From: Mesodorylaimus sp. YZB2_4
Taxonomy: Eukaryota; Nematoda; Enoplea; Dorylaimida; Dorylaimidae
Direction of reading: 5' to 3'
Assembly: GCA_030248295.1 (NCBI GenBank)
Contig: JASANH010001507.1
Span: 124,001 to 188,000 of the forward strand
Length of the DNA stretch: 64,000 nt
The translations under genes and the position numbers were made by a program. Shown here in pieces: positions 1-64,000 of this stretch. Numbering within the stretch: position 1 is the first letter of the stretch; every line of letters starts with the position of its first letter. Under the pieces are notes generated by a model. That model was not told where the DNA came from. It saw only the letters and a list, made by a program, of their open reading frames with translations, and ran no database searches.

Positions 1-675
1 GCCCAAGATGAAGAAGAGCCGTCCGGAGAAAGCACAATCATGCTGGTCATGGTGGTCGCATTATTTCTCGTTTGCAATTCCATCGCACTCGTCGTCAATA
101 TCATCGAAACATTCGGCAATTATCCCATGGAGGACGCCGATGCCGCTAATCGATTATTCTTCGTCATCGATATCGGCAATTTCTTGGTCGTTTTTAATAG
201 CTCCGCAAATTTTCTCATATATTACGCTTTTTCTAAAGCATTTCGTTCAGTCTTGACGAAAAAGCGTCAAAAGTTATTAGGAAGATTAACAACCTCTTTT
301 TCTTCACTAAACACGCAGTACTATTTAGCCTGCTCATCCCTCAAAATCAACGAGGATTTTCAACCGGCGCAAAACGACCTCCAACAAACGCCCGATCATC
401 AACAAGACCAAAAGCCAATGCAAAACATAGTCGAAACGGGCGCCCAGCCGACGACGCCAATCGCCATTGCCGCACCTCTCACTCCGCCAACGCCAATGAC
501 ACCACAAACCGATGCTCGATTCCTCAATGGCAAAAACCCTCGAACGACTAAAAATTCGCGCGGCACCTACGAATTATTATCCGTCAAACGAATATCGCCA
601 ACAACTATGACAACCAGCCAACAGGATAAAGACGAAAATTCCACCAACCACCTAACTTTACCCACAAACGTTTAG
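1..675 (+). CDS. Peptide GPCR, C-terminal exon (FMRFamide-receptor-like), 5' partial
   Basis: The reading frame is open from base 1 and ends at TAG 673-675, so the first exons lie left of the window. The exon encodes transmembrane helix 6 (about residues 13-36, rich in V, L, F), an extracellular loop, and helix 7 with FFVIDIGNFLVVFNSSANF. The NSSxNFxIY form replaces the usual NPxxY, which is typical of FMRFamide/myosuppressin-type receptors. A basic helix 8 (SKAFRSVLTKK) and a Gln/Thr/Pro-rich cytoplasmic tail of about 130 residues follow. Family assignment is good at the rhodopsin-GPCR level; the ligand cannot be determined from this part. It lies head-on to exportin-7 on the other strand. 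Confidence 0.8.
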   Translation, partial: AQDEEEPSGESTIMLVMVVALFLVCNSIALVVNIIETFGNYPMEDADAANRLFFVIDIGNFLVVFNSSANFLIYYAFSKAFRSVLTKKRQKLLGRLTTSFSSLNTQYYLACSSLKINEDFQPAQNDLQQTPDHQQDQKPMQNIVETGAQPTTPIAIAAPLTPPTPMTPQTDARFLNGKNPRTTKNSRGTYELLSVKRISPTTMTTSQQDKDENSTNHLTLPTNV

Positions 676-925
676 CCACTACATACCCTCAAATGTGCGA
701 ACAATGCCCTGACACGAGTGAAACAAAGTGGTGCGACAAAACTGACTAGATTGCCATTTTTTATGAGTCTTATGAGTGTTTAAGTTTAAAAATGATTCAG
801 TTGTGTTAATAACAAATTTAAAATGTTGCAGGGATTTCGAACTATGCTGGATATACAAAACAAACAAGATTCTCTACACTCTCCTATACTCAAAACCGCT
901 AAGACTCTTCCAGGATCCTACTTAC

Positions 926-3900
926 ATTTTCTGCACAAACACCGCCAATACCATCGCCTCATCCGTCAAGCCCAACACCTCCGTCAATTTGCTATATACC
1001 TGAAATCGAGCAAAAACTCCGCCATCTGTTTTAAACCTAGAGCCATTTTTAAAAACCTGCGAGCCAAAGCCTTCCCAGCTACACAAGCCATAATTCACTT
1101 TCGCACAACATGCATCACCTGGACTTACTTTCGTCGTTTTTTGAACTTGATCGCTAATATAAATCTTTCGAAACTGTTCCAGAAACCACAAATATGATAT
1201 CTCGAGTTTTTCTGCGCCTCGATTTGGTAATCTTTGGTCTGTCAGACGCATTAATTGAAGTACTCTAAAAATTATTCGAATACGATTACCACCAAATTTG
1301 TTCATCTTTAAAATCCATTTACTCACCTGCATATCAAATCGCCATCGATCAGCTCATGCTCGTCCGATGAGCTAAATGCAACGCGGCCACCAATAGCAGC
1401 TCCAATTAGGTAAACGCACCAACTGAGACGCCCTAAAATGGAAATGGCCATCAATCGTCTTGAGTCGTCCAGTGAAATTAAAGAGCTTGAGATCAAAGGC
1501 TATGAATGACACTATTAAAGATTCTGCGCAAAAAAATTGGCGAAACGTATCTTTCGAGCAGTAACTTTTTAAGCAGAATTCAGAACTTTGCTCATGTTAG
1601 CAAGAGTATTTGAGGACTTATGTTGCGACACAGTCTCATCCTCTGGATATGGTCATATAAGGACTGGCCAATAATAGAATAACTTGACACAAAAATACTC
1701 CTGCTCAAATTGAATAAAAATTCTTAACGCCACCCGAATAAGGTTACTTTCGCCAGCTTTGTTGCCCAGGATTATTTATAGTTTTTATTTCCCTTGACTA
1801 CAGAGGCCATAATGCACGAGCGGTGCTCACCTTCTTCCAAGGTCTGTTCAAGTTGCTGATTCTGCTGCATCGCTTGCTGATAACTCGAAGCTGATTGATC
1901 AAATGATTGAATGAGTAATTGACACGTTTTCTCGTACTCGCAACGCCCAATAACAGAGATCTGTTCCATCTGCTGAGTCATCGAGCTCTGGTCATCCAAC
2001 GGATCTTCAATTCCTTCCCTGAAAATTACAGCACCAATTACAACCACTCCAAAATAAAAACCTTCTAAAAACCACTTACCGCAAGACAGCAGCTGCAAGA
2101 TTCAACCTCGATTCGACATATCCTTTTGTCACGATCGGTGCGTGCTGCTCTAACAAGTGAGGTTCAGTCAGCTTCACGTACGGCATACTTGATACCATGC
2201 GCTGCCAAAATGAAAGCAGATAATGAATGCTATTCGCTGAGAATCGAAACATCTAAAATCCAACTTATTCCATTACAGCTGCAGTACAGTATACGACCAT
2301 TTCAATCATACCTGTAAACTAGTGACCGTAAATTCCGTAATCATTCTCATAAATTTCGGATAATCGTCCATCTTGATCAATTCTGTCAATTGGTAGTTAC
2401 TTTTCAATCGGGCGATCAATCGACAAAATTCATGATAAGTGGCTTGATCTGCCAGACCCTGAAGACGCAATACACTGAGAGATATGCAATACACGACAAA
2501 AAAAGCTGAGTATACTTGAGGATTTTCCAGTATTGCTTTCACTCCGGCGACAAGACCAGATAAAAAGGTTTGCCGCTCGTTCGTATTGAACACCGTCCGA
2601 CGTACAGATGCCAATTGTACCAGACAGGACAAGGCCTGCAAGAAAGGAATCGTCATTGGTAAATTCATCGATCAAGAAATGGCTGCCACTCCACTTACTA
2701 TAGCAGACAAGTCCGCAGGCAATATTGAATATAAACCATAAAATAATTTCACGATAGAAGCGTCAATAAAAGCAACTCGCCACGCTGTCGGTACTTGAAC
2801 ACTAACATTCTCGTCCGATGTATCATCAATCATGGACCCGATAAAATCATAATTCAAACAATTGACAGCCAATTGTAAAAGATTTGCGAGGAGATTTCTC
2901 TGAAATAAAACAAAGTATGCTGAAATGTATTCTCTTCAAAATTCGGCATAACCTACTTGATTTTCATCATCCAGGCTGATGTTCTTGATGTTATCATACG
3001 CCGATTGCAATAACCGAACTGACAATTGAAAAATGTCGAACAAATACGAGTCCCGGAACGAAGCAGCAATTTGTCTATGCTTGGCAATCGAACTGATCCC
3101 GTTTTGCTAAACGAGAGAGGAGATTATTAAAATATTGGACAGTGCCCAGCGTCCAGGCGGATGGGAAATTCTTTTGCATCATAATCCACGTAAGGGGAAG
3201 AGCCCGTTTTGAAACGTCCTAACAAAATGCCACGTACGGTATTGATCTCCTCCACTAAATGACTCAGCAACTGAACTGCCAATGAGCACATGGCCATCGA
3301 TCCTTGCAGTTCGAATTTCATTATTTCGTCGACAGAAGAGCGAAATAAGAAATCCTCGTCAGAACGACCAGTATTCGATCCAGATCCACCGCTGTCACTG
3401 CTTGAACTGGCCGCGGCCAATGACGTGTTCGGCCCATTGTTCTTCCTTTGCGCGTCGAACCAGCTGATCTTTGTCAGACGCGCAAACAACTGAAACAAGA
3501 GCCTGTCAGCAGTTCTGCCTACAAGATGGCTAGACCAGGTTTTTCACTGATAGGAAGACCATAAGAAAAAGGCATACTTTGCGTTTTTCTCAAAAGCTGA
3601 TCATACGATCTATCGATCAGCATGCTCTGAAGTACCCCTAATATAAGCACATATACGCAACTCACTCTACACAATGAGGAAATGACAAATACTGGTAGCT
3701 TCGGCCGAGTAACCAGATAATTGAGTAGATAATTACCTATATAATTGGCGGATATACAGCCTAGGATTGGTCAGACTGAAACCTACAGCACTTACGTAGT
3801 TCCACTCGCTCCTCAAGCGAAACTGTTGGCGTTGGTTTTGACAGTAGCTTCCTCAAAGTCGTTGCCGCAACGTGTTGAGCGTAGGCCGACTGCAACATAG

Positions 3901-4232
3901 ACAGTTGTCAACATTTTTTTAACCGAGGCTTACAAGTAGACTTACTGAACCCCTTTCTAAGAGCAGTAAACATTTTTGTAAGCAGTCGCTGATTTCTGAG
4001 AAATCTTCGATTGCTTTCTCTGCGGCTAGCCGTTGCTGCTGATCCGTAGATTCGTACAATTGTTTGCAAAGAAGCTCCAAGTACTAGAGCGACAAAAATG
4101 GCATCTTAAACATCTCACAGTTCATACATGTATTCATTCATTCATACATGTACGTTATTTCTCCTAGACTACGAGTATTACTGTAATCCCCAAATTACAA
4201 TGTTTTCTTACCTCCATTTCTCCTTCGTTCAT
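926..4232 (-). CDS. XPO7: Exportin-7 (importin-beta family nuclear transport receptor), N-terminal 623 residues
   Basis: XPO7 is a RanGTP-dependent nuclear export/import receptor built of HEAT repeats. Fourteen exons join in frame: 4212-4232, 3946-4083, 3796-3889, 3666-3736, 3238-3489, 2957-3106, 2699-2899, 2516-2635, 2312-2458, 2080-2252, 1831-2018, 1327-1432, 1129-1264, 926-999. The start ATG at 4232 gives [19 protein letters not shown], matching the family N-terminus. Strong matches include [57 protein letters not shown] and [14 protein letters not shown]. The last visible exon ends at a perfect GTAAGT donor (phase 2) where the vertebrate protein (1087 aa) still has about 460 residues. No continuation is visible in 1-925. 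A non-conserved Ser/Gly insert lies near residues 120-140. Confidence 0.93.
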
Positions 4233-6831
4233 AATTTGCAACCTTGCCTGAATCACACTCGTTAGAAAAACTGACTGACTTCGAAGAAAACGAGAGTTTC
4301 TTGCAACGATGGATAGATTTTTTGCAAAACTAAACAAACGGCGTGTCGTATTGTATTGTATTGCGCCACGGTCCGCACATTTGTCGAGGAGATGTAGCTT
4401 GTGATGAGAAGAGCTCCAGCAGCCGAATGGCGGGTAATTCAAAGTTTAAACAGAATGGTAGCAAAAAATTGAGTAGTTTTGTTTTGGAAACAAAAGAGTC
4501 GTATCTAAACGTTGTTCTGCTACTGCATTTCAAGGACGAAATAAAATTTTATAATCGGATGCATATGCTGCTGACGGCCACAGGTACTCACAATGTATGA
4601 AAGGCAGGCATACAGCCTACTTCATGATACTGCAGTACCTACCTATTCAAGACTAGGTTTTCCACGGTTCAAACGACGAGCAGCAGTGTGCTATTGGCAC
4701 AATGACCGATCTGGGGAAGGGGGACGAGGCATATGCATGTTCCTGCTCACTGACCGTACAGAGCCATTTTGTCAGCTTGCGTACCCGACGTGCTCCTCAC
4801 TGCTGCTGGTCAAACAAAAACCATGGTCATTGCCCAAAATCACTGCTGTGAGCGTGTTCCTTCGGACTTTTGTAGGTCGTAGCTGGCAGACCGTACAATG
4901 CATGCCAGACGAGTAAAAGAGGCTAGAATTTACGTTCCACATGTCTGTTCCTATTGTCCAAAATGACCTTGTACATGACTGTGTAGGGTGGAAATGGAAA
5001 ACATCTCGTGACTGCATCGCTTCGACCTTGAAATCCTTCTCCAATAACGTAAAACCTGTCACACCCCTGCCTGCCTATTCTTTTCATTTTATACGTCTCG
5101 ACGCGGGAGCTCGATTACCTTGAACAGCACCAAATACGGGCCTGTTCATAGTGCTGCTGGCACTCGACTTTGACTCCGCCGTGCCACGGGCTGAGGTTCT
5201 GAATTCGGGCTTCCAGGCCCCTGATCAGAAAGTATCGATTTTGGTTGACTGATCTGCTCATTTTGCCAGATTGACATCGGGGAGATGCAACACGGAGTAC
5301 GGAGAATGTTCGCCGACACAACGGCACCCCATTTGACTTGCTTACCTGGGAATACGGCCCTTCATCATCACTTATTGGAGAAGCCCTGCCACAAAGTGGA
5401 CAGCCTTATTGAAAGGGCCTGGTAAGTAAGAACACTGGCTTGGAACATGAAAGTGGGCCAGGCCCCTATCAGTCATGGCTAATTTTGCGCACTTCGCGAG
5501 TTCTTGGACTCAAATCAAATCAAAATCAAATATGAATGCCCACGGGTGGGACAGTGTTTGCCTGGATTGAGCCACCAACTTGTTCGTCATCGTGCCACAA
5601 AAGCCATCATGATTTAGTAACCCGGATTCCCAGTGGTTAGTCCACCTGGATTCCCAGTGGTGGGTGTCACCCATCAGGGTCATGTTGCTGCTAGATCAAG
5701 GGAGAAGATCAAGCTTAGAAGAGCGCTCTATGGGTGATGTTGCGTCCACCAGTCACTCCCTCTACAAAGCAAACACTAGAAACAGGCGTTTGGCATGTGA
5801 AGGAACTCTGGATTGTGTGTGTCTGATGCACTGCTGTGCTGCTTTCAAATCGACTCACTCTCCCCAGCACAACCCTTCGCACCTGTGCATTCATGCCAGC
5901 TGAATTTCTTTCAGTGTCACATCCACATCGCCATTCCTGACCCTGACAGCACTATTGGAGGATCGTGTTCATCCCTTACATTGTGACAGAGAAAAACGCA
6001 AGCTGGCCACGTCATTCGGGTAAGCGACCATCCATTGCTCACTTGCTCGTCCTCGCCTGACATCTATTTCATCCCTCCAAGAAATTACCACCGTCCCCAC
6101 TTCCAGATTCCAATCTTCGTTTACTTTCCTAAATCACCCTCTCTATCCATCCAAAACATAAAAACTGTTTACCATTCCCTGTCGCCTCAGGCATTTTTCC
6201 ATGTTTTCTTTACATCGACCTTGAAATGCTTTTTTCATTTGTGACCCCGGTGACGATGGGATTTGTGTCTGTACTGTTCCTTTCTATTCTCAGCCCCACT
6301 TTTCAACCTCGTCTATTGTACGTTAGGCACAAACATACTCTGCCACAGTACGCACACATTGCATACGCCCGGCTGACACAACACTTCAACATGTCCTTCA
6401 AAAATGATAACAGACGCCAAGACACAAAATCAGTAAAAACACTTGATTATAAGATATGTCGTCCCTTGGAACTGGTTCAGAAACTCCTACGCATAAAATT
6501 GCTTGGTTTTCTGAACCCAAGCCGAACTCATTCACTGACGCCGCCCAATAATACAAGTGAAACATGTAAAAGAGCACAAATCCAACATGAGCAAGCGAAA
6601 ACGTAAAATGAATAAAAAATGCCTCGAAAAAGAACAACCTTACACGCCCGAGTGAGTGGAGCAAACAAGCAGACATCACCTGCTTGCACAGATATCTCGA
6701 AGACAATCCCAAAACATGCTTGTACAACTCTTATCAAGGACAATGCACAAAGACGACTCTGTCGCATAAGAATTCAGGCCTAACAGATGAGAATCCGCAA
6801 GAAAAACCACAACAGTTCAGACATCAGGGGA
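4233..6831. other. Intergenic stretch, no recognised gene
   Basis: Several short open frames occur but none shows family similarity or consistent splicing. A sequence of about 25 bases (ggattcccagtggt core) is repeated in tandem at 5622-5665, next to GGTGGG/CACCC-rich sequence, suggesting a decayed repeat. The region holds the 5' flank of exportin-7 and the 3' side of the innexin gene. Confidence 0.5.
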
Positions 6832-8934
6832 CTACTTACCCTTGGGTCCTTGGCCACCTTGCGATGGTGGTTGGGGTGGTGGGCCAGGGTAGCCTATACG
6901 ATTATCATTTCCATTCGGTCTCGTTCCATTGGCAGCCATTTTGTAAGAGCCATTCCCACTGTCCTTGGCGGGTGCTGAAGGCGTGGTCCCCAAATGTGTG
7001 TACCCGTTCATAAGCATGGCCGTGTCCTTTTCTCCGTCCGCTTCTGTAAACCCGCCGTCATCCACATGGTTTTGACGATTATAGTAAAGGCCTTTCTTCT
7101 CTCCGTCCACTGAATCCAGATTCGAGGCCGGAGACTTGGCCATGCGGGCTTGTTGCTTTTCCATGAAATCCTAAAATGACACTATTTCATCAACCGGTGA
7201 CTGAATAACAGGCCTTATCACTGCTTACCTTGAACAGTGCCGCCGCCAATTCCGTTGTCAACAAATCACCAGCGTGGCCACTGATAAAGCGCAAAAGGAG
7301 GATGCCGTCCGGACGAAGTGAATTTCGGATAAATTGTTCCATCCGACGACGATCGGCGGGCAGTGCACCTTGGAACATGTCGTAGTGAGAAACGCGTAAA
7401 TATTTGTAGACCAAACGACGCGAGGAAGGAGGCCAACAGCTGAATAGCCACCACAATAAGTTAGCGATGGTCGAAATTGCCACGAACACCATCCAAAACC
7501 AAAGAAATAAATAGATCTTCTCATTGAACATGTTGATGATCAGTACGCATTGGATGGTGTGCTTCTGAGTTTGACCCAATTCACGAACCACAAAATCGCA
7601 CAGGGTCACGCGAGGGAAGTGACCACTCTCCGTCCATTCTCGTCCACGCCACAAATCGGCCAACATCTGAGCACCCCAAAACGTGTAGTTGGTTCCGAGG
7701 AAGGCGTTGAGCGTGACCAACTGACTGCATACGTTCACCACGTACAGGAATTTGACGAACAGGTACAGACAGCATAAATAGCTGCCAAAGCGACGACGAT
7801 CGATGCCAAAACGGGAGCAGACGAAGCCCAGCTGATCTCGATTCTTTTCGATACTTGATTGCAGATCTAATGACTCCTCGATATAATGAGCCAGCGTCTG
7901 GACGTTCTTTTGTCGCTTATCTGGATCGAAGCCCACAGAGTCCGTAGCAATACTTAAAATGCCTTTGACGTTGATCCCTGAACAGAAAATGTATTTTTAC
8001 CTGACACTATTCATATTCTTCTATCTTCTCTCGCGTCTGATCAACCATGCACATCCACCATGTTCTGACGAGTACAAGTATGTGCACGTGTAGGGGTACC
8101 TGTGTACTACGCGGGTATAAGACCGCGCTACCCAAAACTACCGTAAATCCTCACTTTTCACCTGGGGATATCAGATTTAAAAGGCTAAAGTTTCTCTAGG
8201 TCAGAACGACCTGTACTACCGTCATCCCACAGTGCATGTTCCCGATACTGTATCTACACCCGGCGTCTGCCACCTTTCAGAACCCTATTTGGTACAGTAG
8301 TGCAGGAAGAGGAAATAAGTGACATAAGAGAGTCGAATAAGGAGTTATGGCGGTCCCGCCCCTGCCCAAAAGCCAGTGCACGTACAACATTCTATCCGAC
8401 AAACCAACTTACCAGACTGCCCATTGAACCACTTCCAAATCATGTTCGGGAGGTAGAAGAGCACCGCTTGGATGGCCAGAACGATAGGCACCCATTGGTA
8501 ATATCCTAAAATGTAATGCGCAAGCATTTCATGGATAGGGCATTATGAGACATGCCTCCGCCAGACTTCACGCAGCCAGGCCTGCTTACCGAGCTTCCTA
8601 TAGTCCCGTTCCAGTTGATCGGTAGGAATGCCCTTTTCGAAGGGCAGGAAATAAGTATTTTGAACGAAACAGTACGACTCGGCGTATTGTTCCCATCCAC
8701 CACGGAATTGGGCTGGTACCTGCAAACCATACCATCCATACCACCTCGCATTTGGCACCTCACAAGCCTACTTACCCAGCATTGGATGGGCTGACCAACA
8801 AACTGCTTAGCACTGACGGCCAAGGCAAGAAATAGGAAGATATGGACGGAGTAGTAATAGTTCAATCGGTCGGCAATATCGTCATAATATTGCTTTTTTA
8901 TTGAACGAAACGCCTGGTCCAAAAAAGGCAACAT
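6832..8934 (-). CDS. Innexin (gap-junction channel subunit)
   Basis: Innexins form invertebrate gap junctions and hemichannels with four membrane helices. Five exons join in frame: 8776-8934, 8590-8719, 8413-8505, 7229-7977, 6832-7170, giving 489 aa. The ATG at 8934 starts MLPFLDQAFRSIK, followed by the family hallmarks DDIADRLNYYYSVHI, SAKQFVGQPIQCWVPAQF (ending helix 1 and entering loop 1), ESYCFVQNTYFLP and the P-element YYQWVPIVLAIQAVLFYLP of helix 2. Helices 3 and 4 lie in the fourth exon, including IINMFNEKIYLFLWFWMVF. The last exon is a hydrophilic Gly/Pro/Asn-rich cytoplasmic tail. The stop at 6834-6832 overlaps a GTAAGT donor, so an alternative spliced tail is possible. Confidence 0.95.
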
Positions 8935-11900
8935 TTCCCTCCTCTCCGCTCAAGTTTGGAAGACGATTGATTGCGTGGCCCTGATTCAATTTTCGATGCT
9001 CTCGAAAATCTGAAAAAAGAGGTTTGGTCGAATAAGATGTTTACGACGGTGGTCACGCGCTTCTGATATATTAGCTAACATACCAGCCACTTCGCGCCCA
9101 CTGTAACTCGAGACAACAATCCGATAGGTCTTGGACCAAATCGGCTTTTCTCACACAAAATCCAGTTTTCTAATCTTAGATTTGCGTCTCGGGTCAAGGA
9201 GCTTACTCTCGACAAAAGAATTCGAAACGCCCCGCTTGAATAAGGACTATGCGACAAGTAGGACCCGGCTTTGTGGGTGCGCTCCACTTGCGCCCATCAA
9301 ATCAACGACACCTCGCTTACAAGCGACGAATACTCCAGCCAGCAGTAAGCATACCATGTGTCTGGAATCCGATCCTAACCCACCCAATGTCCTACATTGC
9401 TGACCTCAATCGAAACGAAAGCCCTTCGCCGAGTGCAGCCAACATCAATCACTGAAAAGATAATGCCGTAAACACGACCGGAACCCAGCTAGCTAGATAG
9501 CCCAATCCCAATGACCGATGGTCACTCGGCATGTATCCCACCCACACCCGCCCCAATATCCGCTTCGTCATTGGCCGACGTTCCGTTTCCGCTTATTGAA
9601 CTGGCTCAGCATGCTAGCTAATGGCCTTTCCTCTGACCCTTGAGTGACCGCTCGAATGATGCCCGCCAGTGATTCCGTCCATTTCGTTTGAAAAACGACA
9701 TTTGCCACGATCTCAACCAGCGTACGACGAGTGTACTAACGTGCAACTGGACAAAGGTCAGCTAAGCTGTAAACGTTAATGAGTGACCCCTGCACGTATG
9801 CCCATTGTCCACGCTCGTCACATGACCCTGTCCGTTTGAAAAAAACGTCACATAGGACCATTTCCGCACCTAGTGCCGACTAGACCACGGTACACACTGG
9901 TTGACAAAGCAACTTTGTGAGAGCCGACTTTGCCATCGGTAAATCACAGATCAAATAACAACTCCAGAGGGCTAACTTCCAGATTGCCAAAGACAAACAG
10001 CTGTTTTCACACAAAAAGTGCCACTCGAATCTTGTCATTTCTCCACACGTTTATGTTTTCCTCCTTGACACACATGTCGCCCTCGAGGATTATGAAACAT
10101 GCAAGGAGGATACACAGTAAAAAAACAGGAAAAGATGACGAGCTATAAAATATTGAGAACTTCCTCCAGCACGGCAGACCCAATCCAGATGACCCATGCA
10201 ATATCTGTCCGCCGAACAGCACACCATATTAGAGGTTATGCCAGCCGACTGGCACCAGTGGCTTAGGTTCGGTCCCCTTGCAATACAATAAGAATACCAG
10301 CTAGACCTATGTCCAACTCTCGATTGGACGTCACATGGTGCAATCAGACCCCGGAGGCCCGACGCGGCTGAGGCCACCCTCACTTCACCAAACGACACCT
10401 CAAAACCAATCAAGCATTTCCATTAACGCGAACCCATACCTAACCATGTCCATATTCGAGGAACGGTATTTTGTGGGGCTCTAATAAAATGGGCGAGCTA
10501 ATGACAGTCGTGACCTTGATCGTAGGCTGGTCAGAATGCAAGCACAAACAGAGGACCAACGGCGCCTCGCCTCGTTTTCCGCGTTTTCTCGCCCATGACG
10601 AACGGCACCAGTCGCCGATGTCAGAACACGTAGGGATGGTGAGACACACCCTTCGCTACCTCGCTACATGCTCGCTGAGAAAACACGAGAAATCCAGGCG
10701 GTACGAGTCGCCGCGAACCGACAGCGCCTTCGACCGATCGAGGAGACCTGCCCATTGTGTCCATCGTACAGTATCGTACACAAACGATCGGTGGTCATCA
10801 ACGAGCAACCAACGTTTACCCAAGCACAGAAGGCTCGTTTGGGCAGCGGCAGCTGAGCGTATGCTGGCGAGAGGCGCTCGAAATGGTCCCCTCCTCCCTC
10901 CCCCTTGCACCCCTATCGCGTCCGTCCCAATCTGTCTGAGAGCTAGCCAACGCAAAAACCGGCTACGCCAATATGAATCGAGAAAGGAAGACCATGTTTT
11001 ATGTTCGGGAGACATTGAGAAATGCAGACGAAAAGCAATGACCCGAGAAAATACGTCGGGTTTCTTTCCACAGTACTCGCCGTCAGCTTTGCATTCGAAT
11101 ACCAGGTGCGCATTGATTTTCCCGAACTTCCATCAGTCTGGCATCGATCATAAGAAAGTCCTTGGTTTACCGTGCAGCCTCCATATGGCTTCCACATTCC
11201 AACCAGTCCATCATTCTGTAATGGTAACATCCGATTCATCCAGCGGGTCACTCGCTGTCCGAGTCGGGAAGGCCAGTCATTCGCATCAGCTTCTTACCCA
11301 TCCCGATTTCAACCTTGTCCACTGATCACCCTCTCTCGTTCAAAATCTGGTCGCCAATTCCAACCCACCCACAAAATTTGTACACTAGTCGGGCTCGCTT
11401 TGATACAAGAATGAAAACACGAGGACAACGCGTCTGGCAAACCGTTTCGCAGTAACAATAGACGACAAGGGACAAACATTGACGAGGTGCAGACAGGGCA
11501 GACGTGGACGGAACGACAACAAACCTGGCCTGTAGACACCATAATTACGTGTTACGCAGGGAGACTACCCGAAATGCCGTGATGCCATGATGCAATCCGA
11601 AGGCAATCAGAGCTAGAATAAACAGGTAAACAACGAGCACAGACGTCCGCTCTAAATGCTACCAATGGCATCTTCGATAGATTTCAAATAGTTCTAAAGA
11701 CCGAGGCATACTTGTGTATTTGAATGTGTCAATGTCGATAGAACATGTCGTGGTTCGACAGGAAAAAACATTCCATAGGGTGCTGCACGACCGACTTGGT
11801 ACGCCCTCAGGCCGCATGGTGTTCCTGCGATGGGTGCAACTGCTATACAAGTTCATTCGATGCGCAGCTGTAGTGTCTGATGCGAGCCAAAGCTCCAAAG

Positions 11901-12394
11901 GTCATACAAGCCAGTAAAAACCATTCTGTCAAGACGAGGAGTATCACATTCTTTGCGGTCTACCATTCTTAATCTCTCATGAACTCGGTTGAGTTGAGAA
12001 AGGGCGTAGCTGATGATAACCCTTCGAGGAAACTTTCACTGGCGAAAAGGATGGCAGTCTCAATCAATCTCAGTCTCCGTGTGGGAAGGGACCCTGCAGA
12101 GGCCGACCCAGACTATCGTGCATATGGATTTACAACCTCCACAGCACATGAGAGGGTAAGTTCCTCTTTGGAAGGCTGCATGAGTGATCAACGGGTGCTC
12201 TCGGTGCAGAATAGAGGCTCCAAGGAATCGGAGTGTGCATGCAGTGTGCGAGTGAATGGCCTGCTGTTACGGTCAGTGCAGTCCCGCTGTCTGCATTTTG
12301 TCCTGTTATGCGACGTTGTTCTGTTCGTTTATCAGAACACAAGACACAAGACGAAAACTCGAAAAGCAGAGCAGACACAGTCATCATTCATTGA
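8935..12394. other. Intergenic stretch, no supported gene
   Basis: This 3.5-kb stretch separates innexin from the lysine-rich protein. An 855-base open frame at 10471-11325 (+) exists, but its translation has no recognisable domain and an erratic composition rich in His, Ser and Arg. I judge it non-coding. No RNA gene or mobile element was recognised. Confidence 0.45.
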
Positions 12395-13249
12395 TCACGA
12401 TCGCTGCGGGCAGTAAAATTGACGACTTCTTCGGGGCACTTCGGCTCCACCTTTCTTGGATTTCTCGCCCTTCTTGGACTTCTTCGATCGCTTCGATTTC
12501 TTCTTCTTCTCGCCACCGCTCTCTCCTCCCGCCTCCGATCCACCCTTGGATTTCTTGCTGCGTTTCGACTTTTTCGACTTCTTTTTCTTCCCTCCGCCAC
12601 CTTCCGGCGTACCTGGTTCCGCTCCCGCCTCGGCCTCTTTGCCCTTCTTCGACTTTTTGCTCTTCTTCTTGGACCGCTTCGACTTCTTTTTGCCCCCTTC
12701 TTCCGTCGTAGCGCCGCCCTTCTTGCTGCTTTTCTCCCTTTTTTTGGACTGAAAAGGAAGAATGCAGAATGCAGTCTGAACGTTACCTGATCAGACCCTT
12801 TCAGGACTTACCTTCTTTTTCTTCTTCGGCCCTCCTTCGTCGGCGCCCTCCTCTTCTCCTTCCTTCGGTGCCTCTTGGAGCAGTGGCGGAGCTGGCGGTA
12901 GTGGCGTTGCGTCGGCGCCAAAGGGCGGTGGCAGTTCTTGCACTGGCGGTGGTGTAGCAAACATGGGCGGGGGAGCGAGCACGGGTGGCTGCCCGGCGTC
13001 TTGCTGCTGCGGCACGACTGGCGGCGACGGAGCAACTCGAGGTATCGGCGTCAGATTCAGACCCGAGTACTGATCGATCAGTTCGAAGGCTTGTTGGCCG
13101 AACGGCAGGCCCTCTTGTCCACTTTCGACTCGCTGCTTGTGCACCAACAGGAACATGAGCGCGCCGCCGAATAACAGAATCAGGAACGACAGCGGGTCTA
13201 TTCTCGAATTGCGACGACCACACGATTTACTGACTTCGCACACGAATGA
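12395..13249 (-). CDS. Lysine-rich single-pass membrane protein, unidentified, 5' end uncertain
   Basis: Not recognised as a named family. Two exons join in phase 0: about 12812-13249 and 12395-12748, with donor GTAAGT and acceptor TTTTCAG. The upstream exon opens after an in-frame TAG and has no early ATG; the frame just after a possible TTTAG acceptor gives about 17 residues and then a helix PLSFLILLFGGALMFLLVH. It continues with a Pro-rich segment (many APP/PPP), then acidic EEEGADEGG. The second exon is a run of Lys-Ser-Lys blocks (KKKSKRSKKSKK type) with Gly/Glu spacers, ending FYCPQRS before TGA at 12397-12395. The layout suggests a short N-terminal anchor and a very basic tail that could contact acidic partners or nucleic acid; this is inference. 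Upstream coding exons may exist. Confidence 0.6.
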
Positions 13250-14207
13250 CTAAACTGTAGTGCGAAGTGACCTTACAACTGCCAGATATTGTACAGTAAC
13301 ACGCCTGTCATCTGCTGCCAAGTGCTGCGAGTGTAAAGTTGTACAAGCTTCCATCATGTACAGCAAGTGATGGAAATTTTATCACTATGGAAATGAGAAT
13401 GCTGCGATGGACACTCATCTTGGCAGGGATGCATCAAATAATGAAGACAGATACACGCAAGATACTGCCTATCGCACCAATGAACGATGAGAAGGTGAGA
13501 TGGCGACTGAGATGGTGTGCGTAGAGACCCGGATCCATACAGCGATGGAACTAAGTGGAAGTCCCAGAGGGACAACGACCACTCGGCAGACCAAAGAAAC
13601 GATGGCTGGACACTCCCGCTGTCAGATGCGACATAAAGATGAGACGCAACAGACTGATGAAAACAGAGAAAAATGCAGAGAAATGGCCTAAGAAGGGTGG
13701 GTCAAAACGCTCGGAAAATCGTGATGAAATGATGATTGGCGAGAAAATCAGAGGCGCAATGCTGAGCATAAGCATGCTGCTACTGCTCATCGCGCATACA
13801 CCAAACATGCACACACACACTGTATGCACATTTACTGCAGATTGTTCCTTAGTGTATATCGCCTAGCTGGCTTCTCGCGCACTGACTGGTTGTGGCCGTC
13901 TAATCTACTCGGCCGAAAGTAAAACCTGAACTCCTCACCCAAGTGACGGGCTATTTGAGAGCGGGAGTGACTCAAAAGCTTGAGCTTCTTACGTGATGTG
14001 CTTTCAGTGACTGCGACGATGATGACGATGATGACTGGACTGGCGAGATCGCAGATGATGGTGACGATGACTGCAAGTCGACAAGGACTGATGTAGATGG
14101 AAAAAGGTTCGATGTTATCGTAAATAGATCCCAACTGTACCTGCTACAGCTACCCCAACCACGACTCCCGTCTCATCCAACTACTGCTCAGACACTTTCT
14201 CTTTCAG
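13250..14207. other. No recognised gene; presumed 5' region of the bHLH-PAS gene
   Basis: Small open frames on both strands show no family similarity. The N-terminal exon(s) of the downstream bHLH-PAS gene must start in or before this stretch, but I could not identify them. A TG/CA-rich patch is at about 13798-13830. Confidence 0.4.
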
Positions 14208-16855
14208 CACTACGTCTAGCAATCGACCTTCGAATCATAGCGAAATTGAGAAACGACGTCGCGATAAGATGAATAGCTTTATTACAGAAATAGCGAAACT
14301 GGTTCCATCCTGTGCCGGCCTGTCAAGACGGATGGATAAGCTGAGTGTTCTTCGCTTAGCTGCGCATCATATTAAGGGCCTGAAAGGTAATTCCGACATC
14401 CAATCACCTTTTCAATCTATGATCTGGTTGGTTTAGGATCATTTAACTTCAATGGCATAGAAGCCATCAAACCAGCTTACGTGTCCGACGACGAGTTTCG
14501 GGAACTTATTCTTCAGGTAAACTCCGGTAGTATGTACGAATAGATCCTTTGCCTGCAGCGAGGGTCGGCGCCGAGCCTCTTACTTCTTATCCCAGTATAA
14601 TGTTTCATGCCATTTCACTCCCACCGTTTTATTTTCCTTGCAGAACACAGACGCATTCATGGTCGCCGTCAGCTGCGATGACATGAAGATTTTCTACGTT
14701 TCTGACAATGTTCAAGATTCTCTTGGGACCTCCGCGGTTAGTGCATCCGCTTCCCGTACTACCTACCCTCAGTAGTGACTGGCAGCGACCTTACAGGATG
14801 AACTCGTTAATCAGAATTTCCTCTGTTTCGTGCACGCGGATGATTTGGAAACGGTCAAGAGTCAAGTTCTCTGGAGGACGATAGGTATGCAACAGAGGCG
14901 GTTCCATAAATGATGCCAGGAGAGACCATTTTCAGCTGATCAAGCACACGCCAGCAGCGTCAGCAGCAAGGATAGCTCTAGGAGTGGAACAAATGTTACT
15001 CAAGATTATGGATCGACTGAGTGCTCAGCATTGGCACCTGGATCGAAGCGATCGTTCTCGTGTCGTATGAAGAGCAAAGTGGGCTCGGAGTCGTGCTCCA
15101 GGTAAAACACAGAGGTCCTCGCCCGAGGGACAGGCTATAGACGGCGGAAGCCCATGAGGACACTGAACATCGGCCCATATGAGCCATGGGCCATATCCCT
15201 GGCCCACATCGGCCTTATGGGCCATGGACACTCCGTGGCCATTTTTTAAAACCACGGCTCCATTTGCAGTTTGTTCAGTTTTACTCTCACAATTAGCCAA
15301 GGCGTGGTCGCAAGGTATCAGCAAGAGGCCAATATGTCGCTAGAAAAGCAGATTTAACAAATCTTATTTTATGAGGAATATCATCATCAGAATATTTCCT
15401 CCTTCAAAGGAGTTTTTTAATGAGTGTCCTCGGGGCAATTTCGAGAATGCCTGTACAATAAAAGTTACTTTTGTGCGTGAGACGAGGACCATTCCTTCAC
15501 AACACAGCTGTGCTGGACTCTCACATTCAATAAGGACAGGCTTGTGAGGCTTGGAGAGGCCTTGACACATGGAGGCTTCTGCAGACGCGCCAGTCAACAG
15601 CTTGTCTGGGCCCAGATTATCAGAGAATGTACCCCATCGAGCTTTTGGACCATGCCAAACATGCTGACCATGCTGTTGGCTGCTAACCAAGTCTCTCTAG
15701 CTGTGGCTGCGACATCATCCTGATGGGCAACGTTCCAAGCTTCTGGATGCAAAGGCCTTGATCGCTAGACGAGCTTACGCTCTGCTCTAAATGCAGCCAG
15801 AGCTTCTTCCATGCTTGCCATCAGCTCCATTTCAGTTTTGCATCCTACAACGACCTGCCCAAATTATCCAGCCCTTCCCATTTGCTCTGGCTTCCCGATC
15901 TGCCGCACCCCCAAGACCACGATTATCGCCTTATGCACTGCGAAGGCTTCATCAAGTACTGTTCCCCCGTCAACACCTCCACTACTCTCAACTCTGACAA
16001 CGACTCAGTTTGGCAGAAAGGTTTGGATAGAACGGGTGCGGCTCGGACAGATTCGAAGAAAGAACACAACTGCTTGATCCTGATGATCAAACCGATCAAC
16101 TCGAATGTGGGATTCCATGAATGTGGTACGCTTGAATTGTATCACTTGGCCAAACCTTGCAAGGTGCTACTTCAGGCATCGGTACAGACACTCCTCGACC
16201 TGCCACATTTACCGGACGCCTTACTCAAAACGGAAGGTTCATCTACATGGAAGACAAGTAAGAATTGTCAGGTTGTAGGAGGCCACCAGTAAATTTGGGA
16301 GGGCGATAAGTGAGGGGGCTCGTAAGTCACGTGATAACTGAATTAAAAGTGCCACACTTTCAGTGTTTCTACACTCCTCGGATACTTACCTCAGGAGTTC
16401 ATGCGGACGTCCTATTACGAATACGTTCACAAAGACGACATCCCACTCGTCATGGCAGCTCATCAAAAGGGTACTGGATTTCCCACCCGATTCTAACTGT
16501 TAGCTTACAAAATATGCTCTTAGTAGTGTTTGAATCCAGTGGCGCCCACGCTTCGCCACAATATCGATTCCGGATTCGAAATGGTCATTTCGTTCAAGTC
16601 TCATCCAGCTGGCGAAGTTTTCGGAACCCATGGAGTGGGCACATTCAGTTCATTGTGGTAGAGCATACTGTACTGTCAGAAAATAGGTCTGTCCGTTATG
16701 TACAGGCAAGTCAACGATGCACACATTGTGGCACTACTTTCAGGCCACCACTTGTCGGCCGCCCACAGTCAGTTACGGCCCCTAATATCAATGCCAAGTT
16801 GAGCACACTGACCCAACTTCTTCTAAGAAACGATACGACTGGCTTGTCTCCGTGA
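14208..16855 (+). CDS. BMAL/cycle-type bHLH-PAS transcription factor, 5' partial
   Basis: BMAL/cycle is the partner of CLOCK in circadian transcription and binds E-boxes as a heterodimer. Ten exons join in frame: 14208-14386, 14437-14516, 14644-14736, 14797-14884, 14936-15101, 15872-16125, 16176-16257, 16364-16470, 16524-16686, 16744-16855. The basic region and helix 1 read SNHSEIEKRRRDKMNSFI, with helix 2 MDKLSVLRLAAHHIKGL, closer to BMAL than to ARNT. PAS-A holds FMVAVSCDDMKIFYVSDNVQ; the linker has KRSFSCRMK. PAS-B begins GRLTQNGRFIYMEDK and includes LLGYLPQEFMRTSYYEYVHKDD and WRSFRNPWSGHIQFIV. About 37 residues follow PAS-B, so the long C-terminal transactivation region of vertebrate BMAL1 is absent. 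Start exon not found. Confidence 0.9.
15102..15871. repeat. Repeat-bearing large intron of the BMAL/cycle gene
   Basis: This is the only large intron of the gene. At 15175-15235 the motif gggccat/atggccc recurs several times, giving a locally self-complementary patch. Bases 15701-15739 match 52961-52999 in an intron of the homocysteine methyltransferase gene (shared core acatcatcctga, then gggt/gggc, then gctccaag/gttccaag), so both introns carry copies of one dispersed repeat. Confidence 0.5.
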
Positions 16856-17587
16856 AAACCAGAACAGGTCTGCAGGATCACGCCAGGATTGGACAGTTAC
16901 TATTCGTCCATGTGCATTACGATAGACCCTATCTTGCTTTACTGCTTTCATGGTACTGTGCTCGATATGCTAATCTAGTGATACCCCACGGGTTCACCTT
17001 ATCGATAATATAAAACTCCGTCGAAGCTGGTTCAGGACACCGTTTCGATCTTGAGAATCCTCGATTATCGAAGAGCGGCAGCCTACTGACATTGGAGAGC
17101 CCTGTGAAAAAGCGTCCACATGCGTGGGATCTAGCCAGCCCCCCACGGTGGTGGCCCATCGTGCGCTGTGTTCTCAGTACTTCCGGAGGTTTAGTGTGAT
17201 CAGAGGTCAAGTAATGTACTGTACATCACCCGCACTACAGGGCGCGGCATAATTTCTGGTACAGCTTATTTGAAGCGCCGCCAGTGAACACACAAGACAA
17301 GCTAAGGCTGAAGCCGGATGGATAAACCATCTGTGCCAAGCCAAGAGCGGTGGCCGCCTGCTTTATGAACACTGGCGGACAACCGCCGCACCATTTTGAG
17401 ATTGCCACATCTCATGCCCACTTTCCCATGTTACATTTCACAGCATATCGATTTACCCCGATACCTTATACTTTCAAAAATGACCAAGCGCAAGGAAAAC
17501 GATTCAGCTCAACAAAAAGAGCAGTGATCGATTATCGAGTGCAACAAAATACCAAATGAATCTTCACTGAATCCTCCGATCGCAAAA
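16856..17587. other. Convergent intergenic region, nothing recognised
   Basis: It lies between the 3' ends of the bHLH-PAS gene and the dipeptidase gene. No domain, tRNA or clear repeat was seen. Confidence 0.4.
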
Positions 17588-20556
17588 TCACAACTTCGAC
17601 ACCTCTAACAGATAAGCCGCCAGTACCTTGGCCTGAAACATGGAAGTTTGCAGGAGAGGAGTTAGCAGATCGATAAACACGCCTTCTTTCAAGCAGGAGC
17701 CCCACACTCGCGGTCATGGTTTCTTTTCTAATGTACCTCCTTCAACCTCGAGTGCGCTAGCTTTTGATGGTTCGGTAAAACAGGACAAAGAACTGCCATC
17801 CATCCCTCAGAAAATAACCCGTTTTAAGGCCCACATGGACTTTTGGATAAGCCAGCTACTTCCTCGGTGCCCACCCTCAACTCAACACATACCCCTTCAA
17901 TGTAATTCTTCCGATTAATTTTTTCATTTTGCGAATGAGCACCATCGTCGCACGATCCGAGTGGTAACAGCATCACGTTCTTTCCGGTGGCCTCTTGCAA
18001 AGACAGCGTCAATGGAATGCTTCCACCTTCCCGAGTTAAGTCAGGCTCAACGCCATACACTGAAAGGGGCCTCTCACAGATATCATCTCACAGCTTCCTT
18101 TGATTGGTCCTCACCTGCTTTTATCGCTTTTCGCCCAGCAGTAAAATGAGGATGATTGAAATCACTGACCCAAGGCCGTCCATTGTGAACAGGCACCACT
18201 TTGCACACATTGGGCGTTCCTCGTTCCTTGTGCAACTTCTCCACATAATCTACCACCAAACGATCGATATGATCGGGTTCTTGATTCGGGACCAATCTAA
18301 TCGAGAACTTTCCGACCACACGACGTGGAATGACCGTCTTCGTTCCTGGACTGCTGAAAGCGCCCTCAATACCTGAAAAAGTAACCTTTTAGCTTTGGCT
18401 TCAAAAATCAGTGGGTTCTCTGTGCTCTGAGCGAGCCCGTGTGGGGACAAACCACAAGGCAGCTTCTCTCTTCATCTCTCTAATAGCATTCTGGACTCAG
18501 CACTGGTTTTTAATAGACAAGGCAGATAGGCGGGGTTTGACTTTACTGGTGCCGAGATAATCAGCTCGCTTGGTTTAGGTCCCTGCCTGCATCTCGAGGT
18601 CGCAGACAAGTCGTGGTAACGGCGGCCACTCACGGCAGGGCCACCAAAAGTTTACGACTTTTTAAGCCGACCTCGAACACCAGATGGAGCCGTCCGCTCG
18701 CTGCCAAGCAGTACAGGTAACGGGGATGTTTCCTCAAAATCCGCACAGCTCACAATCCACAACTTTCCCAGCAGCTTCTTCGCTCTTTCAAATGATGTAT
18801 CATCTTATCTACGAAATTCGAAAAAAATGTGCAGATTTTGAGGAAACTTAACCCCACCACAACAGACCCTGACCGCTGCTTGTTCCTCTCACCTACCGTG
18901 AATGGACAACGACGGATTGCGCCAACGGCTCATCAAGCAATTGGCCTTGTCTTCGTGGATCAACTTCTTTGTTCCCACAATCGACCGAAATCCCGCCTAC
19001 GATCGATCTGCATTCCAACCGACCCAAAATATAGGAAGTCACCTTACCAAATCGAAATCAATATTATCGTACAAGGCACGCTCTTGATCAGTCACCGGAG
19101 CCACCGAATCGTACACGCCAGGAATCAAAATTTTCCCATCCCTATCCACCAATCGGTCTAATAAATAGATCAAATCAGACATCGCTTCGTGCCTGAAAAA
19201 CTGTCCAACAATAATAGATCGATGTCATATTAAAAAATCAATACTTACACGGCCCCACCATAAGAGCCACTATGCAAATCTTGATTAGCGCATGTAATAT
19301 CGACGAAATAATAGGAAATACCCCTAAGAAACCAACTTCCGCTTTGGGTACCACAGCCGATTCCAAAACATACCTAAGTCCATAAGTGATACATGGTTTC
19401 TCCAATCCCAAAAAGTAATTGTCCGATATGCAAACAAAATCAACATCCTAAAATAAAATTTCTTCAAGCATTCATCTAAAAATACAACCTGACCTGACCT
19501 TCAACCATTGCTGTTCTTTTCTTCGAGCCAATGCCTCTTCGAATCCTTGCGAACCGTTCTCTTCCATCGCTTCTAAACAAAACTAAAAAACCCACACTTT
19601 TTAAAAGCATACCGAACCAAAGCGAACTAGTTACTACCTTAATATTTACTGGAATTTCGGTCCCAGTTTTCTGATAAGCTTCGATAACATTGATCCATCC
19701 CAATACAGGGCCTTTATCATCCGTAGCCCCACGTCCGTACAATTTGCCATCCTTCTCGGTCAGTACGAATGGTTCCGTGTCCCAGCCGTCAGTCTAGAAA
19801 CTAGAAATGATGATGTCTGAGGTGATACGTTTTATTAGACTTTCTGTTTTCTTGACTTTCTGTTAGCTGGAACGCGCAATAAAAAGTGGAATAGAAATAG
19901 AATACTAAGAGGAAAACTCTGTGATCAAACGAGCTTACCTTTTCCGCTGGCTGAACATCCAAGTGCCCATAGACTAAGACGGTTTTCTTTTTCGAATCTG
20001 CTCCCAACTGACCGAAAATGAGCGGAGGACAATCGAGTTCACCACCTTCGGGTAATTGTTCTTTACCGCCAGATTCCAATTCGCACTTCACTCCGTAAGA
20101 TTCCAAAAGCTAAAAAAAAAAATGATATTCGGTGGGAAGAGTGGATGGGCACACCACGATCAAGAAAAGACCAAAAAGTGCTTTTGATAAGCCATGTCCA
20201 CGCATCAAAAGCGGGCATGAAAATCTACTTTCCCAGGACCAGGAGAGATTCGAACCCTTCATCCATCGACATGCATACACCCTAATCCCTACCACACCAC
20301 GACCCAAGTGCAGCGTGCACAAATGAACGAATAAATCATACTTTTTTGGTCCATTCCACCATTTCGACCACATCGCCTCTTGCATGAGGCCAAGAAGAAA
20401 CGCTTTTTATGGCCACTGCTTCTCGTAATCGTTCGATGAAAGCCTTGGCGTGTTCGTCCACATACCTAAAATATATAAAGAGCCAGGCCTTCGCTGCATT
20501 CAATCGGGAATAGAAAATGAGACATACCCAAAAACTTTTTTCAATTCTCCGCTCAT
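17588..20556 (-). CDS. CNDP2: Cytosolic non-specific dipeptidase (carnosine dipeptidase 2, M20 metallopeptidase)
   Basis: CNDP2 hydrolyses dipeptides such as Cys-Gly with two metal ions. Twelve exons join in frame: 20528-20556, 20342-20465, 19939-20109, 19638-19793, 19499-19582, 19374-19447, 19249-19323, 19048-19192, 18897-18996, 18115-18372, 17893-18059, 17588-17632. The product is 475 aa, the length of the human enzyme. Metal-ligand motifs are intact: [43 protein letters not shown], and [16 protein letters not shown] near the end. [17 protein letters not shown] and [11 protein letters not shown] complete the lid/dimerisation domain. The ATG at 20556 ([17 protein letters not shown]) matches the family start. 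Complete and apparently functional. Confidence 0.96.
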
Positions 20557-21711
20557 TCTTGCTTTTAAACTCGACACGGGCCAACCAGGCGATGCACGAT
20601 TACTGCAACAAGAATACGTCGAGGCCTGCTCGCCTTGTGTAGCTATCTGCACGGAAAATGCTTCCGAGACAAGCACGTCAGCAGTCAGCCAAATAGCTTG
20701 TGCAAACGAGAGAATGCAGAATGCTCGCCTGGTGTAATTGAGCAAAAGGCAATGAAAAACAAATGGAATTCCTGAATCGCGAATGCTTACTGACTCATAA
20801 ACGACGGGTATGTTTAGAAGGCCCATTTTCCGGGCCATTACGCAAGCATGAATGTACGCACGCGGAAGAAAAGCGGTTCCTCTCTCAGCATACAGTATCG
20901 TAGGACAGCCATATAGCCAATTCAACAACGGCCCCTTTAGACTCAAGAGCATATGCTAACATGTCAATTTGCGAGCATGGCCGAGTATTTACGCACTCGA
21001 AAAAGCGACTGACGTGTCACAAATCTACCGTTTTCGCCAGGGTCAAAAAAAAAGCAGATCGATTCGGCATTGAATTCGAACTCTATTTTCATAAGGACAC
21101 ATTAAATAAGGAGATACAAGCCATCATTCGATATATAGTACCAGTCTCATAAGATTCTACATCTTTCCACCAGATAGCTAACGCTAGGGTTCAGCGGTAG
21201 TGGCTGCTTACACTTGCAGCATGTCAAACCGTGCTGCGTTAACATCGCACAGCCTCCTCTCTACATGGATAAGAAAAATTTGCTCCCCAGATAGGCATGG
21301 CTAGTGGGAGGGGCCCGCACGATCAGGGAGAAAACGCGATCTGAACTAAATACTTCGAGCGAGCAAGTAGGCACCAAAGCAAGTAAAGCAAGTAAGGTAA
21401 GGGCAACAGACGTTGCCGCTTTCAAGCAGACAACAATATTCTCAGGCATCACGCGCGAAGTTTAAAATCTGGACTAAGAGCACTCATCACAGCTGTGGAA
21501 AACGTGCACTTTAGACACTTCCATTTTCTGAGCGTGTTAGACATGACTTTTGTTTAAAACACTGACACAAATATGTTTATAGGGAAAATAAGCATAACTG
21601 TGACCACATCTAATTCATATTGTATACCAATATTTCAGTATATGAGCCTAGATAAAGAGTACTACACTGAGTATGGATAGGATCTTGATCTTGTAAGTTC
21701 GAAGTAGTCAC
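20557..21711. other. Intergenic stretch, no recognised feature
   Basis: Divergent-side flank of the dipeptidase gene and 3' flank of the cupin gene. A 20-base stretch of alternating gcaag/taagg repeats lies at about 21376-21400. No gene is supported. Confidence 0.4.
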
Positions 21712-22029
21712 TCAATACTTGGAAGCATCGAAATTGACCACAGGTTGATCACCGAGCACCTTAGCAGTGTGCGTCACTCCTTTGGGCACCTCCAGGCAGT
21801 CACCCGCTTCCAACACCACTGTTTGCCCGAGCAGACCCATTTCAAGTCGACCAGAAAACACGCCGTCGATTTTCTCCTCGTCGTGCATGTGAGCAGGGAA
21901 GACAGTGCCAGGACCATACACGTAACGCGAAACGTGGTAGCCCAATGCCTCCAACTTCTTCTTCAGGGCATCCTCGGTCAATTGACCCTCCTTGGCCGCG
22001 TTCCACTTGTGCACATTAATCTTAGCCAT
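21712..22029 (-). CDS. Small single-domain cupin protein
   Basis: A 105-residue protein, one double-stranded beta-helix cupin. The coding sequence is a single exon; the ATG at 22029 follows a TTTCAG acceptor by four bases, and a GTAAGT donor at about 22087 implies a spliced 5' leader. Cupin motif 1 is PGTVFPAHMHDEEKIDGVFSG (two His plus a Glu as metal-ligand candidates, then Gly) and motif 2 is GDCLEVPKGVTHTAKV (P, G and H conserved). The N-terminus INVHKWNAAKEGQLTEDALK resembles small bacterial cupins. Enzymatic role is unknown. Metal binding is likely from the ligands seen. Confidence 0.85.
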   Translation of the reverse strand: MAKINVHKWNAAKEGQLTEDALKKKLEALGYHVSRYVYGPGTVFPAHMHDEEKIDGVFSGRLEMGLLGQTVVLEAGDCLEVPKGVTHTAKVLGDQPVVNFDASKY

Positions 22030-22099
22030 CTTCCTGAAACAACCAACTTCAACACAAATCCATCGCCCACCACTCACAACAACTTACCTTTCCGAGCGA

Positions 22100-22873
22100 G
22101 ACAATACACGGCTTGACGCGAGCAACCGAGTCGACTTGTTTGACGATGGTTCAAACCACCAGTCGAGGCCGTGTCGAAGAACGTGCAGAATGGAAGCGTC
22201 GAAGAGAAAGCCTGAAAATCAATTCAGGTTTGTCTACTTCCTCCTCTGGAACCAAACTCAAAACACGATGTCTCCAGCCAGTCTAGCCGTAGCTAACTTT
22301 ATGTCACGTGACCATGGAGGCACTCCAATATTATTTTACTCCAACCGCAAATAGCACACATAAGATAACCTATCCTTCCATTTCACCAATTCTTTTCGCC
22401 ACAGAATGGGGACACAGGAACAATGATGGCATCACCGCACACCTTTTAACTTACACAGGCACACCACGACCGAAAATACATTTTCGTTTGCCATGATTCG
22501 TAAAGCGATTCCAGTCAACACATAAGGTCAAACTGGACAGCAATAACTTTCTTCGATATGCGTAAGTGTAGCAATGCAACCCGAAACAAATACATTCATT
22601 CAAAATAAGCTTCCATTGCTGCATCGCAAATCAAATCTGAGATTACGGGAAATTATTCCAAACCAATACATTTAAAGCCCATCAATCACCAAAAAGGACA
22701 CGAGGACAGAACCTACGACTCATGTGTACGCCTAAGCAGTCATCCAAATTTACAAGAACACTGCTCAAAGTAAGTGAACCATTCCCTACATTATAGCATT
22801 CGCTGTCACGCATCACACCATTCAACTCCTACTCTCACCTTTCACGCCTCCATACCCCAAAATGGGTATCAAG
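22100..22873. other. Intergenic stretch, nothing recognised
   Basis: Sequence between the cupin 5' leader and the CtBP stop codon. It contains AT-rich patches but no supported gene. Confidence 0.4.
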
Positions 22874-29329
<6,456 letters not shown>

Positions 29330-30540
29330 CACAGGCGCCGCTCACGGCGCTGAAAAGGAAAAGACAAGGATTATTAGAACGATACAAGCTTGAAAAAGAT
29401 AGCCTTCAGCAAATTGCGCCTATTCACAGCCTGTTTATGTAAATAGAAAGTGTCAGACACGCTGTATCAGTTACATATTTCTCATCCCCTCGAAAATATG
29501 TCCTCAAAGAAAAGTGCACAGACACTTCCATATCGCACGCTATTAAACCCCGCTGTGGACGCACCAGCCTCCTTTCAACTGGCTCTATCGATAAGCACGT
29601 GAACCGAGTGGAAGTTTTGCACTGAAAACACCTACCGTAGGCGCGCCGATGCCCAGCATGCGCCTACCGCTGTTGGTGGTCCCCCCAGGCCCAAGTGCCC
29701 TGTTGGTATCTGGCCAAGACCCGACACATTTTGGAGCTTGATACTCGAATCAGCTCATTGGCTCTTGTCCTCCTATTGACTGAGGCCAATTGAGGAACGC
29801 CGGAGTAAATCTAATCACAAAACTTCTCTCACCGACTCCGATTCCAAACGAGAGCTAGGACCGCAAAGAAAAAGCATTTAGCCCCTTCTTCCATCTCCTC
29901 GTCTCGGCTCCTCTCGAAACCCTTCTCGCCTAATCTCGGTCTCGCACGAAGACGAAAAGGCGGAAACGAACGACTAAATTGGACGCCAACAACCAAGTGG
30001 CAGAGAGAACAGCTAAATTCAACAAGAGAGCGCCAAGCCCGAAAATGAACCTACCGCCTTGACGGCCGGCCTCGAGTGCCGCCTCCAAGTAGCACCTTAC
30101 GAGGAGTGGCTGAGGGCGAGCACTGTCCGCTCGTCAACAAATCTTTCCAATTAGGGCCACAATCAAAACGCCACCGAAGCCAAGACGGAGCGGGGCAAAG
30201 TTGTATGCATCGATCAAGCTGCCTATAAGCCCCATCCTTGCACCTGTCCTGTTTCCTATTCAATTGGTCTCAAAAGGCCAATGCCAAGCCGGTGGCCAGT
30301 TGTTGAAGCTCTATTATGTTGGCACGCGGGGCGGGCTGCTCTATCTCGAAGCGAGGATGAATAGGAAATAGGGCCTCGCCCCACTACCAAAGGCTGCCCG
30401 AGCCGTTTACTGCCAGAGGGGTGCTCAAAGACGACCCCAGCCATCGTACGGTAGAACCGGCAGAGGCTTGTTCAGCTTCTTTCCCTTTCGGTCTTGCTTT
30501 TAATATCCGCACAAAATTCAATAGTCAATTAACTACAAGC

Positions 30541-31646
30541 TTAGTCCATCACCAGGAGATTGTGATTGGTATCGAAGGGTTGTCCGCGAGCAGCCGCCAC
30601 CTGTATGAAGGTATTAATTATATTTTGCCGTTCCTGTCCCGTCCTCCGACGTTCGTCAAGCACCCCGTCCAACCATAAGCCGCTTAGTCGCCTCTCTTCT
30701 CCTCGCCCCTCACTTCTCAACACCGACCACCGCTCCTCGACGGCAGCCCATGCTCCATTGCCCGGGCACAATAAAAAGTACAAAACCGGATTTAATTAAC
30801 CCGTGCATAATGAAGTAGACAAGACACGAGATGGGCATAACCGAATCAAGTGCTACGAACCATCTTCCAAAACAAGTCCCCGAACACTCTCTGCCTGTCA
30901 TCCCGTCACTCCGACACGTCCACCCACCAGTCACCTTCCATATTTGGACTCCCTGCCAACACTGCACGTCACTCTTCCTCACATGACCTGGACAGCTGAC
31001 ACTCGTCTCTCTGGCCGATTCACCGAGCCAAATCATGCATCACCTGCACCGACTGGTCTACGGGTCGAAAAAGCTAAAGGAGATCGCTGATTTTCATACT
31101 GCATAATCCGTGAAGCGAACACTAGTTCGTTCTTGCAAATTAAAAACTCAATGTTCCCTTCACTACCTAGCTTCACTCAAAGGCCTGCCGCAGTGAAAAA
31201 CCATCCGTGATAGGCTCTTCAACCTGCAGCACAAAAAACCTGCGCGTCCGAACATCCGAGAGGGGTGAGCGTTGCGAACGGTGCCAAGACAGGGATCTGG
31301 TTCCAAACGGGTCCTAGCCCCAATCAGTCCTGCACTGGGAGGCCCCACGATACCCCGGACGGTGCCGAGACTTACAGTCAGTGTTCCAAGAATGAGGAGT
31401 CAGCGGGGCGAGCACAACGAAGGGCACCACATCGGAGGAGAAGGCAAGAAAAAGTTTAAATTTCAAGTCGTCTGCAAGGAGAAACCTGTGCTTTCGGAGC
31501 AAACTTACGATAATCCGCCGGAATTCTTCCACCGCGTTGATGATGTGACGACCGGCAACAAACGCACGGTTGTTGAGGACGGAAATACGATCCTCGTTGT
31601 GCGCCACCAAACGTGCCTGCGGGCGCAATCTGGCACCAAATGCCGC
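30541..31646 (-). CDS. Candidate last two exons of an unidentified gene
   Basis: Exon 31509-31646 (46 codons, acceptor CTTTGACAG, donor GTAAGT) reads AAFGARLRPQARLVAHNEDR and continues as an amphipathic helix with VLNNRAFVAGRHIINAVEEF. It joins in phase 0 to exon 30541-30600 (acceptor CATACAG), which reads VAAARGQPFDTNHNLLVMD and then TAA. The splice signals and helical periodicity favour coding. I do not recognise the family and found no convincing upstream exons, so this could be a chance structure. Confidence 0.35.
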
Positions 31647-33811
31647 CTGTCAAAGAGTCAGTCCTCCAGTAAAGGGAGAAGCTTGGAATGGAATGGGCGA
31701 AATGGAGTGGCGGAGACCGAAGCGCGTGGACGTCGCACGTAAGCTACGCGAAGGGGAAGCCTCTCGAGAAGGGGCGATGATGACCGACGAGTTGAGGAAA
31801 GAAGCGCCGCCGGTTGGATGGGATAGAAGTAGGTAGCAGACCAACCAAGGGTTCGGGGGCGCGAGGCAGGGATTACCAGCGTCTTATGCAGAGAAGTCGG
31901 CGATTAAAAGCCGCGGAGAAAATAGCCACAAACAAAATCCAATACTTTGGAATTTGGTTGCCCGAGAGAAGTGGCGTAATCTAATCCAATGGTGTACATC
32001 GGGGTTGGGAATCGCGCTCGCTCGACGGATGGCACCGGAGAGGCTGGCGAACGAACCAGACACCGCCACCGAGAATTAGCGAAAGCCAAGGGCCGTTGTC
32101 GATGACGAAAGAGCCGACGAAGAGGCACCGCTTTTCCTTCCTTCCTACACTCGTTCGACCATGACAAGTCTCGGTTCCGCCGCGACTACGGTAGATGGGC
32201 CGGGAGCCTCCTCCAACTGGCGGAGCCGCGAATAAGAAACGGTCAATACAGGAGGGCTAAGCCGCTACCTGTCTTCGCTCCGAGCCGCCGTTCTCGTCAT
32301 TAATCTCCATCACGGTTGAACGGCCGCTAATGCAGATTATGGAAGTATCAATACCGGTAATTAGAAAACATCCATTTAGTTAGGTGAACGTAAACAATAG
32401 CCGCGTCTTCGCCGGGTTCCGTCGAGCAAAGAAAGCCAAGGCGTGCGCCATAAGCGGCCCACGAAGACGCTATGGTAACCGACGACCTGGTCCAACAAGG
32501 AGCCTGTAAAGAGCTTGGAACGGAGAAAAGCCTCCTACGTCTCCTCTTCCGATCCTACCATATCAAGCCCCTCGCCCGAGGCGCCAGACTTCTCTAACAT
32601 GCCAACCATGCACGCATAGGCCCGCTCCTTCTTCGCTCAGTCTTGCGGACCTCCTCCAGCCCGCCCCACTCTCTCTATCATATAATTCCACCAAAAGATA
32701 TTAATTAATCAATGTGGACGCCCAGGCGCTTGGAGCGAAAAGTTTCATTAAACTAGAAAAGGGGATTCAATTTCGACGACCACGGTTGAAAGGTATCCTC
32801 AATTAAACGCGCCAATGGTGGTGGCCGCGAGACCCTTCCGCCATTGGTCTCTGACACTTCCGGAGACTGACGCGAGCCGGCATTCCTCAAGCCTCGGCTG
32901 CCTTTATAAATATTTCAGCCAGACGGCCAATAATCCGGTTCCAGTCAATCTCCCGTCAAGGCACTCCCGAGACCACCATGCCCCCACTACCACACCAGGC
33001 CACGCTAAAACGAGCCATCGTCGCCTCGTTCGAAAGCGTCCGCGCGTGCCTCAAACGGTGTCAAAACGAGCCCCCAAGACCGGATATCACGAGAGACACT
33101 TGCTCATTACTGTATGCGAGCTTACACCATCCCGTCCCGCGCCAGGGAATCTCCAAACGAGACAGTGGTAGGCGACAGCGAGATAATGAGACCGAGCGGC
33201 GGATGGTCGAACGGTAGCATTTAAGGCTTCCCTGCCTTTGATCAACAACGTCCGGCGCAGGCCACTATCATCCCCAGCATACACACCACGGCTTCTAGCC
33301 CAAACGCCATCCTTCCCGCACCCAGCCCGCCTGCTGCTGAAGGATGAAACAAGAAGTCGGTAGAAACAACGTCAATCTCCTCAACGTCTCCTCAAACGCG
33401 GCTGACTGACAAAGGTGGCGCGAACCAGTGGCAGCCGAGCCCCCTACGAGCACAACGATGACAACAGCCAGCCCATCTACCAGCCGCATAATTGACAGCG
33501 CACGACAGGAATTAGGCACATACGAGGGCACGCGTGTGCAAATCTGTCAGCTCCAACAACAACCTGCCCCCATACCACGCTTGCAATCGTTGCCAACGAC
33601 CACGATACCACTCCGAGTGAGTGATCCTTGCCTCCTGCCAGGCGCTCCGAGACCAGTCAGCCCCGTGCGTACAAGACAGCCAACATCGAAATCGACACCA
33701 AACGAGAGCGGTCGAGAACAGCCACGTGTCCATTAGCCGCGAACTCACTCGATGCAACTCAGCACTGAGACAGGCTTCATAATCTTCCATTAAGCAAACA
33801 AAACCTGGGCC

Positions 33812-33875
33812 ATGAGCGGGAGTCGAACCCGCTCAGCACCCTGCTCGTAAGCCATAACCAGGTACCTACCGAAAA
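33812..33875 (-). repeat. tRNA-like fragment (probable SINE remnant)
   Basis: On the minus strand the sequence gcgggttcgactcccgc forms a perfect T-arm with a B-box, followed by an acceptor-like end atggccca. No matching 5' acceptor strand or standard anticodon arm was found, so this is not called a functional tRNA. Confidence 0.5.
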
Positions 33876-35248
33876 ACAATGCAAGATGACAGCCATAATG
33901 CACTATCCAATTTATATCGAGGAGTTTCTCGTGTCAAACCCAACAGTATCAGAGTCGTGCCTCCAGCCAGTCTGGTCAAACAGGCGTTTTTGCAAGACCT
34001 TGAAACAGCATAGCAACCAAACGACAACAGACAACAGTTCTTCCAAAAAACAGCCCGTCCTGTCGCTGCGTCACGGTCAAAAATTTCAGTCGTTCAGTGA
34101 AGCGTTGTCGACTATTTCAAACATACGAGGCGTCTACTGGGCCAATGTGTTACAAACAGACACAAAGAAACATACGAATGATGACACCAATGTGTGACCA
34201 TGAAAGGAAGAATAGCGTACAAGTTGAGTGCCAAATTTGTATTAGAAATTCCAAAACGGATTCTAGACGATTCAAGGCCAACAAAACTGATTGCGCTCCT
34301 CCTCAATAGAATGCGCGCAAAAATAGAATATGATTGATAATTTGTCCGTGATCCGCAATGACAATGTTAAAATCTTCGAGGAAAGGTGGCGCGAAAGGGA
34401 AAAGAGCCAAGTATAGCGAGTGCAACGGAAGACGACTTCGACGGTGAGTTGGACACGTGCCACTCCATCCTTCCCTCCACCTCTTTGATAGAACATGAGC
34501 AGCCCAGAATGCTAGAGCAAAGATCAGAAGCGACTCACTATATCAGTAGCATAGACCAAACTGACATGAGTAGTTTTAATTCATGCACTTTATCAGCAGG
34601 TCACTCGTCAAATCAGACGGGACAGAGTCCATATCCACCAAATCCATATCCATTACAGTACATCTCATACCTTTGTCCTAGGTCACTCAGAGTCCAGTCC
34701 TGCACAAGCCAGTCCCCACGAAAACAGTTTACTTACAATACGAAATTCACCAAATGTTCGAACGTTCGTCCCATTACCATCAATTGTAATCGACTGTAGT
34801 TCCTGCCTCCTAAAAGAACACACCGCTACCAAGATAAATTTAAAAAAAACAGCGCTACGATCACTTATGTACCATTCTTCTATCGAGTCGAGAGAGGCTT
34901 GAAATGTGTAGTTCAAATTCAAATTTAAATTCCTATCTCTTGAATCGATTTCAAATCAGCTCTTATCATCCCATTTACTGATCATTAACATGATCGATCT
35001 CGATATTATTGCTTACCATACTGTGTCCTCGCCCCGACTTGATCTCCACATTCAATGATCAGATCGATCGGCGCTATTCAAATGTTCAAATGTGTCGTAA
35101 CTAGTTTGGCGCCTTTTAGCAGACAACCTAGTTGTGTGAGCTACAGTAATCCAGGGGTCGGGTTGAGCTGATTTCGATTTGATAAGGCTGGATATGGCAT
35201 TGCCTATGTATGTTCATCAAAAGTTTTACGTGAAATTGAAGACGGAAA

Positions 35249-37516
35249 ATGGAAATTGAAGAAGCCGAGGTCCTACTTGCGCAAAAACTAGCGGACTGCG
35301 ATCCCGCTATTAGAAAAAAAGCGTTTTCGCAATTACGGCGATGGATCACGTCGAAAATGAAATCGAAGGAAGGTACAGTTAGGCCTATAAGAATGGGATT
35401 TTTCTTTTCATATTTTGATATAGATCGATCAGCATTTGTCGTAATTGGATAGTTTTAACCGTGTTTCAGGTTTCGAACGCTCCGAATTAATCACTTTGTG
35501 GAAAGGACTCTACTATTGTATGTGGATGCAAGACAAACCGCTAATGCACGTATGTTTCACTTGTTTTACTTTCACAACTTGGGGTGGTTTGTTTCTGTGA
35601 CCTGTAAGTTGAGCTTTCGTATTGCCCCGAATATGTTCTCGAGGAGGAGAGGGATTTAACTGCGATCGTTCTCTCTGGTAGGATTACACGTTCGAGAGCA
35701 AGACCAGAAAAAATAAGGTTATCGTATATGAACTCACGATCAGTCAAACATTGTGGTCAGATCATGGGCTTACAGACAAACAGCCCTTGGGTACAGGAGA
35801 CCCTTCGTTGGGCATAAAGTTCGATTCGAAAGATATGGGTACACGCAAGCCAGTCGTAAGCCCCATTGGAGGCCCCAGTTTGTTCCTATTCTCATTGCTC
35901 ATTGCCGAAAATACATTCAAATCATAGCCATAGTTCCTTTTATCCCGATCACATGTCACTACATCTTTCAGGAAGAATTGGCCGATCGTTTCTGCTCGCT
36001 GGGCGATAGTTTTACAACAATGGGCCAACATATCCTTTATCTAGACACCTTCCTTGAAACAATCGGCCGCGAGTGGTATCAGCTGGATCGATGGCGAGTG
36101 GACAAGTTTCTGATGGTAAGGTTGTTTTTTCATTAATTGATCATGTTCAAACGACTTATTTTCAGCTGTGTCGACGTTTTTTCCGTCATTCGCTAAACTG
36201 GTTGAAGTCGACAAAATGGGACAGCGAGATTTTTCAGAATTTAGTGGAAATGTATTCGAAAACTGTTTGGACTGCTGATCCTGATGCGTATCCGGAAGAA
36301 TTGAAATGTCATTTCGCTTCAATTTACTTGGACGAATTGGATTTGGCTGGTGTCTTCTCGCTGGATAAGGAAAGAGTATTCCAGTTCTTGGATGTCTATC
36401 TCAAGCTGATGACGGTTAGAATCAGGTATGTGAACTTGGTTAGGTTAGGGAGGACAATGTTCATAATAGGCTGGAAAAGAGGGAGGTGTTGAGTGTGGTG
36501 TTGAGAACCTAAGACATCCTATTACGACAGCAATCATCCTACGGTTGAGTGATGTCTTACCAAGCGATCGAGAGGTGCGCGACTTGTAGATTCATCACAC
36601 TTTATGGACTCATACTGACGTTGGGCGTAGTGTCTTCTGACTCAGAATCTGCATGTTTTGCAGCCTCATTAGGTCAAAAGCGGTGCTCTATCTCACTAAT
36701 CAACCACTATTCTTATAGTAATTTGTTCTTCCGCTCCATTGAAACCGAAATTTTCGATGCGATTTTGGTCGACTTTGCCGAAAATGCGTTTCCAAAACCG
36801 AAGTCGAAACGTGGGACGAAACACATATTGCTATTGGATCCAGTTGGGTCAGCAGACGCTTTGCAGGTACGCGTATTCCATTAAGATATACTCGATCACT
36901 AATAAGTGTAGTTTAGGTCGATTATGGCCGAATCGCAGACGCCTTGTTAGAAGCGGGTAAAAACAAGTCTTTGAATGCTCACAGACGGAAGACCATTTAT
37001 AAATTGACTAAACAGTAAGTTTTTGCTGGTAAATGTTCCCAAAGTTCCATAGGCGTGCCTTTTTAACATTTAGTTATCGTTCTGCGGCCAGTGGACAGAA
37101 TCCATTTCGTGAAACTATAGAAATCCAAGAAGATATAGGAGAGGAAGAGGTATTTTGGACATGCTTATTGTCATGCACTTCTCACGACTGGGTCTCTCTT
37201 TTTTTAGTTGGACCAAGCGGCCTTGGAGTTTCTGAAATGGAACAAACCTAAGTCCAAGAGACGTCAGCGAAACAATGAGAAAATAGGTGCAGTAAATGGT
37301 ATCCCGATCCCAGGCGTCGTTTGATAATAAATCGTTCTTTGTTTAGATGATGATGACGAAAAGAGCGATATCGACGACGAACCTGAACGGACAACAAAGA
37401 GCCACAAAGTTCGCCGCACATCGATCAAAAAGAAGCGGAAACCAATGCAAGCTACGAAAACAAAGCGCGGTCGTAAAATTGATTCAGGAAAACGAAGAAA
37501 GATATCAAAAAGGTGA
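35249..37516 (+). CDS. RRP1: Ribosomal RNA processing protein 1 (Nop52 family)
   Basis: RRP1 is a nucleolar factor for 60S-subunit pre-rRNA processing. Nine exons join in frame: 35249-35372, 35470-35549, 35972-36115, 36166-36425, 36719-36866, 36917-37014, 37074-37149, 37208-37286, 37347-37516; product 392 aa. Family matches: [75 protein letters not shown], and [19 protein letters not shown]. The C-terminus ([17 protein letters not shown], then Lys/Arg-rich blocks) is a typical nucleolar tail. The ATG at 35249 gives [12 protein letters not shown], matching the family start. The 3' end converges on NIT2 with an 86-bp gap. Confidence 0.95.
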
Positions 37517-37602
37517 TAATTTCGGATTTCTTCGCAAAACTAGAAATCACCTCTAAATCAAAGAATCAAATCAATGATGCCGAAAGTAAAATGAATTTGT
37601 CA

Positions 37603-40520
37603 CTACTTGACGATCATTGGCGGCTTTTGGGCAAGTATGTCGTAAATATCGGTTCGGCGCTGCTTGCTTATTGGAATCATGCCTCGCACTTCCTCCGAAA
37701 ACGTCAGGTCTGAAATGAATGCATGTGAAGCTTTCTTCCAGGACACAACGGCGAGTAGCAGAGGTGGTGGACACGACTTACCGATGTCGGCGTAGACGAT
37801 GGATTCGCCATCCTCGGCTTCGGCCAGAACGGTCCCCCTGAAGGTGTAGTGTTCAGCGATGAACATGACTCAGCTGCAGCTGCTTACCAAGGGTCCACGA
37901 TCATGCTGTGTCCATAAGCCACGTAGCTAGCATCAGGATTTCGTGCTGGAGAACAAAAGCAAAAGTAGGAGGCGTGGTCGAGGGCCCTCGAACGAGCTAA
38001 AATGTGCCAATGGGCCGGGCCTGTTGTCATGTTAAATGCGGACGGATAGACGAGGAGTCGACATCCTGGCAACAATTTCACTTCAGAATAATGGCTCAGA
38101 AATATTGTCTCTTACCAGCCAGAGCATACAGACGTGCCAGCTCGCTGAAACGCACATCGTAACACAATCCGATACCCACTTTGCAATACTCTAGAAAGGG
38201 GAATCTGCAAAATTTTCGAATCGGAGTCACAGCTGCTTACCAGAATCGAGAACGACGGGCGCAGAACCAGGGCTAAGCAGTTCGGACTCCTTGAACCTGA
38301 TCTTGCCCGGTACGTCGATATCGAACAGATGAAGCTGTGTGGAGAGAGCGTGTGGGAAGAGTACAGCAACACATGCAGGCCACTGTAACCCTTGTGCCTG
38401 GCAGGCCATGGCGAGAGGGAGAGAGCACGTAATCGATCTCCCCTGGCTGGGAGACATCAACCTCTCGGGTTGATGTTTCAGCCGTAGGTAGAGTCGCAAG
38501 ACTCGCCTGCTCCAGTCAGAGCTTTTGTCCCTTCGACTTCGGTCGGCCATCTCCCTCCTACGCCTGCAGGTTTGGTACACCACTTACTTTACGGAATTTA
38601 GTCAACAGGTCCCCTGATCGACTGAAAATTGGGCACGTGTTGTACAGCTTACCATCGTCCTCTTCTGGCAGTGATCCTGAAACCAATGACCAGTGCTCAG
38701 ATGGTCTGCAACTATAGCTAGTGTTTACACAAGAGGCGGAAAATAATTTTTCCTGATTTTCCAGACAAAATTTAGATTTTCGTCCTGATTTCCCCTTATT
38801 CGCAGCACGCTAAACCATTTTGAACTGATTTACTGATTAACAGCATGATTGTCAGTTCCTTAGAAAAGGGGAGTGATTTAAATTTTAAAATCTCAGAATG
38901 AAATCGCACAGTTTTTCCCTGACTCCCAACTTCTCCAACCTTGTATGAGCCCCGGTGGCGTACCTCCAATAAGATAAATATGATGCTTCTTCGCCGCTTC
39001 TGACAAAGCATCTGTTGTAGGGCCTGGAATTTTTTCTGCGTATTCTTTAAAATACTGGGGTCCATATGGGGAGTTGAAGAATTCCTGAAACAGGGGCAGT
39101 GGAGTTGTGAGGTGCCACAGTGGGGTCAAAACAAACGGTGCGCAGGAAGGACACGGTGGTCATCGATACCGTTTTCATGCGCGGAGCCATTACAATTTTA
39201 AAAAGGCTGGGGTGTAAATTAGCGACGGACTGACATAACTAAATGTCTGTCCGCTGGTGCTGCGGTTTGGCATGGTCCACCCGTTTTGCTTGGTGTGGCT
39301 GGGCTGGTCCCAGGTTCAATCCCCAGAGACGTATGTAGGTGGATTTTTTAACCATGAACCCTTTTCTATTTCAAACAGAATCTATGCTGGTGTGCATGAT
39401 CATGAAATGAGTCACAGATGAAAATGCGATATCCACCCTCTGCACGGGTGGGGGTTAGGGGGCCTAAGTTGCACTGGAAGCGGGCTTTTATATTGGCTCT
39501 AGTTCGAGCCTCACTGACGAACTCACGATGGTCAGAAAATGGCTGGTCGAATTTCAGTTCATCTCAAAGGCATGTTAGGTCAAAGTTGTTAAAGTTAGGT
39601 GTCAGACGGCATTGACCTTCTGTGGTTGCCTCTAAAATTGGAACCCCTGCCATTCTATTGAGTAATCTGCTCCTATTTGTCGATGTTTTAGGGAGAATAG
39701 GTGCACATGGTGCCTGTGTAATAGGCTGCATAGCCCTACAATGGAGAATATACCGCGGGAGACAGATGGTCTCAAGAACACTCCAGGCAGGCCTCCTAGT
39801 CAAGCTTGGGACACCAACCCGACGGGTTTCTGCCTTGAATGGAGGGGGTATATCGAGCGGCCAGTGAAGGCAATTGATACGCTGTATGCGGCGACACACC
39901 TATTACACCGACACAGGCCAAACACACCTATCACACCTGTGCCATGACATGGTGCGCCGTTTTAGAATCATGACAGGAATCATGACAGGACAGATGCCAT
40001 CAGGAACGGTCCTAGTTGCGACCACGTCTCCCCTCGCCAGCTATCGTCCTAGCCTCACAGACCAATGTCAATCCGATGAAGGACTTACTGGCAGCACGAC
40101 CACTTGCGCACCGTTCGACACGGCCTCGCTGATCTTGGCCACAGCGCGTTGGATATTGAGTGCTTTATCCGCCCCCACCATCAACTGAATAGCCGCCAGT
40201 TTGAACTCTAGAACAAGAGAATATTTTGTGGCTTCCGGCTGCGGACAAGTAGCATTGCCACCCTGGCTCGGAGCTGAGAATGACACCCAACGATGGACCA
40301 ATCTATTACAAATAGATTGGTCATATCGGCAGGCCCAGCAGAGTCTGAGCCGACCGCGTCTGAGCTAGGCTTACATTCGTTCTGCGGACACTTGTCCATG
40401 GCAAGATACTGCAGGTCTCTCGAAAGCCCGCAGCTCGCAAAGAAAGAACCAAAAATCGATTACCCTCAAGATTAATAAGCAATCAAACAACTACTCACTC
40501 GATCCAGCCGTTGAAGTCAT
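37603..40520 (-). CDS. NIT2: Omega-amidase, nitrilase-family protein 2
   Basis: NIT2 hydrolyses alpha-ketoglutaramate and alpha-ketosuccinamate. Nine exons join in frame: 40499-40520, 40089-40207, 38964-39084, 38588-38676, 38241-38334, 38116-38190, 37888-38065, 37782-37837, 37603-37709; 286 aa. The catalytic triad is visible: Glu in [12 protein letters not shown], Lys in [14 protein letters not shown], Cys in [19 protein letters not shown]. Other matches: [52 protein letters not shown]. The tiny first exon encodes MTSTAGS and joins to [10 protein letters not shown] roughly 1-kb intron (39085-40088) carries a tRNA-derived repeat. Confidence 0.96.
39262..39345 (+). repeat. tRNA-derived SINE fragment in NIT2 intron
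   Basis: It contains a B-box-like ggttcaatcccc within a possible T-arm, followed by a tail aaccatgaaccct that resembles aaccataaaccct after the B-box of the element at 50750. The shared order of B-box and tail indicates the same family. Confidence 0.5.
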
Positions 40521-40749
40521 CGCGTCCTGCAAGAAAATCGTCGTAGTCACATCCTTTGCTACATGATAAAAAAACATGAGATCTGTGCCTGCTCATGAAC
40601 ATTTCTCAGCAACAACTCCAGTTACATTGAACTTTTACTGCTCGTAGACGCCCTCAACCGAGGCGTCGGAATGAATCTTTAGCAAACTCAGTACAAGAAT
40701 GTTGAGGGAATGATAGCATATTTAGACAATCGATCCTCGCTATCACCAA

Positions 40750-41355
40750 TCACAAAGACGAATTGGCCTGATTACATTCGAGTTTACGAGATCTCAGGTC
40801 AGGAATCGAATGACCATTCGCGTGGCCAGTCGCCCTGGTGGATGCGGGCGGATGAGCCAGACGATTCAGCGTGTAGTTCAGACCTTTGGATGCATTGTGC
40901 GCATTCAATCGATACCTCTCGATTCCGAATCGTTCCAATACCGATGCAAAACCACGAATTTGACTATTAATCCAAGCTTCACGTTTCAAATGAGTATTTT
41001 CACCATCTTTCTCCGACCAATAGCGTTCATAGGTGCACTTTTCCACAGTACTCATCGTTGAAGCGTAGCCAACATTTCGAGTGTAGGTCACCATTTTTTT
41101 GCTGTCTCGATCCAGAATCGATTCTTCGACGATGACCACGTGTCGCATGTGCACAAATCGCTGACCCCATTTTGGTATTGGATTGGTTTTGATCAGTAGA
41201 CGTTTAGTGAATAGCAGTGGGCCTTGCACTCGTCGCAGGATCGTGTCTTCGGACAATACGTGCCTGCTGTGCGGATTGGGATACCGCTGCCACACGGCCA
41301 CCATCACTCGATCCCAAGGATTCTTCAGGGTCGTGTCCACTGAATAATACTTCAT
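40750..41355 (-). CDS. PRELI/MSF1-domain mitochondrial lipid-transfer protein
   Basis: PRELID1-type proteins shuttle phosphatidic acid across the mitochondrial intermembrane space with TRIAP1. A single intronless coding exon of 201 aa. The ATG at 41355 starts MKYYSVDTTLKNPWDRVMVA, followed by WQRYPNPHSRHVLSEDTI, LFTKRLLIKTNPIPKWGQ, VIVEESILDRDSKKMVTYTRN and EKCTYERYWSEK, all in the family order. LKREAWINSQIRGFASVLERFG closes the domain. The tail after residue 180 is Asn/His/Arg-rich and not conserved. PRELID1 versus PRELID3 type is not fully resolved; the RYPNP motif favours PRELID1/Px19. Confidence 0.93.
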   Translation of the reverse strand: MKYYSVDTTLKNPWDRVMVAVWQRYPNPHSRHVLSEDTILRRVQGPLLFTKRLLIKTNPIPKWGQRFVHMRHVVIVEESILDRDSKKMVTYTRNVGYASTMSTVEKCTYERYWSEKDGENTHLKREAWINSQIRGFASVLERFGIERYRLNAHNASKGLNYTLNRLAHPPASTRATGHANGHSIPDLRSRKLECNQANSSL

Positions 41356-42564
41356 TTTTTAAAATTAATAGAAACCTAGTTTGAAATCAAATAACGGACA
41401 TTACGGCTGACTCAAAAGTCTCCCTCTCAAAGCAGCAAAATCTACTTGAACAAGGATAAAACGCAAGCAAATGACTGCTTTGCGCGGGAATTCGAAATTT
41501 CGCCCTTTCCCACCTACGACAATGATAGATGACACACATGTTTTCTCAGTTTCAGCAGTCTTATCAGATTCAAGCAACATACCTGACTGATTAAGCCAAC
41601 AGTCGGCATGGCACAGAATGTGCATGCTTGGTCCAACAGGGACTAGATTGCAGAAGGTAGCGCCGGCTCCCCTCTTTGGGCAAAGCAAAGATAAACTACG
41701 CAATTTGGACTATTTTCCAAATCTGCCATTTCTGTCGGATCGTACCGTATACTGGAAGAGTACGCATGGGCGTGGGACTGTAGACGCTCGTCTGGTAATC
41801 GATCGTCTGCACGAAGCCAGTAGCTGGGACCATTTCCGTCATGGCGACGTTTCAGCCATGGACTATGCTGGTCACTGCCACGGCCATGGGTGCTGGCTCT
41901 CACTCACGATCAGCCTGAATCCCACAGGATGTGCTCCGAACAGTGTCCTCAGTGTTGTGAATTTTACGCTCGAGGGTGTCTGAAATACTTACTAGGAAAC
42001 CACTGCAGTTGTCTCTGTTGGGAGGAGCCACGGAGTAAAAGAACGGACCCCTTGGTTTAACTCAGGCCCTCTCCATCGCTTTGACCAGTTGTCCTACAGC
42101 CGACCAAGGAAATACGCGCATTGTCTGTTCCATCAGCCATAAAATCTATGAGTTTCACTTTATAACGCAATGCGCGAGGCCATCATAGGCATCCCTATGC
42201 GTAGTTATAAGGCCAGCACCTGATTCACGATATCATTGAATTGATGCACGCTGTCTGATTTTGCCAGCCAGTCGCGGTCGAAACTCAAAAATCCTACGGA
42301 CTGGAATTAAGGACCGGATTAAGGATTGTTGGCCTCCTCTTCTTGTAGTAAGTACTGCATTTTTCGGGGACGGTGGTCTCACGCAGGATTTTGAGAGTTC
42401 TTGTTGTCTCTTGGGACGAACAGATGGTGAAAAAGCTGATGGGGAAATTCGGGACCATGGTTAGGACCTAGTTTTCGACTATACTGTACTGTTTATTCCT
42501 CACCTAAGCGCTTGAGCGCACTAAGATCGTGGGACAAGCAGGAAACTCAGCATATATAGATCAG
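41356..42564. other. Mostly non-coding; one weak minus-strand exon candidate
   Basis: On the minus strand around 41698-41845 an ATG-initiated frame reads MTEMVPATGFVQTIDYQTSV and continues about 28 more residues. It has no recognisable family and no clear donor. The rest shows nothing supported. Confidence 0.25.
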
Positions 42565-43420
42565 TCAAAGAACACATTTCAAAGCGACCCTCGAAAGGCT
42601 CTGTCTAAAAACATCAGTGCTGTATGTCCACGCCAATTCAGGACTAAATTTTCTCCATAAAATAATGTTCGAATGTTCAAAGCACTGCTCAGAAGCCTTG
42701 GTCCTATTGTTATTTTCAGGAAAAAACAGTGAGTGCTCTTTGTTCACTCTTTCAATCATCCTCCTACCAAGCTCCAGTACATGTCTGAAACGAGCATTCG
42801 GATAATCGTGCGTACCATGACAAAATGTGTGAAACTGAACTAGCTTCAGTTCCTGTCGCCTCCAAGCCAAAGGCTGCCATCTCACAACTGATAAAAGGTC
42901 GTCATATTCACTGGACCAATCGTTGATGATAAGACGGAGAGCGTATCTCTGGGCACGCTCCAAATTCTCAATGTCAGCCTTCAAAATAGGATATCATGCC
43001 TGACAGGCGTACTCCAGTTTGGATCGAATACAAGCCGAGTACACCGCTCCAAGAACGTGGGGTGAAGCGTGCCGACCAAGTTTGCGACGAAGTGAGCCCA
43101 ACATTCTCCGAGCACTAGAGGAAATGTTCGCCACGTACTCCACGACGCTGTCCAAGACGTTGTCCATTAAGAGTCAATGCAGGCAACATGGCTGTACCAA
43201 AACGCAATGACCTGACTTTTCGATAAGTTAAAGTCCAGACCAGACGAGTGAAACCAGTCGCACAAAAAGTCTAGTACTTTTAGCGCGCTCCATATAAGGC
43301 AATGGGACGAGTATGTATCGTCCGCGTAACACTGGCGGCGACTGGAGGCCTTCGACGGCGACTCCTTTGGCGCCAGAGTATAGAATCAGGAAACTGGTCC
43401 TCGAACACCAAATCCAGTGC
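42565..43420 (-). pseudogene. Degenerate non-LTR retrotransposon reverse transcriptase
   Basis: On the minus strand the palm motif QCYADDTYSSHC is at about 43300-43335, followed by LDFLCDWFHSSGLDFNLSKS. A downstream thumb region follows, with ARRMLGSLRRKLGRHASP, SACIRSKLEYACQA and IENLERAQRYALRLIINDWS, as in jockey/CR1-like elements. Reading requires frame changes and passes an in-frame TGA directly after CQA. The 5' part of the ORF is missing. The order of motifs supports reverse transcriptase origin; the clade is a guess. Confidence 0.8.
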
Positions 43421-43835
43421 TCGAAATAATCTGCCAGCACGCGACGAAACTGATCTGCCTTCTGCGCTTCCTTGAGCGTTCTGTCCGAAATCTTCACCAA
43501 TTTTTTTCCAGCTCTCTCCAACCAGTGGCCGAAATATTGTACATGCTGTATTGGATCGAGAAAGTGCATTTCCCTTGGTCTCCTCGCGCAAATGTGTAGG
43601 CACTTCGATAACTGTTACACCCGCCGTGCAATCTGTCTTCAGCAGAAATCGAAACTTCATCCCACGATTCTTTATTTTCGCCTTCACCCTGGTGAGTGGC
43701 CCGCTATCAAGCAATTCGCACAACGCGGCCGCTTCTTTACAATTTTCAGACGAAGATCTGTTTCCGCCAAGCTTTCATGCCTGCCCTCATTGGACAGTCT
43801 GCAGCGACAGGAGGCGGCACGTTCTCGAATACAGG

Positions 43836-44930
43836 ATGTCAGAGACGACGGGATTTGTCGGAATGCTGGTTGCGGGATCGGTGTCGACAATAACCACCAT
43901 TCAAATCGGGCTGTGCGTCAACGATATGTGGAAGAAGTGAAAAAATGGGGGAAAGCCAAAAACAGATCCGAATTTGAGCGAATTATCAAAGGCGAGACGC
44001 GAAGCGGATGGAGCCGGGTCATTTGGAGAACTGGAGACGAGTACGAAAAGTGGTATTTTCAAGTTGTATGGCCTTTCTTGACCTATTTCGCCGATCTACA
44101 CGACTCGGCAGACCCTATTGAATCCACGCTGACCGTGCAAAGTTGGAAACCTGCACCCGATGGCCGCGAAGTGGCGACAATTCATCGACGATCTCTGGTT
44201 CGATGGGCCAGTGCTGCCCTCCTCAAATTCGTCTATGATCCTGCTCAATTTCCCCGAAGGAGGATACGTATCTTTGGTATTTTTAGAGCGAGATCGTCCG
44301 CATCGCTTACACGTATTATTCGACAAATTGATCTGGGACGAAATAAGAATGACAGATGTCCGCGAAATCTATGACGCCGTCTACGACATGTCCACAGTCA
44401 GAACCGAATCTCTCAATCCGGTGTCGTGGGAATCGATTTCTATACCTGTTCAAAATCGTGCCAGCATCTGGTACTTTTACTACGACTGCTCACGCGCCAT
44501 TTCTTTTCGACGAAGCCAATGTAAATGACGATGATCACAACTTGTGCTTGCTGTTCGATGGGTCCAGGTGGAAAATACAACCGATAGGCCAATGGATAGA
44601 ATCGCTCCGATATACGACGTTTGGGGCTCAAATATTGGAGGCCTCTCGCACTTTAGCACTCTTGAGACGCCGGAGAATTTGGTTCGCGGACTAGCGGCTA
44701 TGTATCTCCTATCTTCATGCTATCTATATCAAACGAACGGAGCCCTAGTCACACCAGTCCCAGGTGGGTGGTTTTTGCGGCGTTTTATGTATCCTCCTTC
44801 GCTGATTCGCGTGGCCGCCGAAACGTTGTTTAAAGTCTACCCAGACCTGAACTTGTCAGACTTGGTCGGATTCAACACGTTCGATAAAATCGTGCAAGAA
44901 AATAAAGACGCCGATATTTTGTACTCGTGA
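43836..44930 (+). CDS. Unidentified gene candidate with several short-intron exons
   Basis: An ATG at 43836 opens MSETTGFVGMLVAGSVSTIT, a possible signal-anchor. Downstream, coding-like frames succeed one another: an open frame at about 43920-44130 (KKWGKAKNRSEFERIIKGET), another at 44132-44525 (KWRQFIDDLWFDGPVLPSSN; DVREIYDAVYDM), and a final one to TGA at 44930 (GGLSHFSTLETPENLVRGLA; FKVYPDLNLSDLVGF). A 47-base intron with GTAAAT donor and CCAG acceptor at about 44521-44567 is plausible, but I could not build one phase-consistent model. The family is not recognised. A decayed gene is also possible. Confidence 0.4.
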
Positions 44931-45204
44931 CCATTACTAGTTAAACTGTAGAATGATGATCTTTTGGTGCCTTACTTAAATGTTTAATTGATTTCTTGGC
45001 TAAATATGGTTCACTTTGGTGCTTCAGACAAAAACACTAAATTTCCGTTCAAGGTGCTTAGTGAATTCATCGAAACTCAGTCGGATGTGTGTCCCAGCTA
45101 TTTATTTCACGCTTTCCTTTCTCTCCACGTCAAAGTGGCTCGGTTTGATGTACTGCAGGGGGACCCGACCCCATGCAGCATTTTGAGAGTTTTCAGATTT
45201 AACG

Positions 45205-45673
45205 TTACAGTACAGACAGACGACCTGCTGTGGCATCTCGCATTTCCCCACGGACTTCGACTATCTCCGACAGCATGATTTTCGGCAACCACAGCCGAAC
45301 GGTGCGAGGAGTGCACGCAGCCATCAATGAAGACAGACTTTGGGCGCTCGCTTTTCGGATGATTTCGCGCAGACCGAAGCGTTTTACGGGAAGCACGAAG
45401 TAGATCATTCCGCTGTTGCGACGACACGTCAGACCCACCATTTGCACCTTGACACTCGGAGCCACCTCGCCTTCGACGTGGGGCAGCATTTCTTCGCGGC
45501 ACATCATCGAGACGCGACGTTCCTGCAGTCAAAAAGCCAGATGTTGGTAGCGCGTGCTTACCCTTTCAGAGGTCTCGAAGAATGGAGCTTCAGTCGTCCT
45601 CTTGCGCTCGAACCGCACGTTCCACCGCGGATGAAAACAAATGGCCGAAGCCACGAAGGCGCCGCAACCAGAC
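45205..45673 (-). pseudogene. Serpin central-domain fragment
   Basis: Serpins are serine-protease inhibitors. Two exons join in phase 0: 45562-45673 and a second from 45532 down to at least 45290. Exon one reads GCGAFVASAICFHPRWNVRF and RKRTTEAPFFETSE (serpin breach/strand region, equivalent to SAIYFKGxW). Exon two reads RVSMMCREEM, then MIYFVLPVKRFGLREI and RTVRLWLPKIMLSE. Neither the N-terminal helices nor the reactive-centre loop and C-terminal FLFFIR-type segment were found. The frame runs on without similarity to a stop at 45205. This is probably a truncated copy, though undetected exons cannot be excluded. Confidence 0.65.
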
Positions 45674-46292
45674 CTGTCCGATGGCACCATGATCGGGCGG
45701 GATCATCTCTTCCGTGTGTCGGTCGGACTACTCCTCCATGACGCTGGTGCTGGACTGCCTGGACACTATTACTTGCATAAAAAGTACAAATCCGTCCGTG
45801 AGGCTGATGGAAGTCAAGTTATTCATTACGAAGGCAAGACTTGCTGTGAAATCGATGGTGGAGGTGTATCGAGGGTGACAGTATCGGCTGATCTTATGAA
45901 ATCCAATTTTGACGCTGACCGCAACGCATTGTGTCAAGGAGCTGCCAAAAAACGATTGGTGCAGTTGATCAAAGCGCTTGCCTTGTTGCCACCCAATATC
46001 GTTCCTCTGAGGCCGTATTCCAGAAGCGTTTTCCAGCGAGGTGACTGGATTCTAGTGAGATGGCTGCGTTTGCTATTACAGAAACAATTACAGTCACATA
46101 GTTTCGCCGGTTGTCGTCGCTGTTGGTTTGGTATTGTACTCCAAAACACTACTCCTCTGCCACCCATCCCAAACCTCGCACTCCCATGGACCTAGGGAGA
46201 GCTGTTCTATTCGCGTCCAAGATACTGCACGACCAATCTGTTCCATCCACCAATTATGCCAATCCTACCAGTTTAGCCAGCCGCCTCCATTA

Positions 46293-46395
46293 AATGGACC
46301 ATGGCCTAGGTGTTCAGGACTAGAAAACCCAAGCCCTCTTTGGAAAACCAAACGGAAAAATTTCGCGCTTCCACAATCTTCTCTTCTCTAGTCCG
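46293..46395 (+). repeat. Dispersed repeat, copy A (inverted partner at 51420-51525)
   Basis: The sequence around aatggacca-ggcctag-tg-t-aggactaga-aaccca matches the reverse strand near 51525-51420, including the downstream aaaa/tttcg, ccacaa and cttctct blocks. The second copy lies directly next to a duplicated rhomboid exon fragment. Confidence 0.55.
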
Positions 46396-46582
46396 AAGCC
46401 ATAACATTAGTTCGCCGAGGATGCATCGAGCAACAAGTAGTGTGTAAGTAGCAATGAGGCATGCACGCAGCGACTTTCGAAGACCGATCAACGTGGAAGA
46501 TTAGCGCAAGAATACTTGTTTGAACTCATAATATATACAGTGTATGAGCATAGCATGGGTCTTTATACTGCATTTTGCTTAG

Positions 46583-46814
46583 GCACTTTAACGATGTGTA
46601 CAGGGGTACGGATCCGCGCGACTAGACGTCCACCTGCGACTTCTTGCGACCGCAACGAAATTAAGGTGCGTGGTCGCTCGCTGCCGGGCAGCGCTCGTGC
46701 CTGGCGCTCTTTTACGATGTTAATTATGCAATGTAGATGACTGTTTGGAAAGCAGCTTGAAATCTCGAACTTATGCGATTTGTTATTAGAGAAGCTTCCG
46801 AAGTCATTTAAAAA
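46583..46814 (+). repeat. Left terminal inverted repeat of the Mutator-like element
   Basis: Pairs with 47749-47980 in inverse orientation; only a few substitutions are seen, for example ttatta versus ttatcg near 46783-46790. Near-identity of the arms suggests recent insertion or purifying constraint on ends. Confidence 0.9.
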
Positions 46815-47748
46815 ACAAAATTCACGAATTTTTGGCTGTGGATGAAGAAGGATTTAGTGCCGTTATTCGTTGTAGTTGCGAGAATGAAGAAGACTTTTAG
46901 CGATGGGTCATGGAATTTTCGGAATCGTCGTTGACGAGTTGGATTTGCAGGAGCACGTACCCTAGTGTGGAACGTCACCGTTTTTGAAAAGATTATGTCT
47001 GTCGGCTAACTGATCCTCGTCACATAAAAAACAAACACGTTAATTGCTTAGCCCATGGTTTCAAGGCGTCCATTATTTGCAAGGTGAAAATCGCTTCAAA
47101 GAAAACTACGCAAACGGATTCGTATATCAGAAAAAGCCAAGAAACCTGGATGACTAAAAAGTGTGCTCTAGTGAGGAATATACAGTAGGCTCATAGGCAA
47201 AACACAGAAAAATGCAAAAAATCCTGATTTTAAAAAAAGTGATATCGACCCATCCCTGCTGATCGTGAGTTTGATGCGTTCAGGTGCTCACGTTTGTTTT
47301 CTAGAGCATAACGATGAGATGGGTGGGGATGAGGGTATGGTTATCAGTTAGAAAATACTGTGTGTCAGTTTGTGAAGCATAGCGAAGTCATTTGTTAGCG
47401 AAAAAACCTCCTCAAAACTTTCCAAACTGCCTCCTCATACTCATCAAAACCTCCTCAAATTCTGGTTTTGCAAGGTGCTGGGAACCATGCTAGGGAGTAC
47501 GTCATGTTGTAGGGGGGTCTGGGGCTGGTCCTAAAGTGGTCATGGGTGCAGTAAAAGGCCCCTTTTATGTACTTTGCTGTATTGCTGAATGTGAAATATT
47601 TAGACCAATAATGTGATTCCGCGAAATATAATTCGAGAAAAGTTCCTCGATCTTGCGTCGAAAGTGGGTGAATTCGAGAACGACCCAAACCTCATGACCG
47701 GTTTGAAGAAATTCTTTGCAAGAGCGAGTAAAATGGTAACTGCCAGCC

Positions 47749-47980
47749 TTTTTAAATGACTTCGGAAGCTTCTCCGATAACAAATCGCATAAGTTCGAGA
47801 TTTCAAGCTGCTTTCCAAACAGTCATCTACATTGCATAATTAACATCGTAAAAGAGCGCCAGGCACGAGCGCTGCCCGGCAGCGAGCGACCACGCACCTT
47901 AATTTCGTTGCGGTCGCAAGAAGTCGCAGGTGGACGTCTAGTCGCGCGGATCCGTACCCCTGTACACATCGTTAAAGTGC
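47749..47980 (-). repeat. Right terminal inverted repeat of the Mutator-like element
   Basis: Inverse copy of 46583-46814. It is followed directly by the target duplication tttgcttag at 47981-47989. Confidence 0.9.
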
Positions 47981-47988
47981 TTTGCTTA

Positions 47989-48125
47989 GGGGCCATCCAC
48001 AAAGGTCGACCGCACAAAATCTCGATTTTTTGACCCCCCCCCTCCCCCTGACCGCATGCCGACCACTTATCGCGAAACCCCCTCAAAAATGGTCGACCAC
48101 TTCAGCCAAACCCCCTCCCACCTTG
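47989..48125 (+). repeat. GGCCATCC-type repeat, copy 1
   Basis: It begins ggggccatccacaaaggtcg and continues with ccgcac and runs of C. A related sequence lies at 49634-49752, where ccctccccct-ccgaccgca-gaccact repeats in direct orientation and gccatcc-taaaggtcgaccgc occurs on the opposite strand. Element class is unknown. Confidence 0.5.
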
Positions 48126-48269
48126 CAAACGCAGTTTTGTGAAATGTTTCGTCTTATGCTTTCTCGAGCTCCACAAGATGCCATCTCCTTCGAAGACACG
48201 ACGTTTTTGATTTATGGAGCGGATTTCTATATTGTAGAAGCCTCCACAAACTTTTCCCACAACTTCTCC

Positions 48270-48385
48270 CCATATTTTTTAAAAGTTTTGCGGGTTGGGC
48301 CGCGCCGGCTCAGTTCTCTACGGGACTTCCAATCATATTAGCTGGCAAGCAGTCATGATATGATAAGCGCGGCTGTGAGGGATAG
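48270..48385 (-). repeat. Retroposon tail copy (family of 50690-51145)
   Basis: Read on the minus strand, gcttatcatatcatgactgc, ggaagtcccgt-g-gaact and cccaacccgcaaaa match the plus strand at 51040-51135 in the same order. Confidence 0.6.
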
Positions 48386-48607
48386 GCTGGGATCCCAATC
48401 CTGATCCTGACATTGAGGCATCGGGATTCTGCTAATAATTATGATATGCATAAGCATGGCAGGTACACTCTGATCCATCATATCTGCCATGAAGCAGTAG
48501 CGATGAAGAGACAACAGCAACATCAGCTCAAATCGACAATGATAGCAACACTGATTTTACTTAGCCTAGGCTGACCTTGCTGGACGAGTATCGAAACTGC
48601 GAATGTA

Positions 48608-48920
48608 CCGTATTTCCTCGAAATCCTCCCCCTCAGGTTATTCTCCCCTGTCTGGACCCCGATTGAACTTTATTCTCCCCCCTCTGGAAATCCTCCCCGC
48701 CCCTCTGGTTATTCTCCCCTGTCTAGACCCCGATTGAACTTTATTCTCCCACCACTGGAAATCCTCCCCGCCCCTCTGGTTATTCTCCCCTGTCTAGACC
48801 CCGATTGAACTTTATTCTCCCCCCCCTCTGGAAATCCTCCCCCCCCCTCTGGTTATTCTCCCCCGTCTGGGACCCATTTGAAAAAATTTCTCCCGCGGGG
48901 AGAATTTCGAGGAAATACAG
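48608..48920. mobile_element. TA-flanked MITE with internal minisatellite
   Basis: The ends are inverted repeats: left CCGTATTTCCTCGAAATCCT, right (minus strand) CTGTATTTCCTCGAAATTCT. Each is flanked by TA (48606-48607 and 48921-48922), the target duplication of Tc1/mariner-type elements. Inside, a unit of about 71 bp (ggttattctcccctgtct start, gattgaactttattctccc middle) is repeated roughly three and a half times. No coding capacity. Confidence 0.8.
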
Positions 48921-49370
48921 TACTCATCCATTTCAGCTTATTTATAATGACTGAAACTCGACCTGATAAAAAACCTGGATGACTAAAGTGAGCTTTAGTC
49001 AGAAAAATAGACTCATCTCCTTCGTGCGTGCAAACTGTTCGACCTCAAACAAAAAATCCCAATCCCGATCGGGCTTGCCCTGATCTCGATCCTGGAAAAA
49101 GGTGATACCGACCTGTCCCTAGAGGTGACCAGCTCTCATATGGCAGGCTTCATTTGTCTTCACTGGGAGCACCTCAACACGAGGGCATACTGGGTGAGAA
49201 GGGGCTTGGGCTTATCGTTAGCTTAGGGACCATCTCGACTGGTGTTTGAAGACAGTTTCCCAATTCTCTACTCCTTGTGTGGGCGTCCGCCGTTTGACAG
49301 TAACGTGATGTCGCCCGGAGCCAGGTGTCATAAACCCAACGACAAGCTACTGAACTGGCGTCCTCCGTCG

Positions 49371-49446
49371 GAATAGAACCTCGGCCTCCCAGTCAGGGTT
49401 GCGGGCCAGAAAGGCGGATCAACGCCTAAATCAGCTTGGCCATCGC
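49371..49446 (-). repeat. tRNA-like pseudo-gene or SINE head
   Basis: On the minus strand tggccaagctgatttaggcg resembles an A-box and gaggttctattccga a B-box, in tRNA order and spacing. Arms do not fold into a proper cloverleaf by eye, so a retroposon head is favoured over a tRNA gene. Confidence 0.5.
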
Positions 49447-49633
49447 CTCCCAACTTTTCCCTTTCGGATCAGATGCCATTCCAGTTGGGAATAAGAGTCC
49501 TGATGAACCCGAAATCGCATTATCGAGAATGAACGACCAAGGAGAAGAGAAGACAAAAAGTTTTGAAGGCTTGAACGCGCACTACTGGTGAAGATAAAAG
49601 GTGTTTTTTTGTCATCAAAAGTCTAAAAATTTG

Positions 49634-49752
49634 CTGCGGTCGACCATTGGCCGCCACCCCTCCCCCTCCCCCGACCGCAGCTGACCACTTTTTGCCAGCC
49701 CCCCCCCCCCCCCCCCCCCCCCCTAGGCTGCGGTCGACCTTTATGGATGGCG
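49634..49752. repeat. GGCCATCC-type repeat, copy 2, with 25-base poly-C
   Basis: Bounded by ctgcggtcgacc on both sides (49634 and 49728), it contains C-rich sequence and an uninterrupted C run at 49699-49723. Related to 47989-48125. Confidence 0.5.
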
Positions 49753-50427
49753 GCCGCGGTGGTGCAGCGGTCAGCGGCGTAGCCAGGATTTTTTTTTGGG
49801 GGGCTGCCATAATGAAAAATTTTAAGTCAATGACAGTAATCAGTGAGATTCAGGTGAAATTCAGATGACTCTGACCTGATTTTGAAATTCAGGTCAGAGT
49901 AGCTCTTTCTGGCACCATTTCAGGTCATTTTCTGGTGTTATGGAGCTTTTTTAGTTTGGCCCCTGCTGACTCCTAGATGCAATCCTAAATAAAAAAATAC
50001 AGACTTGTCGACAAACTACTGTATCATTTCAACTTCAGCCTCTGATTATATTGCGCGAAATTTGTAATCACTGTATCATCAACAGTGTCTCTCACTTTAA
50101 GCAATTTAGAAGGCATCAGAAACAATCTTTCTCCAATTTTTAAACAAACAGACAAAGCCTCAGACGCCATTGTCTTTTGCTGGCTCTCTGACCCCTTTGT
50201 CTTCCCATCGCTAGAACTCATGCAAGAAAGATTGATCAGTGCTATTGATTTCACCAGGCTCCACATAAAACCGAGAAGCCTCGAGGAAAGGACGTTTTCA
50301 AATCCAGATCAAAAACTACAATGACTGCTGAAAAATGAAACTGGCTTACTGAAAACCACAGAGCACAAAAAAAACTGCGCGGCAGCGCCAAGGATTGTGA
50401 TCCACAATTTTACTTTTCCCCCGTCTT

Positions 50428-50448
50428 CCCCCCCCCCCCCCCCCCCCC
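50428..50448 (+). repeat. Poly-C tract
   Basis: A run of 21 cytosines. A similar run of 25 is at 49699-49723 and a run of 14 guanines at 59627-59640. Confidence 0.95.
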
Positions 50449-50689
50449 AAGATGGTCAACCAATCAGAGGCGACAAGTCCAGCCGTGCGATACCTCACCC
50501 GGCGACTAGTCAATGAGGAGCATCGCTTGATAACTATAAGCAACACTCACGGGACTTTTCAAATTCTCCTCATTCTATGTTGGTGATCAGTGTCCATGGG
50601 AGCACCACAAAGTGTCAAGGTACACAAAGGTACCTGTACACAAAAATTCTTGCCAGGGGCTGCCTGGCAGCCCCGCAGCCCCTGCTGGC

Positions 50690-51145
50690 TACGCCCATGA
50701 GCGGTTCTGCATTCGTCTCCCCGTATTGCTTGGGAGCGAGTGGCTGGACTCGTCCCGGGTTCGATCCCCGGTGATGGAGGTCGGTTTGCGAACCATAAAC
50801 CCTCGCTGACCTTGCACGCCAGGCCGTGGGTGACTCACCCGGTACCGCCGAGGTGCTCCGAGTGGAGAGACGGAAGCCAAACGAGTAGACAGTCTCGGCT
50901 GTCGAACACCGACAGGGTTCAAAGCCCACCCGCCATCGTCCGAGGAAGTCGGTGCCTGGTCCAGGATGCCCTCGCGTGGAGGTGCTCCTAGTGGAGACGC
51001 GCAGAGGGACGCTGCCGTGAGAGCTGGTCACCTCACGGCCTCGCTTATCATATCATGACTGCTGGCCGGCTATAGGCAAAACGGGTTGGAAGTCCCGTGG
51101 GGAACTGGGGCGGCGCGGGACCCAACCCACAAAAATTTTTAAAAA
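50690..51145 (+). repeat. tRNA-derived retroposon (SINE-like), longest copy
   Basis: A B-box T-arm cccgggttcgatccccgg lies at 50754-50771, followed by a body with accataaaccctcgctgacc, gaggtgctccgagtggagag and the tail cgcttatcatatcatgactg, ending in an A-rich stretch near 51125-51145. Parts recur at 39262, 48270 (minus) and 59730-59930. Presence of a Pol III B-box and A-rich end fits a SINE. Confidence 0.65.
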
Positions 51146-51419
51146 AATTGATGGCCCTTAGTGCCGTAAGAGTCGGCCGAGGAGTCCATAGGGTAACAGT
51201 CGACTACGTGGAGTGCGTCCGTGGTAGCCCAAATGAACGAGTGCATTTTGTATAGGAAGCTGACTGAAGTTCAAATTGGACGTATTGTAACTGCGTGGCA
51301 TGTCCAGTTCACCAGACAATGAGACAGACTGCGGTATGACTTTTCAGCTCATACACGCAGCATGATCTGGCACCACGCTGAAGCAGTCTGGCTGCTTCGA
51401 CTGTCCGTTGTGACTGACT

Positions 51420-51625
51420 GGGCTTTGGGGGTAGAGAAGGTTGTGGAAAGATGAAAGTTTTTCGCTTGATTTTTTAGTAAGAAGGTTTGGGTCCTCTAGT
51501 CCTAAGCATCTAGGCCTTGGTCCATTCGCGCCACCCACCAGACGAACTGCTGATTGAGTCGCTGCTCGAAATTCCTCAATACTAGCAGCCCGATGGTCAG
51601 TCCGGCCAAGGCGCCAGCCAATTAA
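51420..51625 (-). pseudogene. Duplicated fragment of the rhomboid last exon joined to a dispersed repeat
   Basis: Bases 51529-51622 match 54089-54182, part of the rhomboid terminal exon, almost base for base (single differences such as ctgatt versus ctcatt). On the minus strand this encodes the [19 protein letters not shown] segment around transmembrane helix 6. The copy stops abruptly at both ends. Directly downstream on the minus strand lies the repeat also found at 46293-46395. It cannot encode a protease alone. Confidence 0.85.
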
Positions 51626-52164
51626 TGGACCTTTTTTAAGGGGTGCACAATGGAATGTGGCAAGCAGTTGCGGGAAACTTTTATGTTTGACCTGTTTCGC
51701 CATTCCGTCTTTTCATCTCTGCCGTACTGTATGCACGCAAACATATGAAGCGGGGCTCTCACGTTCCGTTGGTTCTGACAAATGTTTTCGCCAAAAAATG
51801 CTTTCCGCTCGCTGACGATCTTTTTTCCGTCTTTGCAATTCAACTGGAACCAACAAGAAAAATAAAAAGAGCTCATAGTCGTCTACTTTTTGCAGCTCAC
51901 GGCTGCTGCTGACACCATCATTCATCGACCCTTCTTAGCCCACAAATAACCACGATCGTCTACGCAAACCAACAAACTCTTTAGAAAACCTGATTTCGAA
52001 TAAGCAAATGATTGAGGGGAATGCGCATGTGGAAGGTGCATCAACAAATATGGGCGAGAATTCAAAGAGAAGTTTGTAAATAACCACTTTATGACAAACT
52101 CCTGCTATGAGCGGGAAGTCGGCCATTTAAATCTGGTGGAATTGATGTCTATCGGAGAGCACCT

Positions 52165-53716
52165 ATGGTTAATGTGGCGATGGCTGTTTCTCAGCTACTA
52201 CTGTCCAAGGGCGTGCTGGTGTTGGATGGCAGTTTCGCATCTCAATTGGAGGATGAGGGTGTTCACATTCAGGCATGCTAGGTTCACCTTTAGGTAAGCT
52301 ATGTCCGTGTCGCCGTTATCGTTTGTCTTTCAACTTCCCAGGGCGATCCGCTGTGGAGCGCAAGAGCGTTGATCACGGATCCGGATAAAGTCGTCCAAGT
52401 CCATAAAAGGTATGTTGTGGTAATGTCGGGGTCTTCGTATTTACTCGGCATGTGGTAATTTGGCTAGGCACATACAATGAAACAGTTTTTGATAAAAAGA
52501 TTTGACATAGCCTGGGGTGATTTCAGATATTTAGCCGCTGGTGCTCAAATCATCGAGACAAACAGCTATCAAGCCGCCATACCGAATTTGCGAAAAGAAC
52601 TGGGCCATGACGGACAAAGCAAAGCAGAGCAATTGGTCAAAAGTAGTGTTCAGCTTGCCCGTCGAGCCGTGTCCGAGTTCTGCGAGGAAACTAACCGAAA
52701 AAATGATGAGTTCCTTGTAGCTGGCTCGATCGGACCCTATGCAGTTGTTCTACACGATGGATCGGAGTATTCGGGCCAGTACGTCCACACCACTCCTCAC
52801 GAGGTATGGAGCAAGGCACCAACGGGCCAGCAATCAATTTTTCATCTTCCGGGCCTCTCATCCAGGACTAGCTTCAACATATCTGGGTCACATTACTAGG
52901 GGATGACCGGCGGAGATCCACCACGCCAGAAACCCCAGGACAGCCCGGCAGGTCTTCTAACCTGGCTGAAACATCATCCTGACGGGTGACGCTCCAAGAA
53001 AGGATCCACTGCCAGTCGAGCCTCTACATAGCCTAGCCTAAACGTTGATTAGTTTTCTAGGATATCATATCCTATTATCAAGGACAAGTCCAAGCACTTT
53101 TGGAAGCTGGTGTTGATCTTCTCGCCTTCGAGACTGTCCCTTCTTTGGCTGAGGCGAAACTGATCGTGCAAGTGCTCCGATCGCTTCCACATTCGGTCTT
53201 CTCATGGATATCGGTCTCGTGTCGCGTAAGAACTTCCACCTATCCCAAATGTCCCTCACAACCGACCCATTTCCAGGACGGCACGTTCACTTGTGGTGGC
53301 GATCGTTTTGGGGACGTAGTGTCCGCTCTGTGCCTCGTCCCCTCTGTTCACTTAATCGGGATCAATTGCACGGCTCCTGAACACGTCACGTCGCTCTTGA
53401 AGCAAGGCACGCACGGAATGAAGTCATTCGTGGTTTATCCGAACAGTGGCGAGCAATGGGATCACGACAGCGGGTGAGTCACCCTCTCGTACTAGTTTCC
53501 AAAAGGACCCTAACTTGATCTCGTTTCAATTCCAGATGGCACAGCACGAAGGTCACCACACCACTAGCCCAGTACGTGCCCGAGTGGGCGGCTCGTGGCG
53601 TGAAAGTGATCGGTGGATGTTGTCGTGTTATACCGAACGAAATCAGACAAATCGCTGAGGCCGTGTCAAATTTATCAAACCCTGTCACTTTGACCAATTT
53701 GAATATTAGCATTTAA
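52165..53716 (+). CDS. Homocysteine S-methyltransferase
   Basis: The enzyme transfers a methyl group from S-adenosylmethionine or S-methylmethionine to homocysteine, making methionine. Six exons join in frame: 52165-52272, 52342-52409, 52527-52803, 53061-53225, 53277-53473, 53536-53716; 331 aa. Motifs: VLVLDGSFASQLE, GDPLWSARALI, GAQIIETNSYQA, VAGSIGPYAVVLHDGSEYSG, LLAFETVPSLAEAKL, IGINCTAPEHV (first zinc Cys) and VKVIGGCCRVIPNEI (two zinc Cys in GGCC). The zinc triad is intact. The first intron appears to start with GC (CAG then GCATGC) because the only good reading joins CAG to GGC GAT; the next GT follows an in-frame TAG. Intron 52804-53060 carries a dispersed repeat. Confidence 0.93.
52890..53045. 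repeat. Dispersed repeat in methyltransferase intron
   Basis: Bases 52961-52999 match 15701-15739 in the BMAL/cycle intron in the same orientation. The surrounding sequence gccagaaaccccaggac is C-rich. Copy boundaries are unclear. Confidence 0.45.
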
Positions 53717-54033
53717 AATCAAATCGTGCGAGGTGGCACTATTAGCATACACTATTCTGGGGTAGTCATGTGATTCTGATTGAGTGTCTTTGAAGAAATC
53801 GGGTATGCTGGAATAACGAGTACAGTAGATCAGTGTATTTTGCCAGGTACAACTATGAACTGCACCTTGCACCCAAGCAGTTTACAGAATAACTGAGATC
53901 ACAGTTTACACGCCCCCATCCTACGGCAGGATATATAACAAACCGAAAGCAGTAGACAATTTTGGTCTACACTAATTGAACCTCGGACTAGGTCATGAAT
54001 GGTGAGCTAAGATAGAGGGCACTCTGGACAATA

Positions 54034-57000
54034 TCAAAGAAAAAAGATGTTCCATATGATTGCAGTGAGCATACAAGCGCCGTACACGGACAGCGCCACC
54101 CACCAGACGAACTGCTCATTGAGTCGCTGCTCGAAATTCCTCAATACTAGCAGCCCGATGGTCAGTCCGGCCAAGGCGCCAGCCAAGTGAGCTACGTACG
54201 AGACTGGGTGATCATCGCGCGATGTACTCGCATATCTGTCCCAAATAGCGAAACCCACGTCGGCACTGGCTACAAAAGAGGGCTTGGTGGAGAGGCGGGC
54301 TTGAAATGGAGACAAGGGCACTCACCAACTAGGATTATCCCAAATATTCGAATGACTGCGCACTCGATTTGAAAGTAGTTCTGGAAAGAGATTAGATTGA
54401 GACCTGATGTAGACAGGACGCAGGTCAGCCTTACCAGGAGCACATTGGATACATGGGCGGCCAGCAGAGCGTACACACCGCCTGATGCTCCGACTAGATA
54501 CACGTCAGGATCGAACACACTTGTGCCCAGAGAACCTGAAAGGAGGGATTGGACTGGCTTCACTTGCCTTAGACACAAACAGAGCAGAAAAAATTTTGTC
54601 GATTAGTGAAGTACATACCTGCCAAAACTCCAGCAATATATACAACGGCAATACGGCCACTTCCGTGAACCATTTCCAAAGGCAAGCCAACTAGCACTTG
54701 CACTATCAAGTTGAATAGGAGGTGCAGCCATCTGAAACGACAAAATAGAATGACCACGGCTTATGTGCACAAGAAGCATCTTGCATCTTGAGAATCGTCA
54801 AGTCAGATCCCTTTTGCAAACGGTAGTCGGTAAGGTCTTCACCAAGCACAGCGCGATCATGACCTGACTTGCAATACAGTAGCTATAAGTCACAGTAGTT
54901 CTCTCCGGGTCAACTGAATTACTAGTCCCATTACCGGATAAACCAGCGCCGCCAGAGAGTTGAATCAAGGCTCGAAGTGCGAAGTGGTCTTTCCTACTCT
55001 ATTTTGCAGCAGAGTGCACAATTGGTCCCTGACAGCATCAAACAAATTCGTCAAACACGTCTTGTTTTCCACTTACCCTGCGTGTAAAACCACATAAAAC
55101 AGAAATCGCCACAGCTCGATCCGTTTATCTGGCCGATAAATAAAAAGCGAGTCACGAGGCACAGGTCCGTTTGCACTGATGCCACCTTCGCTCAGAGCGT
55201 AATAAATAAAGAAACCGAGCTGAAAATCCGGATTATGGTTTAGATGTAGCCACAGAGACTGTCTCTGAAACTGTCACTCAAGCACCAACCTCACAACGCG
55301 ATAATTGACCCAATCATGATTTCCTATTACTCTCTTAAGTTACCTCAGCTGCCCTTGGATCTTGGATCCTTCCCAGCCACTCCTTCCTTGCCCGACCGTA
55401 GTCGGCACAAAAAACAGAGTCAAACAAATTGGCCAGTCTAATGGCCTTGTCAACAAGGATCGTAAAATTTGACGACCGTTTTCTCTCAAGGCGCGGCGTG
55501 AAATTGACTCAAAAACTATCGCAATCGGGCGCAGTCAGGAAACTTTTTAAGACTCAGTTCCTGTTTCCAAGGTCTCCAAAGTCGTAAGCATGCCGACAAA
55601 GTGGCCCAAAGAAAGGCATACGGTGCACGGGGTCATGCAGAGATGGACACTTTTTAGGGCCACTTTACAGCTCACATAAGTTTCGAGAATAATTGCTACA
55701 GTACGCCCACCCAAAAGTCTGAATCGCGCTCATCATCCTGCTCTTACGGGCCACTGATTACACTCTTCTGTTGGGTCAAGTTGCACGTACAGTTTAGGTC
55801 TCATCGCGAGGCTCACTCAGCACTCATAGACTCCAGGCCTCACTCGGCCCCACTCACCTCGATAATGGTAATGAAGGGAATGAAGAAGGGTGGCGGCCAG
55901 CATTTGTATTGATCGGCGTAATACTTCCTATCGTGCGGATCTGCCAAGAATTCGTCGGCGATCTTATAAGCCATACGACTTTTCAAAGGCAATCGCTGTC
56001 GTTCCAAAGTGAAGTTGTTCACCGACGCAACCTCGCCGTCTCTTTGGTGCACGGCCACTTTGAAACTCCGCCGACGTTTATTGGACACCTAAAAAAGGAA
56101 TCGTTAAAGCAAAAATGTCGAGCATGCAACCCGTACAAGTACAAGATGAAACGAGGCGTAAATTTTAGTGTTTGCGATAAGATATCAATGGGAATAGCTA
56201 ATGACCCTGAAGGTGTCCAAAGGTCGTAAAAGGGCATTTGGCGCAGTGATAAGCCTAGGATAACTTTTACTGCCACGAAAGCATCACGGCATGCAGAAGG
56301 GACAACTCACCATCAAAGGCCTTAGTCGGACGAGTAGCCTCCCTTATGCCCAAACTCACCAGTCGCCTCAAAATTTCAGCAAATTTTCGTCTCATTTTCA
56401 ATTTCTCACAACGCAAAAAAGGCATTGGTGAACAGGATGGGACAGTCTACATATCGATGACCGTCACGGGTGCGGGACGTAAAGCCTACTAAATAGGAAA
56501 AAGGGGATTAGCGGGTGTTCTTGCTTTCGCCGCTTCGACGAAGCTCGCTCACCACATCAGACGCCCGGTCCGTCCCAGTGATCAATAGCCAGCTGAGAGC
56601 ACGACTGGCATACAACTCTGTGACATCACCATCCTCCCTGAATTGTGCATTGTAAAGTAGGGTGTGTGAAAATGGTGAAAAGATAAGAAAAGGCACGACG
56701 AGGAAGATTTTGAAAAAATGGTATAAAAGCGTGGTTGAAAGACGAATGCACGCGATCACGATTCCCTGGACGCCAGTGAAGAATGGCTAGTGGTCTAGTC
56801 CCCTTCTGTTATCCCTTGTGACCATCGGGTACACCTGTCCCGCCCGACCAGGCACGCCGACAATTCATCGACCAATTGCAATTCATGGACGGCGAAAAGC
56901 CGTAGACGCGTCGGCGGCTGGTCACGTCTGACTGCTTCCCCCGACTCATTGAATTGTCGGCCAGGTTTTATTCAAAAACGTTTAGCGGAACGAAATGAGT

Positions 57001-58121
57001 CTGCCACAACAACCATCTATGGCATAAAAACCATCCTATCAGTGTCAGGATTACTTACACTATTTGGATCTCCCGCCAATTGTCTCCAGATTCAGTTTGA
57101 ATTGCCGCCAAAAGCAATTCGTGGAACTGGGGCTTATACTATTAGGCATAGAGGGAGGGAGAAAGAGACGGATAGAAACCCCTTTTTACTATATATGGCC
57201 TCATTGGATAGGCAGTAGAGGAAGAAGACTAATAACCCGATTCGAGGCCATCATGGGGCCAGAGAGCAGCTGTTCGGCGTCGTCCTGGCGGGCCGGATGT
57301 GCGACAACAATGGGCCCGCTTACAGCACCTTCTTCCCACTATGGTAAATAGACAGGCCAGCCAATGTTTGTACAATGTGCATACACGTCTGTACGGTCGC
57401 GGAGAGGACAGTTCCAGAAAGAGAATAGCCTCGAAAATATTACAGAGCAAATGACGATTACAATGTTTGGTCTGGAAATGACCGGAATAAGGGTACGTGA
57501 CAATGAACACTGGTTAAATATTTGCCGAGCCTTGGCCAGGGACACGGAAAGGCATTGGCTGGCATAATGTTATGCTCGCCCGAGATTCGTGCAAACAGGA
57601 ATGGCTGCAGGTCAGATTAGAGTTATGCAAAGTGGACAGGGTGCAGGACACGACTACTGTCTACTGAGACACACAGAGCCAAGCAGTGCACTGGGGTGGT
57701 CACATATCAGATCAGTCAACATACCACATCCACGAATTCCTGATAGGTGACATCAGTGGATCGGGGAGACAAGGACTCGGCCTGCAATCGTCTCCACGCA
57801 TCTTCTCCACACATCGAACAGATGGCACATCGGAACTCGTCGTCCGCCAGCATACTACGAAACTGGGATGGCATCATCTCGCCGAATCCTTCCTCGTCGT
57901 ACTGAAACATCGGAGAAGGTCATCCCTGGCTGACCCCTTGTGTGCATCCTGAGTTTTGCTGGGAAGTCACCCAGGGTCCTTACCTTAGCAAAGAATGCAC
58001 TCAACTGTTCCCACGGATTGAGATATTCTCGAAACCATTGCTCGAACGAAGGCCATGAGGTTGAGGGCACGCCATCCTTGTACCCCTCCACACTGTCATC
58101 GACCACCCAGTACTCGTCCAT
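54034..58121 (-). CDS. Rhomboid-related intramembrane serine protease with EF-hand N-terminus
   Basis: Rhomboids cleave membrane substrates such as EGF-type ligands. Eight exons join in frame: 57984-58121, 57725-57901, 55858-56088, 55077-55219, 54619-54731, 54435-54535, 54326-54380, 54034-54269; 397 aa. The cytosolic part has [20 protein letters not shown] and [11 protein letters not shown], as in RHBDL1-3 EF-hand regions, then [20 protein letters not shown] (helix 1). The core has [40 protein letters not shown], the nucleophile in [19 protein letters not shown] (Ser of GASGG) and catalytic His in [16 protein letters not shown]. The start ATG at 58121 ([13 protein letters not shown]) is the first in frame; an upstream exon is possible. 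A fragment of its last exon is duplicated at 51529-51622. Confidence 0.95.
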
Positions 58122-59114
58122 GTCAGTGTGTCGAAATGCCTTCTTCACGCCTTGCCAATTTATAAGACGAAATGAACAAGGCACAGAATCCTAAGCCCAC
58201 TAAGACCACTAAATGCCATCCGAAATTGGGAGACTAGAATTGTGGCCATTTTGAAAAGACCAAACGCCCACCAAAAGGCTTCCGTTTTCCACACCCCTAC
58301 TGTGAATTTATAATCAAGGCCTCGCCTCGACGCCCATTGTCCAAAACCTCACGTCGTCTTTCGATCGTTTATCCGAGCCACCACCACTATCGAACCCAGT
58401 GAGCAAACAACACTGTCTCCAACCAGGTGTCCCCACACAGTCCATAATCGGCCATTGGAACACGGTTTGGCACCTCGACTTACCCAATATCCCCACAAAC
58501 CTGTGCTTGCCCGCACAGAGCCCCGAATGAATCGAAGCAATTAAAGGCTAACGTTCAAGGACACCAAGCACACGGTTTATGAATCATTCTTTTAATTAAT
58601 CCTGTTCATGCTCAATCCCGATGACAGATTTTCTCAGCCAAACCCTTTTTCGGTTCATATGCAATTTTTGCCCATGCCATTGGCCTTTTGCTTTCTATTT
58701 TAGCCGCTTAATATCGTGACATAAAATACAAGATAATTAGATTGTTAGATAATTCATAGGCGACAAAAAGGCTCGGTCGTAAAGTGCTTCCTCGCCTGTA
58801 TTACGTTCTAAGCGCCAGGATGATCACATTATTGGCTCGGTGCCCGACGGGAGGCCAAAGCCTAATTTAGACAACCGCTTGATCCAAACATGTCAACAAC
58901 ATAAGAAGAGAATGATTAAAAATGCCTTCCACTTATGCTCGTCAATACAAAGGTTTCATCGGCGGCAGATAACCAAGCCATAAACAAAGGATAGATTGTA
59001 GGGATACAGCGAGACAAGGCCTGAATAGCCCCAGTCAAAGTACAGTACACAAGATACCAAAGTTGTCAAACCTTAAACAATACCAAGCACAAAATCTATC
59101 TTCACTTATTACCC
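58122..59114. other. Intergenic region between rhomboid 5' end and LIN52 3' end
   Basis: About 1 kb, AT-rich in the second half. No supported gene or RNA was seen. It presumably holds the rhomboid promoter. Confidence 0.45.
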
Positions 59115-60658
59115 CTACTGCGGGGCTTTCTGCTCCAACACCTTTAAGAATTTTCCTCTGGCCAGTTCTTTAGCTTCGATTACGCCCAGTTGATAAGCTG
59201 TGTTCTGCAACGATTTAATATGCTCCATCAATTGATCGGGAGTCAACTGACCCAATTCTAAAAAAAAGAAAAACTTTAACTGAGACAATGAGATAAGATG
59301 GAGAACAAGCTAGGACGCGATTTAGAACCAGCAAAAATCAGCAGCGTCACTGTGAGTGCAGTAGCTAGCACACATAGCCCTTCATGTACTGCGTCATGTT
59401 CTAAGTCGCTCCAAACACATCAGACATCAGACCACACAGTGGTATTCCTAAGAAGACATCAATGGTATATTTTTAAATGGCCTCAAGAAACATAAAGCAC
59501 ATACTGACACAGACACTAAATAAGGGAAAAGAAACGAATGGTATTTGATACTGCGATGAGAAATAACAGTTGCTACTTTGCGAGAAAAAACTGCGCGCAA
59601 CTTTCAAACAACTCATCGTCAGTTGCGGGGGGGGGGGGGGTTCGTTGGTCCCTTATCGCTTGGGTTCACACAACTCTGACCGAATGCAATTACATTCCAA
59701 TTAGGACAGGCAACTTCACAATGGAAGAGGCATTGCCGGCCTTGCACACCTGGCTGGCTCTGGGCAGCTCGCCCTGTGCTGTCGGAAGAGTCAGGGTAGT
59801 GGTCCTCAAACACATTCCTCGAGCCCTGCGGTAACGTCAGATCCATGTGTGCTGGTTGCCTCACGCCCCAACTTATCATACGACTGCTGGGCAGATACAG
59901 GCAAAACGTGTTCGAAATTCTGTAGGACCAAACCTGCATACAGTGAAAACCCCATTCCTACAGAAAGAGTCTAAAAAAGTGAGCTCCCAGCAGTCGTTAG
60001 CAAACACTCAAGGCGCCTGCATTTATTTACTCCAGTTATACCACCTCTATGATTAGCTGGAATACTACAACTCTTCCTACGCCCTAACCTGGGTCTGTGG
60101 CCTAGCGGTCAAGTCGTCTGCCTCTCATGCTGGGCGCGCATTTACAGGGGAGGGTTCGACTCCCGCCTGGGTAAAAAATGATTGTCAAATCGAGTATTCC
60201 TTAGCCCTCGAGTGCGCTGTATGGTGCTTGGCTATGGATAAAGTACGACATGACATGACGCTCCTCAAAAACCAGCTCATACAAATCACCCAAACCTGTA
60301 AGATTCCCCCTTACCATTCATGCAACGAACGTCGTCGTGCTCCAATTGAACGTTGTACTTGTTCGATATCTTTCGTGTGGTGAACGGCTGCAATGCCAGA
60401 ACTCCTTTAGCCGCCGTTCGCAGGCAGGACATGAAAACTCGTTCCATTTTTAGACATTAGTCCAGCCCAAGATGAAAAACACTTACGCTAAGTCGCTTCT
60501 GAGTGAAATCCGTCACACCAGGCACTACAAGAGACCAACAATTAATTAACAATCGGTTATAAAAATCCACACTTACCTGGTTCAGGCCACAGTTCTGGTG
60601 ATTTTCGACCTTCCAACTGCTCAAAGCACAACAACGAATCTTGACGATGCTGTTCCAT
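59115..60658 (-). CDS. LIN52: LIN52, DREAM/MuvB complex subunit
   Basis: LIN52 links the MuvB core to the pocket proteins in the cell-cycle repressor DREAM. Four exons join in frame: 60577-60658, 60487-60524, 60315-60387, 59115-59257; 111 aa, near the human length (116). The ATG at 60658 gives MEQHRQDSLLCFEQLEGRK, then SPELWPEPVPGVTDF, matching human SPDLWPEQLPGVAEF. The LIN9-binding helix region reads ELGQLTPDQLMEHIKSLQNT and AYQLGVIEAKELARGKFLKV, almost aligned residue by residue with the human protein. LLCFE is a canonical LxCxE pocket-binding motif, where vertebrates have LxSxE. The 1057-bp last intron holds SINE-like sequence and a poly-G run. Confidence 0.95.
59730..59935 (+). repeat. 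Retroposon copy in LIN52 intron
   Basis: The order ggccttgcacacc, then cttatcatacgactgctgg-cagatacaggcaaaacg, matches the body and tail of the element at 50690-51145 with divergence. Confidence 0.55.
60090..60245 (+). repeat. tRNA-derived SINE
   Basis: A-box tggcctagcggtca at 60098-60111 and B-box T-arm gagggttcgactccc at 60151-60165 have tRNA-like spacing, followed by an A-run and a unique tail gattgtcaaatcgag. The head resembles a tRNA with a long anticodon region but the acceptor strands do not pair, so it is a retroposon rather than a tRNA gene. Confidence 0.65.
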
Positions 60659-60938
60659 TCGTACCACGATATAAATTGGAATATTCCTCTAAAAACAGGA
60701 CCTCAAAAGCAACGCAGTCACACCTTTCCTAAAGTAACCAGTCGATCGATCGACTGTGATCAAGTAAAACATCAAGACCAGAAAAAAATCTTTTACTTCA
60801 TTAGGGCCAAAGCGGAAAGGCTCCAAGAACAAAAAATACATCAGTAGTTTGCACAGTCGAAGCAGCATAGAAAAATACAGTGTGCATACATATAACCTGA
60901 TCGTTTCCTTCCTGCACTTACAGCCAGTATCCACTAAA

Positions 60939-62500
60939 CTATGTATGCGTCTCGCTCTTCAAAAAATCTTCAAGAGCATGCAAGTTCTTTTTTTCCATGG
61001 ACTCCGCCAGTTGTAGAGCTCGGTAGACAGAAACGCTGTATGTTTTGGCCAGATTCATCAGCCGGTCAACCTTACCAGAAAAATCCTTCATTTGATCATT
61101 CGTCTTGAACCAACCGTCCATGGCCATTTCAAATAATGCTGAGCGGACTGTCTCTGGTGAAATATCGATTTTCGCAGTTTCCGTAAACGTCTCTTCACAA
61201 ATATCAGTTTCGATCACAACACGAAGTTCCTTCGACGACGAACATTCATCATTGACCGACTGTGCGCTCCTTTTCCACGACAATAATTGATCTTTTGATT
61301 TCTTCGAACTACGCGGTGGCAACTGCAGCATGGCAATACGCTTCAGTAAATACGACTTGATTTGTTTCGGAATGTGATTCAAGTCTTTCAAATTAGGTAA
61401 AAGTGTTTTTCGAAACCTAAAAGAAAGACATCATTACTACATAGGCCAGGAAGGTAGCGAAGGCACACTTACCTGTCTCTCATAGAACTCACAGAATGCG
61501 GCGTCACCTTTTTATCCGCAGCCAACAGCCAAATTTGATCTCCTTTTGGCGAATATGCATCAGGATTATGCCCTTTCATTTCTCGCACAAGAAACTTCAG
61601 CATATCCACATCATGCTTTTCGGTGAATTTGATTCGAGTCTAAAACAAAAACAAGGAAACAAATATTGGAAACAGTTGCTATTAGTCCAAGAACTAGCAT
61701 TTCAAACCAGTTTTTCGTCGCAAAAAATTACTTCCGGTGTTTGACGGCAAGACCGCAACTTAATTCCATCAGTGACTGCCGGCTAATTACAAAAAAAGAT
61801 ATAGAAATTCGGACCTGAAACGACAAGCAGGGCGATGATATACCTCAGCAGAGGAAGACTCTGATCTTTCATTATTAGTTTGAGTCAGCGGCTGGGTCCA
61901 TACAGCAACGCATTGTTCGGCTACAGCGGCATCAGCACAATTGTTCTCCCGGTCTTCCGCATGCACTGAATTCCCATCGTCTGAACGATCAGGATCCGAA
62001 AACCCGTCTTCATTCTCAGAGTCTTGGTTTTTGGCCTTATTCGATAATGATACGTCTGATACATCAGAATCATTGATCGAAACTAAAACAAATTGTATTA
62101 GCTATTAAACGGCTTTTAGCCTTTCATCAACAGTGAAGAACGAATATTTACCTAAATCCTCGCCTTCTGATTCCACTGATTTATTTCCCGTACGGCTCTG
62201 GGGAGGCTCCAGTTTTCGTTTCGTTGGCAATTTCTTACCGAGCAGTTGCTTCAATAGGTCCTTCTCGTCACGCTTGAGCAAAACGGACTTTTCCAGACCC
62301 GGCCAAAGTTTCTTCCGAAATCTTCCAACCATTGATTCGAACGGATGATCGGTAACGCTCTCTTTTTCTGCCAACTTCCATAATTGTTTCCCAAAGGGTT
62401 GTTTCGCGATCGGATTACGATCCTTGAGTTGTTGAAGCAAGAATAGATACATTTTACGGTCATCCGATGACGTGAAGTGAGATCTGGGTGCATAATCCAT
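60939..62500 (-). CDS. RAP1-like telomere protein with two Myb-type domains
   Basis: RAP1 (TERF2IP) is a shelterin component. Five exons join in frame: 62152-62500, 61844-62082, 61708-61782, 61473-61639, 60939-61416; 435 aa. Residues about 5-72 are a Myb/SANT domain: HFTSSDDRKMYLFLLQQLKD, FGKQLWKLAEKESVTDHPFE and SMVGRFRKKLWPGLE. An acidic Ser/Asp-rich linker follows, then a second Myb-like domain: RIKFTEKHDVDMLKFLVREM, DQIWLLAADKKVTPHSVSS and MRDRFRKTLLPNL. The C-terminus KVDRLMNLAKTYSVSVYRAL and KKNLHALEDFLKS resembles the RAP1 C-terminal (RCT) helices. No BRCT domain is seen. The ATG at 62500 gives MDYAPRSHFTSSDD. Confidence 0.75.
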
Positions 62501-62776
62501 TTTTTAATAAAATTAAAATACCTAAAATATGCTTTACAAAAAGAAATGCTAATGACTAAAAGACGAAAAAGGAACAATTTGAATTTGAAGCAGTCCCGCT
62601 GAGTTGAAATTATGCAGCTTTGTCATAAGCGACGCACACTTTGATCTACGGTACACCTATAAAGAGGTGTGTGCGCAGCGCGATTCCGTGTGGTCGACGA
62701 AAAAGAGGAGAAAACAGAAACTCCAGGGAAGAAAGTTTGGTGTCCCGAAAAGTCCGATATATCTACTTCGTCCAAA
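62501..62776. promoter_or_regulatory. Divergent promoter region of RAP1-like gene and DHX8
   Basis: The two start codons, facing away from each other, are 276 bp apart, so the region must contain both transcription starts or a trans-splice acceptor. No specific motif is claimed. Confidence 0.55.
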
Positions 62777-64000
62777 ATGGATGAACTACGGCAACTTGAA
62801 CATTTATCACTTGTATCAAAGATATGTACGGAATTAGAAAACCATTTAGGGTTAAACGATAAAGATTTGGCCGAGTTCATTATTGATATGGCTCAAAAGA
62901 ATCCGACGTTCGATAAATTCAAGTCGGCTTTGGAAAAAAATGGAGCTGATTTTGATGATTCATTTATTTCTAATTTACTTCGGCTTATTCAGCACATGCA
63001 ACCGAAGAAACGTGAGGCAAATGATGATTCGAAAATTACTTTGGTGTCAGATAAAGAACTTCTCAAGCAGCGTTTACCCGCTTTGGCCATTCCCGATGAT
63101 CCAGGAGTTCGATTGATGGCCGAATTTGCTAATTTAATTCCTCAGTGGAAGAAAGAGGAGAAACCCGGTAAAGAACAAAGAACGGAGAAGACCGAGAAAT
63201 CCCGGCATCGTGACGATGGCGAACGTCGAACGAGACGACGCAGTTCCTCGAGTCGAAGTCGGAGTCGATCACCTGGAAATCGTCGAGGACGTGGACGTCG
63301 TTCTCGTTCACGGTCATATGAATCGCGTCATCGACGTCGGTCTCGTTCAGCGGATCGGCGCCGCCGAAAAAATGGCAGCCGAAGTCGGTCCAGATCAGGC
63401 GATCGACGTGGAAATCGACGCGACAATCGGCGACCACCCATCGACGTATTTGACGAAGAACCAGTGGTTGGAAAGATCTACGAGGGGCGTGTGACCAATA
63501 TACGTGACTTCGGATGCTTCGTTCAGCTGCATGGCATCAAGAAACGTATGGAAGGGCTTGTTCACATCTCTCAGCTCAAGGATCAACGAGTCGGGGCTGT
63601 TGGTGATGTGGTCAGCAGAGGACAAAAAGTAAGCGTCGAGAAACTCTTAGGATCTTATTTTGAATGTCATTCTTCCGGTTTTTTTCAGGTGAAAGTAAAA
63701 GTTCTCAGCTATGCTGGAACTAAGGTCAGCCTATCGATGAAAGAAGTCGATCAAGTGTCTGGGGATGATTTGAATCCCAGAGAACCATCGCCAGAGTTTG
63801 GGCATATGGACAACGATCGAGAAATAGCTCGTAATCCGGATCGTCCGCTTGGCGGTGTGTTTGGTGATCGGAATGATGCTGGAGGCAGTGGTGTTACTTC
63901 GTCGTCGAGTAAACGAGTCGTAAAACGGCTCACATCGCCCGAACGATGGGAAGAAAAGCAAATGATGGCCGCCGGATGCATGTCGACTGTTGAATCGCGA
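62777..64000 (+). CDS. DHX8: ATP-dependent RNA helicase DHX8/PRP22, N-terminal part, 3' partial
   Basis: DHX8/PRP22 releases spliced mRNA from the spliceosome. Exon 62777-63628 joins in phase 0 to 63689-64000, which runs off the window. The ATG at 62777 starts MDELRQLEHLSLVSKICTEL, followed by ENHLGLNDKDLAEFIIDMA and DDSFISNLLRLIQHM (N-terminal helical domain). A long RS domain (SRSRSRSPGNRRGRG type) follows, then the S1 RNA-binding domain: VVGKIYEGRVTNIRDFGCFV, MEGLVHISQLKDQRVGAVGD, GQKVKVKVLSYAGTKVSLSM and KEVDQVSGDDLNP. The last residues RLTSPERWEEKQMMAAGCMS match the linker before the helicase core, which lies outside the window. Confidence 0.96.
   Translation, partial: MDELRQLEHLSLVSKICTELENHLGLNDKDLAEFIIDMAQKNPTFDKFKSALEKNGADFDDSFISNLLRLIQHMQPKKREANDDSKITLVSDKELLKQRLPALAIPDDPGVRLMAEFANLIPQWKKEEKPGKEQRTEKTEKSRHRDDGERRTRRRSSSSRSRSRSPGNRRGRGRRSRSRSYESRHRRRSRSADRRRRKNGSRSRSRSGDRRGNRRDNRRPPIDVFDEEPVVGKIYEGRVTNIRDFGCFVQLHGIKKRMEGLVHISQLKDQRVGAVGDVVSRGQKVSVEKLLGSYFECHSSGFFQVKVKVLSYAGTKVSLSMKEVDQVSGDDLNPREPSPEFGHMDNDREIARNPDRPLGGVFGDRNDAGGSGVTSSSSKRVVKRLTSPERWEEKQMMAAGCMSTVESR

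Follow-up and report, generated by a model that had tools for sequence, protein, structure and literature searches.

The window, the whole stretch of 64,000 nucleotides that we analysed, carries an apparently intact bHLH-PAS gene on its forward strand (14097-16855), modelled with 11 exons and a predicted product of 459 amino acids. A preliminary description had claimed a gene with bHLH, PAS-A and PAS-B domains at 14208-16855, and our analysis confirmed it. The parts of the gene, with the evidence for each, and the neighbouring genes are as follows.

14097-16855, forward strand: whole gene, BMAL/CYC-type, from predicted start to stop codon (exon chain, Pfam, PDB)
14097-14119, forward strand: exon 1, predicted first coding exon, MEKGSML plus a split codon (prediction)
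14208-14386, forward strand: exon 2, bHLH, HLH match at about 14230-14385, SNHSEIEKRRRDKMNSFI (exon chain, Pfam, splice)
14437-14516, forward strand: exon 3, linker between bHLH and PAS-A (exon chain, splice)
14644-14736, forward strand: exon 4, first part of PAS-A (exon chain, splice)
14797-14884, forward strand: exon 5, second part of PAS-A (exon chain, splice)
14936-15101, forward strand: exon 6, end of PAS-A, motif GSKRSFSCRMK (exon chain, PDB, splice)
15836-16125, forward strand: exon 7, linker between PAS-A and PAS-B, preceded by a 734-base intron; least certain edges (frame and phase)
16176-16257, forward strand: exon 8, start of PAS-B; PAS_11 match at about 16205-16684 (exon chain, Pfam, splice)
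16364-16470, forward strand: exon 9, PAS-B, LGYLPQEFMRTSYYEYVHKDDI (exon chain, Pfam, splice)
16527-16686, forward strand: exon 10, end of PAS-B, SFRNPW, the BMAL1 Trp427 position by alignment (exon chain, splice, alignment)
16744-16855, forward strand: exon 11, remainder of the 40-residue tail and stop codon (exon chain)
7193-7996, reverse strand: innexin (family match)
36058-36489, forward strand: Nop52 (family match)
40753-41358, reverse strand: PRELI (family match)
52468-52896, forward strand: homocysteine S-methyltransferase (family match)
62663-63997, forward strand: S1-domain RS-rich protein (family match)

Exons 2 to 11 span 14208-16855, are separated by nine GT...AG introns of 50 to 734 bases, and are free of stops up to the TGA at 16853-16855. 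The bHLH exon begins at 14208, and its open frame has no ATG ahead of the domain. We therefore added the upstream exon at 14097-14119, which has a fair donor (GTAAAT), the right phase, an 88-base intron and an in-frame stop directly before its ATG. The bHLH and the two PAS domains were found in a single reading frame over the spliced exons, and the predicted protein scored above the Pfam cut-off for HLH (1.2e-12), PAS_11 (3.7e-25), PAS_3 (3.9e-22) and PAS (3.2e-15). DP splicing of the window DNA against human BMAL1, with the exon list withheld, reproduced the boundaries of exons 2 to 6 and 8 to 10, the outer ends excepted; it chose another stretch instead of exon 7 and stopped short of exon 11. 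With ARNT as the guide, some of exon 7 was recovered (about 15916-16071), and a few other edges came out differently. Exon 10 has a possible tandem acceptor three bases upstream.

Two further elements lie 5' of the gene. One is a retroelement relic on the forward strand (about 13355-13866) with at least 32 matches in the genome, the window's own included; it contains the motif GQRPLGRPKKRWLD. The other is a lysine-rich minus-strand frame (12395-12790). The scan of the neighbourhood covered ten frames, four of which had no family match and one only a sub-threshold match to 7tm.

The short C-terminus described earlier is present in the gene model, but its length needs correction: the tail after PAS-B comprises 40 residues rather than about 37 if the 57-base intron at 16687-16743 is spliced, and 59 residues if that intron is retained. 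When 16400-20500 was searched with two hand-typed C-terminal peptides of BMAL, the best E among the matches listed was 0.44. The tail itself showed no similarity to a BMAL1 activation-region peptide, since 1864 of 5000 shuffles scored equally well. Neither the peptide search over this interval nor the shuffle test thus recognised a hidden BMAL tail near the gene, and the gene model contains no BMAL1-like C-terminal activation region. Such a region is found in BMAL1 and is missing from fly CYC, and is therefore not defining for the BMAL/CYCLE family.

The genome (G000; 145 Mb in 1067 contigs) was searched for possible partners, and the absences reported below hold for this assembly and the family models used. 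CLOCK and PER, for which a search had been proposed in the preliminary description, were both present. Contig C3 carries a separate ARNT/AHA-1 gene (466 bits to ARNT versus 306 to BMAL1). The CLOCK gene on contig C4 scored 187 bits to CLOCK versus 135 to BMAL1 and fell into the CLOCK clade with support of 100/99. The last open frame of this gene closes some 840 bases past PAS-B and includes a glutamine- and leucine-rich stretch with a weak resemblance to the coiled coil of CLOCK exon 19 (a CLOCK chain was the third of three PDB matches, E 4.4). One intron of this gene contains a repeat (L034:6455-6622), for which 40 of 810 genome candidates were scored. The PER/LIN-42 gene, on contig C18, matched Drosophila PER best (77 bits), followed by BMAL1 (61) and lin-42 (52). 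Further bHLH-PAS genes look like NPAS4/CKY-1, SIM/HIF-type and AHR members, names that we assign by reading their motifs.

The attribution of the DNA to a probable nematode was borne out. The N-terminal domain of cuticle collagens, which is characteristic of nematodes, gave 133 matches among 137 candidates scored in the genome, and the genome's ARNT paired with C. elegans AHA-1 in the tree (100/100). We consider it very improbable that the window contig (C131) belongs to a different animal present in the sample, such as a host or food organism. Both C131 and the CLOCK contig C4 lack a cuticle-collagen match among the matches listed, which speaks for foreign DNA. However, diverged copies of the relic 5' of the window gene occur on C2, C3 and C18, and the repeat of the CLOCK intron recurs on C1, C10, C35 and C121, all of them cuticle-collagen contigs. 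The diverged repeats that C131 and C4 share with collagen-bearing contigs make contamination unlikely.

In the same assembly, mitochondrial cox1 and nad4 recur in nuclear DNA at C73:251445-254668 (L044, L045), partly arranged as an inverted repeat. The frames duplicated beside this insert read as neprilysin-like, and no rRNA was found beside it. The 18S rRNA gene is complete at L050:936-2741, and a shorter copy with a different flank lies at L051:936-2143.

The window gene had been said to match BMAL/cycle better than ARNT/AHA-1, and PDB and profile scores, diagnostic residues and best trees all agreed with this. In the PDB search, the top three matches of the window protein were BMAL1 entries (209.6-211.6 bits), and the best ARNT entry scored 170.5 bits. 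PAS-B alone scored 84.0 bits against Drosophila CYC, as it also did against a PER2 chain, and no more than 48.0 bits against isolated ARNT PAS-B domains. Small-family profiles gave 263 for BMAL, 192 or 213 for ARNT (three or five rows, respectively), and 100 for CLOCK. Over a 238-column core, the protein was 44% identical to human BMAL1 (105/238), 41% to BMAL2, 40% to fly CYC (96/238), and 31-38% to five ARNTs. The earlier wording "well-preserved" is too strong for a gene with 44% core identity to human BMAL1 and a long branch.

At 25 columns that distinguish three BMAL from five ARNT rows, the window gene agrees with BMAL in 10 and with ARNT in 3, and matches neither in the other 12. By our own alignment and numbering, the BMAL1 Trp427 position is NPW in the window gene and NPY in the genome's ARNT, while the genome's CLOCK retains the EWKF tryptophan at the CLOCK Trp284 position. 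These two tryptophans stack on each other, according to the part of the structural literature available to us (PMC6378743). The NPW in the window gene together with the tryptophan retained in CLOCK fits a CLOCK:BMAL pair.

The best maximum likelihood tree placed the window gene with BMAL/CYC in all five data sets. Of the ten reference rows behind these trees, nine were wholly or partly typed by hand or hand-copied from alignments (human ARNT and ARNT2 were the hand-copied ones, the rest of the nine being typed). Support for the BMAL grouping was not firm (63/53; 82/86 for the core; 69/75; 59/54; 84/88 for PAS-B), although in the PAS-B tree the window gene paired with fly CYC at 95/92. In four reduced sets the ARNT clade, C. 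elegans AHA-1 included, received 99-100/98-100, with the window gene outside. The branch of the window gene was long (1.05-1.8). AU tests of the whole data set rejected placement with the two nematode ARNTs (p = 1.07e-05) and with the genome's own CLOCK (p = 1.2e-05), but did not reject placement with the three CLOCK rows together (p = 0.071). A position as sister to the ARNTs as a whole was not rejected in any of the five data sets (p = 0.326, 0.125, 0.15, 0.077 and 0.063). The phylogeny suggested for the PAS domains thus yielded no supported grouping with ARNT, but its grouping with BMAL was not firm either.

These values bear on the idea that the gene arose as a duplicate of ARNT, evolved fast and acquired BMAL-like residues by convergence, and now offers AHR/HIF/SIM-type proteins a second choice of partner, with no role in a clock. 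The long branch, the AU values of 0.063-0.326 with all ARNTs, and the three ARNT letters at diagnostic columns are in its favour. We nevertheless regard it as improbable, given the rejected grouping with the nematode ARNTs, the position with BMAL in every best tree, a profile gap of 50-71 bits in favour of BMAL, the ten BMAL letters with the NPW tryptophan among them, and the presence of a CLOCK gene in the genome. An ARNT/AHA-1 identity was accordingly set aside as the best reading, although the AU tests do not reject the gene as sister of all ARNTs. BMAL is the best reading of the window gene, short of proof because of the long branch, the limited tree support, the unrejected AU placement with all ARNTs, and reference rows that were mostly typed by hand.

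Other clock components were sought in the same assembly. The search for TIM that had been proposed did reveal a TIMELESS-family member (one candidate scored, one match), but apparently not one of the Drosophila type: its three PDB matches were all named "Protein timeless homolog", and from these names we take it as a gene of the TIMEOUT type. The PF03441 and PF00875 profiles found one match each (one candidate scored in each case), both in the same gene. This gene was considered as a cryptochrome and rejected, as DNA photolyases scored best (353, 255, 243 and 242 bits) and PDB entries named cryptochrome reached at most 218.5 bits. Searches with the two profiles thus recognised no animal cryptochrome in the genome. 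Animal CRY is likewise reported as absent from the nematodes covered in the portion of PMC9498864 that we could consult.

The genome's only photolyase-family match is an intronless class I CPD photolyase gene (contig C2:1790566-1792083, reverse strand; L037:2046-3854). Within the nematode set of PMC9498864, as far as the available part describes it, CPD I photolyase is confined to Trichuris trichiura and Diploscapter pachys. It is a matter of speculation whether the gene might be a horizontal acquisition common to Trichuris.

The E-box CACGTG was not in excess, with 13 occurrences versus about 12.6 expected over five loci and a segment of the window. The observed and expected numbers were 1 and 2.19 (L031), 3 and 2.24 (L033), 3 and 2.35 (L034), 2 and 2.32 (L035), 3 and 1.58 (L036), and 1 and 1.92 (window 10000-18000).

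Taken together, we propose, with a probability of roughly 0.8, that in this nematode the window gene is the orthologue of BMAL/cycle and that its product most likely pairs with CLOCK and binds E-box DNA. Contact with the CLOCK protein of contig C4 would be made through the bHLH and PAS domains, and the pair would bind E-box DNA and activate there. The BMAL subunit would provide DNA contact and dimerisation without an activation tail, and activation would be supplied by CLOCK or by recruited coactivators, as in Drosophila CLK:CYC. As the searches revealed no animal cryptochrome and no TIM of the Drosophila type, PER/LIN-42, probably together with casein kinase 1, would be the likely repressor. 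The gene may act in circadian or developmental timing.

Drosophila CYCLE is a close structural parallel. It has the same order of bHLH, PAS-A and PAS-B, the same NPW, and an end soon after PAS-B; it comprises 413 residues (PMC4232591, partial text) versus the 459 predicted here. CYC also has no transactivation domain, CLOCK being the main activator in flies, as stated in the accessible part of PMC12105198. In contrast to the fly system, the core is much diverged from CYC (96/238), and Drosophila-type TIM and animal CRY were not found in the genome. Mammalian BMAL1 gives the highest core identity (105/238) and the best PDB match, but its C-terminal activation and cryptochrome-binding region has no recognised counterpart in the gene model. 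In mammals, CRY acts as a repressor in that it sequesters the activation domain of BMAL1, according to the same part of PMC12105198. With CRY acting on this domain, a tailless BMAL in a genome with no recognised animal CRY fits a paired loss.

We tentatively envisage a reduced clock, in which CLOCK:BMAL would be the activator and PER the main repressor, with neither animal CRY nor Drosophila-type TIM. The cryptochrome-binding tail of BMAL would have been lost independently of flies, and the C. elegans timer would be a remnant left by the further loss of CLOCK and BMAL. Another rather unlikely possibility is that the gene is a true BMAL orthologue that has ceased to drive a 24 h clock and that, with CLOCK and PER, it times moulting or other development in the manner of C. 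elegans LIN-42/PER. Consistent with this, the timing of development in C. elegans is governed by LIN-42 and KIN-20 (PMC12624140, in part), and the genome has no match to animal CRY or Drosophila-type TIM and no E-box excess. On the other hand, that CLOCK and BMAL have both been kept is consistent with a feedback loop, and the computed results fit 24 h and developmental roles alike.

The wider interest of the BMAL reading lies in the relationship to C. elegans. The preliminary description noted that C. elegans is generally described as having no clear cycle orthologue, in line with the available parts of two publications, which describe the species as without clear CLOCK, BMAL1 and CRY and as having PER and CK1 counterparts (PMC12105198, PMC12624140). 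Elsewhere AHA-1 is taken as the C. elegans counterpart of CYC/BMAL (PMC4232591, PMC12235174), and in one of these sources it is also matched to CLOCK (PMC4232591); both were available as excerpts. AHA-1 and the window gene belong to a common superfamily, but AHA-1 differs in pairing with the separate ARNT of the genome (100/100), whereas the window gene is rejected from a group with both. A LIN-42 tree that took in Period, Clock, Arnt and Bmal rows is described in PMC13195034, and the parts of that article available to us report no nematode CLOCK or BMAL. Titles and abstract openings among the matches listed contained no report of CLOCK and BMAL together in a nematode. We found genes of ARNT, BMAL and CLOCK type together in one genome. 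This coexistence supports AHA-1 as the probable ARNT orthologue, and a probable loss of CLOCK and BMAL on the line to C. elegans. The earlier suggestion of a secondary loss in derived nematodes draws on one nematode, and one species cannot date the loss of CLOCK and BMAL. Trichinella database entries bear CLOCK- and ARNTL1-like names.

The window gene is an apparently intact BMAL/CYC-type gene of a known family, and its interest lies in its occurrence in a nematode that has retained CLOCK and PER as well. With ARNT, BMAL, CLOCK and PER in one genome, this animal helps to choose between AHA-1 as BMAL and the absence of CLOCK and BMAL from C. elegans. The CLOCK:BMAL pair would then be ancestral to nematodes and lost in some of them, and this species would allow tests of a PER-only loop and of the sequence in which CRY, the BMAL tail, and CLOCK together with BMAL were lost.
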